A DNA stretch of 64,000 nt from Promethearchaeota archaeon (GTDB lineage Archaea > Asgardarchaeota > Lokiarchaeia > Sigynarchaeales > SOKP01), in NCBI GenBank assembly GCA_013375495.1, contig JABXKC010000007.1:1-64000 (forward strand), given 5' to 3'. This document shows positions 1 through 64,000 of this stretch, piece after piece (position 1 is the stretch's first letter; every line of letters begins with the position of its first letter). The notes beneath the pieces were generated by a model. That model was given only the letters and a program-made list of their open reading frames with translations, was not told the origin of the DNA and made no database searches. The position numbers and the translations under genes are program-made.

Positions 1-146
1 ATTTGACCTTTAATCTCAAGTTCTTTCAAATCTCTCCAAATTGTCATTCGAGACACATCAAATAATTCAAGTAACTCCTCTATTGACGCGGATCCTTGTC
101 CATTAACAATTTCAATAATTTTAGCTCTTCTTTTTTCGGCAATCAT
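1..146 (-). CDS. DeoR-type HTH transcriptional regulator, N-terminal part only (cut by window edge)
   Basis: The first 48 codons of a minus-strand gene run off the left edge. The start is the ATG at 144-146. The translated piece opens with MIAEKRRAKIIEIV and continues through a winged helix-turn-helix in which residues about 23-43 form the two recognition helices (IEELLELFDVSRMTIWRDL). This is the usual beginning of DeoR/GlpR-family sugar regulators, which bind DNA and sense a phosphorylated sugar through a C-terminal domain not visible here. It is transcribed away from the rhamnose isomerase operon, so regulation of that operon is a reasonable inference. The family call rests only on the HTH; another winged-helix family cannot be excluded. 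Confidence 0.65.
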   Translation of the reverse strand, partial: MIAEKRRAKIIEIVNGQGSASIEELLELFDVSRMTIWRDLKELEIKGQ

Positions 147-311
147 ACGTTAGCAATTATACAGATTTAATTCTTAGTAAAAAAATATAATATTATCAAT
201 AAAATACTAGTTGTTCAACGAATAATAATGTACTAAATACCAGTTTAAATTTACCAGATAATTTTTCCAATTTGATAAATACTCACATTTTAAATTGTAA
301 GGTGTTTTAAT

Positions 312-326
312 CTTATATATATATAA
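312..326 (+). promoter_or_regulatory. Probable TATA box of the rhamnose operon
   Basis: An uninterrupted run of alternating T and A (cttatatatatataa) lies 40-54 bp before the rhaA ATG in the 219-bp divergent spacer. Archaeal TATA boxes sit about 25 bp before the transcription start, so transcription would begin near position 345, leaving a short leader. No strong Shine-Dalgarno sequence precedes the ATG. Inference only. Confidence 0.4.
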
Positions 327-365
327 TAATACATTTTGATATAAAAAGTTATAACTAGATGGGTA

Positions 366-1634
366 ATGAATTCCAGTCAAATAGAAGAATCATATAAAAT
401 TTCTGAAGGAAAATATAGAGAAGTAGGGGTTGACACGGAGCATGTTATTAACGAAATGTCTAAAATTTCGTTATCGATTCATTGCTGGCAAGGAGACGAT
501 GTGGGAGGATTTGAACCTTCGAATTCTCAATTAACAGGAGGAGGCATTTTAGCAACAGGAAATTATCCCGGAAAAGCAAAGTCTGTTGAGCAGCTTCAAA
601 AAGACTTATCAAAAGCAATATCTCTTATACCAGGGGAACATAGAGTTAATTTACATGCAATTTATGGAAATTTTGGCAGTAAATTTGTAGATCGTAATGA
701 AATCAATGCAAAACATTTCCAAATCTGGATAGATTGGGCAAAAAAGGAGAACTTGGGATTAGATTTTAACCCTACTTTATTCTCTCATCCTAAAGCAGAA
801 TCAGGTTATACTTTAAGTAGTAAAGACTCTGAAATCCGTAATTTTTGGATAGATCATGTAATGAGATGTAGGGAAATCAGTGTTGAGATGGGGAAACAAC
901 TGAATAATAAAGTTATCCATAATATTTGGATTCCTGATGGTTCAAAAGATACCCCCGTTGACCGCATGGGTTATAGAGAAATATTAAAAAATTCTTTAGA
1001 TCATATTTTTGAACAAAAGATTGATTCCCGATATATACAAGATTCATTAGAAGGTAAACTATTTGGTATCGGAAGTGAGGCTTTTGTAGTCGGAAGCCAC
1101 GATTTTTATCTAAGCTACGCTATAAAAAACAATTTGATGCTTACACTTGATTCAGGACATTTTCACCCAACTGAATCTATTGGAGATAAAATTTCCGCAA
1201 TTTTACCCTTTATTAGAGGGATATTACTTCATATTAGTAGAGGTTTACGGTGGGACTCTGATCATGTTGTTATTATGAATGATCAAGTGGTTGAAATTGC
1301 TGAAGAAGTAATTCGCAGTAAAGCTTTAGATAAGATATTTATAGGATTAGATTATTTTGACGCGTCTATTAATAGGATTGCGGCTTGGGTGATTGGTGCT
1401 CGATCAACTCTGAAAAGTATATTGTATGCTATGCTCCAACCATTGAATGTATTAAAAAATTATGAAAATCAGGACAAATTATTCCAAAGATTAGCGCTTT
1501 TCGAAGAACTAAAATCTCTTCCTTTTGGAGATGTTTGGAATTATTATTGCTATAAACATAATGTGCCAGTTGGAAAAGATTGGATTAAGGATGTGGAAGA
1601 ATACGAGAAAACCGTATTACTTAAAAGGACTTAA
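366..1634 (+). CDS. rhaA: L-rhamnose isomerase
   Basis: This 422-residue protein should interconvert L-rhamnose and L-rhamnulose in the cytoplasm, the first step of rhamnose breakdown. It is close to the usual family length and shows RhaA blocks: HCWQGDDV at 39-46, TGNYPGKA at 64-71, NLHAIY at 95-100, LDSGHFHPTE at 261-270 and RWDSDHVV at 295-302. Candidate metal ligands are E238, D262, H265, H289, D297, D299 and D330. It is the first gene of a three-gene operon: the aldehyde oxidoreductase starts 2 nt after its stop. A DeoR-type regulator is divergent. No rhamnulokinase is present in the window, so the phosphorylation step must be encoded elsewhere or be different. Family assignment is strong; rhamnose as the natural substrate is supported by the aldolase in the operon. 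Confidence 0.93.
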   Translation: MNSSQIEESYKISEGKYREVGVDTEHVINEMSKISLSIHCWQGDDVGGFEPSNSQLTGGGILATGNYPGKAKSVEQLQKDLSKAISLIPGEHRVNLHAIYGNFGSKFVDRNEINAKHFQIWIDWAKKENLGLDFNPTLFSHPKAESGYTLSSKDSEIRNFWIDHVMRCREISVEMGKQLNNKVIHNIWIPDGSKDTPVDRMGYREILKNSLDHIFEQKIDSRYIQDSLEGKLFGIGSEAFVVGSHDFYLSYAIKNNLMLTLDSGHFHPTESIGDKISAILPFIRGILLHISRGLRWDSDHVVIMNDQVVEIAEEVIRSKALDKIFIGLDYFDASINRIAAWVIGARSTLKSILYAMLQPLNVLKNYENQDKLFQRLALFEELKSLPFGDVWNYYCYKHNVPVGKDWIKDVEEYEKTVLLKRT

Positions 1635-1636
1635 TT

Positions 1637-3424
1637 ATGAAAGGCTTAAATAACCAATTTTTAGAAGTGAATTTGGATAATGAAAGAATTAGTAGAGAGG
1701 TTATATCTGAGGAGACTTCTTTAACTTATCTCGGAGGAAGAGGTTTAGGAGTAAAATTATTATCAGAAAGACTTCCAACAAATATTAATCCTTTAGACAA
1801 AAATAATTTATTAATTTTCACATCAGGCCCTTTTGGCGGTTCAATTGTTCCCACTAATGGAAGATTTTCTTTAGTAACCAAATCTCCCTTAACTAATGGG
1901 ATTTTTTATTCAAATTCCGGAGGAGCATTTGGAGTTGTAATGAAAAGATGCGGATATGATGGAATTTTAATTCAAGGGGCATTAAAGACCCCCGGTTATC
2001 TTTTAATTGATGATGGAGAAGTTTTCATAAAAGATGCTTCCAATTTATGGGGTCTAGATACTGAAAGAACCTTAGATGAGTTAAAAAAGATGGAGGGAAA
2101 TAGAATTAATTCCCTCATGATTGGTCCTGCTGGTGAGAATCTAGTATACATAGCAGCGATAATGAATGACGCAACTAGAGCGTTTGGGAGAGGCGGTGTC
2201 GGTGCTGTTATGGGTTCAAAAAACCTTAAAGCAATTGTTGTGAAGGGAGGAAATGTTAAAGTTGAGATTGACGATATCAGTCTACTAAAGAAATATGTTA
2301 AGGTCGCACAGGATAAAATAAAAGTTGTCCCGATTACTCGTTCATCGCTTCCAAAGTTTGGAACTTCCGCGTTAGTTAATCTAATTAATATTCTTGGTAT
2401 GTTTCCGATTAACAATTTTCAGAGAGGATTTGACAAAAGAGCAACTCAGGTAAGTGGAGAAGAGATTAACAAAACATTAACTCAGGAACGAGAAGGATGT
2501 TATGCTTGCCCTATAAGGTGTGGTAGATTAACTAAAGCAGGAGATATGGAGGGGAAAGGCCCTGAATATGAATCAGTTTGGGCTCTCGGACCGAATCTTG
2601 GGATTTTTGATTTAATTACTATTACTCAAGCAAATTATCTCTGCAATCAATATGGAATTGATACTATTTCTTGTGGTGGAAGCATCGCTTGTGCCATGGA
2701 ATTGCAAGAGAGGGGATATATAAACGATAGCTCCCTTAAATTTGGAGAATCTGGAATACTCAAAGATTTAGTTAAAAAAATTGCTTTAAAAGAGGGTATT
2801 GGAGACCAGATTGGTCGAGGTTCTAGAATTCTTTCAAAAAAATATAGTTCAGAAGGAGTTGCAATGCAAGTAAAGGGTTTAGAATTACCCGCATATGATC
2901 CCAGGGGTGCCATTGGACATGCGTTAGGTTATGCGACCTCTAATAGAGGCGGATGTCACCTTACCGGATATTTAGCTTCATTGGAAATATTTGCTGCTCC
3001 TAAAAAAATAGACAGGTTTACAATAGCAGGAAAACCCGATTTATTGGTGTTGAAGCAAAATCAAAAAGCCACAGAAGATAGCCTTGTAATATGCGTTTTT
3101 GCGGGATGGGCTCTTGGACTTGACTACTATGCTCGATTTATGAAAGCAATTACGGGTATTAATTACAATGTGACAAAACTTCTTGAAATTGGGGACAGAA
3201 TATATAATTTAGAGCGCCTCGTTAATATTAAAGAAGGTATGAATAAAAGAGATGACTCTCTACCATCAAGATTTTTAAATAACCCTCTTACAGATGGTAT
3301 GTCTAAAGACCAAGTAGTGCCTTTAAAACGAATGTTAGAACAATATTACTATGTACGAGGGTGGGACGAGGATGGAGTCCCAAAATCAGAATTATTAAAA
3401 AAATTAGGTATTAATCAAATTTAA
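1637..3424 (+). CDS. Aldehyde ferredoxin oxidoreductase family (tungsten/molybdenum) enzyme
   Basis: This 595-residue protein belongs to the AOR family, which oxidises aldehydes to acids with a tungsto- or molybdo-bispterin cofactor and passes electrons to ferredoxin. The N-terminal GGRGLGVKLL (about 33-42) and the pterin-site block GRGGVGAVMGSKNLKAI (about 182-198) are typical. The [4Fe-4S] cysteines fall at C288, C291 and C295, with the fourth at C486 in the D-S-L-V-I-C block. The gene lies between rhamnose isomerase and a class II aldolase. Rhamnulose-1-phosphate cleavage gives L-lactaldehyde, so lactaldehyde is the likely substrate; that is an inference from context. The start overlaps a weak AGGA site within the end of rhaA. 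Confidence 0.9.
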   Translation: MKGLNNQFLEVNLDNERISREVISEETSLTYLGGRGLGVKLLSERLPTNINPLDKNNLLIFTSGPFGGSIVPTNGRFSLVTKSPLTNGIFYSNSGGAFGVVMKRCGYDGILIQGALKTPGYLLIDDGEVFIKDASNLWGLDTERTLDELKKMEGNRINSLMIGPAGENLVYIAAIMNDATRAFGRGGVGAVMGSKNLKAIVVKGGNVKVEIDDISLLKKYVKVAQDKIKVVPITRSSLPKFGTSALVNLINILGMFPINNFQRGFDKRATQVSGEEINKTLTQEREGCYACPIRCGRLTKAGDMEGKGPEYESVWALGPNLGIFDLITITQANYLCNQYGIDTISCGGSIACAMELQERGYINDSSLKFGESGILKDLVKKIALKEGIGDQIGRGSRILSKKYSSEGVAMQVKGLELPAYDPRGAIGHALGYATSNRGGCHLTGYLASLEIFAAPKKIDRFTIAGKPDLLVLKQNQKATEDSLVICVFAGWALGLDYYARFMKAITGINYNVTKLLEIGDRIYNLERLVNIKEGMNKRDDSLPSRFLNNPLTDGMSKDQVVPLKRMLEQYYYVRGWDEDGVPKSELLKKLGINQI

Positions 3425-3443
3425 TGTATAAAGAGTTGAAAGT

Positions 3444-4058
3444 ATGATGATTGAAGAATCAATTTATAAAATTTTCAAGAAAATAGGTAAACATTTAGTT
3501 GATCATGGTTATAATACTTCACATTCTGGAAATATTTCTATCAAAAGTGGAGGAAAAATTATTATTAAAAGAAGAGCAGCAATGTTAGATGATTTGCAAA
3601 TTGAAGATCTAATTGAATGTAATTTAGAAGAAGAAGATTCTAGTTCACTTATCGCAAGTACCGAACTTGGAGTTCACAGAGCCATCTACTTAGAAACTGA
3701 TGCAATGGCTGTGATTCATGCTCATAATCCCTTTTGTGTAGCATTATCTTTAATTGAAGATGAGATAACTTGCATAGATGCCGAAGGCTTTGCGTTATAT
3801 AAAAAAATTCCAATTATCGATGTAGAAATACCAGCAGGAGCATATTATACTTCAATTGAGGTACCCAAAATGCTAAAAAACTATCCGTTTGTTATAGTGA
3901 GAGGGCATGGTATTTTTGCTAAAGGGATGACATTGGAAGACGCACTACAGAATGTTACTGGTTCAGAACAATCAGCACACATTAGATATCTTACTTTAAT
4001 GACGGGAAAACCTTTAAAAAGGGATTTTTCAAAAGAAAAAGATTTCTCAAGTTGGTAA
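3444..4058 (+). CDS. Class II aldolase, L-fuculose/L-rhamnulose-phosphate aldolase type
   Basis: A 204-residue member of the zinc-dependent class II aldolase/adducin family. The four metal-site residues are visible: E74 in STELGVHR, H92 and H94 in IHAHNPF, and H155 in RGHGIFAKG. These nearly match the E73/H92/H94/H155 set of Escherichia coli FucA. The N-terminal SHSGNISIK (about 26-34) binds the phosphate in the family. In this operon, with rhamnose isomerase and an aldehyde oxidoreductase, the likely reaction is cleavage of L-rhamnulose 1-phosphate to dihydroxyacetone phosphate and L-lactaldehyde. The sequence alone cannot separate rhamnulose- from fuculose-phosphate specificity. It is the last gene of the operon; a 142-bp gap follows. 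Confidence 0.85.
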   Translation: MMIEESIYKIFKKIGKHLVDHGYNTSHSGNISIKSGGKIIIKRRAAMLDDLQIEDLIECNLEEEDSSSLIASTELGVHRAIYLETDAMAVIHAHNPFCVALSLIEDEITCIDAEGFALYKKIPIIDVEIPAGAYYTSIEVPKMLKNYPFVIVRGHGIFAKGMTLEDALQNVTGSEQSAHIRYLTLMTGKPLKRDFSKEKDFSSW

Positions 4059-4200
4059 TTATCTCTTTAAAATATAAACGCTTGAGTTCTTTACAATCAG
4101 ATTTTAATGATAAATATTTTGAGGAGAGAGTATTAATAGTTAGATAAGTTTTATACCTAAATAAATGTAAAATAGTTTTAAAAGCATAAAATAATATACA

Positions 4201-5700
4201 ATGGAAAAAACTAGAATTTTCCACATAAAATCGGGAAAGATTCAAGGTTATTTAGAAGATGGTATAGAAATTTATAAAGGAATTCCCTATGCAGAAGCAC
4301 CTATTGGTGATCTTAGATTTCGAGAACCTCTTCCGAAAAAACAATGGGAGGAAATAAGGGATTGCACCCAATTTGGGGCTATTGCGCCTCAGCAGTATCA
4401 CGATGATCCAAGAATAGAATTACCCGAAGATGAGGATTGTTTATATCTTAATATATGGACTCCGGGTTCAGATGATAAAAGAAGACCCGTCATGGTTTGG
4501 ATACATGGAGGGGGATATCTAATTGGAGGAGGAGGTAGGCCGCGAAGTGATGGGATAAAACTAGCATCTTATGGAGATCTCGTAGTTGTTAGTTTCAATT
4601 ATCGCTTAGGGGCGTTAGGGTTTCTCAACTTACCGGGAATTCCTCCTAATCTTGGAATTCAAGATCAAGTTGCAGCTTTGAAATGGATTAAAGAAAACAT
4701 TGAAGTATTCGGAGGTGATTCAAATAATGTAACAATATTCGGTGAATCTGCAGGGGGGCAGTCAGTTACTATACTGCTTGCCATAGTATCTTCGAAAGGG
4801 CTATTTCATAGGGCAATTGTTCAAAGTGGGGCGGCTAATCCACGTGATTTCAAACCCGAAAGATCAATTGAGGGTGCTGAAAAATTTATTGGAAAATTGG
4901 GTATTAGAAAGGAAAATATTGACATGTTGCGAAAAGTACCCCTAGAAAAGTTATTATTCGTACAAAGAAAGATTGTCGGTAACTTGTTTAATATTAAAAG
5001 CAGTCCTTTTTGGCCATATATTGATGGTGAATTCATATCTGAGCAACCTATTGAGACTATTCGCAAGGGTAATAATCATCAAGTCCCGATGATAATCGGT
5101 TATAATGAAAACGAATTAGGATTCTTGTCTAAAATATTAATCAACTCGGGTGGGATGAAGAAAAAAATAATCTTGAAATTTGTTCGTTCAGCTATTCAAA
5201 AGGGTGATATAAATAAACAAGATTTAGAAAATTTGATCACATTTTATAGGGAAGATTTGGAAAAGAAATATCCTGATAACCCATTTATGTACTGGGATTT
5301 TATTTTATCAGATTCGATGTTTAAAATTCCAATTATCCGTCAGCTTGAAGCGCACGCCATACATCAATCGAATATCTATTGTTATATTTTTTCCTATAAA
5401 TCTCCCAAATTCGGATTCGCACTTCATACTTTTGAAATCCCTTTTGTGTTTAATACGATTGATCAAATGGATGTAGCTGAGGGAGCAGGGGAAATCAGTG
5501 AAGAATCAAAAAAATTGACCAAAATCATGATGGATACTTGGATAGCATTTGCTCGATCGGGAAATCCCGATAACGAGGGAATTCCAAAATGGTCTGAATA
5601 TAATTTGGAGAAGCGATATATAATGAAATTGAGCACTAATCCTAAAATTATAGAAACAAATGAAGATTCACTTCGTAAAGTCTGGAACGGGATTCTTTAA
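4201..5700 (+). CDS. Carboxylesterase, type B (alpha/beta hydrolase)
   Basis: A 499-residue type-B carboxylesterase, the family of PnbA and acetylcholinesterase, which hydrolyses carboxylic esters. Visible motifs are the EDCLYLNIW signature near residues 78-86, the oxyanion-hole HGGGY at about 102, and the nucleophile elbow GESAGG with Ser183. Candidate acid Glu is near 305 (NENELGF) and the catalytic His is about 409 in ALHTFEIPFVF. There is no signal peptide, so the enzyme is probably cytoplasmic. The upstream DNA is AT-rich and offers no Shine-Dalgarno site; the message may be leaderless. It lies between the rhamnose operon and a carbohydrate deacetylase, which hints at acetylated sugars as substrates, but this is weak. 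Confidence 0.88.
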   Translation: MEKTRIFHIKSGKIQGYLEDGIEIYKGIPYAEAPIGDLRFREPLPKKQWEEIRDCTQFGAIAPQQYHDDPRIELPEDEDCLYLNIWTPGSDDKRRPVMVWIHGGGYLIGGGGRPRSDGIKLASYGDLVVVSFNYRLGALGFLNLPGIPPNLGIQDQVAALKWIKENIEVFGGDSNNVTIFGESAGGQSVTILLAIVSSKGLFHRAIVQSGAANPRDFKPERSIEGAEKFIGKLGIRKENIDMLRKVPLEKLLFVQRKIVGNLFNIKSSPFWPYIDGEFISEQPIETIRKGNNHQVPMIIGYNENELGFLSKILINSGGMKKKIILKFVRSAIQKGDINKQDLENLITFYREDLEKKYPDNPFMYWDFILSDSMFKIPIIRQLEAHAIHQSNIYCYIFSYKSPKFGFALHTFEIPFVFNTIDQMDVAEGAGEISEESKKLTKIMMDTWIAFARSGNPDNEGIPKWSEYNLEKRYIMKLSTNPKIIETNEDSLRKVWNGIL

Positions 5701-5818
5701 CCATATGGATTTTCTTAAAATAGTTATTTAATTTAAGTTTAAAGCAAAATAAATATTGTTTGATACATTGTATTAAAAAAACACAAATATTTATAAAATT
5801 AGGGATGAGTAAGAAAGA

Positions 5819-6715
5819 ATGATTAAATCTACTCTTATAGAAAAACTTGGTTATAAAACCACAGATAAAGTTGTAATTTTGCATATTGACGATGTAGGAT
5901 TCTCTCACGCCTCGAACTTGGCTACTTTTGAATGCTTAGATTTTGGTGTCGCGAGCTGTGGATCAGTGATAGTCCCTGCTCCTTGGTTTTTAGAAACCGC
6001 GTCAATATGTAAAAGGAACCCCTCATATGATATCGGTGTACATATTACTCTTACATCTGAATACGATCTTTATAGATGGCGGGCGTTGAGTAGTGTAGAT
6101 CCTAAAACAGGCTTACTCGACTCAGAAAGGTCCTTGTGGCGGACTGCTGAAGAAGCTATTGGCCGCATAAATACTCAAGCAGCAGAAGTAGAAATGCGAA
6201 CTCAAGTCCAAATGGCGATTGATAACGGTATTGATGTCACTCACATTGATACTCATATGGGTACAGTAATGGCGCCTAAATTTCTTCCTTCCTATCTGAA
6301 GATTGCCAGAGAGTTTAAGGTTCCTGCATTTTTGCCCCGAGTATCTAGGAGCGATTTGGAAGAGAGAGGATTAGGAGCTCTCGCTGATTTCTATTTGAAA
6401 TTGCTTGCTGATATGGAGAAAGGTGGGACTCCTATAATCGATAATATAATTACTGAGACAATGGGAGATAGTCCTAATAAAATTGAATATTACTGTAAAA
6501 TCTTTAAGGAAATAAAACCGGGAATAACCCATTTTCTGTTCCACCCTGCGAAAATGAGTATAGAATTAAACGCAATAGTCCCTGAAACTGCAAAATGGCG
6601 AGATCTCGATTATCAAGCATTTACCGGTCCAAAAATTAAAGAGTGTGCTAAAGAACTCGATTTAAAAATAATTGGATATAGAGAAATCCGGGAAGTTATT
6701 AGAAGTATTAACTAA
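5819..6715 (+). CDS. ChbG/HpnK (YdjC-like) carbohydrate deacetylase
   Basis: This 298-residue protein has the hallmarks of the YdjC family, metal-dependent deacetylases that remove acetyl groups from N-acetylglucosamine oligosaccharides. The metal and catalytic residues are in LHIDDVGFS (about 20-28), GVHITLTSE (about 72-80) and THIDTHMG (about 140-147). Bacterial ChbG deacetylates chitobiose and related sugars. Its end meets that of a GH20 hexosaminidase gene transcribed toward it, only 37 bp away, suggesting shared work on amino-sugar oligomers. No signal peptide is present. The exact substrate is inferred. Confidence 0.85.
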   Translation: MIKSTLIEKLGYKTTDKVVILHIDDVGFSHASNLATFECLDFGVASCGSVIVPAPWFLETASICKRNPSYDIGVHITLTSEYDLYRWRALSSVDPKTGLLDSERSLWRTAEEAIGRINTQAAEVEMRTQVQMAIDNGIDVTHIDTHMGTVMAPKFLPSYLKIAREFKVPAFLPRVSRSDLEERGLGALADFYLKLLADMEKGGTPIIDNIITETMGDSPNKIEYYCKIFKEIKPGITHFLFHPAKMSIELNAIVPETAKWRDLDYQAFTGPKIKECAKELDLKIIGYREIREVIRSIN

Positions 6716-6752
6716 AGAAAACTTGAGCTATTTCTATTATTACTTTTAAATA

Positions 6753-8363
6753 TCATATAGTCAAAGAAGTTCTTTTAGGTTCTTTAAATATGGTTAAAAA
6801 TCCAAATATTCTTTTGATAAACGCCGGCTGGTATTCTTGTTTTTGGGCGTAATAAACTCCGAGGATATCTAATCGTTTAAGGATATATTCAAGACGAGTC
6901 CTAAAAGACTCAAAGTTTTTTTGTTCTTTAGGTGTCCAATTAGATTCAGCAATTGCGATAAGGCGAGGAAAGGTTTGCCAGTCTAATTCTCTTACATTCC
7001 TAACCCATTCTGTCCATAATGGAGCTTCAATCCCCAAGATGTTGTCGTGATAATCCTTATGTAATTTTTTAGGAACTGGTTTATAATTATACACTTTACT
7101 TAAAGATGTGCGTTTATAGGAATAATCAAGATAAGTAGGACCAAATTTAGAGAAAACAATGTTACCTCCTCTCATTAAATGTTTCATAACCTTTTTTTTA
7201 CCAAACATCCAGTATTGTCCAATTATATCCTTAGTAGATTTAGCACTAAGAATCTGATTCCATCCCATAAGTCTACGATCATGAGAGGAAAGAATTTTAT
7301 TAATCCGTTCTGTAAAAAATATTTGAAGCTCTTTTTTGCTTTTGAAATTTTCAGCTTTCATTCGTACTTGACATTCCGGACATTTTTTCCATCTATTTTT
7401 AGGAACTTCATCCCCACCTATATGAATAATTTCAGAGGGAAATAGAAGTATAATCTCGTCTAAAATATTATTTAGAAATTCAAAAGTAGATTCTTTACCA
7501 ACACAATAGACATCTTTCTTGATACCAAAGGTAGTTGAAACTTCAAATGGGCCTCCTGTACAACTGAATTCTGGGTAGGCTGCTAACGCTGCTTTTGAAT
7601 GACCGGGTATATCAATTTCTGGAATAATTTTAATAAATAATCTATCAGCATAAGAGATGAGCTCTTGAATTTCTTCTTGAGTATAATATCCTTCATGAGG
7701 GGTGGTATCCATTTTTTTACTGAGAAACCCACCAATTTGCGTTTTTGTTCTCTTTGATCCAACTTCAGTAAGAAGGGGGTATTTCTTTATTTCAATTCTC
7801 CAACCTTGATCCTCTGTCAGATGCCAATGAAACACATTCATCTTGAAAAGTGCCATTAAATTTAGTACATGTTTTACAGCTTCTTTTCCCAAAAAATGTC
7901 TACCTTCATCCAGCATGTATCCTCTCCAAGAAAAGCGAGGAAAATCTTTGATTTCAATAGAAGGAATAATCCATTCAATATCAGACAGTTTTTCTTTTTT
8001 CTCTATCTCTATCGGAAGTAATTGACGAATAGTTTGAATTCCATAAAAAATTCCGACGGGTTTACATGCCGTTAAAAGGATTCTCTTTTGATTAATCTTA
8101 AGACAATATCCTTCTTCACCTAAATTATCTAATTCTCCATTAAGTTCTAAGTAGATCGTATTGGATTTGGTCAAACCTGTTTTAAGATCAGATATTACTA
8201 GATTAAAACCTGTAGCGGGTGAAATTAAGTTTTTAAAATACCCCGCAACATTTTTTAATTTCGGATCTGATTCAATTTTGGTTTGTTCTGTAAGAGTGAA
8301 GTAATCTTCCCTAATAATAATGTTTGCTGGCTTAGGAATGATACTAATTTTATTATCTAGCAT
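6753..8363 (-). CDS. Beta-N-acetylhexosaminidase, glycoside hydrolase family 20
   Basis: A 536-residue GH20 enzyme, which removes terminal N-acetylhexosamine from oligosaccharides by substrate-assisted catalysis. The N-terminal about 130 residues match the GH20 accessory domain. The catalytic barrel starts near FPRFSWRGYMLDEGRHF (about 141-157), continues through FHWHLTEDQGWR (about 178-189), and contains the catalytic Asp318-Glu319 pair in HIGGDEV. There is no signal peptide or membrane anchor, so it probably works inside the cell on imported oligomers. The gene converges on a ChbG-type deacetylase and is followed upstream by a geranylgeranyl-reductase-like gene on the same strand, 38 bp away. 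Confidence 0.9.
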   Translation of the reverse strand: MLDNKISIIPKPANIIIREDYFTLTEQTKIESDPKLKNVAGYFKNLISPATGFNLVISDLKTGLTKSNTIYLELNGELDNLGEEGYCLKINQKRILLTACKPVGIFYGIQTIRQLLPIEIEKKEKLSDIEWIIPSIEIKDFPRFSWRGYMLDEGRHFLGKEAVKHVLNLMALFKMNVFHWHLTEDQGWRIEIKKYPLLTEVGSKRTKTQIGGFLSKKMDTTPHEGYYTQEEIQELISYADRLFIKIIPEIDIPGHSKAALAAYPEFSCTGGPFEVSTTFGIKKDVYCVGKESTFEFLNNILDEIILLFPSEIIHIGGDEVPKNRWKKCPECQVRMKAENFKSKKELQIFFTERINKILSSHDRRLMGWNQILSAKSTKDIIGQYWMFGKKKVMKHLMRGGNIVFSKFGPTYLDYSYKRTSLSKVYNYKPVPKKLHKDYHDNILGIEAPLWTEWVRNVRELDWQTFPRLIAIAESNWTPKEQKNFESFRTRLEYILKRLDILGVYYAQKQEYQPAFIKRIFGFLTIFKEPKRTSLTI

Positions 8364-8400
8364 GAGAGGAAATTTTTTTCAATTAAATAAAATTAATTCA

Positions 8401-9618
8401 TTAAGAAGCTTGCTCTAAGAGAGAGGAGATATAGTCCCATTTCTTGTTGATTTTCTCGGCAGTTCGCAATCGATTGAATATTTTATACTCAAAAGCTCCA
8501 ATTAGATTGTATAGACCTTTAACATCCTTAAATACATCAAAATTTTCGAAACTATTTATGTAATATTCTATGTTATCAGAACTCCAAATAATTTCTCCCA
8601 CTTTCATTTTTTTTGCTATCATTTTAACCCAGAAATCTGCCATCTCCATAGAATAATATAAACCTGAAGATCCGAATGGGTTAACAAATCCCGCACTGTC
8701 TCCAATAAGAACTGCACCGGGACATATAACAAAGTTATTTACCATTCGAGCGTTTGGAAGGAATGTCACTTGTTCGTAATCAATTTTAGCCCCCTTAAAG
8801 AATTCACTAAACCCAGGATAATCTTTTTTTAAATTATCCCAAACCATCATAATTTCGTTGTTAGTAGGGATTTTAACAGTTTTCATTTGAGGAACTTGTG
8901 CCATTCTTAACATTAAACCAACTTCTATTCTTTTGCCTTCTAACGGGAAAATATAAGCAACGCACGGAGGAAAACTAGGAGAATAGTCTAAATCACCGTT
9001 TCCAATAAAAAAGAAATTCAAATCGGGGGTTTCCTTAATATCGATGTTTGCTTCGCTAATTAAGCATTTAACAATAGAACAGTTTATTTCTTCGTCGTAG
9101 GGCACTCCATAATGCCTACCAATTACACCTGAATATCCACTACAATCTAAAATTGCTTTCCCATAGATTTCGCTAATATTACTAGATTTATCCTTATATT
9201 TAACACCAACACAAAATCCATTTTTTTCTAATGGTCCCACGACTTCACTTTCTAGAATTATCTCGACTCCTAACTCTTTTGCTCTCTCTACGAATCTATC
9301 TATGAACTTGCGCCACTCAAAAAAATAGTGAGGATACTCACGGTAAGTAGTTGTTATTTGTAGATTTCCTGGAGAGTGCCAAACTCTGCCTCCATTGGAT
9401 TTAATTCCTATAGAGGGTAAATAGTCTTTCCCTAGAATATCATCCACTATAGAATAGTATCCCATGCCCTCACCACGAGGTTTTGGTCCCGCTTGTTCTC
9501 CTTTTTCTAAGATTATTACTTTAAATCCTTCTCTAGCCGCCACTATACTTGCTGTTAAACCAGCTGGTCCGGCTCCAACAATTACAAAATCAAAATTCTT
9601 TGAATTTTTAATAGTCAT
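8401..9618 (-). CDS. FAD-dependent oxidoreductase, geranylgeranyl reductase family
   Basis: A 405-residue flavoprotein with an N-terminal FAD-binding GAGPAGLTASIVAA (about 17-30), an EKGEQAG turn and the late FAD motif LIGDSAGFVNPFGSSGL (about 306-322). These place it in the geranylgeranyl reductase/FixC family. It lacks the KxCGG cysteine motif of true archaeal lipid reductases (it has KPRGEGMG instead), while a VAYIFPLEGKRIEVG stretch resembles the YxWxFP block. It may act on a polyprenyl or quinone-like substrate rather than the standard digeranylgeranyl lipid. It is divergent from a second family member that does have the Cys motif, 144 bp away. Confidence 0.8.
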   Translation of the reverse strand: MTIKNSKNFDFVIVGAGPAGLTASIVAAREGFKVIILEKGEQAGPKPRGEGMGYYSIVDDILGKDYLPSIGIKSNGGRVWHSPGNLQITTTYREYPHYFFEWRKFIDRFVERAKELGVEIILESEVVGPLEKNGFCVGVKYKDKSSNISEIYGKAILDCSGYSGVIGRHYGVPYDEEINCSIVKCLISEANIDIKETPDLNFFFIGNGDLDYSPSFPPCVAYIFPLEGKRIEVGLMLRMAQVPQMKTVKIPTNNEIMMVWDNLKKDYPGFSEFFKGAKIDYEQVTFLPNARMVNNFVICPGAVLIGDSAGFVNPFGSSGLYYSMEMADFWVKMIAKKMKVGEIIWSSDNIEYYINSFENFDVFKDVKGLYNLIGAFEYKIFNRLRTAEKINKKWDYISSLLEQAS

Positions 9619-9762
9619 AGTTTGAAATAAGGAAAAAGAAAATTAATTATTTTTGTTGTTAGCTTATTAAATGAGAGAATAATTGATATAACTTTTAAGT
9701 AAACAAAATATAATTCATAATATTTTAACTATAAATAAACGGAATAGATTGGGATATTTTTT

Positions 9763-10935
9763 ATGTTTGATGTTGTCATATCAGGAGCAGGTCCCGCAGG
9801 TTCTAAATGCGCTCAAGTTCTTGCTGAGCAAGGCTATGAAGTCGCTTTACTTGAAAGAGACACTAATTGGAGAAAACCATGTGGGGGTGCAGTCAGCTCA
9901 CGTATTTTTAAATATTATCCACAATTGCGAAAACAAAATTTTCATCCTATTACGGGAACAGCTATCTATTCTGGGGACTATCATAAAATAGAATATCCTT
10001 GGAAAGACACCAGAAATTATTCTATAAATGTAGATCGTTTAGAATTTGATAATTATATTAGAAACATCGCGATTGATGCAGGAGCTCAATTATTTGATAA
10101 GAATCTCGCTATCGATTTTATAACAAAAGATAAACAGAAAGTCGGAATAAAAACAAGAACACCGACAGAGAGTAAAGAGTATTTCGGAAAAATCTTAATC
10201 GTCGCTGATGGTATGAGCTCTAAGTTAGCCCCCAAAACAAGTTTGAGGGATAAATGGCAAATTGAAGAAATTGGATTAGCAAAATGCGCTATATTGGAAG
10301 GGGAGAATAATTTAGATAAAGAGACTATCTCTTTCTTTTTTAGGAAATATAAAGGATATGGTTGGATATTCCCTCTTGATGACAACCGCTTTAATATTGG
10401 ATGCGGTACATGGTTAGATGGAAATTTAAATAAAAACTTAAATCAAGCATATTATGAGTTTTTAAATGATCCTTTTATAAAGAAATTCTTTCCAAAATCA
10501 CAATATAAAGAAATTTGGAAAGGAGCTTACCCACTTCCGGCGTTAGGAGTGAAAGAAAAATGTTTATACGGAGAAAATACATTAATAATTGGAGATGCTG
10601 CTGGTTTTGTTTCTCCTATTAGTGGAGAGGGAATTCATTCAAGTGTAGTATCTGGAAATGCTGCAGGTGAGATAGCCTGTGACGCTTTGAAACATGGTGA
10701 CTTTTCGAATCAAAGGTTAAAGAAGTATAGACTTTATCCAAATATTAAAAAAATCATTAGAAATTTTAAAATGAAAGTTTCTATAGTCGAATTTTTATTT
10801 GAAAATGAGGGTCAAAACCTTTCTAGAATGTTAGAATTAGCTGAAAAGGACGTATCATTAAGGGAGGAAATTATTAGTATGTTCTTATCTAATAGTCCCC
10901 CTTCAAAAGAGTTGCTTTTAAAGATCAAATCATAA
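9763..10935 (+). CDS. Geranylgeranyl reductase family protein (likely archaeal lipid saturase)
   Basis: This 390-residue flavoprotein begins directly with the dinucleotide-binding MFDVVISGAGPAGSKCA and contains the family cysteine motif KPCGGAV (about 43-49), the YGWIFPLDDNRFNIGCG block (about 202-218) and the FAD motif IGDAAGFVSPISGEG (about 275-289). These three are typical of archaeal geranylgeranyl reductases that saturate the isoprenoid chains of membrane lipids. The paralogue on the opposite strand lacks the Cys motif, so this copy is the better candidate for digeranylgeranylglycerophospholipid reduction. The start chosen is the ATG immediately before the FAD motif. Confidence 0.85.
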   Translation: MFDVVISGAGPAGSKCAQVLAEQGYEVALLERDTNWRKPCGGAVSSRIFKYYPQLRKQNFHPITGTAIYSGDYHKIEYPWKDTRNYSINVDRLEFDNYIRNIAIDAGAQLFDKNLAIDFITKDKQKVGIKTRTPTESKEYFGKILIVADGMSSKLAPKTSLRDKWQIEEIGLAKCAILEGENNLDKETISFFFRKYKGYGWIFPLDDNRFNIGCGTWLDGNLNKNLNQAYYEFLNDPFIKKFFPKSQYKEIWKGAYPLPALGVKEKCLYGENTLIIGDAAGFVSPISGEGIHSSVVSGNAAGEIACDALKHGDFSNQRLKKYRLYPNIKKIIRNFKMKVSIVEFLFENEGQNLSRMLELAEKDVSLREEIISMFLSNSPPSKELLLKIKS

Positions 10936-11051
10936 TCAAAATTCTTTCTCAAGAACCTTTATATGGATGATTTATAAACGATCGAGAATACTCATATATA
11001 CATTTTTAGTAAACATACAAAAATATGATATTCATTAAGAGGTGAAATTAA

Positions 11052-11372
11052 ATGGTAATAGTTATAATGAGATTAATTCAGAGAGTAGCTAATGGTAAAT
11101 GGGATGAATTAGAAGATATTGATAAAAAATGCAATGAAATTGAGGATAAATTAGGTTATCCTCCAAAAAAGCGATACCGCAGTCTATCTGGAGCTTACGG
11201 TAATAATGTTATTATTATTGAAAGAGAGTGGCAAAGCTTATCAAAAATGGAAAAAACTATGACAAAAGGTTTCTTAGACCCTGAATTAATAAAATTAAAT
11301 AAAAAATTAGATTCAATTATCGAATGGCAAAAAACAGAATTGTATGTACCTCATCCACCATTTCCGGAATAA
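11052..11372 (+). CDS. Small conserved-looking protein, function unknown
   Basis: A 106-residue soluble protein I do not firmly recognise. A GAGGTG Shine-Dalgarno sequence at 11039-11044 lies 7 nt before the ATG, supporting this start. The sequence is hydrophilic and alternates strands and helices (MRLIQRVANGKWDELEDIDK, then NVIIIEREWQSLSKMEKTM), which fits a single alpha/beta-barrel-type (dimeric ferredoxin-like) domain such as those of NIPSNAP/ABM-like proteins. This fold guess is weak. It stands alone, followed by a run of ten T residues at 11407-11416 that could end its transcript. Confidence 0.6.
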   Translation: MVIVIMRLIQRVANGKWDELEDIDKKCNEIEDKLGYPPKKRYRSLSGAYGNNVIIIEREWQSLSKMEKTMTKGFLDPELIKLNKKLDSIIEWQKTELYVPHPPFPE

Positions 11373-11406
11373 AGTATATTTCTAGAACTTAAATTCTCCT
11401 TCTTTC

Positions 11407-11416
11407 TTTTTTTTTT
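11407..11416 (+). terminator. Poly-T tract, likely archaeal transcription terminator
   Basis: Ten consecutive T residues 35 bp after the stop of the small gene ending at 11372. Archaeal RNA polymerase terminates at T-rich stretches without a strong hairpin; none is seen here. Confidence 0.45.
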
Positions 11417-11470
11417 ATATGAATGAAATAATGTTTAAAGGGATTCTGATATTTATTAAAATAAGTTACC

Positions 11471-12079
11471 ATGAAACAATTAAAGACACATATCCTTAAA
11501 ACTTATCATTTAATACCGGCACCAATATATGGATTACTATCAGCTATAGTAGGATTAGGTGGAGATATTATTTCAATTATACTCTTCCAAGGTTATAGTA
11601 TAAAACACATGATAAGTGCTTTAGGAACTGGACCTGGAGGGATATATTTCAATTTCGGAACAATCCTATCGGGTATTTTCGCCTATTTATTCTATTTACA
11701 TTTATACAAAGTTATTGGAAAAGAAACAACTGCTCCAAAATTACATCGAATAGGGCGGCGTTTCGCACTTAATTCCTGTGTCTTTTTTTCTTTAGTTGGT
11801 GTTTTTCCTACTTCAACAAACAATATAATTTTCGTTCTTCATGGAACCTTTGCTTTAATAAGTTGGTTAAGTGCTATCATATATTTAATTATTTTTAGCC
11901 TTTTAATCCTAAAAACTAATATAATTCCAAAGTTTTTCGTGTATCTAGCATTAACAACGGGGGGTACTATAATTGTATTCTTGTTGACATGGATACCATT
12001 AATAGAATGGATCATGGCTTTAGCTGTTTCAATTTGGATTACTCTAATTTCAGTTTATCTTCTTATTCGTAAGATTTAA
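11471..12079 (+). CDS. Multi-pass membrane protein, DUF998-like
   Basis: A 202-residue hydrophobic protein with about six predicted membrane segments (for example near residues 18-38, 58-76, 96-114, 120-145, 150-172 and 176-198). The pattern of a short N-terminal cytoplasmic stretch, an early glycine-rich GTGPGGIYFNFG loop and repeated small-residue helices resembles the DUF998 family of unknown function. No catalytic residues stand out. It is preceded by a poly-T terminator and followed by an EamA-type transporter on the same strand 76 bp later. Family assignment is tentative; its membrane location is clear. Confidence 0.65.
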   Translation: MKQLKTHILKTYHLIPAPIYGLLSAIVGLGGDIISIILFQGYSIKHMISALGTGPGGIYFNFGTILSGIFAYLFYLHLYKVIGKETTAPKLHRIGRRFALNSCVFFSLVGVFPTSTNNIIFVLHGTFALISWLSAIIYLIIFSLLILKTNIIPKFFVYLALTTGGTIIVFLLTWIPLIEWIMALAVSIWITLISVYLLIRKI

Positions 12080-12155
12080 CTCTTGATTTAAGGTTTATTT
12101 CTAATTGTCTAAATTTTAAAATAATTTTAAAGCGATATTTAATAATCCTAAGTTA

Positions 12156-13091
12156 ATGCCAGAATTGATTGGATACATTTTAACGCTGGATGCTTTATTC
12201 ACATGGGGAATCGCTTCGTTAGTATATAAATATAGCCTAGGTAAAATTGAATCAAAACCAGGCCTACTTTTTAGATTAATCTTTGTATCATGTTCCACAT
12301 TTCTACTTTCTTTGCTGTTTGGAACTTTTTCCTTCATATCTTTATTGAGCACCCAAAATTTAATTGATTATCTAGTTGCATGTATAATATCTGGATTATC
12401 GGTAACAATCGGAGATTTATTATATTTTATCTCCTTAGAAAAAATTGATGTCTCTCGAGCGTTTCCCTTAACTCAATTAAGCCTAATATTTGTATATCCC
12501 TTTGCCTTTATTATTTTTGGTGAAGAGATAACATTTTCTATACTTTTTGGAGGATTATTGATTTTACTCAGTGTTTACTTTTTAAGTTCTAAAGATAAAG
12601 CTGCTGATTCTGAGATAAATTCAGAAAAAGAAAAAAAGACCCTAGAGGTTTTGGTTCTAGGCGTTTTATTAGCTATTGGTGCAGCATTTCTATGGGGTCT
12701 TTCCATAGTAGCATTTAACCAAGCAAGAATTATTTCCAATGATGTATTTGTTACAAACTTTGTTAGAGTTTCTTTTGGAACAACATTATTCTTAATTATA
12801 GGGGTATTTCAAAAAGATTTTTACTCAGGTTTTAAAAAGTCAAATAGAAGTAAAATTAAGTATTTTTTATTTGTTGGAATAGCAGGAGCGCTGTCTTTGG
12901 GATTAGCAGATACCTTGTTTTATAAAGCAGCGGAAATTAACGGTTTAGTTTTAACATCAACATTTACAGCTAATACACCAATGCTTCAACAGATTTTATC
13001 TATCTTAATTTTAAAAGAAAAGTTCCGTAAGAGATTTATAATTGCTGTTGGTTTAATAATTGTTGGTAATTACATTATATTATTTTTATAA
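12156..13091 (+). CDS. EamA/DMT-family transporter
   Basis: A 311-residue membrane protein with ten hydrophobic segments arranged as two five-helix repeats separated by a charged loop at about 148-163 (KDKAADSEINSEKEKKT). Family landmarks include the first-helix tryptophan in FTWGIASLVYKYS and the repeat-end block ISLEKIDVSRAFPLTQLSLIFVY, mirrored by YKAAEINGLVLTSTFTANTP in the second half. EamA proteins move metabolites such as amino acids or sugars across the membrane; the substrate cannot be told here. The start ATG has no obvious Shine-Dalgarno site. Confidence 0.85.
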   Translation: MPELIGYILTLDALFTWGIASLVYKYSLGKIESKPGLLFRLIFVSCSTFLLSLLFGTFSFISLLSTQNLIDYLVACIISGLSVTIGDLLYFISLEKIDVSRAFPLTQLSLIFVYPFAFIIFGEEITFSILFGGLLILLSVYFLSSKDKAADSEINSEKEKKTLEVLVLGVLLAIGAAFLWGLSIVAFNQARIISNDVFVTNFVRVSFGTTLFLIIGVFQKDFYSGFKKSNRSKIKYFLFVGIAGALSLGLADTLFYKAAEINGLVLTSTFTANTPMLQQILSILILKEKFRKRFIIAVGLIIVGNYIILFL

Positions 13092-13118
13092 GCATCATTA
13101 ATCTTTGTAAGAAGTATT

Positions 13119-14153
13119 ATGATTAGAGTCGAAATAATCTTACTAACAAATAATATTGTTATACCTTTTCAAAATATACGAGAAAATCATTTTTTGGATT
13201 TTATCGAATTAAACAAATTATTTGCGTCAAAATCACTAGCTGAACACGGTTTAGGCTTTTTAATTAATGTGTATGATGTTGTAGATACAAATAATCCTAT
13301 TAACGCTAAATTATTAAAAAAAATAGTATTTGATACCGGAGGTACAAATCATACATATTTACATAATCTAGATATTCGAGGATATCCTTTATACGATGTA
13401 GATTACATAGTATTGTCGCATTGGCATTACGATCACACGGGGGGATTATTTAAGATATTAGAACGAATTGATAACAAAGTGCCAATTATCTGTCATGAGA
13501 GTGCTAAGTTCGAGAGATTTTTTAAGCGAGTGAGGAACTTAAAGAACGAAGATTTAGTGGGAAAAAAAAGAACAGACCTTTTACCTCTGCTCTCATCCTT
13601 AAAAATTATCAGTCAAGAGCCAATAAACATAGAACAAATTAAAAAACTAAAAGGGGAGGTACACTTCACAAAGGATTCTTATGAAATTCTCAATGTTGAA
13701 GGACTCAAAATACTATCAAGCGGAGAAATTCCTAGAAATCATATCGAAGAAGATTTTACTAACTTCTTTTCGCTTCAAGAGGGAACTCTTAAAATTGATA
13801 AAATTTTAGATGACAAGTGTCTGATCTTAGAGTTCGAGGAGAATATTATCTTATTAAATGGATGTTGTCATTCAGGTTTAATGAATACATTAGATTATGT
13901 TAGAATATATTCAGATAAACCAATAAGTCACATAATAGGGGGATTTCATATGGCAGGCGCATCTGATAAAAGGATTAAAATTACGCTAGAATACTTAAAT
14001 TCGCTAGAAATGTTCAACAATACTCTTTATCTCTTTCCAATTCATTGTAGCGGTGAAAAGTTCATTAAAATGGCTAATGCGAACGGTAATGATAGAATCA
14101 AAGCGTTTAACCCTAGCGTAGGTACAACTTTCTATTTTAAAGGAATTATCTAA
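13119..14153 (+). CDS. Metallo-beta-lactamase-fold hydrolase
   Basis: A 344-residue MBL-fold protein. The metal-binding motif is SHWHYDHTGGL (about 100-110), with further ligands likely in LLNGCCHSGLMNTL (about 246-259), IIGGFHMAG (about 274-282) and FPIHCSG (about 306-312). The combination of GCCHSG and GGFHM is typical of the subgroup annotated as 7,8-dihydropterin-6-yl-methyl-4-(beta-D-ribofuranosyl)aminobenzene 5'-phosphate synthase-like proteins. That subgroup is involved in methanopterin biosynthesis in methanogens, but many members have other or unknown roles. It follows the EamA transporter by 27 bp and may be cotranscribed. The precise substrate is unknown. Confidence 0.8.
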   Translation: MIRVEIILLTNNIVIPFQNIRENHFLDFIELNKLFASKSLAEHGLGFLINVYDVVDTNNPINAKLLKKIVFDTGGTNHTYLHNLDIRGYPLYDVDYIVLSHWHYDHTGGLFKILERIDNKVPIICHESAKFERFFKRVRNLKNEDLVGKKRTDLLPLLSSLKIISQEPINIEQIKKLKGEVHFTKDSYEILNVEGLKILSSGEIPRNHIEEDFTNFFSLQEGTLKIDKILDDKCLILEFEENIILLNGCCHSGLMNTLDYVRIYSDKPISHIIGGFHMAGASDKRIKITLEYLNSLEMFNNTLYLFPIHCSGEKFIKMANANGNDRIKAFNPSVGTTFYFKGII

Positions 14154-14261
14154 AATTTAGACTTTTTTTATTAATGTTGCATTTTACACTTATAATGGGT
14201 TGACAAATGAAATAATAAAGAATATAAAGTTATTTATCAATAACAATATTGATGGTTATTT

Positions 14262-14900
14262 ATGAGTTCTCGGTATTTAATGAATAAACGAAAATTACTT
14301 GTTGATGATATTGTATCGGTTTCTCTTGTAATTATTATTATATTTCTAGCGATATATAGTCAATTATTAGCTATTATGTCATTGGGAGTGTATCCTTTAT
14401 CTAGTCTAATATTATATGGATTATATCGATCTTACAAGAGCTTTTTTGATAAAAAATTAGCCATTGTACGTAGAGTTTTAAATTTATTATTTGGAATCAC
14501 AAGTATTATTATCGCGGGTTATATCTTAATTTACATGTTCACACGACCTAATATACCAGTGAGCTTTATTATTTTTTTCTTAGGTTTACCTATTTTTCTT
14601 ATAGGACTTGCTGGAATATTAAAGGGATTAATTGTCAAAGTATATTCTCCTCTTTATCGGCTTTTAAACGTACTAATCGGTGCAACTACGCTACTTTTTA
14701 TTAATATCGCCATTTTTTTTACGGAAATAGGGTATGTATTTCATCTCTTCACTCTATTGACGGCTTTGACGCTCAACGGGATATTAAGAGCAGCTTTGTA
14801 TTTGAGTGAATATGGATTATCACTAAAGAGTTATAAAAATTTTAAACTTATATTTTTCATCATGGATTCACCCCGTTTACATCAACAAGAGGAGAATTAG
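14262..14900 (+). CDS. Multi-pass membrane protein of unknown function
   Basis: A 212-residue protein with about six or seven membrane segments (near residues 14-34, 36-56, 72-92, 100-122, 130-150 and 155-175). A small basic loop (YRSYKSFFDKKLAIVRR) follows the second helix and a hydrophilic C-terminal tail ends in HQQEEN. I do not recognise a family. It stands alone between an MBL hydrolase and the serine-pathway genes. The 137-bp spacer after it is AT-rich and contains nothing further that I can support. Confidence 0.55.
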   Translation: MSSRYLMNKRKLLVDDIVSVSLVIIIIFLAIYSQLLAIMSLGVYPLSSLILYGLYRSYKSFFDKKLAIVRRVLNLLFGITSIIIAGYILIYMFTRPNIPVSFIIFFLGLPIFLIGLAGILKGLIVKVYSPLYRLLNVLIGATTLLFINIAIFFTEIGYVFHLFTLLTALTLNGILRAALYLSEYGLSLKSYKNFKLIFFIMDSPRLHQQEEN

Positions 14901-15037
14901 ATTTATCCATAGACTAAAATCTCAAGAATTTTTCATTCTAAACTTAAGGTTTTAGGATAAATAATATATCATAATCTTTTATTAATACATAATATATTAA
15001 ATTTAAAAATAACAAATTTAAGGTTTTTAGTTAAACT

Positions 15038-16156
15038 ATGTCTGAAATTCATTTTAATAAAGAAAAAGGATCTCAAATAAAACTATTCACTCCTGGACCC
15101 GTTTACATCCCAGAGAGAATATTAGCTGAAATGGCAAAACCAAACGACACACATAGATCAAAACCATACGCAGAAATGCATCAGCTTGTAGAAGAAGGTC
15201 TTAAGAAGCTTTTATTCACGTCCAATACAATTCTTATATCCACATCAAGTGCTACGGGCTTAATGGAAGCATGTGTAAGAAATTTAGTTAAAGAGGGTGA
15301 GAAAGCTTTATTTTTCTCAATTGGAGCATTTGGAGATCGTTGGTATGAAATTGGTGTTAGTAATGGGAAAACAGCAGTTAAGGAAAGTGTGTTGTGGGGT
15401 AAAGCGATAACTCCTGAAGTCGCTCAAGAAGCATTGAATAAAGATAAATACGCTGTAGTTTTTATACAATCAAACGAGACTTCTACGGGTGTTTATAATC
15501 CTATAAACGAGGTCATTCCCGTTATTAAGGATTCTGGAGCTTTAGTATGCGTTGATGCAACATCTTCTATGGCGGGAATTAAAATTGAAGTTGATAAGTT
15601 AGGGATTGATGTATGTTTAGCTTCAGTGCAAAAAGCTTTTACTATTCCACCAGGATTAGCTGTATGCTCTATATCTTCTGCAGCGATCGAAAAATTCCCT
15701 CAAGTTAAAAACAGGGGGTTTTACTTCGACTTTTTTGATTTAGTGAAGCGAAATGAAAAACATCAAACGCCAACAACTCCCCCTATCCCTCAAATTAGAG
15801 CACTGGCAGCACAGTTAGATTATATCTTAAACTACGAAGGATTAGATAAAAGATTTGAAAGGCACATTCAACTAGGAAAGCGCACACGAATGTGGGCAAG
15901 GGATGTTAATTTTGAAATGTTTCCAGAAAAAGGATATGAATCGAATACTGTTTCTACTATGAAAAATTCCTTAAACATTGATATTGCGAAAATGGTATCA
16001 ACGCTGTTAACTAAGGGATATCGCATTGTAAATGGATATGGAGACTTGAAAAATAAAACATTCCGTATTGGTCATATGGGTGAAATTACAATAAAAGAGC
16101 TTGAAGAAATGCTAAAAGTTCTAACTGATATCGTATCTGATTTAAGATTGAGCTAG
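15038..16156 (+). CDS. Class V aminotransferase (serine-pyruvate/phosphoserine type)
   Basis: A 372-residue pyridoxal-phosphate enzyme. The opening LFTPGPVYIPERILAEMA and the cofactor lysine in LASVQKAFTIPPG (about 194-206) mark the serine-pyruvate/alanine-glyoxylate aminotransferase group of class V. Other family blocks are FIQSNETSTGVYNP (about 146-159) and CVDATSSMAG (about 171-180). The next gene on the same strand is phosphoglycerate dehydrogenase, so the enzyme probably transaminates 3-phosphohydroxypyruvate (or hydroxypyruvate) in serine synthesis, as related enzymes do in other archaea and in Thermotoga. This pathway role is inferred from context. Confidence 0.88.
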   Translation: MSEIHFNKEKGSQIKLFTPGPVYIPERILAEMAKPNDTHRSKPYAEMHQLVEEGLKKLLFTSNTILISTSSATGLMEACVRNLVKEGEKALFFSIGAFGDRWYEIGVSNGKTAVKESVLWGKAITPEVAQEALNKDKYAVVFIQSNETSTGVYNPINEVIPVIKDSGALVCVDATSSMAGIKIEVDKLGIDVCLASVQKAFTIPPGLAVCSISSAAIEKFPQVKNRGFYFDFFDLVKRNEKHQTPTTPPIPQIRALAAQLDYILNYEGLDKRFERHIQLGKRTRMWARDVNFEMFPEKGYESNTVSTMKNSLNIDIAKMVSTLLTKGYRIVNGYGDLKNKTFRIGHMGEITIKELEEMLKVLTDIVSDLRLS

Positions 16157-16328
16157 GGTAATTAACAATTTTAACTTATTCTTTTTTTATTTTTACTTTC
16201 TGCGATTTTTTTAGTTAAACAGTTGGTTAGCATCATTAAGGATAGCCATCTAATTAAACAAAAGTTCTTAAAACATAATCATATTAAAAATAATAGTAAT
16301 CTGATTTAAAACATAAATAGTGATTTAT

Positions 16329-17261
16329 ATGAAAATTTTAATTAGCGATAAATTGCAAGAAGAAGGAATAAAAATTTTCAAGGATAACGGATTTGAGGTT
16401 ATTACGAACTTCGAGATAAATAATGAGCAACTTAAAGATGAAATCGGAAATTATGATGGGATTGTTATACGTTCTCGAACCAAATTAACGGCAGATGTTT
16501 TAGAACACGCAAAAAACCTTAAAGCTATTGGTAGAGCAGGAGTAGGGTTAGATAATGTGGATAGAGAAAAAGCAGCTGAATTAAATATTGAAGTTTTAAA
16601 CACACCAGAAGCGCCGTCCGTCTCTGTGGCAGAATTGGCTTTAGGTTTAATGTTTACATTAGCTAGACACATTTCAAATGCTGATCGCACTATGCATAAT
16701 GGAGAATGGAACAAAAAGCAATATCTCGGTTATACGCTGAAAGGGAAGAAATTAGGATTATTAGGATTTGGGAACATAGCAAAACAACTAGCAAAAAAAG
16801 CAATAGCATTGGAAATGGAAGTCGGAGTCTATTCAAGATTCAGCAAAGGTCCTGAAGCTGTAGAAGAAGCAAAAAATATTGGATGTAAAATTTATTCTTC
16901 TACTGAGGAATTGCTTCAAGATGCACAAATTGTATCTTTGCATCTCCCCGCAACGTCTCAGACAGAGAAGACGATTAATGCAACAAACATAAAACTGATG
17001 AAAAAAGATTCTATTCTAATTAATACTGCTAGAGGAAAACTTATCGAAGAAAAAGCCTTAATTAATGCCTTAGAAAGTAAAGAAATAGGTGGAGCCGCAT
17101 TAGATGTTTTTAGAGAGGAGCCCTTGAAAGACACGGAGTTAATTAAGTGTGAGGGAAATTTGATTCTTACGCCTCATATAGGAGCTCAAACAACAGAAAC
17201 TCAAGTCTACGCAGCTAAGAAAATCGCTGAAAAAATGTCAAATTTCTTAAAAAATCTATAA
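16329..17261 (+). CDS. serA: D-3-phosphoglycerate dehydrogenase, short form
   Basis: A 2-hydroxyacid dehydrogenase of 310 residues that begins MKILISDKLQEEG, a typical SerA start. I prefer this ATG to the GTG three codons earlier. Catalytic residues are the Arg in NTARGKL, the Glu in FREEPL and the His in TPHIGAQT. The NAD-binding loop reads GLLGFGNIAK, so the third glycine of GxGxxG is Ala. It oxidises 3-phosphoglycerate to 3-phosphohydroxypyruvate, the first committed step to serine. It lacks the C-terminal ACT/ASB regulatory domains of longer SerA proteins, so serine feedback through those domains is not expected. It pairs with the upstream aminotransferase. Confidence 0.88.
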   Translation: MKILISDKLQEEGIKIFKDNGFEVITNFEINNEQLKDEIGNYDGIVIRSRTKLTADVLEHAKNLKAIGRAGVGLDNVDREKAAELNIEVLNTPEAPSVSVAELALGLMFTLARHISNADRTMHNGEWNKKQYLGYTLKGKKLGLLGFGNIAKQLAKKAIALEMEVGVYSRFSKGPEAVEEAKNIGCKIYSSTEELLQDAQIVSLHLPATSQTEKTINATNIKLMKKDSILINTARGKLIEEKALINALESKEIGGAALDVFREEPLKDTELIKCEGNLILTPHIGAQTTETQVYAAKKIAEKMSNFLKNL

Positions 17262-17312
17262 AATTCGTTTTTTTAATTTAATTTTTCTTCTCTTTTAAAA
17301 CTCATTAACGGG

Positions 17313-19388
17313 TTAATTTTTAGATATTTTAACAGTTACAGAGAAGTAGGCTCCTGAAAGCTCGGATTCCTCGGGTTTTTCTGGCGTGAAAAAATTAACA
17401 TTCTCATATTCCGAGTCAGCAAATGGTAATCCTGAAAAAATTAAAGCAGTTCCTGATTTCAAAGTATTATTTTGATCTAAAATAAATTTTGCTTCACCAA
17501 ATTTGTTAGAAACTAATACTTCCTCGTTTAGTTTTAGATTAATTAATTCAATATCATAGATATTTAAAAAGATCTTGCCGAAAACATTCTCGAATTCTCT
17601 ATGAATTTCACCCATCTGGGAGTGAATGTAATATTTATGAGCCGGTGAGAGTAAATAAAACTCGTTTTGACTGCGGCGTAAGAGAAAATCTAGTTTAGGG
17701 TCAAATAATTCTAAATTAGAACCTTGAATTTGAATTTTTCCACTGAATGTAGGAAAATTTAAATCTTCATAAGGTATATCATTAACTCCGAACGGGATGT
17801 AGTAACCATTGAGTTTTAAACTTTGTTGAACCTCAGGTGATAGCAGTCCAGTGCACTTTTCAAATATCTCTTCTTGAGTTTCTTGAAAAAGTGTGTTATC
17901 CTCCCATCTAAGTTTTCTTGCTAATAGTTGAAAAAACTCGTGATTTGATAAGCAATCCAAATACGGACATGGACCACCTTGATTTATCGATATTCCAGGA
18001 GTAAAATAAGGGGTTATGAAATCATCACACTCAAGATCGAATTTTGCGGGGATAACAATATCTGCAAACTTTGTTGTCTCGTTTAAAAACATGTCCAATA
18101 CTACTACATAAAGATCGTCTCGGGATAGCGATTTTCTTAAGAGGGTTTGATTAGGTAGAGAGCTCGCAGCATTAAGATTATATACAAATAACATCTTAAA
18201 CTTATTCGAGCTTAAAGAAGATCCGAGAGTTACTAGTGGAATGCTGTTATATGGAAGGTATAATTGTGGAAGTGTGATATAATTCATAAGTGAATATGTA
18301 ATTTCTTTACTAAAGCCACTTTGAGAGAATATAAATCCTGTTCCTGGTTTTCCGAAATTACCAAGGAGGATTTGGATTAGGGCAACTGTACTCAGGTTTT
18401 TTCCGCCATAAAAATACTTCTGAGGACCAAAACCTACAATGAACAGCGTTTTGTGCTGAAATTCAAGGAGTAATTCTGTAAAAGCCTCTAAGCTTTTACG
18501 CGTTAAGCCCGTATGGTGAAAAATTTTGTTTTCATCGATTTTTTCTACCTCCGTAAAAATTTTGTTGTAGTTGTCAACATGTTGTACTAGAAAATCTCTA
18601 TCGTATTTTTCAGCTTCTAAGATTTTATTCAACACATATTTTGCAATCAGATAATCTGAACCGGGGAAAGGTTGTAGATGTAAAGTCGCATTTTCTGCCA
18701 ATTTGGTTTTAATAGGATTCACTGCAACGACAGTCGAGCTATTTTTTATTGCTTTTTTAACTAAGGAATACGCGTGATTATTTCGATCAGCTAAATTACT
18801 ACCCCAAATGACAATTAATTTATTGTTTGGATTGTTTATTTGGAAAGGATTCGTAGTGGAATAATTACCAAACATCTGACTTAGCGCATGATTTCCAGCT
18901 TCGTTACATATACCGCCAGTCGTAATTGTGGCTCCAAGTTTGCCGAAGAACCTAATTGGAGAAAATTGTGATATTAGCCCACTATTTCCCGCATAGAAAG
19001 CAGCTACAATCGAGGAGTGTTCAAATTTTTCTTCGATAGTTGCTAGTTTTTCTGAAATAAGATTTAGCGCAGAGTCAAGACTAATATTCTTAAAGGAGTT
19101 TGAACCTTTAGGACCCGAACGTACTAAAGCAGATTTCAATCGATCAGGGTGGTAAAGTAACTCTTCCCTATGATTAAATTTTGGGCAAAAAAATCCGTTT
19201 GTTAAAGGGTGATTTTTTGAGGGTTTAGCGCTTAACAGTTTCTTCTCAGGAGCTTGATCGTTCCATTCTCCTATAAATACACATGAGCCATAGCAATCTT
19301 TGGAGCACGTTCCATATCTTTTTACATTTTCTATGTATTTTTTCAATCTTTTAAGCTCCAATTTTAAATATAAATTGTTATTCTTCAC
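17313..19388 (-). CDS. Molybdopterin oxidoreductase, DMSO-reductase superfamily
   Basis: A 691-residue molybdo- or tungsto-bispterin oxidoreductase. An N-terminal [4Fe-4S] site is formed by C28, C32, C36 and C68. The pterin-binding core follows, with IVIWGSNLADRN (about 189-200), FIVGFGPQKY and a C-terminal pterin domain (about 575-685) beginning FYLLSPAHKYY. The block GGICNEAGNHAL (about 154-165) lies where a metal-ligating Cys/Ser or selenocysteine would be expected, so Cys158 is a candidate ligand. No twin-arginine signal is present, so it is cytoplasmic. Its start overlaps the end of the upstream DUF1015 gene by 11 bp, indicating coupling. The substrate is unknown. Confidence 0.82.
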   Translation of the reverse strand: MKNNNLYLKLELKRLKKYIENVKRYGTCSKDCYGSCVFIGEWNDQAPEKKLLSAKPSKNHPLTNGFFCPKFNHREELLYHPDRLKSALVRSGPKGSNSFKNISLDSALNLISEKLATIEEKFEHSSIVAAFYAGNSGLISQFSPIRFFGKLGATITTGGICNEAGNHALSQMFGNYSTTNPFQINNPNNKLIVIWGSNLADRNNHAYSLVKKAIKNSSTVVAVNPIKTKLAENATLHLQPFPGSDYLIAKYVLNKILEAEKYDRDFLVQHVDNYNKIFTEVEKIDENKIFHHTGLTRKSLEAFTELLLEFQHKTLFIVGFGPQKYFYGGKNLSTVALIQILLGNFGKPGTGFIFSQSGFSKEITYSLMNYITLPQLYLPYNSIPLVTLGSSLSSNKFKMLFVYNLNAASSLPNQTLLRKSLSRDDLYVVVLDMFLNETTKFADIVIPAKFDLECDDFITPYFTPGISINQGGPCPYLDCLSNHEFFQLLARKLRWEDNTLFQETQEEIFEKCTGLLSPEVQQSLKLNGYYIPFGVNDIPYEDLNFPTFSGKIQIQGSNLELFDPKLDFLLRRSQNEFYLLSPAHKYYIHSQMGEIHREFENVFGKIFLNIYDIELINLKLNEEVLVSNKFGEAKFILDQNNTLKSGTALIFSGLPFADSEYENVNFFTPEKPEESELSGAYFSVTVKISKN

Positions 19389-20580
19389 TTAAATCGTGAA
19401 GAACTAAACCCGATAAAAGCTTAGGATCAAACCATGTCGATTTTGGTGGCATCACGCCTCCGGAATCAGCTATTGACTCCAAGTCCTTTATATCAACAGG
19501 ATAAAGGTTGAAAAATGCATCATTACCTATATCTGTCGTATATTTCTCCATATCATTTGGATCTTGTAATCCCCCAACAAAGAAGATGTTATCGTCAGCA
19601 CGAATGTTGATAATCTTTAATATTGGCCCCAAAACTTTATCTTGAAGAATAGCCACATCCAAGCTGTCCCGTATTGAATCAAAAGTTTTCTCTTTAGTTT
19701 CTAACTTATACCATCTTCCTCTAATGCAGAGCGCAGCTTGATTTTTTCTATTTGGATTAAAAGCTGTTTTAACCTTTTCAATGTAATAAATTTCCTCCAA
19801 CTTTTCCAAAAAATCTTCTTTACCATCTTTTAATCTTTTAATAACCCGGTTATAAGGTAGAATTCGAATCTGGTCGTCTGAGGCAACATAAGATAATAAA
19901 AATTGCCAAGGAGAATTAAAATTTTCACTTTCGTTATTTTCTTCCATCTTAATTTTACGATACTCTGCTGCACTTGCTGCTCGGTGGTGCCCATCAGCGA
20001 TATAGACTTTTTTATCTTTAAAGAGAAGAGATAATCTGGTCATAATATTAAGTTCTGTTTCCTGCCAAAGTATGTGACGATAACCGTATTTATTGAAATC
20101 AAATTTAGGTTTCTTTTGTTTAATCTGCTCTATTACTTTATTAATCTCAATATCATGACGAAAAACGGACCATACGAGCCCCGCTGCTACATTAGAAGTT
20201 GTAATATGCTTAGTTCGATCTTTAAGTGGTTTAACTCGAGTATACTCGTGTTTAACTATGTTGTTTTCTTCATAATCTTGAAGTGCGATTCCCATAATTA
20301 ACCCTTCTTGACTAAAATGAGGTGATTCTTGACGGTAAACAAATATGCTTGGTTTTTCTTCTCGACTAATAAGATTAGACGCTTTAAAATTTGTATAAGC
20401 ATTTAAGGCTTTGTTGTAGATTTCCTCTCCTTCACCATCGGGTAGGATTAGATGAATTAGCGAATTCACATTTTGTTTTAATTCTTTTTCTTCTACTTTT
20501 CCAATTACGTCATAAGGATTTGTAGTGAACTCAATTGGATTTTTAGGGCAATAAGGACGGAGAGCTGATATTCTAACCAT
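19378..20580 (-). CDS. DUF1015-family protein (COG4198)
   Basis: A 400-residue protein of the DUF1015 family, recognised from its opening (ISALRPYCPKNP), the YDVIGKVEEKEL stretch and the central motif VYIADGHHRAASAAEY (about 193-208). The DGHHR core resembles the DGxHR loop of the ParB/sulfiredoxin-like fold, which also occurs in the archaeal ADP-dependent serine kinase SerK. The family has no established reaction that I can name. It is coded opposite and close to an aminotransferase and serA, a context that suggests a role in serine metabolism; that is inference. It overlaps the downstream molybdopterin oxidoreductase gene. Confidence 0.8.
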   Translation of the reverse strand: MVRISALRPYCPKNPIEFTTNPYDVIGKVEEKELKQNVNSLIHLILPDGEGEEIYNKALNAYTNFKASNLISREEKPSIFVYRQESPHFSQEGLIMGIALQDYEENNIVKHEYTRVKPLKDRTKHITTSNVAAGLVWSVFRHDIEINKVIEQIKQKKPKFDFNKYGYRHILWQETELNIMTRLSLLFKDKKVYIADGHHRAASAAEYRKIKMEENNESENFNSPWQFLLSYVASDDQIRILPYNRVIKRLKDGKEDFLEKLEEIYYIEKVKTAFNPNRKNQAALCIRGRWYKLETKEKTFDSIRDSLDVAILQDKVLGPILKIINIRADDNIFFVGGLQDPNDMEKYTTDIGNDAFFNLYPVDIKDLESIADSGGVMPPKSTWFDPKLLSGLVLHDLSEE

Positions 20581-20651
20581 GATATGAATTAGAAGTAATT
20601 AACTTTTAAATTAGTTTCTATTACCTTAAAACGCTAAGAATTGCAATGTAT

Positions 20652-20666
20652 TTATCAATTCGATAA
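20652..20666. promoter_or_regulatory. Inverted repeat next to a TATA box in a divergent spacer
   Basis: TTATC-N5-GATAA is followed at once by the TATA-like stretch gtatataaattg (20667-20678) in the 214-bp spacer between the divergent DUF1015 gene and the coiled-coil gene. A protein bound here would occlude a promoter. It could also be chance in AT-rich DNA. Confidence 0.25.
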
Positions 20667-20794
20667 GTATATAAATTGAATCTATTATCTCAATAGTAAT
20701 AAGAAGTGGTTTAAATAGATAATGAATAAAAATATCATTCAATTATAAACCATAGCTATTAATACTTCGAATTAAAGAATCGAGTAAATAACCT

Positions 20795-21832
20795 ATGCCT
20801 AAAGATCTAAAAAATGTTATAGATGGGATCGAATCGAGCGAGAAAGAAAGTGCAGTTCTTGTATCAAAAATCAATCGTTTACAAGAAATTCTTGAAAAAC
20901 AAAAGAGAGTTATCAATAATCAAGAAAATATTATTGAAGAACAGAAAATTAAGATAACCAGAATGTACGATATTCCAGAAGATATATTAGAATTAAAAAA
21001 ATTAATCGGAACACAAAGAGCATTACTTAACGAAAGAGAAAGTGAGTCTGACCTTGCGAAAGGCGAGGTCCTAGCAATAGAAAAAGAACTGGAATATTTG
21101 AAAAGACAAAACATCCCAACTCAGCAGAGATTGGACGAAAGTTTCGAAACAATTGGAAATCTCAAAGCTGAATTAGCCGAGAAGAAATCAGAATTAATTC
21201 TTAAGAATGGAAACATCAAATCACTAGAAAACAAAGTGAAAGAACTTCAAGCTTTTGCGGATAAACTACAAGACGAACAAGTAAAATTATTATCAGATAT
21301 GGATCAAAAGTGGAAAAAAGAACTTGAGCAACTAAGAATTGATCACATCGAAGAGAAGAAAGATTTAATTGGAAAAATCTCCGATTTAGACACATTCCTC
21401 TTAGATAGTAAGTTGGTTTCCACTGAAGCAACCTCAGAAGCAAAAGATTTGAAATCTAGGTTTGGTGAAATTCGTACAAGGCAAGAGAATTTGATAAAGA
21501 AACTAGAAGATGCATTAGAGAAAAAACGAGAAGCAGACGAGGTTGTTAGAAAATTGAATTCTGAAATGGAAGGTCTAAGAGAATTTAAGAAAAAAAATTT
21601 GAAGAAGATTCATTATTACGATAAATTGACTGAATTGATGGAACATGAAGCCCAATTCAAAGCATTCCTAATATTGGAACAAGTAAGATCGATGGCGATG
21701 GAAGATTTGAGAAATGCTCTTGGTTCACCTATTGTATTAGTAAAGAAAATAGTTCAGAATTTACAGGATGTAAATCTTGTTGAAATTAACGATACCGGTA
21801 AGATTGTTGTAAAAAAAATAGAAGAAAATTAA
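20795..21832 (+). CDS. Long coiled-coil protein with C-terminal winged-helix-like domain
   Basis: A 345-residue protein without a family I recognise. Residues about 10-265 are almost continuous heptad-patterned, charge-rich helix (for example NRLQEILEKQKRVINNQENI and LENKVKELQAFADKLQDEQV), so a long dimeric or multimeric rod is expected. Residues about 270-345 differ: a globular region of three helices plus a beta hairpin (SPIVLVKKIVQNLQDVNLVE, then NDTGKIVVKKIEEN) that looks like a winged helix. It has no membrane segment. Such rods are common in Asgard archaea but unassigned. It converges with the longin-like gene 38 bp downstream. Confidence 0.75.
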   Translation: MPKDLKNVIDGIESSEKESAVLVSKINRLQEILEKQKRVINNQENIIEEQKIKITRMYDIPEDILELKKLIGTQRALLNERESESDLAKGEVLAIEKELEYLKRQNIPTQQRLDESFETIGNLKAELAEKKSELILKNGNIKSLENKVKELQAFADKLQDEQVKLLSDMDQKWKKELEQLRIDHIEEKKDLIGKISDLDTFLLDSKLVSTEATSEAKDLKSRFGEIRTRQENLIKKLEDALEKKREADEVVRKLNSEMEGLREFKKKNLKKIHYYDKLTELMEHEAQFKAFLILEQVRSMAMEDLRNALGSPIVLVKKIVQNLQDVNLVEINDTGKIVVKKIEEN

Positions 21833-21870
21833 CTTAATTAATTATATTTTTTTTAAAAAAGGCTGTCAAG

Positions 21871-22248
21871 TTAAATCTTAGCTAAATCTTTATAGAGATT
21901 AGGAAGAAGTTTTAAAAATTTGCCATCTTGAGTTTGATCGAGTATTTCAGCAGCTATTGTTTTCAAAATTTCTCGATATTTACTTGGTTTTTCATCCCTA
22001 CGTAATAACAAGGCAACTACATAATTCTCCACACTTATATGGTCATCTCCTACACCAGAAAAGAAAGAAACGACCTTATTGTTCTTTAGGCTTATCGATG
22101 CGAATCCAGGCTTGAGTGATTGATATCTGTGTGAAGAATACACTTGCGTGAGTAAGTTATTTGTAATTTTAAGATTATCAGGATAAAAACCTTCGTTAAT
22201 CGGTCCTATTTCATTATCCCAGCGAATTATAAGTATTCCAACAGGCAA
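21871..22248 (-). CDS. Probable longin-fold small protein
   Basis: A 125-residue soluble protein whose predicted order of secondary structure is strand-strand-helix-strand-strand-strand-helix-helix, the topology of longin domains. The strands are VGILIIRW and INEGFYP, then a helix (LKITNNLLTQVYSS), three strands (FASISLK, KVVSFFSGV, YVVALLLRR) and two helices. Longin and Roadblock domains in eukaryotes serve small GTPases and membrane traffic, and several such proteins occur in Asgard genomes. The TTG start is supported by a GAGGT site 7 nt upstream in a region without an in-frame ATG. No GTPase gene is near. The fold is inferred, not shown. Confidence 0.6.
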   Translation of the reverse strand: MPVGILIIRWDNEIGPINEGFYPDNLKITNNLLTQVYSSHRYQSLKPGFASISLKNNKVVSFFSGVGDDHISVENYVVALLLRRDEKPSKYREILKTIAAEILDQTQDGKFLKLLPNLYKDLAKI

Positions 22249-22558
22249 AACATAAACCTCGTAGAAGATTATAAAATTAATATAATTGTTTTATTATAAT
22301 TTTAATATCTTGTTATTATTTATTTATTTTTATTTTTATTAGTTAACTCATTCATTTGATAATGTTCCAAACTATTTTAAAAATAGAATTAATATCTACA
22401 TATCCTTCAAATAAATTAGAATACTAATTAGAGGGGTAAATCTTAAGGTAAAAATTTAAATTAAAACTAAAATTTCTCAATAGTACACTTAATACCTATT
22501 AGATTAGATAAAAACATCATATTTTAATAAAAGAAATTTATTAATAGCATAATAAACT
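22249..22558. other. Spacer without a supported gene
   Basis: This AT-rich stretch of 310 bp lies between the longin-like gene and tRNA-Leu. I find no open frame of interest. A TATA-like tttattaa at 22537-22544 is about 15-22 bp before the tRNA and probably belongs to its promoter. Confidence 0.5.
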
Positions 22559-22582
22559 GGCGGGATTACCGAGTCTGGTCAA

Positions 22583-22620
22583 AGGTCTTATTATGGTTTA
22601 GAAGGGTCAAGACCGATTAT
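22583..22620 (+). other. Candidate D-arm intron of tRNA-Leu, 38 nt, near position 21/22
   Basis: The central helix of a bulge-helix-bulge is GGTC (22577-22580) with GATT (22615-22618), two Watson-Crick and two G-U pairs. Three-nucleotide bulges are AAA (22581-22583) and ATA (22619-22621). An inner six-pair helix GGTCTT/AAGACC (22584-22589 with 22609-22614) abuts the central helix. On the outer side only the D-stem pairs, so the motif is relaxed. A repeated AGGT (22583-22586, 22621-22624) means the exact cut is ambiguous by a few bases, but the spliced sequence is the same. Confidence 0.8.
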
Positions 22621-22667
22621 AGGTGCTGGACTTAAGATCCAGTGGCAAAGGCCTTCGGGAGTTCGAA

Positions 22668-22696
22668 ATTGTTAAGGATTTTCCTAATATCGAAAT
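22668..22696 (+). other. Candidate T-loop intron of tRNA-Leu, 29 nt, position 59/60
   Basis: Central helix TTCG (22662-22665) with CGAA (22691-22694), four Watson-Crick pairs, stacked directly on the T-stem GGGAG/CTCCC. Bulges are AAA (22666-22668) and ATT (22695-22697). Cutting after the second base of each bulge restores the loop TTCGAAT. The inner part can pair as TGTTA/TAATA (22670-22674 with 22685-22689, one wobble). An eight-base direct repeat TCGAAATT flanks it (22663-22670, 22690-22697). Confidence 0.85.
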
Positions 22697-22827
22697 TCTC
22701 CCTCCCGCCACATTCTTTTTTTAATCGATACTGATTTCTAGTAAATATAATAATGTGAAAGAATAAAATTAATATTTTCATGATTTCTAATTAAATATTA
22801 ATTCACTATTAACTAAAAGAGATTGAA

Positions 22828-24132
22828 ATGAAATTAACCGAAATAGTTGGTTTGGAAGAAAAGCACGCCCGACTCCTAGAAAAAGCGGGTATTAAAGAAG
22901 CAGAAGATCTTCTTTCTTTAAGTTACTATCAGATTAAACAATTAGCAAGAAGCATTGGTGTGACAGTTAGAGCACTTGATACATGGCAAGAACACGCAGA
23001 TTTAATGAGAATCCAAGGCGTTAGTCCTGAATTAGCAAACGCAATAAACCTTATAGGGATCGATTCTGTTAAGGAGTTCGCCTATCGAAAAGCGAAAACA
23101 ACAATTGAGAAGTTAAAGGAACTAAAAAAAGAAAATCCTAAAGTCCTTACTAAAGTTCCGAGCTTAAAAGATATTGAAGATTGGATAGATCAATCGAAAA
23201 TCCTTGCAGAAGTACCAAAAAAAGGGGAAAAAGTAAAAAAAAAGCCCACACCAAAGACAAAACCCGCACCAAAGGGAGGCTCGAGTCCAGATATACCAAT
23301 TACGCCCAATTATAAACCATTTGAACCGTTTGAAAAAGATTACGGTGAATTTGGTTCTGACTATTGGAATAATAAATGGGTTACCGCACCAATCATCTAT
23401 ACTGGACGAGCTTTGAGGGGAGAATCGTATAGTAAACAAATCGATGTTGATGTGAAAGCGTTTATAAAAAGAAATGATGCGATATTATGGCATGTATTAA
23501 CTCAATTAGAATTAAGGAAGGATACACCAAATGATACGGCTTTAGCAATCCAGAACTTCGTATGCAATTTTCTAAAATATAAATACGACGATATTGCATC
23601 AGAATGTCCTGAATTTTGGCTATTTCCCTTCGAAGCAATTCAATCAGAAATCGGTGATTGTGAAGATGGAGCCATCTTAATTGCAGGCCTGTTAATCAAT
23701 GCTGGTGTTCCTTCATGGCGAGTTAAAGTGTGCGCAGCTCAAGTAATGGCTGATCCCGTTTTTGCACCATCGGATACGGAATTGGGTGGGCATGCTTACT
23801 GTATCTATTTGGCAGATCGTCCAGAATCAGAACGAAAATTAGAGTGGGTAATATTAGATTGGTGTTATTTACAGGACCCAGAAGTGCCAATTAAAGATAA
23901 ACCTTTAGCACGAAACGGAGGAACAGAAGGGGCTTATAGGGACATATGGTTTACTTTTAATGATGAACAATCTTACGCACAAAGTAGTTTTGAAGTTAAG
24001 GAAGGCCGTATAAGTAAAAATAGAACAACACAAAAAGATGAAGTATTAGCTCCTTTGGAAGTCATTTTAAGGAGTCTAGCAACCGAAACAATAGATAAAA
24101 TTTTCAGGAATCTAAATATTGACATAGAATAA
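22828..24132 (+). CDS. DUF4332 helix-hairpin-helix domain fused to a transglutaminase-like domain
   Basis: A 434-residue protein. Residues 1-130 are helix-hairpin-helix-like DUF4332 repeats (LTEIVGLEEKHARLLEKAGI; LMRIQGVSPELANAINLIGI) that in other proteins bind nucleic acid or partners. A Lys/Pro-rich linker follows at about 131-155. Residues about 190-370 form a transglutaminase/cysteine-protease-like domain with nucleophile Cys in IGDCEDGAILIAGLL, His in LGGHAYCIYL and Asp in VILDWCYL. The Cys-His-Asp triad is complete, so the domain may be an active peptidase, amidase or transferase. There is no signal peptide. Function of the fusion is unknown. Its start ATG follows an AGAGATTGAA sequence that is a weak Shine-Dalgarno site. 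Confidence 0.8.
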   Translation: MKLTEIVGLEEKHARLLEKAGIKEAEDLLSLSYYQIKQLARSIGVTVRALDTWQEHADLMRIQGVSPELANAINLIGIDSVKEFAYRKAKTTIEKLKELKKENPKVLTKVPSLKDIEDWIDQSKILAEVPKKGEKVKKKPTPKTKPAPKGGSSPDIPITPNYKPFEPFEKDYGEFGSDYWNNKWVTAPIIYTGRALRGESYSKQIDVDVKAFIKRNDAILWHVLTQLELRKDTPNDTALAIQNFVCNFLKYKYDDIASECPEFWLFPFEAIQSEIGDCEDGAILIAGLLINAGVPSWRVKVCAAQVMADPVFAPSDTELGGHAYCIYLADRPESERKLEWVILDWCYLQDPEVPIKDKPLARNGGTEGAYRDIWFTFNDEQSYAQSSFEVKEGRISKNRTTQKDEVLAPLEVILRSLATETIDKIFRNLNIDIE

Positions 24133-24152
24133 ACGTAAAAAATAGTAAACCC

Positions 24153-24169
24153 TTTTTTTTTCTTTTTTT
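24153..24169 (+). terminator. Double poly-T tract, likely terminator
   Basis: Nine T, one C and seven T residues, 20 bp after the stop of the DUF4332-transglutaminase gene. Confidence 0.45.
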
Positions 24170-24207
24170 AATTTTCCATAGAAAAATAAGATATTAGTGA
24201 GATTATA

Positions 24208-24843
24208 TTACTCGTTCTTCTCCTCATCATCAGTTTGAACAAAATGAATTCCACAGAAAGGACAATAAACTACTTTTCTTCCTATCTCGGAGCCACAATT
24301 TGAACATTTAGTTTTAAATTTAAGAGTCGAAGGAATGTTTTCTTTAATTCTTTCAAAGGAAGTATTTAGTAATTCTTGCACTTCTGCTATGATTTCCTTT
24401 CTATCTTCATTAGGACGTGACTTAATATATATAGATGATAATTCCACAACAAAGTTTTCAATTAAGAGGAGTTGTTCTGTGTAATTCTTATTCACCTTCA
24501 ATTTCAACAGTTCTTCTCCTGCTGTAGTCAATGTATAGAGTTTTCTTAGAGGTCCAATTGGACTCTTAACCATTTTTGATTTAAGAAATCCATTTTTTTC
24601 CAACTTCGATAAAATTGGGTAGATAGTTCCCGATTTAGCTTCCCATGTTCCTGCAAAGTGTTTATTTAGGGTTTGCATTAAATCATAGCCTGAGAGTGCT
24701 TGACTATTGAAAATAACTTCAACGATTGTAAATTCTAAAGGCGTTAACTTGTTTTTGGTAATGTCTGCAAATATTTCTTGTTTAATCTTAGATCTTAACT
24801 CTTCGATATCCTCTTCAAGATCTAAAAATTTTCCTAGCCACAT
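24208..24843 (-). CDS. PadR-family transcriptional regulator with C-terminal zinc ribbon
   Basis: A regulator of about 211 residues from the ATG at 24843; a GTG six codons earlier is an alternative start. The core is a PadR winged helix: LTPLEFTIVEVIFNSQALSGYDLMQ, then AGTWEAKSGTIYPILSKLEKNGFLK with the family's GTIYPxLxxLExxG pattern. An unusual C-terminal addition holds two CxxC pairs (CSNCGSEIG and CPFCGIHF), a zinc ribbon. PadR proteins repress genes for membrane proteins and stress responses. Here the gene is 28 bp or so downstream of a 2TM membrane-protein gene on the same strand, the common PadR/membrane-protein pairing, so it probably controls that operon. Confidence 0.85.
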   Translation of the reverse strand: MWLGKFLDLEEDIEELRSKIKQEIFADITKNKLTPLEFTIVEVIFNSQALSGYDLMQTLNKHFAGTWEAKSGTIYPILSKLEKNGFLKSKMVKSPIGPLRKLYTLTTAGEELLKLKVNKNYTEQLLLIENFVVELSSIYIKSRPNEDRKEIIAEVQELLNTSFERIKENIPSTLKFKTKCSNCGSEIGRKVVYCPFCGIHFVQTDDEEKNE

Positions 24844-24871
24844 TAGTAGTTTTATCCTCACTAATTTATTC

Positions 24872-25375
24872 TTATAAAAACTTTTTTTTCATTTTTGCAA
24901 GTTCCCTATCAACAGCGCGCTCTTTCTTTGATTTTAATTCATCTTCATCATGTGTTGTTACACGATGATAAACTAAATATACAATTATATGAATTATTAA
25001 GCCTACACCCCAAAAGAACGCAGGTATAAGAAACCAGAGAACAGTGAAAGCATAACGATTAATTACAAACAAGAGAAGTATACCGAAAATATAAGAAACT
25101 ACATGGAAGATCACACCTCTTTTAGCCATAGGATATACTCCACGAGCATAAACTAGATAAGCTGTAAGATGTTCAGCTAAACCAACAAGCCATCCAAATA
25201 TTGGAAAAAAAAACCATGGAAAGCCAACAGTTAATCCATTTAAAACAACTAGTAGAATACAGCTAATTATGTAAACCCCAAAGTGAATTTTTACTGACAT
25301 CCTAAAATTTACTTTCTTATGGGCTATCATACGGAGATCATCTTCTGAAAATCCATTATATCTTTTTTCACTCAT
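24872..25375 (-). CDS. Membrane protein with two 2TM-domain repeats
   Basis: A 167-residue protein with four membrane helices in two similar pairs. The first pair (about 27-68) contains FRMSVKIHFGVYIISCILLV and WFFFPIFGWLVGLAEHLTAY. The second (about 80-135) contains KRGVIFHVVSYIFGILLLFV and WFLIPAFFWGVGLIIHIIVY. Each pair has a His in the first helix and a Trp-phenylalanine-rich second helix ending in His, as in the 2TM domain often found with histidine kinases or PadR regulators. The N- and C-termini are charged. It forms an operon with the PadR gene. Role unknown. Confidence 0.7.
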   Translation of the reverse strand: MSEKRYNGFSEDDLRMIAHKKVNFRMSVKIHFGVYIISCILLVVLNGLTVGFPWFFFPIFGWLVGLAEHLTAYLVYARGVYPMAKRGVIFHVVSYIFGILLLFVINRYAFTVLWFLIPAFFWGVGLIIHIIVYLVYHRVTTHDEDELKSKKERAVDRELAKMKKKFL

Positions 25376-25472
25376 TTTTTAGCTCTCTTTACTTTAAATT
25401 ATAAGTCAATATTGCTCTAGACAAAATTTATTATTATTATAATAGGTATTATCATATTTAAACTTGTTGACT

Positions 25473-25500
25473 CTACATAGTTAATGTTGAAACTACATAG
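25473..25500. promoter_or_regulatory. CTACATAG direct repeat with ATGT/ACAT half-sites, possible PadR operator
   Basis: CTACATAG occurs at 25473-25480 and again at 25493-25500, exactly 20 bp apart. Between them, ATGT (25484-25487) and ACAT (25495-25498) form an inverted repeat with 7 bp between, close to the ATGT-N8-ACAT known for PadR proteins. It lies upstream of the PadR operon, in the spacer shared with the PAP2 gene. Confidence 0.35.
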
Positions 25501-25621
25501 CCCAAAAATAAAGCTTATCACGATGATTAAAAGTATTAAACTGCTTATGGTTAGGAAAAAGTTTTAATATCACAATTTACGTTAATTCTTAAACTATAAG
25601 TCTAATAGGTTTATTGCACTG

Positions 25622-26260
25622 TTGTCTGATTATATTGAAAAAATTGAGAAATGGGATCGTAAAACATTCCTTAGTCTCTATGAGAGCGATTTTTCTCAGA
25701 GAACAAAGCAATTTGCGAAAGTTTTTAGCTTTTTTGGGAGCCTATACTTTTGGTCTCTTGTGTGGATAACATGGTTTATTTACGGATATATTACAAAAGA
25801 TTATTATTTATTAGTATTATTTACAGGGGCTTTTGATCAATCTATAATTATTCACCTCATTATTCGATATGGGTTAGTTAGAAGAAATAGACCTTTTATC
25901 AAACTTAAAAAAGAAGGTGTAAAACAACACGATGAATTTATAAGGATACCATTTCTGATGTCCGAATCTGAAGGAAAATCGTTCCCTAGCGGCCATGTAA
26001 CGTTTTTTCTTCTATTTGGAATGGTTTTTGCTTTTTATTTTAATAGTTGGATATTATTTTTTATAGTTTTGGGATTGAGTGTAATAATGGCATTTTCCCG
26101 CTTGATTTTAGGAGTCCATTTTCCCAGCGATGTTATCTTTGGATTTATTTTTGCGTTCTTGTATGCGTTTATATATCTTGGATGGACTTATGTCTATTGG
26201 GTTGAATTTTACTTCTGGATAGGACCAATTTTCTCAGAAATATTTCACTTTTGGAGATAA
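25622..26260 (+). CDS. PAP2-superfamily membrane phosphatase
   Basis: A 212-residue membrane protein with about five or six helices. Two of the three phosphatase motifs are clear: KSFPSGHV (about 119-126) and SRLILGVHFPSD (about 158-169). The first motif is partly preserved as RRNRPF (about 87-92). The family removes phosphate from lipid phosphates such as undecaprenyl or phosphatidyl phosphates at the membrane. It starts with TTG in the sequence ttgtctgattat; there is no in-frame ATG nearby upstream. It is divergent from the PadR/2TM operon and precedes an MFS gene on the same strand. Confidence 0.85.
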   Translation: MSDYIEKIEKWDRKTFLSLYESDFSQRTKQFAKVFSFFGSLYFWSLVWITWFIYGYITKDYYLLVLFTGAFDQSIIIHLIIRYGLVRRNRPFIKLKKEGVKQHDEFIRIPFLMSESEGKSFPSGHVTFFLLFGMVFAFYFNSWILFFIVLGLSVIMAFSRLILGVHFPSDVIFGFIFAFLYAFIYLGWTYVYWVEFYFWIGPIFSEIFHFWR

Positions 26261-26321
26261 AACTACTCATCTTCCATATGGTCTCCAAATTCTTTAAATT
26301 GGTTCAAGCGTTTTATCTCAT

Positions 26322-27755
26322 ATGATTGAAAGTAAAGCTGAAAAAGAAACAAAAGTTGGGTTTTTTCGTATACTAAAACGGTTATGGCCTAGTTTTGTTT
26401 TGCATAATTCTTTTGCTTTTACGGTCTCTACGATATTTATAAACTTCTTAATAGTTTCCAATATAATTTGGCCTGGTGAGAGTTTTCACTCTGCGGAAAT
26501 GGGAATATTAGTAGGCACTAGCACATATACAATGGCTTTCTCTGGCATCCTTTTTGGTTTATTAGCTGACAGATACTCTCGTAAATATTTAATGTCTATT
26601 ACAGAAATAATTTTTGGTTTTGGATATTTACTAAATGGATTTGTCTTACAAGGTTTAGGTTTAGAGACATTTACATACTTCTTGCTATTTAGTCTTTTGA
26701 GAGGATTTGCAACAGGTGGTTTTTGGCCAATAATTAACTCCTTTGGAAACGATTCTACTGAGGAGGGAGAAAGATCACAATTTTTTGGTACATTGCAGGC
26801 TTTATTCCAAGTTTTTCAAATAGTTGGAATGGTAATTTCAGCAATTTTATTCCAAAATTCTTTTTGGAGAGAATATTTCTGGGTTATAGGTATCATTTAC
26901 ATCTTGTTTGGATTAGTGATATTAACTAAAGGGAAAGAACCTAAGCGCGCATCAACTCATAAAGAATTAAGTGAAGTTTTATCAAATGATGATGTAAGTT
27001 ATGATTATAAATTGAATAAGGAGACAATTAAATCAACAATTTTTACTCCTACTAATATTATTGCTTTTGTTGAAGGCTTATTCACTACCGTAATGTTAAT
27101 GGTACCGGATTTCTTGTTTGTTCCCTACATTCAATCTGATCCCTATAATATTTCTCCCTTTGCATCTAGTATTTTTATGATAATATTTGGTTTGCCAGGC
27201 GGTTTATTGGGATCTCTAGCCTTTGCAAAGTTAGCAGACAGATTAGCTAAACGAAACATTAAAAATCGAGTTTATATGATTGCAATATCAATTATTGGTT
27301 TATTTGGATTCTACATGGCATTATTTTTTCTCCCTCTTCCTCACTTAAATGAAGTTCAAGGAAATGATATAGGATTATTATTGACTTTACCTATGCTTTG
27401 GATGTTGGGAATTATTACTTTAGTCGTTCGGGCAGTGGTTGGATTATGGAATATAAATCAACCCCCGATACTGCAAGCTATAAACTTACCAGAAGCTCAA
27501 GGAACAATTAGTTCTGCTAATCAATTTCTTGAGAATTTAGGAAGTGGAACTGGACCTATTATAGCTGGAACATTATTAGCTTTGTTTTACAATAATTATC
27601 AACTGACAGTTGGGATAACAATGGGAATAGGAATCATTGGAGGAATGTTATGGTTGTTAGCGACTCGATGGATCAACAAAGATGTGAATAGAATTTCGGA
27701 GATATTAAAAGAACGTAGTGACGAATTAGGTAAAAATAATAGAATTGAAAATTAA
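26322..27755 (+). CDS. Major facilitator superfamily transporter
   Basis: A 477-residue protein with 12 hydrophobic segments split by a charged loop at about 207-240 (KGKEPKRASTHKELSEVLSND). The MFS A-motif appears as GLLADRYSRKYL (about 79-90), and a similar AKLADRLAKRN is in the second half (about 303-313). There is no hint of substrate. The polar N-terminus MIESKAEKETKVGFF and C-terminus are cytoplasmic. It starts 61 bp after the PAP2 gene and may be transcribed with it. Confidence 0.88.
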   Translation: MIESKAEKETKVGFFRILKRLWPSFVLHNSFAFTVSTIFINFLIVSNIIWPGESFHSAEMGILVGTSTYTMAFSGILFGLLADRYSRKYLMSITEIIFGFGYLLNGFVLQGLGLETFTYFLLFSLLRGFATGGFWPIINSFGNDSTEEGERSQFFGTLQALFQVFQIVGMVISAILFQNSFWREYFWVIGIIYILFGLVILTKGKEPKRASTHKELSEVLSNDDVSYDYKLNKETIKSTIFTPTNIIAFVEGLFTTVMLMVPDFLFVPYIQSDPYNISPFASSIFMIIFGLPGGLLGSLAFAKLADRLAKRNIKNRVYMIAISIIGLFGFYMALFFLPLPHLNEVQGNDIGLLLTLPMLWMLGIITLVVRAVVGLWNINQPPILQAINLPEAQGTISSANQFLENLGSGTGPIIAGTLLALFYNNYQLTVGITMGIGIIGGMLWLLATRWINKDVNRISEILKERSDELGKNNRIEN

Positions 27756-27789
27756 AAAACAAATAAAACAATCTAATAAAATCTTCGGA

Positions 27790-28317
27790 TTAATACCAAT
27801 CTACAAACTCGTCTAAAGGCCTTCTTTTTCTTTCTTCTTCTTTTTCAAGAGATACGTCAATTAAACCAACAGTGAGGACTCCCATTAGTTCATATTTTTC
27901 TGGAGAAAGTTTAAATATCTCACAAACTTTTTCTTTATTTTTTAAGATTTCTCCAATCCAAACTGCACCTAGACCCTTAGCATGCACAGCTAATAACATA
28001 TTTTGAATAAATGCCCCAATAGCTAGAATATCTTTCACACGATCGTAACCTCTTTCTAAATCTAAAAAGACAACGAAATTTAGAAATGCGCTTTCAATAA
28101 TTCCACTATATTTTGAATTTTCTGCTATTAGTCGTTTGACAGTGGGGTGTGAAACGATTTGAACTTTCCAGGGTTGGCTATTTTGACCAGAGGGTGCCCA
28201 TCGCCCACAATCTACTATTTCCTTTATGGTTTGGTTATCAATCTTTTTGTAAACAAAATTTCTCACGGATCTTCGAGATTTAATTAATTTCAGCAAATCG
28301 TTTGTTTTTGATTCCAT
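27790..28317 (-). CDS. Nitroreductase-family FMN oxidoreductase
   Basis: A 175-residue protein of the nitroreductase family, which uses FMN and NAD(P)H. The phosphate-binding start LIKSRRSVRNF (about 11-21), CGRWAPSGQNSQPW (about 37-50) and the C-terminal AKGLGAVWIGE (about 115-125) are typical. Family members reduce nitro compounds, quinones or flavins, or act in F420/flavin chemistry. The length is short but normal for archaeal members. It is a single gene between an MFS transporter and the thiolase-DUF35 operon. Confidence 0.9.
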   Translation of the reverse strand: MESKTNDLLKLIKSRRSVRNFVYKKIDNQTIKEIVDCGRWAPSGQNSQPWKVQIVSHPTVKRLIAENSKYSGIIESAFLNFVVFLDLERGYDRVKDILAIGAFIQNMLLAVHAKGLGAVWIGEILKNKEKVCEIFKLSPEKYELMGVLTVGLIDVSLEKEEERKRRPLDEFVDWY

Positions 28318-28414
28318 ATTTTAAAAATTGTGAAAGAAAGAAATTTATACTTTTGCTTAAATCAAGGGAAACAAGCGAAAATAAAATATAAAAATAAATT
28401 AAGAAAAAGATTAT

Positions 28415-28945
28415 TTAATCCTTAGTTGATTTCATATCTTCAGCATCGTCTTCTAATACATCGTAAAACTCAATGTCCATTAGCCCGCCAGTTCTATTTT
28501 CTGCCCAATGGACCTTAACAGGCATTCCAACATAGGTATCTTTAAAATCAACTTCAGGATTCAGTTGAGTAATAATTGCAGTATCTGCTCCATCTTGATG
28601 AACCAATACCGTAGGTTTTTCTTGAACTTCACCTGTTTCTGCGTCTTTTAGATATACTATAGCAAATGTAGCAACTCTACCAGTTTCTCTAAGATCAACC
28701 CATTGATCGGGTTTTACTAAGCATTTTCCACATACTAATCGAGGCGGAAAAAATACTCTGTTGCATCCCGAACATTGGTTTCCTACTAGTTTTTTATCTT
28801 TCAATTTTTTTAAAAAATGATTGTTATGAGAGATATTGAATTTAAATTTATAACTCGCTAAATACCAATTACCTGACATTGTACGTGTTCTCACATAATC
28901 TTTTTTAATGTAATCGAGAGATTTTCTTTGCGTTAATTTTGACAT
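28415..28945 (-). CDS. DUF35 zinc-ribbon/OB-fold protein, thiolase partner
   Basis: A 176-residue DUF35 protein. A rubredoxin-like zinc site is formed by CSGCNRVFFPPRLVCGKC (about 57-74), followed by an OB fold (ETGRVATFAIVYL, PTVLVHQDG, GMPVKVHWAE). DUF35 proteins sit between thiolase-fold enzymes and channel the acyl-CoA; they are known in archaeal acetoacetyl-CoA thiolase/HMG-CoA synthase complexes and in bacterial steroid aldolase complexes. It is the last gene in a four-gene operon, 5 bp after a thiolase homologue. An N-terminal basic extension of about 35 residues and an acidic C-terminus are present. Confidence 0.88.
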   Translation of the reverse strand: MSKLTQRKSLDYIKKDYVRTRTMSGNWYLASYKFKFNISHNNHFLKKLKDKKLVGNQCSGCNRVFFPPRLVCGKCLVKPDQWVDLRETGRVATFAIVYLKDAETGEVQEKPTVLVHQDGADTAIITQLNPEVDFKDTYVGMPVKVHWAENRTGGLMDIEFYDVLEDDAEDMKSTKD

Positions 28946-28950
28946 TTATT

Positions 28951-30198
28951 TCACCTCCACTTTCTTTTTGGCTCGTCACTCATAACCATCAAAGTGCATA
29001 GGTTCAAAGAACCACCCCAACCGTGACCGATTGAAGTATGCACTGTTTTTGGAACTTGGTTATCAGCTTTTCCCATTATCTGGAGAGCAGCTTCTGCGGG
29101 TCTTTCCATTGCCGATGCTCCAATAGCATTTGTTGAATTAACTCCTCCAGAACAGTTTATTGGGAGTTCCCCCTTTAAAGCAGTTACTCCAGTTTCGTAC
29201 ATTTTAGGAGCAGTAGTTTCTTCAAATAATCCTAGTTTTTCAACCCACATAAGTTCTTGATTTGGGAAAGGAGAATATACTTCAGCGTAATCAATTTCTT
29301 TTCTTGGGAAAGAAATTCCTGCCTGATAATAAGCTAACTCCGATGATTTCATAGCACCTAATTGATCTGATGGATCTATCTGTCCCGTACCGCTTCCATC
29401 ATATCCAAGTACAGCTGATTCGTTAGCTACACTAGCTACTCCGTTTACATAAACGGGAACATCGCACATATCTTTCGCTTTTTCTTCAGTTGTGAAAAGC
29501 ATAGCACATGCGCCATCTGAAGCAGGACAGACCATACCATATCTTAATGGGAAAGATATATAAGGAGTATCGAGTACCTCCTCAATTGTAAGATCTGGCA
29601 TTTTTAAATGCGTCCACCAGGTTCTTGCAGCATTATGCCTATTTTGTACAACTACTCTTGCTAAGTCTTCTTCTGTAATATGAGTTTTTCGCATATAATT
29701 TGTAGCTTGATACGCAGCTACGCCTATTGCTGCTCCCGCAGATAATAATCGCGATAATTGGTCATAAGGGATACCCATCGTATTTAAAACTGAGATTTCC
29801 CCATATGCAACACTTGCAAGACCAACGCTTGTATCGCCTTGAGACTGTTGTTCAAACGCTATTCCTAAAACTGTATCAACTTTCGGCAATCCTGCAGCAA
29901 CCGTGTAATACCCTGCGATCGCTACAGTCCCTCCCGTTGTCCCACCAGTTGTAACTCTCAACAATGGTTTATTCCTCGCCCCCATCCAATCTGTCATCCA
30001 TAATTCTGGCATATTTGAACCCTCGAATGCAGGCATATTACCATTTACAAATGCATCAATATCTTTAAATTCTACACCAGGTGCATTCTTTAAACAATCT
30101 TCTACTGCTTCGCTTACCAATTCTGCCATATTAACATCAGATCTTTTTGAAGCGTGTTCGCTGAAACCAGCTGATGCTATAGCTACTTGTCTCCCCAT
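28951..30198 (-). CDS. Thiolase-fold protein (SCP2/Ltp-like), canonical catalytic residues missing
   Basis: A 415-residue protein of the SCP2-thiolase group. A clear GGAGGT Shine-Dalgarno site precedes the ATG. The position of the nucleophilic Cys, normally in a RVxxxCASG block, reads RVTTGGTTGG. The GHPxGATG His block reads as NAIGASA. So neither the Cys nor the usual His of a thiolase is present, although the fold is complete (FVNGNMPAFEG, CPASDGACAMLF, GHGWGGSLN). Bacterial Ltp2-type homologues with DUF35 partners are retro-aldolases rather than thiolases, so a C-C lyase or a structural role is possible. It lies 2 bp after a second homologue. Confidence 0.85.
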   Translation of the reverse strand: MGRQVAIASAGFSEHASKRSDVNMAELVSEAVEDCLKNAPGVEFKDIDAFVNGNMPAFEGSNMPELWMTDWMGARNKPLLRVTTGGTTGGTVAIAGYYTVAAGLPKVDTVLGIAFEQQSQGDTSVGLASVAYGEISVLNTMGIPYDQLSRLLSAGAAIGVAAYQATNYMRKTHITEEDLARVVVQNRHNAARTWWTHLKMPDLTIEEVLDTPYISFPLRYGMVCPASDGACAMLFTTEEKAKDMCDVPVYVNGVASVANESAVLGYDGSGTGQIDPSDQLGAMKSSELAYYQAGISFPRKEIDYAEVYSPFPNQELMWVEKLGLFEETTAPKMYETGVTALKGELPINCSGGVNSTNAIGASAMERPAEAALQIMGKADNQVPKTVHTSIGHGWGGSLNLCTLMVMSDEPKRKWR

Positions 30199-30200
30199 TT

Positions 30201-31343
30201 TTAATTACCTCCTTCCAATACAAATAAAATATTATTTTGAGCACACATACCAACTTGACCTGAAGCAATTGCTTTATTAACATTATTTACTTGATAACCA
30301 TTTGCTTCTCCTCTCAATTGTTTGGCAGCTTCAATTACCCTAATCAACCCAGTTGCACAAGGGGGACTACCGCTAGTAGCCCCACCAGAAGGATTTATTG
30401 AGATATCCCCATTAATTCCAGAATTAATACTTGCTCCTTTCCCCTTTTCTGCTAATCCTAATGCTTCTGATAAAATTAATTCCTCATGAGCATAAGCCTC
30501 AAATAATTCTGCTACATCAATTTCGCTTCTTGGATCCTTAATCCCAGCACTTTCAAAGGCGGTTTTTCCTGCTAACTCCATTGATTTGCTTTCATATAAA
30601 TTACGGTCTCCAAGGTAATAAGCATCTTGAGAATATCCAACACCAGTAATCCAAACAGGATTCTCAGTTATCTTTAAAGCTTGTCGTTCAGGTGCTAACA
30701 ATAAAGCAGCGACACCATCACAGGGTTGAGCAACCATTAATTCAGTAACTGGATCAGAATAAATACCAGAGGTTAACACATCGTCAACTTTTATATTAGA
30801 ATTTTGAGCTTCTGCTAATGCTAGAGGATTTTTGGCAGAATTCTTTCTATTTTTTACTGCAATATTAGCTATTTCTTCAGCGCTAACTCCATATTTTTCC
30901 ATGTATGATCTCATCTGAAATCCAGCTGAAGTAATATCATTCACATAGGCTAATGGTCTTTCCCAAGTGGGATCAGTCTCGAATAACCGAGTTGAATGAT
31001 AAGGGAAACAGGAAGGCATACTTCCCCCCCAAACTACTGCTAATTTGTGATTCCCTGATAAAATTCTCATCAACCCATACAAAACAGCATGGGCACCATC
31101 CATCTCTACTTTACTCTCGTCAGCCATATATCCTCCACCGACTTCCACCGTAAAACAATTTGAAATAGTACGCCCGTCGTAATAGTCGTTTGTGCACGAG
31201 ATTACTGTAGAAATATCTTTCTTCTTGAGACCTGCCATATCAATAGCACCTCTAACAGCTTCAAAAATCATTTCATAACGTCCATAATTTGCGTCTGAGT
31301 GCAATTTTACTTGATAATACCCTACAATTCCGACTTTTTCCAT
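30201..31343 (-). CDS. Thiolase-fold protein (SCP2/Ltp-like), second paralogue, catalytic residues missing
   Basis: A 380-residue thiolase-fold protein. It begins MEKVGIVGYYQVKL, typical of archaeal SCP2-like thiolases. The Cys site reads KVEMDGAHA, with Gly where Cys is expected, and the GHP block reads GSPPCATG, with Ser for His. NPSGGATSG (about 319-327) and PCDGVAALLLA show the fold is otherwise kept. Because both neighbours are altered alike, a heteromeric complex with the two DUF35 proteins and a non-thiolase reaction is a reasonable guess. It is the second gene of the operon, 15 bp after the first DUF35 gene. Confidence 0.85.
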   Translation of the reverse strand: MEKVGIVGYYQVKLHSDANYGRYEMIFEAVRGAIDMAGLKKKDISTVISCTNDYYDGRTISNCFTVEVGGGYMADESKVEMDGAHAVLYGLMRILSGNHKLAVVWGGSMPSCFPYHSTRLFETDPTWERPLAYVNDITSAGFQMRSYMEKYGVSAEEIANIAVKNRKNSAKNPLALAEAQNSNIKVDDVLTSGIYSDPVTELMVAQPCDGVAALLLAPERQALKITENPVWITGVGYSQDAYYLGDRNLYESKSMELAGKTAFESAGIKDPRSEIDVAELFEAYAHEELILSEALGLAEKGKGASINSGINGDISINPSGGATSGSPPCATGLIRVIEAAKQLRGEANGYQVNNVNKAIASGQVGMCAQNNILFVLEGGN

Positions 31344-31358
31344 CTAATCCATCACACC

Positions 31359-31820
31359 CTACACTTTTACAAAACCCTTAATATCTGAAGGGTCTCCTTT
31401 TGGTTTTTCTACCCATTCTATTTTTACCTTCATTCCAATTTTAACTTCGCTTGGTTCTAGATTTAAAAGCCTATAGACAATAGAAGTACTGCTTCCATCG
31501 ATTTGTACCATTCCAAGTAATAAATTTTTAGCTTTTCTATGAGTTCTATCGTTTACGCGGTAAGGTGTTATTGTATAATTCATGAGTATTCCTGTATCGG
31601 GTAAATCCACCCAATTTTCCTCTAGCGGGATAACTAAATTACATATCCCACAGATTTTTCTCGGAGGGACAAAGACCGCACCACACTTTAAACATTTATT
31701 ACCAATGACTTTTTTGTTTTCTAAATTGTCAAAAAACTTATCTAAGTAGCGTCCTACCCAGAAATTAAAGTCAGCGCGAACCATTCCCCTATTTGCAACA
31801 ATAACTTTATCTTCACTCAT
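31359..31820 (-). CDS. DUF35 zinc-ribbon/OB-fold protein, first gene of thiolase operon
   Basis: A 153-residue DUF35 protein with zinc site CLKCGAVFVPPRKICGIC (about 42-59), a following OB fold (TGILMNYTITPY, LLGMVQIDG, GMKVKIEWVEKP) and a short helix before the zinc site. It is a paralogue of the protein at the other end of the operon. The order DUF35, thiolase, thiolase, DUF35 suggests two thiolase-DUF35 pairs. The promoter region upstream contains a perfect 16-bp palindrome at 31940-31955. Confidence 0.88.
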   Translation of the reverse strand: MSEDKVIVANRGMVRADFNFWVGRYLDKFFDNLENKKVIGNKCLKCGAVFVPPRKICGICNLVIPLEENWVDLPDTGILMNYTITPYRVNDRTHRKAKNLLLGMVQIDGSSTSIVYRLLNLEPSEVKIGMKVKIEWVEKPKGDPSDIKGFVKV

Positions 31821-31939
31821 TTTAGTCCCGATTTTATTTTAATTTTTATGAGAATTAAGTTCCTAATTCTTTAAATACTTATTATATTATGAGTTCGGTA
31901 TTAAAATTATAATAGGAAAATTGTCGAATTTTGAATAAT

Positions 31940-31955
31940 TATTAATCGATTAATA
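31940..31955. promoter_or_regulatory. Perfect 16-bp palindrome upstream of thiolase-DUF35 operon
   Basis: TATTAATCGATTAATA reads the same on both strands. It lies 120 bp before the first codon of the operon, a plausible operator position. AT-rich DNA makes such palindromes less surprising, but the CG centre and length favour a site. Confidence 0.35.
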
Positions 31956-32162
31956 CAACTTACTTAAAATCTGATAAAAAGCTCTTTTTTTAGCTATTTA
32001 ATAAAAATTCTCGATTTTTGCAATAATATCTTTACTAATAAAAACTGATTGGTTAAGTTCCTCGTATATTCGTGTTTTAGGTTTTAAAATACACCGTCCA
32101 ACGACCGATAAAGCGCTTATGAAAAAGTGGTTTTTTTTTTTATATCTTTCCTATATTTTTTG

Positions 32163-32190
32163 TTGAATAATATTTTTCGTTGAATAATAA
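32163..32190. repeat. 11-bp direct repeat GTTGAATAATA, 17 bp apart
   Basis: GTTGAATAATA occurs at 32163-32173 and 32180-32190 with six bases (TTTTTC) between. It adjoins the palindrome at 32207-32220, so it may be part of the same control region. Confidence 0.4.
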
Positions 32191-32206
32191 AGATCAACAC
32201 AAAATA

Positions 32207-32220
32207 AATGAACGTTCATT
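32207..32220. promoter_or_regulatory. TetR-like operator palindrome AATGAACGTTCATT
   Basis: A perfect 14-bp palindrome; one further pair (T32205 and A32222) fits after a mismatch. The pattern TGAACGTTCA resembles sites bound by TetR-family regulators of fatty-acid degradation. It lies between the thiolase operon and the monooxygenase gene, which both look acyl-related. The regulator itself is not in the window. Confidence 0.4.
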
Positions 32221-32381
32221 CAGTGAATAAGGATTCGGTAAAAACTATGAAATTTTAACCATTGCAAGTGTAGGAAAACATTTATATATTATATATCAAC
32301 TTTGATAAATTAATCATTTATATAAACAAATATTTGAATAAATTTAAAACAAATTTTAACAAAAAAAGAAAGTGAAATCAA

Positions 32382-33440
32382 ATGGTTATTGAAACTAACA
32401 TTACCAAGATGCTTGGAATTAAACATCCAATTTTAAGCGCACCAATGGGCCCATTTTATACAACGAAATTAACCGTAGCAGTATCAGAGGCAGGAGGATT
32501 AGGCGTATTAAGTCATGTTACTATCCATGGAACAGTAACTTTAGATGAAATGAAGAAAAGCATGGAATATGTAGTAGAACACACCGATAAGCCTTTTGGA
32601 TTTAACATTCGAACAGCTAGATTACAACCTGATGCAATAAAACTTTGTAGGCAACTTCCTCGCTTTATTTTAGAAAACCAAAAAATAAGAGAGCAATGTG
32701 TTTACTTGATTACTAGTGCTGGTTCTCCACGATTGATGTATAACAAACATTTTGAGAAATTAAAGGAAATGGGCTCACAAATAAAGCATTTCCACATCGC
32801 GCCTTCAATATATTTAGCTAAAAAATTATTAGAAAGTGGAATTGATGGGATTGTTGCTACTGGAATCGAAGGTGGGGGGCATCAGTCTTATGAGAACATA
32901 AGTACATTAGTTTTATTGCAAGAAATAAGAAAAAAATTACCAGATGTCCCTGTAATTGCTTCTGGCGGTTACGCTACAGGTGAAGGATTAGCTTCTGCAT
33001 TATCAATGGGCGCTGGCGCTATTGCTATGGGTTCAAGATTTATCTCGTCTAAAGAATGCGAATTTCACGATAATTACAAACAAATCGTAGTTAATTCTAG
33101 TACCTCTGATACGGAACTAAAAACGGGGATTTTTGGTCCTGCAAGAGTTTGGAAGAATAAACTTGCTGAAACGCATGGTTTAGTTGAAAATAAAGAGGAA
33201 AAACAAGCTGGAGAAACTTCAATTACTAAAGTTGAAAGGGAACTAGCTGAACTAGAAATGACTTATCAAGGAAATGTTCAAGATGGCACTGTTTATTTAG
33301 GACAAAGTATTGGACTAGTTGATCGGGTGGAAACTGTAAAGGATATAATTGATACCATCATATATGATGCAGAAAAAAGTTTAAGAAATGCTTTTAATAC
33401 AATAAAACCAGCGTATATAGAACAAGCAGTAGAATTATAG
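32382..33440 (+). CDS. Nitronate monooxygenase/FabK-like FMN enzyme
   Basis: A 352-residue TIM-barrel FMN protein of the nitronate monooxygenase (2-nitropropane dioxygenase) and enoyl-ACP reductase FabK family. The start MLGIKHPILSAPMGPF (about 10-25) is the FMN-site signature. The phosphate-binding blocks are ATGIEGGGHQ (about 159-168) and VIASGGYATGEG plus GAGAIAMGSRF. Genes of this type often stand near acyl-CoA enzymes in archaea. The upstream region shows GAAAGTGAAATCAAATG with a weak ribosome site and a TATA box around 32281-32293. The true substrate is unknown. Confidence 0.88.
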   Translation: MVIETNITKMLGIKHPILSAPMGPFYTTKLTVAVSEAGGLGVLSHVTIHGTVTLDEMKKSMEYVVEHTDKPFGFNIRTARLQPDAIKLCRQLPRFILENQKIREQCVYLITSAGSPRLMYNKHFEKLKEMGSQIKHFHIAPSIYLAKKLLESGIDGIVATGIEGGGHQSYENISTLVLLQEIRKKLPDVPVIASGGYATGEGLASALSMGAGAIAMGSRFISSKECEFHDNYKQIVVNSSTSDTELKTGIFGPARVWKNKLAETHGLVENKEEKQAGETSITKVERELAELEMTYQGNVQDGTVYLGQSIGLVDRVETVKDIIDTIIYDAEKSLRNAFNTIKPAYIEQAVEL

Positions 33441-33784
33441 TCTTTTTTTAGAACATCTTAATTTTTTATATAATTTTTTTATACTTTTTATGTTTATATT
33501 TACTGCTTTTATGTTTTCAAGTCATTGAAATTGTCATAATCATAACATCAGTATAATATAACGATTAAAGTGTTTCGATAGACATTATCTATCCAACCTA
33601 AAAGTTATTAAAACAATTTAAATGGGTTAAGAATCTCAAAATATCAGAGATTTCTTGAATTGTAAAGATGTATCCTTGAATGATACACCTAGATATTTCT
33701 TCCATTTAAATACAGTTGTAGATAGAGTTTCATCGTGAAGCAAAAAACTAAGTTAACTAGAAAATCAATGGTCGTGGTGTAAAA
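33441..33784. other. Spacer of 344 bp holding a possible structured RNA
   Basis: No protein gene is seen. The right half contains several inverted repeats described in the separate RNA entry; the left part is T-rich and probably terminates the upstream gene (T-run 33443-33449). Confidence 0.5.
33577..33711 (+). ncRNA. Candidate structured RNA (hairpin plus three-way junction) upstream of sepF
   Basis: A 10-bp perfect closing stem, ATTTAAATGG (33616-33625) with CCATTTAAAT (33702-33711), encloses two hairpins. One is AAGAATCTC (33629-33637) with GAGATTTCTT (33647-33656), nine pairs with one bulged base. The other is GATGTATC (33667-33674) with GATACACC (33682-33689), eight positions with one mismatch and a seven-base loop. 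A further hairpin, GATAGA/TCTATC with a five-base loop, lies at 33577-33593. A TATA-like tataatata is at 33552-33560. It could be a small RNA or a leader for sepF. No known RNA family was recognised, and the strand is a guess. Confidence 0.35.
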
Positions 33785-34123
33785 TTGGGTAGATGGAAAA
33801 AAGTAGAAGTTGATCTTTTAAATTCGCCGGAAGAAACGATGGGTTTTTCCCGAGAGTTCTCATCGTTAAAACAAAGTTTTACTATTAAGAAATACGACTT
33901 CTCTTCGCTAGAGCAAGTTGAAGAAATCAAAAAGGAACTCTTAGGAAAAAGAATTCTAATACTTAATGCCGAAGATATATTAAAAAATATCGATATCACT
34001 AAATTAAAAAGAGGAATAGAAGATATAAAATCATTTTTAAGAGAAAATGGGGGCTCCATGGCCCGCCTTGGAGATCAGTATTTAATCTTGACACCAAACT
34101 CTTGCGTTAAAATTTCCAATTAA
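33785..34123 (+). CDS. sepF: SepF-like cell division protein
   Basis: A 112-residue protein resembling archaeal SepF (DUF552), the membrane anchor of FtsZ. The core runs through KRILILNAEDILKNIDITKLKRGIEDIKSFLRENGGSMARLGD and ends LILTPNSCVKI, matching the family's strand-helix-strand order. The start is TTG at 33785, with a GGTG site 5 nt before it; an in-frame stop at 33758 rules out a longer N-terminus with ATG. The usual amphipathic membrane-targeting helix at the N-terminus is not obvious (GRWKKVEVDLLNSP), an oddity. ftsZ is not in the window. Confidence 0.75.
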   Translation: MGRWKKVEVDLLNSPEETMGFSREFSSLKQSFTIKKYDFSSLEQVEEIKKELLGKRILILNAEDILKNIDITKLKRGIEDIKSFLRENGGSMARLGDQYLILTPNSCVKISN

Positions 34124-34141
34124 CATATTAGAAAAATTAAG

Positions 34142-34378
34142 TTAAACTTCATAAATGTAATACTTTTTCCAGAAATCTTTGACTAAACTATAGTATTCAT
34201 TGTTAGAGAGAGCTTTTCCTCTCACACGCGCCTGCCAGATAGCATTTTTTAATTGATTCTCAAACAATGAAGTGACATTTTCATTATGACGCTTAATTTC
34301 AGGTTTTATATTGGCAAAATTTGCCATGACTTGTATAATTTTTTTCTCATTCTGAAATTCCTGATTAATTTGAATCAT
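34142..34378 (-). CDS. Small basic protein of unknown function
   Basis: A 78-residue hydrophilic protein. The start is the ATG at 34378, which has a strong GGAGGGTGA ribosome site 4-5 nt upstream; the longer reading frame from TTG at 34393 would include that site and is unlikely. The sequence is mostly helical (NEKKIIQVMANFANIKPEIK, FENQLKNAIWQARVRGKALS) and ends in aromatic KKYYIYEV. It converges with sepF 18 bp away. I recognise no family. Confidence 0.55.
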   Translation of the reverse strand: MIQINQEFQNEKKIIQVMANFANIKPEIKRHNENVTSLFENQLKNAIWQARVRGKALSNNEYYSLVKDFWKKYYIYEV

Positions 34379-34547
34379 TATTTCACCCTCCAATTTTATT
34401 CTTAAGTAATATTATAACGCGAATCTAAATATAGTTTGCTTGAAAAAACTTTGATTGGATTCTTGGATAAATAATAAACTAAAGATAATTATTTACATCT
34501 AAGAAAGCTAAATATTTCATTATAAAATTGATAAATAAGGTGGAAAA

Positions 34548-34717
34548 ATGGAAACTCGAATGTCCAAGAAGTTATTCACGTGGATCATAAATATTCTGTA
34601 AAAGATATGCAACAAGCTGGAAGAGAAGTAGAAATAATATCTCTTTCAAAGGCATTAAAACTGGTGTTTGAAGATAGAGTATTTATAAGTAATAATAAAA
34701 CAATAATTTTTGAGTAG
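34548..34717 (+). pseudogene. Possible small or broken ORF
   Basis: After a GGTGGA ribosome-like site at 34540-34545, an ATG at 34548 gives only 17 codons. A second frame, open from about 34549 to the stop at 34715-34717, encodes VQEVIHVDHKYSVKDM followed by EVEIISLSKALKLVFEDRVF, a protein-like stretch without an ATG at the expected place. A one-base shift joining the two frames, or a start at the inner ATG, would explain this. It lies in a 366-bp stretch with no other gene on this strand. Low certainty; it may be noise. Confidence 0.25.
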
Positions 34718-34744
34718 TAAAAATAAAATTTAGAGAGCTAATCT

Positions 34745-34834
34745 CTATTTCTTCTTTCTTTTCTTTAATATCTCAATAAAACTTTCTATTTGATAAGTAA
34801 CTTGTGCTTCGTTTAATTTTCTCGGATCGTTCAT
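34745..34834 (-). pseudogene. C-terminal fragment duplicated from a 2-hydroxyacyl-CoA dehydratase-type subunit
   Basis: This 29-codon ORF (ATG at 34834, TAG at 34745-34747) matches the last 29 residues of the 420-residue dehydratase-like subunit encoded at 36830-38092: 23 of 29 positions are identical (MNDPRKLN, QVT, QIESFIEIL, RKK shared). The two codons before the ATG also agree (Ala-Asp). The fragment begins within the stop region of the FixX-like ferredoxin gene. It is most simply a relic of tandem duplication of the operon, or of recombination that replaced most of a second subunit copy. Whether it is translated is unknown. Confidence 0.75.
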
Positions 34835-34835
34835 A

Positions 34836-35105
34836 TCAGCCCCAGTCAGTCTGATATCCTGTTCCTCCTAAAGGCCAGGTGAATATTATCGCGTCTTCTT
34901 GACAGATATACCAACAAGATGCGCACTCCATACATTTTTCTAAATTCTTTACTCTAACTTTTTTATTTACAATTTCAAAGCATCCTGCTAAACATACTTT
35001 TATACAATTCGAACATCCTATACATTTTTGATTATCAATTCTAATGAAATCTCCCGTTCCTTCAACCCACTCCACACCCGGAAATTCTTTATACATTCTA
35101 ACCAT
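34836..35105 (-). CDS. FixX-like ferredoxin, two [4Fe-4S] clusters
   Basis: A small ferredoxin of 89 residues from the ATG at 35105; a GTG at 35114 overlapping the previous stop codon (GTGA) would add three residues. The two cluster motifs are CIGCSNCIKVC (about 29-39) and CMECASCWYIC (about 58-68). The C-terminus TWPLGGTGYQTDWG is the hallmark of FixX-type ferredoxins that partner FixC/ETF-quinone oxidoreductases. It follows a FixC-like flavoprotein gene with overlap and should shuttle electrons to or from it. A duplicated dehydratase tail begins right after its stop. Confidence 0.88.
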   Translation of the reverse strand: MVRMYKEFPGVEWVEGTGDFIRIDNQKCIGCSNCIKVCLAGCFEIVNKKVRVKNLEKCMECASCWYICQEDAIIFTWPLGGTGYQTDWG

Positions 35106-35110
35106 TAAAA

Positions 35111-36778
35111 TCACTTACGTTTTCCAAAAACTTTGGGATTGGCATATTTTACAAATTTCAACATTTTTCTACTCAAGTTATTTAAAACAGGGGTTAAGAT
35201 CTTTAAAATGATTGAATAAATTGGTTCCATAAGCGGAAGTCCATTCTTCATAATAGTATTTAATGAATTGGATAATGGGATTATAAAGGAGTTCAGCAGT
35301 TTTTTCTTCTTTTTTAACGATAATATTAGAGTATCTATTAATCCTAAGAATTTCATGAATCTCAGTTCCATCTTTCTAAGTTTTTTTGAATGTGGAAAAC
35401 TAGGTTTTCGCTTCTTGGAGTAATCATAAGTCTCATATATCCAATTTTGATAATATCTGAAAAACATTTTTATCCACTTTGTTATTATTTCTGGATTCTT
35501 ATTTGCATAGGAAAGCATCATCTTAAAAAATGGTGTCATAAAATGAGTTAATGCTCCTAACCCCCATCCATTATGAATATAGTGCTTGAGTTTTTTCAGA
35601 TTATGGTCTTCTTGAGCCAATCGTAAATCAAAACGATTTCTTCCTGAAATTGACCATTGAATAATTGGATGATCCTTAATCGTTTGATCATAATGTGATA
35701 AAAACGATTTTGATATATCCTTAGCTTTGATCGCCTTAATTGCAACATTAGCACCTATTTCAGCCGAAAACCAAGCAGCAGGAACACCATCACATAATTC
35801 TGTGCTCTCTAATCCAGCCGCATCACCTATTAAGATCATGCCTGCTATATGGTTTGGCATATTACGTAGTTCTTTATTCAAACCTACATAAATCTCAAAT
35901 CCTGCCCACATCCTAGCTCGTAATTCTATGTGTGGCTCTACCATGTCCCTCCACCATGCTAATTTCTCAGTAATATTGCGATGGTATTCTTTAAAGAGTT
36001 TGGGTAAATTAGGAACATGACTATTATTTATTCGTAAGCATTGATCCTGCATAAAATGAAGAGAATTACGATATGGCCATACCATCAACCCGTTTCCATG
36101 TCCAAGAGGGGGTGCTATTCTTTGTTCATCCCAACCCCAGCACATCTTTACTGAATGACCAAAAATCTCGTCAATTTTTTCTTTTGGCATGATATAATCA
36201 TATGTGTCAGCTAAAGATATTGTCTCTGGACGATATCTTTTCCGAACTCCGGCTTTTATTGCTAGTAATCCTTTTGAACCTTCCGCATCGATGACTATTT
36301 TGCTTCTTATATGTTCTCCTTTGTCAGTTATTATTCCTATAATTTGATCCTCCTCTTTTATGACATCAATTGCAGTTGTAGACTTCTTTAATATGACACC
36401 TGCTTCAACAGCTTGTTTAACCTCCCACTCGATAAAAGGTTTACAATAGGTGTTGTATCCAAAAGCGATTATGGGTGAAAGTGGTTTAGGTACTCTAAGT
36501 GAGTCGTCAATTTCGATATCTCCCTTCTCAATATCTTTAATGATGTAATTGATTATACCGTCTGAAGGACGCTCAATTGGAGGATTCCCATCCCTAATAA
36601 AATCAGGTCCAAATATAAAACCATAAAAAGGAATGGTCAGCCCAGAAATTATTTTATCTCCTACATTTTGAGATCTTTCAAGCATTATTGTCTCCAATCC
36701 AGCCTCAGCACATATCTTCGCAGCAACTGGACCGCCAAATCCCGCTCCAACTACAATAACATCATATTCTTTATCCAT
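35111..36778 (-). CDS. FixC/geranylgeranyl-reductase-like FAD oxidoreductase
   Basis: A 555-residue flavoprotein. The N-terminal FAD motif is VVGAGFGGPVAAKICAEAGL (about 8-27), and the late FAD motif is MILIGDAAGLESTELCDGVPAAW (about 315-337). The first about 400 residues match the FixC/GGR family. The C-terminal about 150 residues are basic and helical (KMFFRYYQNWIYETYDYSKKRK) and are not part of the usual fold; they may bind membranes or partners. It is cotranscribed with dehydratase-like subunits and with a FixX-like ferredoxin, suggesting it feeds electrons to them or takes them up. Partners are inferred from gene order. Confidence 0.85.
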   Translation of the reverse strand: MDKEYDVIVVGAGFGGPVAAKICAEAGLETIMLERSQNVGDKIISGLTIPFYGFIFGPDFIRDGNPPIERPSDGIINYIIKDIEKGDIEIDDSLRVPKPLSPIIAFGYNTYCKPFIEWEVKQAVEAGVILKKSTTAIDVIKEEDQIIGIITDKGEHIRSKIVIDAEGSKGLLAIKAGVRKRYRPETISLADTYDYIMPKEKIDEIFGHSVKMCWGWDEQRIAPPLGHGNGLMVWPYRNSLHFMQDQCLRINNSHVPNLPKLFKEYHRNITEKLAWWRDMVEPHIELRARMWAGFEIYVGLNKELRNMPNHIAGMILIGDAAGLESTELCDGVPAAWFSAEIGANVAIKAIKAKDISKSFLSHYDQTIKDHPIIQWSISGRNRFDLRLAQEDHNLKKLKHYIHNGWGLGALTHFMTPFFKMMLSYANKNPEIITKWIKMFFRYYQNWIYETYDYSKKRKPSFPHSKKLRKMELRFMKFLGLIDTLILSLKKKKKLLNSFIIPLSNSLNTIMKNGLPLMEPIYSIILKILTPVLNNLSRKMLKFVKYANPKVFGKRK

Positions 36779-36829
36779 TTTTTTTATACTTCCAATGTCG
36801 GTAAAGTTAGCGTTAAAAAAATATATAAA

Positions 36830-38092
36830 TTAGGCCTTCTTTCTCTGTCGAAGAATTTCAATAAAGCTTTCAATCTGGTTCGTAACTTGCGTATCATTTA
36901 ATTTGCGAGGATCATTCATATCGGCAGTAATTACCAAGCAAGGAATATCGAAATCGTCCATTAGATGTTTCTTGAGGTCATAGAGTCCACAAGAATTGGG
37001 TCTACAAGAAAGGTTTTCGTGCAAAAGAACTCCATCAATCTTCCATTCTTCAACGGTTTCGGCAAATTTTTTTATTCGTGTTTCAAGATCATAAACGTAC
37101 CAGAAACTCATCATTAGTTCTGACATTGCTTCTATTGGTTTATTAAGGACCATTTCTTTTGTAACATCTGGATTCATATATTTGCTAAATGCGTATGTGT
37201 AAGGTTCGTAAACAATAATGGAGTTCCATCTCTCGAGTCTTCCAAAGAATTTGAGAGCGTACCAGAAGGGTATACCTTCGAACATCAATCGAAACTCTTC
37301 TTTCTGTAGAGCTCCAATCCCTGCATCCACTCTTTGTTTAGCTTCTCTATACATTCTTTTATAAAGTTTAATTGGTTCTTTTAAACCGGGCATAGTGAAG
37401 AGAGGAAACAGTCCTCCGAAAGTATCTCTCGTGGAAATAGGGCATGGAACATTTTTCCTCAAGTTATAGATATCTTGCCAAACCATGCTAAGATTCCAAG
37501 AATTCTCAGTTATTTCTCTTGCCTTCTCTTCATTATATTCATATCCCGTTACTTCTTGCATAAAATCTACAAATTCAAATAATTGCTCTGAAATATATTT
37601 CTTAAAATAGTGTAATTGTCTATTAGTTGTGTTGCTTACAACATGTGGTACATCAATAGTAAAATGAGGAACATTCATTCTTTCAGCTTGTACTTGAAAC
37701 CAATTTACGTGTGTATCGCAGATCACATCTGTAGAAAGCATAAATGTTGGTTTTCTAGTGCCTCCTTCAGTCATGCCCGCATTACTTATAACGGCCCCTA
37801 CATTTGTTTTAAAATAAGAGCATAAATCATAAGAATATCCTTGTTCTTCTGCGATTTCAATAAAGTTTTGTGATAATTTTTGTGCAGCACTAACCGTCGC
37901 ACTATTTTCTGGGAGCATGGGTTGCACACCCATAGCATAAAGCATTTCAACAGGACTTCCAGAAGTAGCCCACGCAGTTGGTTTACCATCTCTGTAAGCT
38001 TGTTCGATTGCAAGAAAGTGTCTTCCCATAATATTTTTTAATCCTTGAGTTGCGTTTAACATCTTATTATGCTTTGGTTCAGCTTTTGACAT
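36830..38092 (-). CDS. 2-hydroxyacyl-CoA dehydratase / benzoyl-CoA reductase family subunit (larger)
   Basis: A 420-residue member of the HgdB/BcrB/BcrC family, whose subunits hold [4Fe-4S] clusters and use low-potential electrons to dehydrate 2-hydroxyacyl-CoAs or reduce aromatic CoA esters. Likely cluster cysteines are in SYDLCSYFK (about 83-91), CPIST and SCRPNSCGLYDLK (about 368-380), with a further Cys in DIPCLVIT. It is upstream of the FixC-like gene by 51 bp and downstream of the smaller subunit by 10 bp. The ATP-dependent activator (HgdC/BcrAD) is absent from the window. Its last 29 codons recur downstream as a fragment. Confidence 0.85.
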   Translation of the reverse strand: MSKAEPKHNKMLNATQGLKNIMGRHFLAIEQAYRDGKPTAWATSGSPVEMLYAMGVQPMLPENSATVSAAQKLSQNFIEIAEEQGYSYDLCSYFKTNVGAVISNAGMTEGGTRKPTFMLSTDVICDTHVNWFQVQAERMNVPHFTIDVPHVVSNTTNRQLHYFKKYISEQLFEFVDFMQEVTGYEYNEEKAREITENSWNLSMVWQDIYNLRKNVPCPISTRDTFGGLFPLFTMPGLKEPIKLYKRMYREAKQRVDAGIGALQKEEFRLMFEGIPFWYALKFFGRLERWNSIIVYEPYTYAFSKYMNPDVTKEMVLNKPIEAMSELMMSFWYVYDLETRIKKFAETVEEWKIDGVLLHENLSCRPNSCGLYDLKKHLMDDFDIPCLVITADMNDPRKLNDTQVTNQIESFIEILRQRKKA

Positions 38093-38102
38093 TTTATCAC
38101 CT

Positions 38103-39140
38103 CTAAATCATTTCAGCGAATGCTGAAAATCTCGTTGATAATTGTTTATATGCTTCTCTACTATATGTTACTTCAGTAAATAAATAGGGAATCCCTAGCT
38201 CTTTAAATTTTTGTCTTAAAAAAGGATGATCGTATAAAACGGGTTCACAAAATTTATGAGCGATATTAATAACTCCATCAACATTGTATTCAGTAGCTAA
38301 TCTCTTAAGTACTTCAAATCTTTGATACGATGGAAATTTAGTTGAATGAATTGGCTTATTAATATGATACTTAGCAATATTCTTAACTGGATTTCCATTT
38401 TCCTCGACGTTGTTTACAAAATATTTAGTGCCTATTCCTAAATCATCTATGACAATTTGAAAACCTAAACTTTCGATATATCTAATAAATTCTGAATCGT
38501 CGAGATCAGAACCTGTCAACAATATCTTTTTATAATCTTTTTTAGAAAAAGGTTGTCTTGTTTTTAGGTTTTTTTGTTTGGATTTTAGAAGTTCTAAAGC
38601 TTCGTCTTTATTTAGTTGCTGAACATTTTTCACTATTCCATGGAACTCCGAGCCTGTGATAATCATTTTTTTACGATAATCAGAGATTTCTCTTAGTATT
38701 TGCCGGATTTCATTCATCTTTTCAATAGCTTCTTTTAGTTCACCTTCTGTTATTTTAATCTTAAAGTGATCTTCTAATTGTGTTATAAATTCATTGATAT
38801 CGTTAATGAAAAACTGTAAAGCAATTTCATCACGTTTTCTTGGAGAATTAAGAAAATACATAAAATCAAGATTTACACACTCTCGCCATATATCAAATTC
38901 ACGGTTCGTCCTATCGCATCCGTGCGTAGTTACTATCCCAACTACATCTTTATCCAACCCTTTAATTGCCAATTCTAACAGATTCCTAGTCCAAACACAG
39001 TGAGTTGGAGGAATGTGTTCGTTAGCTTTATCAGGCTCGATTGTGGGATCTCCAAATAATCTATAGGGTGTGAAACCTGCTGCAATAATAATTTCTTCAG
39101 GTGTATCAACGCCGCTATCAAAAATCCCTATTTTTTTCAT
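38103..39140 (-). CDS. 2-hydroxyacyl-CoA dehydratase / benzoyl-CoA reductase family subunit (smaller)
   Basis: A 345-residue partner subunit of the same family, first gene of the operon. It opens MKKIGIFDSGVDTPEEIIIAAG, like the usual N-terminus, with cysteines in IPPTHCVWTRN (about 44-54), TTHGCDRTN (about 71-79) and NIAHKFCEPVLYDH (about 293-306), candidates for cluster binding. In this family two unequal subunits form the catalytic pair. Whether the pair dehydrates a hydroxyacyl-CoA, reduces an aromatic or unsaturated CoA ester, or does something else cannot be told from the sequence. Confidence 0.83.
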   Translation of the reverse strand: MKKIGIFDSGVDTPEEIIIAAGFTPYRLFGDPTIEPDKANEHIPPTHCVWTRNLLELAIKGLDKDVVGIVTTHGCDRTNREFDIWRECVNLDFMYFLNSPRKRDEIALQFFINDINEFITQLEDHFKIKITEGELKEAIEKMNEIRQILREISDYRKKMIITGSEFHGIVKNVQQLNKDEALELLKSKQKNLKTRQPFSKKDYKKILLTGSDLDDSEFIRYIESLGFQIVIDDLGIGTKYFVNNVEENGNPVKNIAKYHINKPIHSTKFPSYQRFEVLKRLATEYNVDGVINIAHKFCEPVLYDHPFLRQKFKELGIPYLFTEVTYSREAYKQLSTRFSAFAEMI

Positions 39141-39269
39141 AATTTTTTCAAGAACTTAGATAAATAAAGAAAAATAATATTAAGCAATTAAATCCTTAGG
39201 AATAAAAAAATATTTATATTTTCCTATCATTTTATAGAATATTCTATTTGATATTACAGAGTTTTTTAA

Positions 39270-39593
39270 ATGTCGCAGCAAACAATCTCAAGAACCTTAA
39301 GTAAAGCCATTTTAAAACCAAAGGTTCGAATCAAATTAAAGATTTGGAATACCTATTTGACGGGTAAACTCGTGAAGTTCGATAATTATATGAATTTAAT
39401 TGTTGAAAACGCGAAAGAAATATATTTTGGTCGTGGTGGAAAAAGAAGTAAAGATCTTGGGACTGTTATGATAAGGGGTGCTTCTATTATTTTTATTGGG
39501 CAGGATAGAGAGAAAATTGTTTTTGCTGAGGCTGATACTGACGAAGAACTTCATGATAAATTAATGCATCGGAAAGAATCCGATGACATCTAA
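39270..39593 (+). CDS. LSm (Sm-like) RNA-binding protein
   Basis: A 107-residue LSm protein. The Sm1 motif is visible as KLKIWNTYLTGKLVKFDNYMNLIVENAKEI (about 22-51) and the Sm2 motif as GTVMIRGASIIFIG (about 64-77). Archaeal LSm proteins form heptameric rings that bind U-rich RNA and take part in RNA turnover and tRNA processing. The gene is followed 20 bp later by ribosomal protein L37e, a gene pair conserved across archaea. The acidic C-terminal tail (about 80-107) is longer than in many archaeal LSm proteins. Confidence 0.93.
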   Translation: MSQQTISRTLSKAILKPKVRIKLKIWNTYLTGKLVKFDNYMNLIVENAKEIYFGRGGKRSKDLGTVMIRGASIIFIGQDREKIVFAEADTDEELHDKLMHRKESDDI

Positions 39594-39613
39594 AAAGGAA
39601 AGAGGTTAGATAA

Positions 39614-39814
39614 ATGGGTAAAGGAACGCCGAGTAAGGGGAAAAAAAATAAAGCTGCAAGCCATAAGACGTGTAGAAGATGTGGTAGACATAGTTACCAC
39701 AGAAGAAAAAGGTTTTGTGCTCAATGCGGATTTGGAAGAACTGCTAAAATGAGACAACCAAGTTGGAGAACCAGATATAGAGCTTTTAACAAAACTAAGG
39801 GCTTTCATGCCTAG
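39614..39814 (+). CDS. rpl37e: 50S ribosomal protein L37e
   Basis: A 66-residue ribosomal protein. It opens MGKGTPSKGKKNKAASHK, with the zinc site CRRCGRHSYHRRKRFCAQCGFG (about 20-41) and the ending MRQPSWRTRYRAF, all strongly diagnostic. It binds rRNA in the large subunit. It follows LSm in the usual archaeal order. An AAGGAAAGAGGT ribosome site lies upstream of the ATG. Confidence 0.96.
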   Translation: MGKGTPSKGKKNKAASHKTCRRCGRHSYHRRKRFCAQCGFGRTAKMRQPSWRTRYRAFNKTKGFHA

Positions 39815-39981
39815 AACAAATTACATCTTGGGGTTCATACTATATTTTAAAATGAATATAAATTTGCAGTAAAAATATTCATTTCCATCAGAAACTAGTA
39901 GTTATCATATATTTTTTAAATTAAATTCTCTTTATTTGTTATATCTATTCATACTTTTATATTTTTAAAAATCTCAATAAA

Positions 39982-40356
39982 ATGATTGAAACACCAAAAA
40001 TTGACCATATTACTAGAGAATTGGATAAGTTAGAATTAGTGAACGGGATAATTGGGATTGCAATAGTAAATCGAAATGGTTTAACTATTATTTCTAGATT
40101 ACCGAGAGACATTGACAATCGCAAATTTGGTGCAATGGCAGCGACTATGTTTGAAGCAATGGAAACGGCGACAACCACATTAAAAGATGATGTCCTAAAC
40201 TTAACAGTAGAATTTGATGATTATCAATTAATTGTTTATGTTATAAACGCTGAAATTATTTTTGTATCTCTGTTAGAGGTGAATATTGACTTGGGGATTG
40301 TTCTTATTGAGATTGAAGAATGTAAAAAAATCATCCAAAAACTACTAGAGGTGTAA
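39982..40356 (+). CDS. Roadblock/LC7-domain protein
   Basis: A 124-residue Roadblock/LC7 domain. The pattern is a first helix (ITRELDKLELVNGIIGIAIVN), strands with RNGLTIISRLP, a long helix (DNRKFGAMAATMFEAMETATT) and the strands NLTVEFDDYQLIVYVIN and EIIFVSLLE, then a C-terminal helix. Such single-domain proteins regulate small GTPases or longin partners and are numerous in Asgard archaea. It is directly upstream of an E1-like gene whose ribosome site overlaps its last codons, so the two are translationally linked. The link between the two functions is unknown. Confidence 0.85.
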   Translation: MIETPKIDHITRELDKLELVNGIIGIAIVNRNGLTIISRLPRDIDNRKFGAMAATMFEAMETATTTLKDDVLNLTVEFDDYQLIVYVINAEIIFVSLLEVNIDLGIVLIEIEECKKIIQKLLEV

Positions 40357-40360
40357 GAAA

Positions 40361-41095
40361 ATTCTTACTGAGGCTCAAAAGAAAAGATATTCGAGACAGA
40401 TAATATCTCCTTATATTGGTGAGGAAGGACAAGAAAAATTATCTAAGATTAGAGTATTACAAATAGGTGCAGGAGGTTTAGGATCCCCTTTTGCTCTCTA
40501 TCTCGTTGCAGCAGGAATAAAAGAATTAACAATCATCGATAATGACACGGTTTCTATTTCTAATCTCCAACGACAGATACTTTACAGTGAATCGCAAATT
40601 GGAATGGAGAAAGTGCTTGCTGCTAATGAAAGGTTATCTACTTTAAACTCCGAAGTAGAGATTAAAATCCAGAAGGAATATGTTGATGAGAACTCAATAG
40701 AGAAGTATATTAAAAATAAAGATTTCATAGTTGACTGTAGCGATAATTTTAAAACTAAATTCTTAGTTAACAAAGTTGCGATAAATTTTGGGGTAAAGTC
40801 TATCATTGCAGGAATTAAGGACTTCTTCGGCCAAATTATAACAATTAATCCAAAAGTATCTGCTTGCTATGAATGCGTTTTCAATCAACCAAATTCAATC
40901 GAGTCTTCAGAGAGTCCCTTGCCCGTAATTGGGGTCACACCGGGGATATTAGGTACTTTAGAGGCATTAGAAGTGATTAAAACGACATTAGACTTACCTA
41001 ACTTAGAAAATAAGCTTTTAATGGTAAATCTATTAAATTTATCTTTCGATACCATTGATCTGGTACGGAATGAAAATTGTTTTTGCTCTAGGTGA
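40361..41095 (+). CDS. E1-like (MoeB/ThiF/HesA) adenylating enzyme, apparent ATT start
   Basis: A 244-residue E1-like protein if read from the ATT at 40361. The N-terminus LTEAQKKRYSRQ is the conserved MoeB/ThiF start and lies entirely before the first in-frame ATG (40604), which would cut off the nucleotide loop GAGGLGS (36-42). An in-frame stop lies 15 nt upstream of the ATT and there is no ATG/GTG/TTG in between. A GAGGTG ribosome site at 40348-40353 is 7 nt before ATT. Key residues are D60, R71 and D128, and zinc cysteines C169, C172, C240 and C242; the last pair is CxC, not CxxC. The enzyme adenylates the C-terminus of a ubiquitin-like or sulfur carrier. The ubiquitin-like gene at 48338 is a candidate partner. 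Confidence 0.85.
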   Translation: MLTEAQKKRYSRQIISPYIGEEGQEKLSKIRVLQIGAGGLGSPFALYLVAAGIKELTIIDNDTVSISNLQRQILYSESQIGMEKVLAANERLSTLNSEVEIKIQKEYVDENSIEKYIKNKDFIVDCSDNFKTKFLVNKVAINFGVKSIIAGIKDFFGQIITINPKVSACYECVFNQPNSIESSESPLPVIGVTPGILGTLEALEVIKTTLDLPNLENKLLMVNLLNLSFDTIDLVRNENCFCSR

Positions 41096-41273
41096 GGTTA
41101 ATAAATCAAACATCGTTATTAGAAGAACAAGTGAAATAAAAGTAGTCTCTGAAGTATTAATAATCGGTGAAAATAGAGTAGATATAACAAAAAATATTTC
41201 ATCAAGTGGAAATCTGGGAGCGGGAATTATAAAAATAGAAACAACAAGGAAAACAGCATTTAATCCTAGGTAG
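41070..41273 (+). CDS. Possible small protein downstream of E1-like gene
   Basis: An open frame of 67 codons overlapping the end of the E1-like gene. Its interior is strand-rich (NIVIRRTSEIKVVSEVLIIG, GAGIIKIETT) and looks more protein-like than the overlap. No good ribosome site precedes the ATG at 41070; the AGGTGAGG at 41090-41097 would serve a start further down where only non-standard codons occur. It could be a real third gene of the operon or a chance ORF. I do not recognise it. Confidence 0.35.
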   Translation: MKIVFALGEVNKSNIVIRRTSEIKVVSEVLIIGENRVDITKNISSSGNLGAGIIKIETTRKTAFNPR

Positions 41274-41501
41274 ATAACAAGCGTTATTAAAAAAGTTTTT
41301 ATGAAATTCGTTTAAATCACTCTCATTATTTTTTGCATTAATATATACAAATTTGTTAATATTTGTTAGATTTTTTTGATATATAAACATTATAAAAGAT
41401 ACTCATCTTTTCAGAAGAAAGATATTAAAACAAATTTTAATCAACCTAAGATTGAAGATTATCTAGATTTGATTATTATAAATCAAAAAAAAAGATTAAA
41501 G

Positions 41502-42050
41502 TTAAAGGGTTGAATAATCAGGATTCTTTTCAAAAAATTCTTTAAACAGTTTACCATTCTTGGCATATTCACCGGAAGTTTTTGCTCCTTCCAATTTACC
41601 TTTCTGAGGTAATTGTTTTTTGACTGCAGCGGGAACACCAGCGGCTAAAGATCTAGGCGGAATCTCTTTTCCAAGTAGAACAGCACCAGAACCTAAGACC
41701 GCTCCTTCCCCCATTTTTGACCTATGCAACACATTAGCACCTATTCCAACCAAACACCCATTTCCAATGGTACAGGGACCATGTATCATCGCATGATGTC
41801 CAATAATACAATTGTCACCTATGTCCACTGTAGATCCTACCATGTTGTGAATGGAAACATTCTCTTGAATACTTGTATTCCTTCCTACATTTATCGCGCC
41901 CCAATCTCCTCTTAACACAGCTCCAAACCATATATTACTTCCTTCCCCGATTGTAACATCACCAATAATCGTTGCTGTTGGCGCTATAAAAACGGATTCA
42001 TGAATTTGGGGTTCTTTGCCTGTTCTGGGGCTAGGCATGATTAATGGCAT
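41502..42050 (-). CDS. Gamma-carbonic anhydrase family protein (left-handed beta-helix)
   Basis: A 182-residue hexapeptide-repeat protein. Repeats such as IAPTATIIGDVTIGEG and ALRGDWGAINVG-like turns build a left-handed beta helix, and the zinc ligands of the gamma-carbonic anhydrase/PaaY group are in SIHNM (about 70-74) and GHHAMIHG (about 86-93). Members hydrate CO2 or act as thioesterase-like CoA enzymes; many archaeal copies are of unproven function. It is a single gene with a 228-bp AT-rich spacer upstream on its left side in which I see nothing else. Confidence 0.88.
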   Translation of the reverse strand: MPLIMPSPRTGKEPQIHESVFIAPTATIIGDVTIGEGSNIWFGAVLRGDWGAINVGRNTSIQENVSIHNMVGSTVDIGDNCIIGHHAMIHGPCTIGNGCLVGIGANVLHRSKMGEGAVLGSGAVLLGKEIPPRSLAAGVPAAVKKQLPQKGKLEGAKTSGEYAKNGKLFKEFFEKNPDYSTL

Positions 42051-42134
42051 AATATTTTCTTAAACAATTTGTTTTTTGAAAATGAAAAATTAAAGAAATA
42101 ATAATAAGCTTTTTGTATAAAAAAAAAAAGGATA

Positions 42135-43820
42135 TTATAGTTTCTTGACGAGTTTTGCATCTCTGAGAATTTCTTTATGATCAAATGCTAATTCAATAGT
42201 TTTAAGCTGGTCTATGGGTATTAATTCTGCTTCTTTAGAATCATCGCCACCCATCATATCAGAAAAACCTCCAATTATCCGACATTTGTAAGCTGTCGTA
42301 TGAACATTTCCGCGGGGATCACGTCCTTCTTTATTGTAAACACCTATCTTCGATTCAACTTTTACATCTAAATTAGTCTCCTCCTTAACTTCTCTGATAA
42401 GCGCTTCAGTAGGTTTTTCTCCCTCTTTAATAAAACCTCCGGGTAAAGCAAAATAATTTCGGAAAGGAGGATATTTACGTTTAATTAATACTACATTTCC
42501 TTTCTGATCTTCAATTATGGCATCAACGGTGAGACTAACATCTGACTTTTTAAGTTGAATTCGTACATAGACATAATATGCGATCGTAAGAGATAATATT
42601 GAAATTATAATAATTCCAACTATACCGTTCAATAGAGATGCAAAGAGTGTTCCTTCTTGTAAGTTAAGACTCTGAATAAGGACACCCGCTAAACCTACTA
42701 ACACATCCGATCCAACGAGTAAGTTAAGTATGTTCAAACGTCTTCCTGTTTTTTGCTGATCTTCTTGGCTTTTTTTATGGTATAAATTTTGCATCGCATC
42801 GTAAATCGTTGTAAATTTTTCATTTACCCGTTTTACTACATTATCTATCTCAAATTCAATCAAAAGATGTTTTAAAACACTTGTATAGTGTTGCCTTCTA
42901 TTACTATCAAGTTCGTCATAAACTTTGCTCAGGTTTGTTTGAATTAAGCCTCTTAGTAGTCTTAAGTTTTGAATTTTCGTTTCAATTGATTTTAAGTCTT
43001 TAAACACTTCAGATTGCATTTTTAAAAAGAGAAGATCTAACGACGCGTTAATGGATCGTAGAGCAAATAATACTGCGCGCATTTTTGGTGTAGGATCAAG
43101 TACATACTTTATCATGTAAGATTCGAAATATTTTTCATAGCTTTCTTCTTTCATATATACAAAACCCGAGTTTCTACGGATAAAATGTAGCTCAGATAGC
43201 CGATTAGATAAATTATTTTCAATACGCATAGTATATAAAGTTTCAGAATAATCTTCCCATTGCCCAGAATAGATTTCTGTCCAATTTCCTATTAATTTTT
43301 TATATTTCTCAATATTTTCCTGTGTCCATTCAATAACACTAGGTTTGGTATTATTTGAAGTTAGGAACACATAGAGAGGACTTTCAGTATCTATGAGAAT
43401 TCTTTTATAAAAAGTATCTTTAAAAAATTCTTTTAAATCATCTAAAAGAAGATAAGGTATTTGTTGGATCAGCATGGGTTCTAATTTTTCTTTCTTCAAA
43501 GGTTGATCAGGATAATGTTCGACTTTAAATTGGAAAAATCCTAAAGTGTTAAACGCCCTATCGGTATTTTCATCCTTGTAAGGGAAAAATTCAACATATG
43601 GAACCCAACTACATTCAAGTGAGATATTTTGAACCATATCAATAATGCCTTCTTTAAGATCTTGACGAAAAAAATCATCTGGTGTTAAGTTTTTAAATTT
43701 ATGTTTGATAAAATCTTCAATCTTTTTCGCAGTTTCTATTCCGCTTACTTCTTTACTATTTAGGAACGCACTTATATACCAAAACTCTTCTTTATAAACA
43801 AATTGCAGAAGCTCACTCAT
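42135..43820 (-). CDS. Membrane-linked helical protein fused to a C-terminal Nudix hydrolase
   Basis: A 561-residue protein. Residues 1-370 are soluble, mostly helical and unrecognised (SELLQFVYKEEFWYISAFLN; a basic coiled region near 255-345). Two hydrophobic helices follow at about 377-397 and 405-428. The last about 130 residues are a Nudix domain with the full box GFIKEGEKPTEALIREVKEE (residues about 468-487), so it should hydrolyse a nucleoside diphosphate-linked compound. The layout, long helical body then two membrane helices, resembles CorA-type ion channels, but no GMN motif is seen. A Nudix domain on the cytosolic end could act as a ligand sensor. That is speculative. Confidence 0.75.
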   Translation of the reverse strand: MSELLQFVYKEEFWYISAFLNSKEVSGIETAKKIEDFIKHKFKNLTPDDFFRQDLKEGIIDMVQNISLECSWVPYVEFFPYKDENTDRAFNTLGFFQFKVEHYPDQPLKKEKLEPMLIQQIPYLLLDDLKEFFKDTFYKRILIDTESPLYVFLTSNNTKPSVIEWTQENIEKYKKLIGNWTEIYSGQWEDYSETLYTMRIENNLSNRLSELHFIRRNSGFVYMKEESYEKYFESYMIKYVLDPTPKMRAVLFALRSINASLDLLFLKMQSEVFKDLKSIETKIQNLRLLRGLIQTNLSKVYDELDSNRRQHYTSVLKHLLIEFEIDNVVKRVNEKFTTIYDAMQNLYHKKSQEDQQKTGRRLNILNLLVGSDVLVGLAGVLIQSLNLQEGTLFASLLNGIVGIIIISILSLTIAYYVYVRIQLKKSDVSLTVDAIIEDQKGNVVLIKRKYPPFRNYFALPGGFIKEGEKPTEALIREVKEETNLDVKVESKIGVYNKEGRDPRGNVHTTAYKCRIIGGFSDMMGGDDSKEAELIPIDQLKTIELAFDHKEILRDAKLVKKL

Positions 43821-43916
43821 TGATTTTTACCTTAAAATTATTATAAATTCAATTAAATTATATTAAATATTAAGTAATCTTGATTACTTAAGAATTTCAC
43901 AAAAACACTGAAGAAA

Positions 43917-44861
43917 ATGTCAGTTAAACAGATTCAAGATGAAGTCCTTAAACTGAAAAAGGAGACAGGAGCCACAATCTTAGCTCACTATTACCAATCT
44001 ATCGAAATTCAGGAAGTTGCAGATCATTTAGGCGATTCTTTAGTTTTGTCAAGGCTTGCGAAAGAAGTAAATTCCGAGTATATTATTTTTGCAGGCGTGG
44101 ATTTTATGGCAGAGACTGCTTCTATATTAAATCAAGATAAACATGTTTTAATACCTAATCCTGAGTCTTGCTGCCCAATGGCGGCCTATTTAACTGCAGA
44201 TAAAGTAAGAGACTTCAAACTAAAGAATCCCAATTTACCGGTAGTTGTATATATCAATTCAACGGCCGACGTTAAAGCAGAATCGGATATTTGTTGTACA
44301 TCATCAAATGCAGCTAAAATTGTAAAAGATATCTCTAAAGTTAAGGGGACTAAGGCAGTATTGTTTGGACCAGACGCTAATTTAGCAGATTACGCTGAAC
44401 AAAAATCAGGCATCAAATGTATTAAAATGCCAGAGGAGGGTAAATGTTATGTTCACTCCCAACTAACTGTTGACGATATAGAAAAATCAAGAATTAATCA
44501 CCCAGATGCGTTAATTGTAGTTCATCCGGAATGTACTAGACAAGTGAGAAATCTATCAGACTTTGTTGGTTCCACTGCTCAGATGTATAAAAGAGTGAAA
44601 GAGAGCTCTAAAAGTGAAATCGAGTTTGTCATTGGAACTGAACGGGGTTTAATGGAAAGAATGGCTCAGGATCTTCCTGAAAAAAAGTTTTACTCAGCTA
44701 AGGATGACGGGATGGTATGCTACAATATGAAAAAGAATACCATAGAGTTAATGAGGTACGTAATAGGCCATTTAGATGATCCGATGTTTGAGGTAAAAGT
44801 TTCTCCTGAAATTGCTAAGAAAGCTTTAAAACCCATTGAAATGATGCTGGAATATTCATAA
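43917..44861 (+). CDS. nadA: Quinolinate synthase A
   Basis: A 314-residue NadA, which condenses iminoaspartate with dihydroxyacetone phosphate to quinolinate for NAD synthesis. The [4Fe-4S] cysteines are in ESCCPMAAY (about 82-90), HPECTRQV (about 202-209) and DGMVCYNMKKNT (about 263-274). Other family blocks are ILAHYYQS and TSSNAAK. It is a single gene; nadB and nadC are not in the window. The dihydroxyacetone phosphate it uses could come from sugar breakdown such as the rhamnose route. Confidence 0.93.
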   Translation: MSVKQIQDEVLKLKKETGATILAHYYQSIEIQEVADHLGDSLVLSRLAKEVNSEYIIFAGVDFMAETASILNQDKHVLIPNPESCCPMAAYLTADKVRDFKLKNPNLPVVVYINSTADVKAESDICCTSSNAAKIVKDISKVKGTKAVLFGPDANLADYAEQKSGIKCIKMPEEGKCYVHSQLTVDDIEKSRINHPDALIVVHPECTRQVRNLSDFVGSTAQMYKRVKESSKSEIEFVIGTERGLMERMAQDLPEKKFYSAKDDGMVCYNMKKNTIELMRYVIGHLDDPMFEVKVSPEIAKKALKPIEMMLEYS

Positions 44862-44921
44862 ACTAGGATAGATGAAGATGTCATGTTTTATAAAAATAAA
44901 AATAAACACAAAAAATAATTA

Positions 44922-46592
44922 TTAGTTTCTTTTCTTCATTTCCTTTTCTCTCAAAGATCTTCGTAGAATTTTTCCCACTCCGCTTTTTGGAAGGCTTCGG
45001 ACAAATTTTACTTCCCTGGGATATTTATAGGCTGCTAGATTTTCTTTTGCAAAATCGATAATGTCTTGTTCGGTAACTTTTCCCTTGCTCTCCTTTTTAA
45101 GCAAGACAAAAGCCTTTATATTTTCGCCTTTCAAAGGATCTGGAACTCCGATTACCGCACATTCTTGGATAGCTGAGTGTTCGTATAAAATTTCCTCAAT
45201 TTCCCTCGGATAAACGCTATGTCCCTTATATTTTATTAGATCTTTAATCCGATCTAGTAAAAATAAGTATCCTTCGTTATCTAGTCGCCCATAATCTCCA
45301 GTTCGTAACCACTTATAGCCGCCCGCTTCGAAGAATACGAGTTTGTTTTCTTCTGGTCTGTTGTGATAACCTACCATTACTTGCGGTCCTGATATAACGA
45401 CTTCTCCTTCTTCTCCTACAGGTAAGAATTCCACATTCTCGTTCACGATCCCTACAAGAGTATTGGCGAAAGGATGGCCAACGCTTCCTCGCTTTAATTT
45501 TGACCAGATTGTAGCTGTTATAGCGCCTGTGCTAGTTTCGCTTAGCCCGTAACCTTCAGCCATTCTAAAACCAGTTCTTCTTTCCCATTCCATGGCTAAC
45601 TCGTCAGGAAGTGCACCAGCACCACAATTAGCAAATTTCAAGCAGGTCATATCAATATCTTTCATGTAAGGCGAGTTTAAAATATTAACAAACATCGTGG
45701 GTACGCCAAGTAACATATTTGGACGCCCTCTTTTAATAACTTCGGCGATTCTTTGAAGATCAAATGACGGAAGGACATAAGATTTCGATCCAACTAGACA
45801 ACCCATTAAAAGTTCGCAAGCTTGTCCATAAATATGGTACCAAGGTAATATTGAAAGGGCAATAATGTTTTCTTTAAGGTAATTCTCAATCATATAATCT
45901 GTATTCTGTTTTATTGCCCATAGCATTGATACGATATTACTATGAGATAAACAAGCTCCTTTAGGAAGTCCTGTTGTTCCTCCAGTATATTGAATTAGAG
46001 CAATATCCTCCTTAGGATTGATTTTGACATCGAACTCAAGAGGTTCTTGATACTTTTCCAACAATTTATCGTAATGAATGATTTTATCTGTTTCGGGCAC
46101 GACAATTTCCTCATCCATTACATTTAATATAATTACTTTATTGAGTGATAATTTATCGGCGACTTTTTCATATTCCCGAACGAATCGGTCAATCATTATC
46201 AAATAGGTTGCACCAGAATCATTAATTTGGTAAGCAAGCTCTCTTCCGGTAAATAAAGGACTAATAGCGGTCATTGTTGCTCCAAGATATACTGCAGCAT
46301 AATAAGTAATAGTGAAATGAGGGCAATTAGGAAGCCATAAAGCCACTAAATCGCCTTTCTTCATGCCTAAAGCTTTTAAAGCTGCTGCAAATCTTTTAGT
46401 TAATACCTCTAAGTCCTTAGTAGTGTACTCTTTCCCAAAAAAGTCCATTACAATGTCATCGGCATAGTTTTCACCACGATACTTCCATACATCAATTAAC
46501 GACATATTTTCAGGAACATCAAGTTCTACAGTTATTCCATTAGGTAAATAATCTTTCCAATAACGATTTTTAATATAATCTGGAAGTTCCAT
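44922..46592 (-). CDS. AMP-forming acyl-CoA ligase (long/medium-chain type)
   Basis: A 556-residue acyl-adenylate enzyme. Motifs are the P-loop-like YTGGTTGLPKGA (about 207-218), the adenine-site AEGYGLSETS (about 344-353), the hinge TGDYGRLDNEGYLFLLDR (about 427-444) and the catalytic C-terminal lysine in PKSGVGKILRR (about 538-548). It activates a carboxylic acid with ATP and CoA. It probably supplies acyl-CoA to CoA-dependent enzymes elsewhere, including the thiolase-like operon, but it is not linked to them here. Substrate unknown. Confidence 0.9.
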   Translation of the reverse strand: MELPDYIKNRYWKDYLPNGITVELDVPENMSLIDVWKYRGENYADDIVMDFFGKEYTTKDLEVLTKRFAAALKALGMKKGDLVALWLPNCPHFTITYYAAVYLGATMTAISPLFTGRELAYQINDSGATYLIMIDRFVREYEKVADKLSLNKVIILNVMDEEIVVPETDKIIHYDKLLEKYQEPLEFDVKINPKEDIALIQYTGGTTGLPKGACLSHSNIVSMLWAIKQNTDYMIENYLKENIIALSILPWYHIYGQACELLMGCLVGSKSYVLPSFDLQRIAEVIKRGRPNMLLGVPTMFVNILNSPYMKDIDMTCLKFANCGAGALPDELAMEWERRTGFRMAEGYGLSETSTGAITATIWSKLKRGSVGHPFANTLVGIVNENVEFLPVGEEGEVVISGPQVMVGYHNRPEENKLVFFEAGGYKWLRTGDYGRLDNEGYLFLLDRIKDLIKYKGHSVYPREIEEILYEHSAIQECAVIGVPDPLKGENIKAFVLLKKESKGKVTEQDIIDFAKENLAAYKYPREVKFVRSLPKSGVGKILRRSLREKEMKKRN

Positions 46593-46746
46593 TTATTTAA
46601 TCATCCTATATTTATTTTTTAAAATTCAAAACGATTTCCTTAATCTGAAAATTACAAATTGAATATGTCTTAAGATTCTCATATAATATTTAAGTTTTTT
46701 TAGAAAAACAGAAAAACAAACGATACATTCTCATTAGAAGTACTTT

Positions 46747-48096
46747 TTAAGGTTTGATAATTGGAGTTAAGCAATTTGGACAAACATCCCAATTTAATTT
46801 GATTTGGTAATTGCAATTTGGATTGGGACATTCAATTTCTTTTTCTTCTTCGAGAGATGCTATTTTGTATGCTACACTCAACTCACTTGCGGCCTCAATA
46901 TCACTTAACAATTCTTTAATATCGAAGTTTAATCCACATCTAACACATATATTAGATAAATCGTTTTTTAACACAGTCTTTCCACATTTAGGGCAGAAAC
47001 CCCGCAATAACTTTAAACTTTGAAATAGTTCGGTTTCCTCAGATTCTGAGATAGAAACGAGATTTAAATCTTCATACCGCTCAGAGTTGTTAATTATGTT
47101 ATATAACGAGTTCTTTCCTCCCTCTGCTTTCAAAAGTTTTTTAGACTGTAATGCAATATCCATTAAGGATGTTTTTGGAATACCCATCTCTAAGGCATTT
47201 TTAATTATCATTTTCTCAACCAACATTTCAAATGGCTCTTTAATTCCGCTGATCCCTTGAGATTCATTAGCATCCCATATTAATTCCATTTCTAATAGAT
47301 TCTCAGTTATTTCCTCGGCTAATTTATCTAAATCTAGGTCAGAGATCATTTTATCTTCAGCTATGCTTAACTCAACAATCTCATTTATCAGATTATCTTT
47401 AATTAATCGAATAGTACTGACACCAAGTACATCTTCTCTATGAAAAAAGAATTTATCTTCACCCCGACTAAACATATATAAACCTAAATCGCTTGATAAA
47501 AGGCGATCTACATAAAAATCAATTCGTAATTTCTTAACATTATAATGTTTACAAAATTCTGTAATTTCGAATTTAAAATCTCTTGTTAGAACAGAGTTGT
47601 TGTAGATGTAAAAGAGCGTAAGATATAAATCGCGATTCTGTTCTATAAGAAAATAATTTTCACCCATATTAATAATATTTCGAGTGATATCTGTTATTAT
47701 GGATTCAGCTACACTAATTTCTTTGTAAAAGTTTTTTAATTCAGAAAGGTTTGAAATAAGATCGTTAATCTCACTAAAATAAAGCGATTCATCATAACTG
47801 ATGTCATCCTCACCAAGCTTTTCTGTACCTAAATCTGTTATAAAATAACGCTGTTCTTGTATGTTCTTTGAGTTATTTCTATAAATCTTTTTTTCGACAT
47901 TATTTTTAGAGGTATGGAGCTTTATATATTTAGATACTGTAGATCTACTTAAACCTGAATACTCTATAATATTCGTGAATCGCAATGGCCCTAAATTCCT
48001 TAATAAGTAAAGAATCCGTAAATCGTTTTGATCAATTTTTTTTATTTCTGATAACACTTTTTCCTTTACTTTAGCAGTAACCATAAATTTAGACAT
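46747..48096 (-). CDS. HTH protein with C-terminal double zinc ribbon
   Basis: About 449 residues from ATG 48096; a TTG at 48117 would add seven residues. The N-terminus (about 20-70) is a winged helix-turn-helix (LRILYLLRNLGPLRFTNIIE, then SRSTVSKYIKLH). The middle, about 100-350, is helical and unrecognised. The C-terminus has two zinc-ribbon pairs: CPKCGKTVLKNDLSNICVRCG (about 373-393 by the longer numbering) and CPNPNCNYQIKLNWDVCPNC (about 434-453). It is probably a DNA-binding regulator. A 152-bp spacer follows its end and a 220-bp spacer precedes it. Confidence 0.65.
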   Translation of the reverse strand: MSKFMVTAKVKEKVLSEIKKIDQNDLRILYLLRNLGPLRFTNIIEYSGLSRSTVSKYIKLHTSKNNVEKKIYRNNSKNIQEQRYFITDLGTEKLGEDDISYDESLYFSEINDLISNLSELKNFYKEISVAESIITDITRNIINMGENYFLIEQNRDLYLTLFYIYNNSVLTRDFKFEITEFCKHYNVKKLRIDFYVDRLLSSDLGLYMFSRGEDKFFFHREDVLGVSTIRLIKDNLINEIVELSIAEDKMISDLDLDKLAEEITENLLEMELIWDANESQGISGIKEPFEMLVEKMIIKNALEMGIPKTSLMDIALQSKKLLKAEGGKNSLYNIINNSERYEDLNLVSISESEETELFQSLKLLRGFCPKCGKTVLKNDLSNICVRCGLNFDIKELLSDIEAASELSVAYKIASLEEEKEIECPNPNCNYQIKLNWDVCPNCLTPIIKP

Positions 48097-48337
48097 AAAT
48101 ATAAAAAAGATGTTCAATAATTTATACTTTTGGTTATACTTATACTTTAGTTTTAGCTGGGTTGACTTAAAGGATTTATGAATCTGGACCTTGTTTTATT
48201 TAAAAATACATTCTTAACTAACTAAACTTCAATTTAATCAAAAATACCTTTGTTTTTAATTAAAAATTACCACACTATTAGAGTAACAATTTAAAGAAGT
48301 AAAAAAAAATAAAAATTAAAAAGGATGTGAAAGAACT

Positions 48338-48589
48338 ACGACCCAATATCGCTTTAGGTTAACTGGTGTTCCACCAGACCAAGCTATTAAATTAATTGAA
48401 GTAGATCCTAACCAATCTATAGCTGAAATTAAAAAAACTGTTCAAAGGGAATATAAACTTAATCCTATTCTTGCTATCCAATTTATTTTTAAAGGAAAAG
48501 TACTTCCTGACCAGTTAAAGTTCGCTAAAATAGGAATTCATCCGAAAAAGGATGTAATTACAGTAATGGCTACGCAGGCTGGCGGTTAA
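48338..48589 (+). CDS. Ubiquitin-like protein ending in Gly-Gly, apparent ACG start
   Basis: An 83-residue ubiquitin-like protein not reached by standard start codons. The frame is open from the stop at 48317-48319, without ATG, GTG or TTG; GGATGTGA at 48323-48330 resembles the GGAGGTGA ribosome site and lies 7 nt before ACG at 48338. The protein shows the beta-grasp order (YRFRLTGV, AIKLIEVDPNQSIAEIKKTVQ, then IQFIFKGKVLPDQ like ubiquitin's LIFAGKQLED, and DVITVMATQAGG) and ends with free Gly-Gly, so no processing protease is required. It could modify proteins or serve as a sulfur carrier. The E1-like gene about 7.2 kb away is a possible activator. No E2, RING or JAMM gene is in the window. 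Confidence 0.88.
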   Translation, partial: TTQYRFRLTGVPPDQAIKLIEVDPNQSIAEIKKTVQREYKLNPILAIQFIFKGKVLPDQLKFAKIGIHPKKDVITVMATQAGG

Positions 48590-48596
48590 TAAATTA

Positions 48597-48613
48597 TTTT
48601 TTATTATTTTTTT
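48597..48613 (+). terminator. T-rich tract after the ubiquitin-like gene
   Basis: Two T-runs (48597-48602 and 48607-48613) right after the ubiquitin-like stop codon, a likely end of its transcript. Confidence 0.35.
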
Positions 48614-48668
48614 CTCTTTCTATTTTGTTTTGCTAAATCTTTTAACTATCCATAAATGAATACTAATT

Positions 48669-49898
48669 ATGGGTTTTATAACCAAAGTAGCTATTCAGAA
48701 AATCAAAAATGAGGATGTGAAAACATCAGTTTTTTCAGCGCTTGAACTTATTAATGCTCAACAATTAATGCAAAAAGATAACATGGTTGTATTATTAAAA
48801 CCAAATATCTTAATGGGTAAACCAGCTGAGAGAGCAGTTAATACTCATCCAGAAGTTGTCCGAGCTGTGATTCAATGGGTGAAAAAATTCAATCCATCAG
48901 CAATATACGTAAGTGATTCAGCTGGGGGTCAAAAACCCGGTATTACAGAAACAGCCATGAAAGAAAGTGGTATCCAAGATATCTGCGAAGAAGAAGGAGC
49001 AATTTGCGTACCTTTTGAAAAAACTGAGCGTGAAATTTATGAAGTTAAAGATGCACTTGAATTAACAGAGATATCGAGTTCTCGTCTGATTAGGGAAGCA
49101 GATTTGATCATTAACATTCCTAAAATTAAAACCCATTGGCAATGCACTTTAACATGCTGCATTAAAAACATGTTTGGGACCGTGCTTCTTGCAAATAAAG
49201 CTAAAACTCATGCTCAAGCTGCAGTCTTAGATAGATTTTGTTCAGCATTAGTAGATATATATTCTGTTTCTAAACCACAATTAACCGTTATAGACGGATA
49301 CTACTGTCAAGAAGGTCAAGGTCCATCAAGTGGTGATGTAGTTAAGCTCGATATAATTTTGACCGGGTATGATGGTGTTGCTCTGGACACTACTGTATGT
49401 AAAATAATTGGATTTGAACCCAGGGAAATACTGTATTTAGAAAAAGCTGAAGAAAAGAAATTGGGAACAACAGACTTAGAAAGAGTAGAATTTCTCGGTG
49501 AAACTATTGAATCTGTTTATCAAAAATTTAAACGCCCAAAACTTCGACCGATATCAATGCCTTTGCCAAGGTGGCTAGCTGATTATATCGGAAAGACAAT
49601 ATTTAAGGCTAATGTTAAGTTTAATAGAAAGAAGTGTAAGTTATGCTCTACTTGTTGGACTAATTGCCCAGTTAATGCGATTACTCCACCAAAAGAGTTA
49701 AAAAAAGGAAATATTCCAGTATGGAATAGCAAAAAGTGCATAACTTGTTTCTGTTGTGTAGAATTATGCCCCCATGAAGCAGTCAAGTTTAAAATTAATT
49801 ATGCAAAAAACGCTTTATTCTCATGGATGGGTTTAGGGTTTATAACATTATTGGTAGTCATAACCTTGATATTCTTATTGATTCTAAACCCACTATAA
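48669..49898 (+). CDS. DUF362 protein with two [4Fe-4S] clusters and a C-terminal membrane anchor
   Basis: A 409-residue protein. The first about 300 residues are a DUF362 domain (VVLLKPNILMG at 41-51, SDSAGGQKPG at 84-93, IPKIKTHWQCTLTCCIKNMFG at about 154-174). A ferredoxin module follows with CKLCSTCWTNCPVNAI (about 325-340) and CITCFCCVELCPHEAV (about 357-372). A final hydrophobic helix (about 387-407) anchors it, leaving almost no tail outside. DUF362 proteins often occur with iron-sulfur oxidoreductases; function is unproven. It begins 79 bp after the ubiquitin-like gene. Confidence 0.85.
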   Translation: MGFITKVAIQKIKNEDVKTSVFSALELINAQQLMQKDNMVVLLKPNILMGKPAERAVNTHPEVVRAVIQWVKKFNPSAIYVSDSAGGQKPGITETAMKESGIQDICEEEGAICVPFEKTEREIYEVKDALELTEISSSRLIREADLIINIPKIKTHWQCTLTCCIKNMFGTVLLANKAKTHAQAAVLDRFCSALVDIYSVSKPQLTVIDGYYCQEGQGPSSGDVVKLDIILTGYDGVALDTTVCKIIGFEPREILYLEKAEEKKLGTTDLERVEFLGETIESVYQKFKRPKLRPISMPLPRWLADYIGKTIFKANVKFNRKKCKLCSTCWTNCPVNAITPPKELKKGNIPVWNSKKCITCFCCVELCPHEAVKFKINYAKNALFSWMGLGFITLLVVITLIFLLILNPL

Positions 49899-50016
49899 TC
49901 TACTCGAATGCTTGATTTTCGATAGGGTGTTAAATTTAAAATATCATTTGAAAATCTTATAAAGCTTTAAGATTAATATATCATATTGTTAAAAAAATGT
50001 TTAATAAGGATATAAA

Positions 50017-51408
50017 ATGAAGTTTGTTATATTAAATGGAAGTCCTAAAGGCGCTGAAAGCGTCACCATGCAATATATCTTGTATTTTAAGAAAAAGCAT
50101 CCAGAACACGAATATAATATAATTAACATCGCACAAACAATTAAAAAGATAGAAGATGACGATAAAAGATTCGGAGATATAATTAATCAAATACAAGAAT
50201 CAGATGGCGTTATATGGGGTTTTCCTTTATACGTAATGCTTGTTTGCTCTCAATACAAACGGTTTATTGAACTAGTATTTGAAAAAAATGCTGAAGCTGC
50301 CTTCGAAAATAAATATACAATTGTTTTATCGACCTCTATTCATTTCTACGATCATACTGCTCAGAATTATATACAAAGTATTTGCGATGATTTAAACATG
50401 AAGTACGTAGGCAACTTCCCTGCAGACAGTTGGGATCTTCTTTGGCCAAAGCGACGAGCGCGATGGCTTTTATTTACTGAGGAATTTATAAATCACATTG
50501 AAAATAATTTTCCAACTTCAAAGCACTACGCTCCTTTAAATTTGAGAAATTTTAATTATAGCCCTGGAAAAAGTATGGATAAATCGAAGAAAATCGATAC
50601 ACACGGTAAAAGAGTTCTTGTTGTTAGTGATGAAACCACCGAAAACACCAACTTAGGAAAAATGTTAAGGCGTTTTAAAGACTCTTTTGCTAACGAAATT
50701 GAAATTGTAAATATAAATGAAGTCGATATTAAAGGTGGATGTATCTCGTGTCTACAATGCGGATACGATCATAAATGCTCCTACATTGGTAAGGATGGTT
50801 TTATTGAATTTTGGGAAGAGGTAGTAATGACTTCAGATATTTTAATTTTTGCTGGAGTAATTAAAGACAGATATCTTTCATCAAAGTGGAAGATGGCTTT
50901 AGATCGGGCTTTTTACATGACTCACACACCAACTTTAATAGGAAAACAGATGGGGTATATTATTTCGGGACCCTTAAGTCAAATTCCGAATCTATCTGAG
51001 ATGTTTCAGGGACACATTGAACTGCAAGGTTCAAATTTAGTCGATATCATAACTGACGAATTTGGGACATCAGAAGAGATAGATGCTTTACTTCACGATT
51101 TTGCGAGAAGATTAGTTACGTTTTCCAAAGCAGATTATATTAAACCTTTAACATTTTTAGGAGAAGGGGGAAGGAAAATATTCCGTGATGACATTTATGG
51201 GAGAAATCGATTTGTTTTTATGGCTGATCACGAATATTACGAGAAACATGGTTTCTATGACTCTTTTCCGCAAAATGACGAGCGCGCAAAAAAAATGAAT
51301 GAAAAATTAATTCCCCTCATGAAAATTGATAAGGTTAGAACTAAAATTAATATGAAACAAGAATTTCTACGCCCTTTCTTGAGGGTTCTTGAAGATCCAA
51401 ATAAATAA
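50017..51408 (+). CDS. Tandem flavodoxin-like (NADPH-dependent FMN reductase / iron-sulfur flavoprotein) protein
   Basis: A 463-residue protein with two flavodoxin-like domains. Domain 1 begins KFVILNGSPKGAESVTMQ (about 2-19) with IWGFPLYV (about 68-75). Domain 2 begins KRVLVVSDETTENTNLGKML (about 203-222) and contains a cysteine cluster GGCISCLQCGYDHKCSY (about 241-257), like the [4Fe-4S] site of iron-sulfur flavoproteins. Only domain 2 has this cluster. Domain 1 keeps the phosphate loop. The protein may move electrons between two flavins. It is a stand-alone gene. Confidence 0.82.
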   Translation: MKFVILNGSPKGAESVTMQYILYFKKKHPEHEYNIINIAQTIKKIEDDDKRFGDIINQIQESDGVIWGFPLYVMLVCSQYKRFIELVFEKNAEAAFENKYTIVLSTSIHFYDHTAQNYIQSICDDLNMKYVGNFPADSWDLLWPKRRARWLLFTEEFINHIENNFPTSKHYAPLNLRNFNYSPGKSMDKSKKIDTHGKRVLVVSDETTENTNLGKMLRRFKDSFANEIEIVNINEVDIKGGCISCLQCGYDHKCSYIGKDGFIEFWEEVVMTSDILIFAGVIKDRYLSSKWKMALDRAFYMTHTPTLIGKQMGYIISGPLSQIPNLSEMFQGHIELQGSNLVDIITDEFGTSEEIDALLHDFARRLVTFSKADYIKPLTFLGEGGRKIFRDDIYGRNRFVFMADHEYYEKHGFYDSFPQNDERAKKMNEKLIPLMKIDKVRTKINMKQEFLRPFLRVLEDPNK

Positions 51409-51434
51409 GAATTATTTGAATAGAATGAAGAATA

Positions 51435-51629
51435 ATGGCGTGGGGAGGCTCGTTAAATAAAGAGGGTTCTAATCACTTTAGAAACTTAAGAGAAGCTGAT
51501 AAGGTTATAAAGTATCTTGAAAGCCTAAAACGAGAATTAATCGATAAGGAAAAACAAAAAGTATCAGAGACGATTAATATAATCATAAAACATTACACTA
51601 AAGAGTCTAAGAGTGAATCTTTAGATTGA
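51435..51629 (+). CDS. Small helical protein, function unknown
   Basis: A 64-residue hydrophilic protein with a short Trp/Gly-rich start (MAWGGSLNKEGSNHF) and then a single long charged helix (READKVIKYLESLKRELIDK). It follows the flavoprotein by 26 bp and its stop overlaps the end of the convergent protease gene by 9 bp. I recognise no family. Confidence 0.5.
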   Translation: MAWGGSLNKEGSNHFRNLREADKVIKYLESLKRELIDKEKQKVSETINIIIKHYTKESKSESLD

Positions 51630-52193
51630 TTTAATTAATTTCTTTATTATTTTTATTAGTTTATCTGCTTCGTTTTTTACTGTTTTAGTTAGATTTATTT
51701 CGAAAAAAGGTAGATCAACATTATTCGAACGTTCCTCGAGAGATATTACATCTTCTTTGTAAAGTTTTAAATCTTTAAATCCCTCTAGGCTTTCAGGGAC
51801 AAAACCTATCATGAATACATTTAATTCTGGCAATTTTTCTACAATTAAATCAATTACAATGTGTACAGGGATAGTGTGAGTAGAAATTGGCACATATTCC
51901 TTGATAGATTCACGCTCCAGTATTGTAATTGTTCCCGGAGTTTTATTAACAGTACAAGTATCAATAAGGATTAGATATTCTGGTTCAAAATTCACGACAT
52001 CATCAATTCTAGCCATGGGATCTGTTCCGGCGTTTATGAATAGAACTTTTTCTTTACCAGAACAAGATAGAAGCTCACTAATAATATATGGACCAACACC
52101 ATCATCGCTTAGTTTCTCTTCTCCAATCCCCATAAAAACTATACTTTTAACTCCGCTAAGTCTATTTAAAAGTAAGGCGTACAAATCTTCCAT
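51621..52193 (-). CDS. Hydrogenase maturation endopeptidase, HycI/HyaD family
   Basis: A 190-residue protein of the peptidase family that removes the C-terminus of [NiFe] hydrogenase large subunits after nickel insertion. The metal-sensing start is VFMGIGEEKLSDDGVGPYI (about 19-37), with the Asp of DDGVGP; FINAGTDPM and LILIDTC (about 76-82) carry the second Asp; STHTIPVHI (about 111-119) supplies the His. No hydrogenase subunit is in the window, so its target is elsewhere. The usual GN at the start of the first motif is GI here. Confidence 0.85.
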   Translation of the reverse strand: MEDLYALLLNRLSGVKSIVFMGIGEEKLSDDGVGPYIISELLSCSGKEKVLFINAGTDPMARIDDVVNFEPEYLILIDTCTVNKTPGTITILERESIKEYVPISTHTIPVHIVIDLIVEKLPELNVFMIGFVPESLEGFKDLKLYKEDVISLEERSNNVDLPFFEINLTKTVKNEADKLIKIIKKLIKSI

Positions 52194-52274
52194 AACTAAA
52201 CTATTATTTGTTTGTTTAAAAATTAATTTTTGTGTTTTAGTTAATTTTTTTTTTTACTATTCTATTTTTTTATT

Positions 52275-53156
52275 ATGGGAATTTTAAAAGGGAAAACTAT
52301 AGTAATCACAGGTAGTGGAAGAGGCATTGGAAAATCTGTTGCTCTCGCTTGTGCTAAGGAAGGTGCTAATGTTGGTCTTACAGCAAGAACGCTTGATGAA
52401 TTAAATGAAGTTAAAGACGAAATTATTAAATTGGGTACTCAAATTAAGGTATCAGTTAAAACAGCTGATGTCAAAAAATATGAAGAAATAGAAAGCGCGT
52501 TTAAAGCATTTTATGAAGAATTAGGAGAGATTAACGGAGTTATTGCCAATGCTGGTTATTCCCGTATGTGGGATAGCCATGAATTTGATAGTAATAAATT
52601 TTCTGAGATAATAAATGTAAATGTTTCAGGCGTATTTTATACCTTTAAGGCAGCATTTCCTTATTTAAAGAAAGATGATAAAAGTAAAAAAGCAAGATTT
52701 ATTATAACGGGAAGCGCTGCTTTCACTAATCCAATGCCAAAATTTGCAGCTTATACCGCAAGTAAATATGCTGTTGTAGGGCTGCAAAGTTCACTTGCAT
52801 TAGAGTATAAGAAAGAGAATATTATTTTTAATATGATTTTACCTACTATGGTAGATACCCGTTTGGCGAGGGGTAGGAAAGCGGGAGACGGCAATAAACC
52901 TCCGAACGTTAAGAACCCTCAAGAACTTAATGATTATTATTTATTTCTTTTAAGCGAAGAGGCTAATAGAATCAATAATGCTCTTATATTTACTAATGAT
53001 TTCGATGAAGTTAAAAAGTATTTAGCAGAAGCTCCTTCCGGTAAGAGCGATAATTGGGATGTTTTTAAGGATTATCTACAAGAAAAGTCTCCTAATACAT
53101 ATACCAATGTTAAAAAACTGGGAAAATTAGTCGATTTTATAATTAAAACATCCTAA
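52275..53156 (+). CDS. Short-chain dehydrogenase/reductase
   Basis: A 293-residue SDR enzyme. The NAD(P)-binding TGSGRGIGKSVA is at about 13-24, NAGYS near 91-95, catalytic Ser in ITGSAAF (about 140-146) and the Tyr-Lys pair in YTASKYAVVGL (about 157-167). The C-terminus is about 40 residues longer than a minimal SDR (LAEAPSGKSDNWDVFKDYLQ). Substrate unknown. A T-rich spacer (52245-52254) separates it from the divergent protease gene. Confidence 0.9.
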   Translation: MGILKGKTIVITGSGRGIGKSVALACAKEGANVGLTARTLDELNEVKDEIIKLGTQIKVSVKTADVKKYEEIESAFKAFYEELGEINGVIANAGYSRMWDSHEFDSNKFSEIINVNVSGVFYTFKAAFPYLKKDDKSKKARFIITGSAAFTNPMPKFAAYTASKYAVVGLQSSLALEYKKENIIFNMILPTMVDTRLARGRKAGDGNKPPNVKNPQELNDYYLFLLSEEANRINNALIFTNDFDEVKKYLAEAPSGKSDNWDVFKDYLQEKSPNTYTNVKKLGKLVDFIIKTS

Positions 53157-53250
53157 TATCATCGTCACATATTTTTAAACCTACTTATATAACCTCTTAC
53201 ACTTAAAGAATTAAATTCTTTAATTATTATGCGTTTTGATATTATAGAAG

Positions 53251-53859
53251 ATGAATGAATCAATCAGCGAAAAATCAGATAAAGCTCAGTTTGAAGGGAT
53301 TATTGAGAATGATAAAGTAACAATCTCTGACCAGGAGGGCATTGAAGAATTTTATAATAATTCTTACATTGGTACTTTAGATAAGAATGATGGAAGTAAA
53401 GATAAGTTGGTTTTGGGACCAGTAGAAGTGCTATTATTATGTGAAAGAAATCGAATCTTAGTATATTTAGACAATAATAAAGAAGACAACAAATTATACG
53501 ATTTTGAAGGTTTATTAACATATTTTACTCAATTTGACAATAGATTATGGCAAAAATATATTATTTATATGGACCTAAGAAAAAGAGGGTATATCGTACG
53601 AGCAGGATATGGAGAGGGCATTGATTTCCGAGTTTACAAGAGAGGGGCTGATTTTGAAAAAGATTCAGCAAAGTTTCTAATATATCCTGTTTTTGAAGGC
53701 TATCCAATAGATTTGAAAGACCTTGACAAAATGTCACGCGTAGCGATGAGCTCGCGTAAAGATCTTATTGTTGCTACAGTTGATAGATTGAGCAAACCAA
53801 TATACTACAGCGTCAATAAATTTGAAATTATGAACAAAATAGAAAAAGAAGAAGAATAA
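53251..53859 (+). CDS. endA: tRNA-splicing endonuclease subunit, catalytic His replaced by Ser
   Basis: A 202-residue protein with the two-domain layout of archaeal EndA. The N-terminal domain (about 30-95) includes GPVEVLLLCERNRI. The catalytic domain begins RLWQKYIIYMDLRKRGY (98-114). The Tyr of the active triad is Y129 in FRVYKRG and the Lys is K170 in SSRKDLIVATVD. In Methanocaldococcus jannaschii the triad is Y115, H125 and K156, so the spacing predicts His at 139; here it is Ser139 in DSAKFLI. The subunit may be the structural partner of an (alpha-beta)2 enzyme or use a different base. It precedes the PINA gene by one base. It should cut introns such as those in tRNA-Leu at 22559-22710. 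Confidence 0.88.
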   Translation: MNESISEKSDKAQFEGIIENDKVTISDQEGIEEFYNNSYIGTLDKNDGSKDKLVLGPVEVLLLCERNRILVYLDNNKEDNKLYDFEGLLTYFTQFDNRLWQKYIIYMDLRKRGYIVRAGYGEGIDFRVYKRGADFEKDSAKFLIYPVFEGYPIDLKDLDKMSRVAMSSRKDLIVATVDRLSKPIYYSVNKFEIMNKIEKEEE

Positions 53860-53860
53860 A

Positions 53861-55522
53861 ATGCCAAAAAAGTATGCTTGTGATACATCGGTAATCTTTA
53901 ATGGAATCATTTTGGAATTGATAGTTGATGGTGATTTAGGAGAAAAGCCAGAAATTTATATTTCGAATGTAGTTGTAGCGGAAGTTGAATATCGAACAAA
54001 TGTTCAAAAAGAAATAGGATTTTATGGTTTAAATGTGCTTAAAGAACTAAGACAATTACATAATGAGGAGAAAATAACTCTTCATATAGTAGGAAAACGC
54101 CCTACAAGAGAAGAAATTAAAATGAGTCCTGGAGGAGAACTCGATGCACTTATAAGAAAATCAGCTTTAGAACATAACGCTTCTTTGATTACAGCAGATA
54201 GAATACAAGGAGATGTAGGTATTTTTGAAGGGCTTGATATCCTGTATGCAAAAGAAAAGGCTATCCCAAAAAAATCCGAATCCCTTTCGCTAAAGTTACT
54301 CGAATATTTTGATGAAACCACTATGAGCGTACATCTTAAGCAAGGATTACCTCCTTATGCTAAAAGAGGTAGTCCCGGGAATTGGTATTTAGAAAAAGTG
54401 GGAGAGGAACATTTATCTGCTAAGTTAATAGATGAAATTGCTATCGAAATAATAGAAATGGTGAGAGAAGACGAGCATTCATTTGTTGAAATCGAAAAAA
54501 TTGGTGCCGTGGTTGCTCAATTGCGAGAGTTTAGAATCGTAATAACTCGCCCTCCATTTTCAAACGATGTTGAAATCACAGCAGTACATCCACTTGTTAC
54601 TCTTACGCTAAGAGATTATGCCATTAATACTAGACTTCACAAAAGATTAGAAAAAGCAGAGGGTATTTTGGTAGCTGGAGCGCCAGGAGCTGGCAAAAGC
54701 ACATTTTCAGCAGCATTAGCAAATTTTTATTTAGAACAGGGTAAAGTTGTGAAAACATTGGAAAGTGTTAGAGACTTGCAGGTAAAAGATGAAATCACGC
54801 AATATACTAAATTAGAAGGAAGTCTTGAAAATTCTGCTGATATTTTATTATTAGTAAGACCTGATTTTACTATTTTTGATGAAGTACGCACTACTAAAGA
54901 TTTTCAAATTTATGCTGATTTTCGCCTTTCTGGTGTAGGTATGGTTGGAGTTGTTCATTCTTCGTCAGCTATCGACGCAATTCAAAGATTTATTGGACGA
55001 ATAGAGCTTGGAATGCTCCCGTCAATCATAGATACGATAGTGTTTATTGAGGGTGGAGATATATCTACTGTATTAGTTATTAAAATGACGGTAAAGGTTC
55101 CACATGGATTTAGAGATAAAGACTTGGCGAGACCTGTTGTTGAAGTCAGAGATTTTAAAACTGACCGCCTTGCTTATGAGATTTATTCCTTCGGTCAGGA
55201 CATAGTAATTAACCCGATAAATCCTCTTGACCAGAGAAGCACTTTTAAACCTAAAGAACAATATAGGATAGATAAATTTAATAGAAAGAGAAAAGAAAGA
55301 CAGATTGAGTTAGATATTGAAGTCACGAAACAAAAAGTAATTCTAAAAGCAAGTCCTGAATACGCTAGTAGCAATATTATTGTTTTTGCTGACGGTCAAG
55401 AAATTTTTACTGGTTCTTTGAGTCGCTCTAGCATCATAACTCTCTCTCTTTCAAATAAAGAAGGAAGAAGAGTTCTAAAAGAATACGATAGAAATAAAAA
55501 ATTTTATGGAATTTTAAAATAA
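53861..55522 (+). CDS. PIN-domain/PilT-type ATPase with KH-like C-terminus (PINA)
   Basis: A 553-residue protein with three parts. An N-terminal PIN nuclease domain (1-130) has acidic residues in YACDTSVIF, VAEVEYR, GELDALI and ITADRI. A PilT-like ATPase (about 200-420) has a Walker A GAPGAGKSTF (about 273-282), an FDEVRT Walker B-like block and HSSSAIDAIQR. A C-terminal KH-like piece (about 490-553) follows. Crenarchaeal PINA is a hexameric ATPase that drives branch migration of Holliday junctions with Hjc and Hjm. The gene follows endA by one base, so RNA and DNA repair functions are transcribed together here. Confidence 0.9.
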   Translation: MPKKYACDTSVIFNGIILELIVDGDLGEKPEIYISNVVVAEVEYRTNVQKEIGFYGLNVLKELRQLHNEEKITLHIVGKRPTREEIKMSPGGELDALIRKSALEHNASLITADRIQGDVGIFEGLDILYAKEKAIPKKSESLSLKLLEYFDETTMSVHLKQGLPPYAKRGSPGNWYLEKVGEEHLSAKLIDEIAIEIIEMVREDEHSFVEIEKIGAVVAQLREFRIVITRPPFSNDVEITAVHPLVTLTLRDYAINTRLHKRLEKAEGILVAGAPGAGKSTFSAALANFYLEQGKVVKTLESVRDLQVKDEITQYTKLEGSLENSADILLLVRPDFTIFDEVRTTKDFQIYADFRLSGVGMVGVVHSSSAIDAIQRFIGRIELGMLPSIIDTIVFIEGGDISTVLVIKMTVKVPHGFRDKDLARPVVEVRDFKTDRLAYEIYSFGQDIVINPINPLDQRSTFKPKEQYRIDKFNRKRKERQIELDIEVTKQKVILKASPEYASSNIIVFADGQEIFTGSLSRSSIITLSLSNKEGRRVLKEYDRNKKFYGILK

Positions 55523-55553
55523 GACTTTCTTTTTATAAAAATTCTCATTGTAA

Positions 55554-55934
55554 TTATTTGGCTAATGCATTTCGGGCTCTTTTTATATCATCAACTCCAA
55601 TGACTAACTTGTTATGTTCAGCTAAATAGATTAAATCAATATTAACACCAACATTGCCTATTTTTCGAGCCATCTTTCCACCAGATCCTGGTTTTCCAGC
55701 AATATTACCAATATCCATTACAAGCACTTCACGTATAGCGCTTACTTTAAAACCTGCCGATTCAAGTACATAACGAGCAACAGTTTCATCTTGAACCAAA
55801 ATATGAATGACAGCTTCATCATTAAGAGGAATTCCACATAATCCTTCCATATTTATCCCATTTTTGCCTAGAATCTCTCCCATATCAGCTAACGCTCCGG
55901 GATTATTTTCCAAAATAACAGCTATATCTTTCAT
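55554..55934 (-). CDS. Tandem ACT-domain protein
   Basis: A 126-residue protein made of two ACT-like halves. The first begins MKDIAVILENNPGALADMGEIL (about 1-22). The second lies about 65-126 (VLVMDIGNIAGKPG, NVGVNIDLIYLAEHN). ACT domains bind amino acids and regulate enzymes; stand-alone pairs like this are known as amino-acid sensors. The gene is not linked to a biosynthetic operon here. The ligand is unknown. Confidence 0.85.
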   Translation of the reverse strand: MKDIAVILENNPGALADMGEILGKNGINMEGLCGIPLNDEAVIHILVQDETVARYVLESAGFKVSAIREVLVMDIGNIAGKPGSGGKMARKIGNVGVNIDLIYLAEHNKLVIGVDDIKRARNALAK

Positions 55935-56119
55935 TTTATGTTTTCTCTTTTTTTTTTTATATATTTGATTCTTTGGTGATTTTTTCCTAATGCTTAATTA
56001 TGTCATCTCAATATTTAAGTTTTCTTTTGAAATTACATCAGATTAGATATTTAACCACTAAATGCAATAGAATAAAAGAATAGTAAAATACAATACAGTA
56101 ATTAATGTACTATGAATCC

Positions 56120-56938
56120 TTATTTTAATAGATTGTATTTCTTTAAAAGAATAAGGCCATCTAAAGTAAAAATTGGACGCCACCAAGGTAGATTTTGATA
56201 AGCTATTTTTATTCCCCCGTCTCTTTCAAAACTACCTATAAAATAAGTGGTTTGATTTTCCAATGTGTTTCTACTAACATGTTCAATTGCATAATACCAA
56301 TATCTGTTAAGAAGTGGAAAGTGATCTTTATTATCTTCTAATATTGAGGGTAAAATCTCTAGAATTCTTTCTAGTTTAACAACATCCTCCTTATTTTGAC
56401 CACAATACTTCAAATAAACAAAAATTGGATAGTCATAAAACCCAAATTCTTTAGGGAATTCCGTTTTATGGTAATAATTTCTAACTTTTTTGAAGAATTC
56501 TTCGCTTCCCACACCCCAATTCTTCAAAATTCCTGCTAGTACGAAGATCCTATCGTTATCCGGATTTTCCCACCAAGGTTGATAAGGATAATTTAACATA
56601 TTGTCTGGAGGATGGTTTATGTATCCCTCTTTATTCTGAACTTTCAATATCCATTTAATTAAATCTTTTGATATATTACTATTTTTAGCCTCTAATAAGT
56701 CAAGAATAAATAACGCAGTTTCAGCACCAATAGCAGTGCTATCAGGACATAGAAGATCGGGTTCAATACCATTTCCAAATCCTCCGTCGTCATTTTGATA
56801 TCCGGCTAAAACTTTCAAAACTTCTTTTTTCCGTCCTTCTTCAAAAAAATAAGAAAGAAGTTTTCTTTCAAGTAATCTACCTTCGTTAAATATAAAGCGT
56901 TTTATATTTTTAATATCAATTTTGCTCGAGTCTAACAT
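56120..56938 (-). CDS. Alpha/alpha-toroid protein, prenyltransferase/terpene-cyclase-like
   Basis: A 272-residue protein with repeats of the squalene-cyclase/prenyltransferase toroid: VLAGYQNDDGGFGNGIEPD (about 44-62), WILKVQNKEGYI (about 102-113), and a late GSFERDGGIKIAYQ. The DDGGFG turn is the QW-type motif. The DxDD acid of true squalene cyclases is not clear, so function may differ. It is the last gene of an operon led by a sirtuin gene. Cofactors or substrates cannot be inferred. Confidence 0.65.
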   Translation of the reverse strand: MLDSSKIDIKNIKRFIFNEGRLLERKLLSYFFEEGRKKEVLKVLAGYQNDDGGFGNGIEPDLLCPDSTAIGAETALFILDLLEAKNSNISKDLIKWILKVQNKEGYINHPPDNMLNYPYQPWWENPDNDRIFVLAGILKNWGVGSEEFFKKVRNYYHKTEFPKEFGFYDYPIFVYLKYCGQNKEDVVKLERILEILPSILEDNKDHFPLLNRYWYYAIEHVSRNTLENQTTYFIGSFERDGGIKIAYQNLPWWRPIFTLDGLILLKKYNLLK

Positions 56939-56959
56939 AATTATAATCTGAAATATAAA

Positions 56960-58855
56960 TCATTTTGAAATATCAAGTGTAAATAAGACCTCTCCATACT
57001 CTACATTTTTTGATTTCATAGCATATCCGCTAGTATTAAGAATATAGAGCATAGGTTTGTTTTCAATAAGAACTGATCCGGTAAAATATTTGTAATTAAG
57101 TTCTCTAGCTATTGTAATTAAGTGATCAAGTAGAAATTTAGCTATTCCCGATTTGCGAAAATTTTTCTTAACAACTATGCCTAATTCAACAGTTGATGGT
57201 TGATGTGTTTTAAAAAATGCAGCTGAAGCAACTATTTTCTGTTCACCTTCTTCAAGAAATTCTCCTACTAAGATCATGTCTGTTTGATAATCTATGTTAA
57301 CTAAGGGCTGTACAAACTTATGAGGAAATTTACGATCACGTGAGAAGAATCTCAAATATCTATCATCTTCATCTAATGAATAATAAAGTCCTTGCAGTAA
57401 TCGTTCATCAGTAGCTTTGATAGGTCGGATTTTAATCGTTTTGCCATTTTTCATTTGATAAATCGTCTCATACTTATCAGGGTATAAGCTTAACCTACCA
57501 TTTATAGAAAGTGGTAATTTTTGATCAGAATAAATGTAGTTAATTTTTTTCGCATATTCTAAAAGTTCTTCCCTAAAATCTGGATGAGCTATATTTATCA
57601 TTTGTAAAACTCTTTCACGTATACTTTTTCCAAAAAGATAAGCGATTCCCCATTCAGTAACAACATAATGAATGTCACCCCTTGTTATAACTACTCCCGA
57701 GCCGGGTTGAAGATACGGAACAATTCTCGAAACTAGAGTTCCATCCTTAAGAGTCGCAGTGCTAGGGATCACAGCTATTGGTTTTCCATCTTTAGAACGG
57801 TTTGCACCTCTAACGAAATCTACTTGACCACCAATACCGCTATAAAATGAATGTCCAAGCGAGTCTGCATTAATCTGTCCTGTTAAATCAATTGTAAGGG
57901 CAGCGTTAATAGCCACTTGCTTTTTATTTTGGCTAATTATAAAGGGATCGTTACAATAATTACTTGGATGAAATTCAACAAAGGGATTGTTGTCTACAAA
58001 ATCATAAAGCCGCCGGGAACCCATAACAAAAGAACAAATTATTTTTCCCTTATGAATAGTCTTCTTTTTACATGTAATAACACCTTTTTCGACGAGATCA
58101 ACAATTCCATCTGAAAATACTTCACTATGTACTCCTAAATCTTTTTTTTCGTCTAACTCAACTAACACAGCGTTGGGAATTTTCCCAATCCCCATTTGTA
58201 TTGTTGATTCATCTTCAATGAGTGATGCAACATACTTTCCTATTTTAGTAACCGTCTCATCTGGAGGATCGTAAGTAAACTCTATAATATCATGATCTGA
58301 TATAATATAAGCATCTATATCATTCATGTGAATGAATGAATCACCTAGTGTGCGCGGCATCTTAGGATTAACTTCCGCAACCACATATTCAGCTGCTTCT
58401 GCTATAGGTTTTGCTATATCAACATTAATACCATAACTACAAAATCCAAATTCATCTGGAGGACTTACTTGAATAAGAGCGGTCTTTAGGTGCATCTGTC
58501 CCCGTTCAAAAAATCCTGGAATGTCTGAAAGCAGCATTGGAGTGTAATCTGCAAATCCTTTTTTAACAGCTTCTCGGAGATTTTCACTGATGAAAAAAAC
58601 ATTATGCCGAAATAAATCTTCATTACCTCCCGCAGTTTTATAATAATCGAGATCAGAAAGACTTATAAAATGTATCATCTCCACATCAGAAAGCTGAGGA
58701 CCAAGTTCAATAAGTTTTGAAGTGAGGTCGAGTGGCTCAGAACACCCTGAATCAATAAAAATTCGGTCTCCAGGTTTAATATATTTCTTGATAGCATCTT
58801 CTACATTTACATGTTTTTGTTTAAATTTTTTAATATTACTCAAATCATTTGCCAT
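56960..58855 (-). CDS. CoA-transferase/acetyl-CoA hydrolase fused to a GNAT acetyltransferase
   Basis: A 631-residue fusion. The N-terminal about 430 residues are a 4-hydroxybutyrate CoA-transferase/acetyl-CoA hydrolase type domain: VEDAIKKYIKPGDRIFIDSG, then DSLGHSFYSGIGGQVDFVRG (about 333-352) and AVIPSTATLKDGTLVS. The C-terminal about 160 residues are a GNAT domain: KIRPIKATDERLLQGLYYSL and the acetyl-CoA loop KNFRKSGIAKFLLDH (about 566-580). The first half moves CoA between acids, the second transfers an acetyl group, possibly to lysines. Its gene is 31 bp downstream of a sirtuin gene, whose product removes acyl groups. Confidence 0.88.
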   Translation of the reverse strand: MANDLSNIKKFKQKHVNVEDAIKKYIKPGDRIFIDSGCSEPLDLTSKLIELGPQLSDVEMIHFISLSDLDYYKTAGGNEDLFRHNVFFISENLREAVKKGFADYTPMLLSDIPGFFERGQMHLKTALIQVSPPDEFGFCSYGINVDIAKPIAEAAEYVVAEVNPKMPRTLGDSFIHMNDIDAYIISDHDIIEFTYDPPDETVTKIGKYVASLIEDESTIQMGIGKIPNAVLVELDEKKDLGVHSEVFSDGIVDLVEKGVITCKKKTIHKGKIICSFVMGSRRLYDFVDNNPFVEFHPSNYCNDPFIISQNKKQVAINAALTIDLTGQINADSLGHSFYSGIGGQVDFVRGANRSKDGKPIAVIPSTATLKDGTLVSRIVPYLQPGSGVVITRGDIHYVVTEWGIAYLFGKSIRERVLQMINIAHPDFREELLEYAKKINYIYSDQKLPLSINGRLSLYPDKYETIYQMKNGKTIKIRPIKATDERLLQGLYYSLDEDDRYLRFFSRDRKFPHKFVQPLVNIDYQTDMILVGEFLEEGEQKIVASAAFFKTHQPSTVELGIVVKKNFRKSGIAKFLLDHLITIARELNYKYFTGSVLIENKPMLYILNTSGYAMKSKNVEYGEVLFTLDISK

Positions 58856-58886
58856 TTCTTCAACCTATTTTTTAATTTTTAATAAT

Positions 58887-59636
58887 TTATTTGGTGATCA
58901 TCATTTCTTTTACTCTCTTAACAATCTTAGGAAGTACATCTTCAATTTGTTCAAAGAACCTCAAGTCAGCTTCATCATCGTACGGAGTTTCACCGTTATT
59001 TAAAATAATTAATTTTGCACCATTTCTCCAAGCATACCCCGGCATATTTGCCGCAGGAGTCACAACTAGAGAAGAACCAACTACGAAAAAAACATCAGAA
59101 CTTTGGGATCGTCTCATAGATTCTTCAAGTTCGTCCATCGGTAAAGGATCGCCAAAATTAACGATGCTTGAGATGAGTCTTCCTCCACAATCTGGGCAAT
59201 CCGGTTGATTTTTGCGAATTCTTCCGGTTCTGTATCCTTGACCCAATTTTATTTTATCCCAACCTGCCTCCTCAAATGTTAGTTTCTTTCCACAATCTAA
59301 ACATTTCATGAAGTAAAGATTGCCATGTAACTCCGCTAATTTTTCAAAGGGAATTCCTGATTTTGCGTGAAGCCCATCTACATTCTGGGATATAAGGTAT
59401 TCTAATTTACCCAATTTTAATAATTCTACAATTGAATAATGACCTTGATTTGGGCTAACTTGATCCCATGGAGGTGATTTGGGAGGTGGTAATCCAGCGT
59501 CACGCCTTGTCCATATACCATCAGGACCTCTAAAATCCGGAATTCCTGATTCTGTTGAGATACCCGCTCCAGTCAACACCACAAGATTCTTAGATTCATA
59601 AATCCACTTAGCCGCTAACTCTATTTTATCTACCAT
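58887..59636 (-). CDS. Sir2-family NAD-dependent protein deacylase
   Basis: A 249-residue sirtuin. The NAD site is TGAGISTESGIPDFRGPDGIW (22-42), the catalytic His is in SQNVDGLHAKSG (about 103-114), and the zinc Cys pairs are CLDCGKK (about 133-139) and CPDCGGRL (about 167-174). GSSLVVTPAA (about 212-221) is the ribose-binding block. It removes acetyl or longer acyl groups from lysines using NAD. It heads an operon with the CoA-transferase/GNAT fusion and the toroid protein, suggesting reversible acylation control. Confidence 0.95.
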   Translation of the reverse strand: MVDKIELAAKWIYESKNLVVLTGAGISTESGIPDFRGPDGIWTRRDAGLPPPKSPPWDQVSPNQGHYSIVELLKLGKLEYLISQNVDGLHAKSGIPFEKLAELHGNLYFMKCLDCGKKLTFEEAGWDKIKLGQGYRTGRIRKNQPDCPDCGGRLISSIVNFGDPLPMDELEESMRRSQSSDVFFVVGSSLVVTPAANMPGYAWRNGAKLIILNNGETPYDDEADLRFFEQIEDVLPKIVKRVKEMMITK

Positions 59637-59840
59637 AATGATAATTTTTTAATTACATTAAATTACATTAAAAAGTACAATCATTTGACATTTAATCACC
59701 AATATTCTACTATTAAAACTTATGGTATAGAAAATTATTGAATAATTTAAGTGTTTATTTCCACCAACTAAATAATGATTTACCGATTACTTAAGCGAAT
59801 TCATAATTATTGTTAATCTTTGAGATCTCGGTTACAATAA

Positions 59841-60272
59841 TCACAAAAATGACTGACTGAATTCCTCGTCGGAGTCGCATTTATATAACCCACGAGCTTT
59901 TTTTGCCTCGACTCGTGCGCGATGCGACTTAACAAGATTGGCACACCCAACACAGAACCACGCACGATAAGAATGGTTGTAATACATGTCTTGATCGGGC
60001 TTACCGCAAGTGTAGCACATGCAGATCGACTTATTCCCCATCTCGTCGATCTCGTTCTTCAATTGTTGAAGATATCTGAAACGTCTTAGTTGTGACGGAG
60101 TCCAGTCATCAACAGATATCCTAATGTTGTCTTTATCAAAACGTAATTGTTTCATCTCATTCTTTATTTTATCCCTTTTTGTATCTCTAGCTTGAAGTAG
60201 TAATTCCCGCAGTTCGTTACGAGTTTTCCGTAACTTAGGATCCTTTATGCTAATAATTCTTTTATCTTTCAC
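59841..60272 (-). CDS. Zinc-finger protein of unknown function, higher-GC gene
   Basis: A 143-residue basic protein. The N-terminal two-thirds is a charged helical region (LRKTRNELRELLLQARDTKR). A zinc site is built from MCYTCGKPD (about 94-102) and WFCVGCANLVKSHR (about 115-128), like small treble-clef or ribbon folds. It ends in an acidic tail. The gene is visibly richer in G and C than its neighbours (for example the stretch around 59910-59960), which may mean a different origin. I recognise no family. Confidence 0.6.
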   Translation of the reverse strand: MKDKRIISIKDPKLRKTRNELRELLLQARDTKRDKIKNEMKQLRFDKDNIRISVDDWTPSQLRRFRYLQQLKNEIDEMGNKSICMCYTCGKPDQDMYYNHSYRAWFCVGCANLVKSHRARVEAKKARGLYKCDSDEEFSQSFL

Positions 60273-60518
60273 AATAATACAACAGCGTAGTTTTTATTTA
60301 AATTTATTTACCATAGACATTAATAATAAAAAAAAAGAATATTTTATGTTTAAGCTAGGATGGAGTTCGGACAAAAAATATATTTTGACACTAATATCTA
60401 AAATAAGCACTTACTTTATAAATAAATATTCTAATTCTTATTTAGGTATAAAATTTTCTAATAGCTTTATATTCAAATAGGTTGAATTATTAATAGGATT
60501 AATTAAGTTGGATATAAT

Positions 60519-60911
60519 ATGACATATGCGTTAAATTTTAATAAAGAAGAAATTTCGAGTATACAAATTGATTATGCCAAAATTAATTTTAAACCCGAGC
60601 AGTTGAATTTAATTAAAACAATATCAAAACTCATTTGCGAACAAATCTCAATACCCCATTTGGCAATGAGAAGCACGGCCTGGTTCGCTTTAAGTGAATG
60701 GCAAAAAAGAGAAAATAAATTAGTTTCAGAAATCCTGACTATGAGCATGGGAAACAAATTAAAAGCTACCAAGGACATTTTTAATATCGGAAAGGATAGA
60801 TTAAAAAGCATGCTCTCTTCTCCTAAAGAGCAGAGTGAAATGTTGTTGGATATTTGTTTTGAACGAGCATTTAAATATTATTTAGAACATCTCAATAGAA
60901 TTCGAAGATAA
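60519..60911 (+). CDS. Hypothetical helical protein
   Basis: A 130-residue soluble protein, all-helical by pattern (QLNLIKTISKLICEQI, ALSEWQKRENKLVSEIL, RAFKYYLEHLNRIRR). No motif is recognised. It converges with the PHP gene, 6 bp apart. A region of 246 bp before it contains only a 44-codon open frame that I do not support. Confidence 0.5.
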   Translation: MTYALNFNKEEISSIQIDYAKINFKPEQLNLIKTISKLICEQISIPHLAMRSTAWFALSEWQKRENKLVSEILTMSMGNKLKATKDIFNIGKDRLKSMLSSPKEQSEMLLDICFERAFKYYLEHLNRIRR

Positions 60912-60917
60912 GAGTTC

Positions 60918-61667
60918 TTATTTCTTTAAGTATAGAGATTTTTTGAATACTAAAGATTCTATTAGACTTTTAAAATTTTCTTCTAAATTGTAAAATTCTA
61001 TCATAGCATAAGGTCCTTCTATATCTTTCAAAGTTGAAAGATGATGAGAATCACATCCAATTGACACTTTAATACTACTTTCCTTCAATTTTCTAAAAAA
61101 GACTTCGTATTTCGAAGAGTAAAATTGTGGATAACTTGAATTGAACTCTATTATTAAATCATATTGTTTTAAGAACGCTAATAATGTATCTAAACCTCTT
61201 GTAATAAAAAATGAAGGATCGAAATGAGCAAGCCCTATTAGGGGAAAATCGTTGTAGTTTTTCTTTTTCCAATAATTGAGAATTTTCCTAAGAAAAGCGA
61301 TTCCTTCAAAACTCTCGAGATATTCGAATAAAATAAAATCAAACTTGTTGGGAGAGATATTGTTAATTATGAACTTCTCAGAACTACTTAAATCTATCTC
61401 TATTCCCTTGAAAAGTGTCAATTTTTTATTTTCCTTAACTAGGAATTCTTTAAATTCAGTTAACTCTTCTAAATACCTCTTAATTTTATCAAGATTATTA
61501 AGATTAGGGATATGATCGGCTTTCCATGAATCTGTAAAATGATCTGTTATGCAAATATAATCTAAGTCCGTTTTCAACGCAGTCATAACAATTAGTCCAA
61601 TGGAATTTCTTCCATCTGAATAATTTGAGTGAATATGTAAATTTAATTTAGGGAATTCTATTTTCAT
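60918..61667 (-). CDS. PHP-domain metal phosphoesterase
   Basis: A 249-residue PHP protein. The first motif NLHIHSNYSDGRN (about 9-21) supplies His, His and Asp; CITDHFTD (about 38-45) the next; GIEIDLSS (about 88-95) a Glu; LAHFDPSF and GCDSHHLS (about 204-211) the last ligands. Members hydrolyse phosphate esters such as histidinol phosphate or phosphodiesters. It is not in a histidine operon, so the substrate is open. Confidence 0.88.
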   Translation of the reverse strand: MKIEFPKLNLHIHSNYSDGRNSIGLIVMTALKTDLDYICITDHFTDSWKADHIPNLNNLDKIKRYLEELTEFKEFLVKENKKLTLFKGIEIDLSSSEKFIINNISPNKFDFILFEYLESFEGIAFLRKILNYWKKKNYNDFPLIGLAHFDPSFFITRGLDTLLAFLKQYDLIIEFNSSYPQFYSSKYEVFFRKLKESSIKVSIGCDSHHLSTLKDIEGPYAMIEFYNLEENFKSLIESLVFKKSLYLKK

Positions 61668-61713
61668 AACTCTATCTCTTAAAATTTCTTACAAAAAATA
61701 TATTTTAAGCTAA

Positions 61714-63585
61714 TTAAATCCCCAGTGATTTTATTTCTTTATTGCGATACCAAGATAAAATTCCAAAAATGAAGAGAATTATTCCAAAAATAAAAAGTAT
61801 TGAAGTAAAAAGAGTTGTTGCTGCGAAACTTGGGATGTTCGTTATAGGTGTTCTGATGTTAACAAAAATATCCTGTATCGAGACGAAACTATTTACGAAC
61901 ATAAACACAATACTAAAAATAATTATTCCTGAGATAAGTTGCAGAACAGCTATTATAAGATTTATATTATGGATTATTTTAGATCTTCTTTTTCCTAAAT
62001 CAATGATCTGAGCATTCCCGATATTAATTGCAACTCTTTCTTTATCAACAAACTTAACATAATAATATGCTAATTCTCTTAGGGGTAATAAATCAAGGAC
62101 AACTGTAATAATTGTAAACACACACACAATAATTAAAACTCTATTGATTATTACCATACCAGGGTTAACAACTGAAAAATTATTAATCGCCCAAATAAAG
62201 AGTCCTATTACGATAGAAAAAAAGAACTTAATACCGGTTAGTGTCAAATTCTTAGAAGGTTTATCAGTAATTACTAATAATTGATAGGTAAAGCCAATTA
62301 CTAATATTATTAGTCCTAAAACTAAAGCTAGAGGCGAAATTAATATTCCTAAAATTACAGCAAAAGCTAAGAAGCATATAAAAATAAAAATAGGTAAAAC
62401 TGGAAAAAATGGTGCCTTGAACGGGCGATCTAACTCTTTTCTCTTTCGCCTTAATTTTACTGCAGCATAATTTACAAACGCAAGTGCAAAAAAGTAGATG
62501 AAATTAGTAATTTCAGCTGTTAATTCATTGCCCGCAAAAATCGTGAACAATAGAACTAAAACAACTGTAATTATTAAACTTAAAGTAGGTAGATCTGATT
62601 TTGATTTAGTCTTTCGAATTTTTTCATGAACAAATCGATCTCTTGCTAAAGCAGTAATTACCGCTACTGCCGATCCCAACGCTGCATTTATTGCTATTAA
62701 CGTTGAAATAATAGCAGCAAAAACCATAAAATAAAAACCAAATGGCCCAATAACGCTTTCAAATACATCAGCTAATAATGCGGGATTACCAATTAAAACG
62801 GCTGGATTTCCTCCTATATCTAATAAAACTACAAATGTAATTGATAAATATATAATTAACGTTATAATTATAGCATATATAATCGTTTTAGGGATGTTTT
62901 TTGAAGGATTTTTTAATTCGGGGTTTAAATAGGCTATGTTTGAAGTTATTGAGGTAAACAAAATAAATAAGAATAAAAAACCCGGAATAATCCCTTCAAA
63001 TTTAATTGGAGGAAGAATAAAATTAGGATTTGTGAATGGTGAGATTAATAATCCAGAAATAATGAAGAAGCCAAACAAGCCTATTAATATGAAGGTTAAC
63101 AGCAACAAGGCTTTGGTAGCGATTTTTTTTTTCCTAAAAATAAAAATGCTTGTAAAAAGAATAGGTAAGATAGATATCATTGTTACTATGATATCTGAAA
63201 TTGGAAGGTTAAATTTTGTAAAAACTTCATTAAACACAGAGGCAAATATCTGGGCTGAAAATGAACATGTTGCGATATTTGCTATCCATAAAAAGAAACC
63301 TATTATAAAAGCTAAGAATCCACCAAGACCTTCTTTGCTAAAATTGTACGCACCTCCAGCGATTGGAAGACTAGTAGAAAGTTCAGCATAATTTAACCCC
63401 GTAAAGAAAATTAGTATCCCCCCTAAAAGGAGACTTAATAATAAACCCGATCCGGCATATTCAATACCTAATCCTAACAAAATAAATATGGAACCACCTA
63501 TTCCACATCCTATACCATATATTATCCCTTGAGATAATTTCAGTGTCCTTTCCTGTAGAATTTCTTTGGGTTTTATCTCATTCAA
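61714..63585 (-). CDS. APC-superfamily amino-acid permease with extra C-terminal membrane domain
   Basis: A 623-residue membrane protein. The first about 430 residues contain 12 helices typical of the amino acid/polyamine permease family, with the unwound first helix GIIYGIGCGIGGSIFILLG (about 20-38) and LSTSLPIAGGAYNFSKEGLGG (about 69-89). After a short linker there are further hydrophobic segments (about 450-520 and 555-615) that ordinary permeases lack. The additional domain could regulate transport. Substrate unknown. The preceding gene on the right edge is on the same strand 70 bp away. Confidence 0.88.
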   Translation of the reverse strand: MNEIKPKEILQERTLKLSQGIIYGIGCGIGGSIFILLGLGIEYAGSGLLLSLLLGGILIFFTGLNYAELSTSLPIAGGAYNFSKEGLGGFLAFIIGFFLWIANIATCSFSAQIFASVFNEVFTKFNLPISDIIVTMISILPILFTSIFIFRKKKIATKALLLLTFILIGLFGFFIISGLLISPFTNPNFILPPIKFEGIIPGFLFLFILFTSITSNIAYLNPELKNPSKNIPKTIIYAIIITLIIYLSITFVVLLDIGGNPAVLIGNPALLADVFESVIGPFGFYFMVFAAIISTLIAINAALGSAVAVITALARDRFVHEKIRKTKSKSDLPTLSLIITVVLVLLFTIFAGNELTAEITNFIYFFALAFVNYAAVKLRRKRKELDRPFKAPFFPVLPIFIFICFLAFAVILGILISPLALVLGLIILVIGFTYQLLVITDKPSKNLTLTGIKFFFSIVIGLFIWAINNFSVVNPGMVIINRVLIIVCVFTIITVVLDLLPLRELAYYYVKFVDKERVAINIGNAQIIDLGKRRSKIIHNINLIIAVLQLISGIIIFSIVFMFVNSFVSIQDIFVNIRTPITNIPSFAATTLFTSILFIFGIILFIFGILSWYRNKEIKSLGI

Positions 63586-63655
63586 GTTTATTCTTTCTGT
63601 ATTATAATTTTCTTGTTAAGTTATCTTAAGATCAAAACTCTACTACTCTGCTCGC

Positions 63656-64000
63656 TTAAGATTTTTCAAGATGAAAAACTCCACTAGCGACTGAGAAAAC
63701 TCCCGCAATTATAAGGATAAGAAAAAGTAAGCCTTCCATTTCGCTAAAATTTAGAACGCCAGCGAAACCGAGTAGTACCAATATTATTATTAGTATTCCG
63801 ACACCAATAATGATGCCCCCGAAAAATTTTGATAATCTATAAACTAACGAGAGGAATTCTAATCTGTGAATTCTACTCTCTTTATCACGAATTTCTTCTT
63901 CTTGAGTGTCAAGTTCTAACTTTAATTTTTGAAGGAGAGATTTAGCATCGTTGGTGCTTTGATCAATAACTTCTTTAGATTTGACAAGTTTTTCATGTTC
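63656..64000 (-). CDS. Coiled-coil membrane protein, C-terminal part (cut by window edge)
   Basis: The last 114 codons of a minus-strand gene that starts beyond the right edge; its stop is TAA at 63656-63658. The visible part begins with a charged coiled coil (SLLQKLKLELDTQEEEIRDK) and continues into two membrane helices (about visible residues 61-81 and 88-107), ending FHLEKS. It ends 70 bp before the permease start on the same strand and may be cotranscribed with it. No family recognised. Confidence 0.6.
   Translation of the reverse strand, partial: EHEKLVKSKEVIDQSTNDAKSLLQKLKLELDTQEEEIRDKESRIHRLEFLSLVYRLSKFFGGIIIGVGILIIILVLLGFAGVLNFSEMEGLLFLILIIAGVFSVASGVFHLEKS

Follow-up and report, generated by a model that had tools for sequence, protein, structure and literature searches.

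The 64,000-nt stretch of lokiarchaeal DNA analysed here (hereafter the window) harbors, on its plus strand at positions 22559-22710, a tRNA-Leu(UAA) gene with two interruptions: 38 nt are inserted in its D arm (22583-22620) and 29 nt in its T loop (22668-22696). Exon 1 (22559..22582) comprises the 5' strand of the acceptor stem (22559-22565) and the 5' part of the D arm, ending in GGTCAA, and the D-arm insertion follows tRNA position 21, by our count in standard numbering. Exon 2 (22621..22667) carries the 3' strand of the D stem, the anticodon arm with TAA at 22633-22635 within a perfect stem, the variable arm, and the 5' strand of the T stem followed by TTCGAA; the second insertion lies at position 59/60, also by our count. 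Exon 3 (22697..22710) provides the end of the T loop, the 3' strands of the T and acceptor stems, and the discriminator. The acceptor strands GGCGGGA and TCCCGCC form seven pairs and are followed by the discriminator A at 22710. Seven consecutive T (22716..22722, plus strand) seen in the sequence are a probable transcription terminator, and T runs are also present 3' of close orthologs (e.g. L001-L005).

Identification of the tRNA-Leu(UAA) gene

Removal of both insertions leaves 85 nt, discriminator counted, and restores a complete canonical tRNA, as is characteristic of bulge-helix-bulge (BHB) tRNA introns. The seven-pair acceptor stem, the TAA anticodon in a perfect stem and the 85-nt length had all been read from the sequence in an earlier note, and each was recovered at the positions given above. 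The gene is hidden from automatic tools: in the raw window, no tRNA was reported at the locus by ARAGORN or by Rfam at the gathering score, and relaxing Rfam to E <= 10 still gave no tRNA match at 22559-22710. ARAGORN detected a tRNA, namely tRNA-Leu(taa), once both insertions were out, and returned nothing when a single one was out. The T-loop junction is unique, while the D-arm junction can be drawn in five equivalent registers (starting at 22583..22587) that give one and the same mature RNA; by our reading, only 22583-22620 sets both cuts between the second and third bases of a 3-nt bulge.

The catalytic core of group I and group II introns spans hundreds of nucleotides; with inserts of only 38 and 29 nt, and no such Rfam match in the window at E <= 10, self-splicing introns were rejected. 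No Rfam family, box C/D included, matched within the gene. Elsewhere in the window, a CRISPR-repeat match on the minus strand (39969-39992) was dismissed as weak (E 5.6), with no repeat array beside it.

Conservation among lokiarchaeal orthologs

Asgard archaea are the archaeal group nearest to eukaryotes, and Lokiarchaea belong to this group. The best named relatives of the gene downstream (22828-24132, DUF4332) come from Lokiarchaeota / Promethearchaeota, and the alignment of 19 proteins of this downstream gene gave access to 37 loci from named lokiarchaeal genomes. A tRNA-Leu(UAA) was present in 23 of these loci; the other 14, some with short flanks, gave no tRNA-Leu(UAA) match. All 23 genes carry an insertion in the D region and exceed the mature length there by 28-96 nt. 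A T-loop insertion occurs in seven (L002, L003, L009, L023, L025, L030 and L033) and a variable-arm insertion in six others (L014, L016, L018, L019, L021 and L035), ten genes having neither. Applied to the 37 raw loci, ARAGORN reported one gene only, with the wrong anticodon (L032). The window contig may be a metagenome record, and the insertions could then be an assembly artefact of that one contig; but the D-arm insert recurs in 23 lokiarchaeal contigs of separately binned genomes, and the T-loop insert in seven of those, which leaves the artefact a negligible probability.

Exon bases are identical to those of the window at 84 of 84 positions in L001-L005 and L037, exon 1 included, while D-arm introns are 84-89% identical, T-loop introns 83-86% where present, and 100-base flanks from 92% down to 54%. 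Exons thus remain unchanged while introns and flanks vary, which argues for strong selection on the exons. In L009, 83 of 84 exon bases, 89% of the D-arm intron and 77% of the T-loop intron are identical to the window, against 70% and 33% in the flanks. In such more distant relatives, the D-arm intron is, judging from these alignments, more conserved than its own flanks. The closest relative, L001 (91% identity in the downstream protein), lacks the T-loop insertion precisely at the predicted junction (GGGAGTTCGAATCTCCC), and the insertion is exactly absent also from L004, L005 and L037. The T-loop insert is therefore not part of the product. On the protein tree, the presence of the T-loop intron requires six changes, a number that includes the frame-shifted L025 row, whose placement is meaningless, and that is matched or undercut by 141 of 500 shuffles; the tree shows the patchiness of this intron rather than a number of gains.

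A gene with two insertions could also be a decayed copy, the work being done by an intact tRNA-Leu(UAA) elsewhere. This is very unlikely, since the exons are fully identical across species that differ in as much as 46% of the flanks (L005), and since G001, the genome of the nearest relative, shows a single tRNA-Leu(UAA) within the candidates scored, itself with a D-arm insert. In G001, at least 28 tRNA matches were obtained at E <= 10 with 150 of 268 candidates scored; 26 of the 28 (L171-L196) were inspected by eye, of which about eight look uninterrupted and one is a Leu(UAA). The anticodon-arm pattern described below likewise matched once in this genome, so that the second, intact gene that the earlier note had named as a possible refutation was not found in G001 within this sample. 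The G001 ortholog of the tRNA-Leu(UAA) gene scores 24.1 bits with Rfam, under the cut-off. Two candidate additional copies were discarded: a "Leu(taa)" called by ARAGORN at L177 is by eye a tRNA-Ala(GGC) with a variable-arm insert, and a further hit of the pattern in G011 is due to chance and lies outside any tRNA.

By eye, most tRNA candidates of G001 have inserts, and many of these are located outside 37/38, for instance in Ala(GGC), Arg(TCG), Thr(TGT) and Met(CAT), and several of these genes are mis-called or missed by ARAGORN.

Probable splicing motifs at the two junctions

The BHB motif is described as a 4-bp central helix between two 3-nt bulges that hold the splice sites (PMC4090602). 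To score it, exon ends were set from the mature tRNA and not from pairing, and the pairing of each exon end with the end of the following intron was then evaluated in the BHB register. The analysis covered 57 distinct D-arm and 29 distinct T-loop introns, window included, after 10 D-arm and 3 T-loop misfit rows had been left out; the rows counted are related, and the counts below are hence not independent.

At the T loop, exon strand TTCG (22662..22665, plus strand) is followed by the bulge AA/A, the slash marking the cut, and pairs with intron strand CGAA (22691..22694), itself followed by AT/T; a 4-bp helix thus lies between the bulges AAA and ATT. Four pairs were found in the predicted register in 23 of the 29 introns, and in at most three when the register was slid by -4 to +4. 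Position 57 is a G opposite C in 15 introns, an A opposite T in six, and otherwise in eight. L009 and L025 display a compensatory change, with intron TGAA opposite exon TTCA, and in L009 the sole exon change, G57 to A, is matched by a C to T change in its intron partner. Folding strongly predicts the helix (pair probability 0.90-0.99), with stable flanking helices, and in the minimum-energy fold it can be read as five pairs here, TTCGA with TCGAA.

At the D arm, exon strand GGTC (22577..22580, plus strand) would pair with intron strand GATT (22615..22618), which is followed by the bulge AT/A, again giving four pairs between two 3-nt bulges (AAA and ATA), here on the evidence of covariation. 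Four pairs occur in 45 of the 57 introns in the predicted register. Most slid registers give 0-1; offset -4 gives 21, because many introns have GACC just upstream of GATT. Exon GGAC is mostly accompanied by intron GTYY and exon GGTC by GAYY, with four pairs in four of the seven GGAC rows. Overall, four pairs are missing from the expected register in 12 of 57 D-arm introns, among which L157 was parsed at the wrong exon end and L108 and L109 seem shifted by one, and in 6 of 29 T-loop introns.

Six unpaired bases on the 5' strand stand between the D-arm helix and the D stem, without direct stacking of one on the other, and the outer helix of the D-arm motif is interrupted. The pair probability of the D-arm helix is about 0.005 in the whole precursor and about 0.015 in the D arm alone; it is not the minimum-energy state, and a fold constrained to the BHB lies 3 kcal/mol above the free fold. 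Because folding does not favour this helix, we would describe the D-arm motif, in our own terms, as a relaxed BHB. Within the intron, GGTCTT (22584..22589, plus strand) is complementary to AAGACC (22609..22614) and might form a helix of low predicted probability, and the GACC of the latter can alternatively pair with exon GGTC. In both window introns, the predicted cuts lie between the second and third bases of the 3-nt bulges (AA/A and AT/A in the D arm, AA/A and AT/T in the T loop). The arrangement of bulge, helix and bulge proposed in the earlier note for both junctions fits, in relaxed form at the D arm, and the central helices covary across Asgard introns.

These pairings also bear on whether the insertions might be retained, which would make the tRNA larger in its D arm and its T loop. 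The T-loop insert does fold as a stable extended helix, as a retained extension might; but it is precisely absent from close relatives, exon-intron pairing covaries, and a T loop of 36 nt is incompatible with the established structure of tRNA, whose elbow it would break. Retention is accordingly highly improbable, and excision of both inserts is the reading that we pursue below.

A recurrent GGGTC motif in the D-arm intron

The D-arm intron contains the motif GGGTC (22604..22608, plus strand), which is common to much of Asgard: it is found in 46 of the 57 distinct D-arm introns, for 1.4 expected from single-base shuffles, and is missing from the remaining 11. It spans lineages that differ in intron length and lies immediately upstream of GACC or of the central helix's intron strand. 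The intron of a tRNA-Met gene in G001 (L257, G001:C167:2274-2287) and G002 (L256, G002:C225:4644-4657) has the same GGGTC..GAC.GATT stretch as tRNA-Leu(UAA) and also shares the next ten bases, GTGCTGGACT; the local score of this similarity is 27, the best of 2000 shuffles reaching 24. The shared stretch occurs in two of the 12 lokiarchaeal genomes; a reversed control pattern gave six chance matches in the same 12 genomes. Perhaps, to go by this resemblance, an intron moved between tRNA genes.

GGGTC may serve splicing, may be a mark of introns spreading from one tRNA gene to another, or may have another role. One reading is that the D-arm intron is kept for a second role, as a small RNA, an EndA recognition element or a D-loop mimic, which would add to its excision as an intron rather than replace it and would explain GGGTC. 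The excess of the motif over shuffles, the stretch held in common with the tRNA-Met intron, and the contrast between the D-arm intron and its flanks in L009 are all in line with such a role; yet kinship alone preserves sequence, 11 introns do without GGGTC, the motif is adjacent to the one for splicing and might be there for splicing alone, and no Rfam family matches within the introns. We consider a second role possible, though the odds are against it.

Survey of tRNA-Leu(UAA) genes across the phylum

The phylum was searched with an anticodon-arm pattern that requires an uninterrupted GGACTTAARATCC; canonical-intron genes are under-sampled because of this requirement. The pattern was present in 107 of 227 Asgard genomes, the other 120 giving no match. 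Two of the places that it matched were checked separately and are chance matches. From 117 distinct parsed matches, 93 genes were retained, window included, after setting aside 22 matches scoring under 9, some of them due to chance and others genuine genes with a poor parse (such as L068, L083, L090, L094 and L133), and two tRNAs of bacterial type by eye (L072 and L102). An insertion of some kind was found in 91 of the 93 genes, the exceptions being L165 and L166. D-region inserts occur in 80, V/T-region inserts in 53, and both in 42, some of the V/T inserts in these last two counts lying at 37/38.

By eye, two D-region introns are present in L012, L032, L123, L124 and L125. L124 (G114:C50, positions 181 onward) has four introns, of 27, 62, 30 and 31 nt. 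The D region holds two of them, and the variable arm and the T loop one each. ARAGORN sees this tRNA only after all four removals, any one left in being sufficient to hide it. Three introns per gene is given as the archaeal maximum in PMC8450103, and in PMC4033280 for Thermoproteales; L124 has one more than the maximum that we found published (PMC8450103).

Five genes (L080, L081, L082, L084 and L085) carry an insertion of about 50 nt that resembles a canonical 37/38 intron and have no D-region insert. Two bins each contain two similar tRNA-Leu(UAA) genes, L090 and L096 in G080, and L068 and L092 in G043.

Splicing enzymes in related genomes

PF01974, the family of EndA, was detected in all 12 lokiarchaeal genomes, 11 of which encode two such proteins while G010 shows only the beta-like one. 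By alignment, the alpha subunit (about 200 aa, in 11 of 12 genomes) has the active-site Tyr, His and Lys, and the beta subunit is without the His; at the sequence level, these relatives thus have two different subunits with Tyr-His-Lys in alpha only. With the Aeropyrum pernix alpha 3p1z_B, the lokiarchaeal alpha gives an alignment (1.4e-33) that spans residues 22-200 of 200 and runs through the Lys-Pro-Arg loop, which is present in 11 of 11 lokiarchaeal alphas (L038-L048). Twenty further Asgard alphas, which we picked from the listed matches (L229-L248), all have a Lys-Pro-(Lys/Arg/Gln) loop, 18 of them as Lys-Pro-Lys and one each as Lys-Pro-Arg and Lys-Pro-Gln, so that no alpha without the loop was seen among the 31 aligned. 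These data agree with a link between loop and introns, although they offer no contrast, every sampled alpha having the loop. The insert-free L165 and L166 belong to G187 and G213, and the alphas of G189, G207 and G212, listed nearby, have it. Across the phylum, PF01974 is present in 222 of 227 genomes, with two proteins in 175, one in 46 and three in one (hand count). The ligase RtcB was found in 11 of the 12 lokiarchaeal genomes.

According to PMC6379350, only (alpha-beta)2 and epsilon2 EndAs remove relaxed BHB introns efficiently, and the loop Lys is needed for broad specificity. The earlier note had argued that introns at these positions need a broad-specificity endonuclease, and the relatives do appear to carry one, a two-subunit EndA of the Aeropyrum type with its loop.

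Discussion

The clean tRNA obtained after removal, the identity of the exons, the lack of the T-loop insert in L001, the covariation of the helices, and the presence of EndA and RtcB in relatives together lead us to regard 22559-22710 as very probably a functional tRNA-Leu(UAA) gene with two BHB introns that would be cut by EndA and their exons joined by RtcB. The transcript would fold into two BHB-type motifs in which the last bases of an exon pair with the last bases of the intron after it, TTCG with CGAA in the T loop and GGTC with GATT in the D arm; a two-subunit EndA with a Lys-Pro-Arg loop would cut between the second and third bases of every 3-nt bulge, and the three exons would be ligated by RtcB to give a class II tRNA of 85 nt. 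We infer transcription, cleavage, ligation and the order of the two excisions, and presume that EndA and RtcB, as found in the relatives, are encoded in the window's own genome too. With comparable confidence, and jointly with this reading, the D-arm intron is very likely old and generally kept in Lokiarchaeia and much of the phylum, while the T-loop intron comes and goes.

The earlier note had also deemed two such introns in one Asgard-like tRNA unusual. Its description of this Asgard tRNA-Leu(UAA) as interrupted by two non-canonical BHB introns holds, and relatives have an endonuclease of the broad type; the supposed rarity does not hold, given a D-arm intron in 23 of 23 lokiarchaeal orthologs, inserts in 91 of 93 Asgard genes and in both regions of 42, the interruption by eye of most G001 tRNA candidates, and published cases in other Asgard lineages (PMC11291895). 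The intron pair is ordinary for its lineage, and well supported.

Several known systems resemble this one. In Atabeyarchaeia and Freyarchaeia, 92-95% of tRNA genes were reported in 2024 to have introns, often non-canonical, with more than half having several (PMC11291895); non-canonical multiple tRNA introns are therefore already known in the phylum. The available part of that source covers these two lineages of the same phylum and not Lokiarchaeia, this tRNA or EndA. Thermoproteales and other crenarchaea similarly display BHB or relaxed BHB introns at many positions and an (alpha-beta)2 EndA with a special loop, as described in PMC4033280 and PMC8450103. They have up to three introns per gene, whereas the Asgard genes belong to another phylum, stably keep a D-arm intron and reach four introns in L124. 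The tRNA-Leu(UAA) of Caldiarchaeum subterraneum, the same isoacceptor, has several introns, and the introns of that genome are also found in D, V and T arms (PMC3293823), a likeness drawn from the description given there. The lokiarchaeal alpha is alignable with the (alpha-beta)2 EndA of A. pernix (PDB 3p1z, 3ajv), both having a loop with Lys-Pro-Arg. Because Asgard alphas carry it, the "Crenarchaea-specific" loop is not specific to Crenarchaeota. The literature searched, with few subscription papers among it, contained no report of four-intron tRNA genes, of lokiarchaeal tRNA introns, of GGGTC in D-arm introns or of the Asgard EndA loop.

Since ARAGORN misses such genes and Rfam misses or barely sees them, lokiarchaeal tRNA sets are easily under-annotated. 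With the introns described here, one syntenic locus offers a natural series of presences and absences in which the gain and loss of tRNA introns can be studied, and the occurrence of the loop in all 31 aligned Asgard alphas bears on the origin of the eukaryotic splicing endonuclease. A bolder and rather improbable proposal would make the D-arm intron ancestral to Asgard, with a function beyond splicing through GGGTC, and a loop-bearing, broad-specificity EndA ancestral too, eukaryotic tRNA splicing having arisen from a permissive enzyme. If this were true, the lineage that gave rise to eukaryotic tRNA splicing would have carried as many as four introns in a tRNA, and human TSEN would owe its loop to inheritance, not to convergence.
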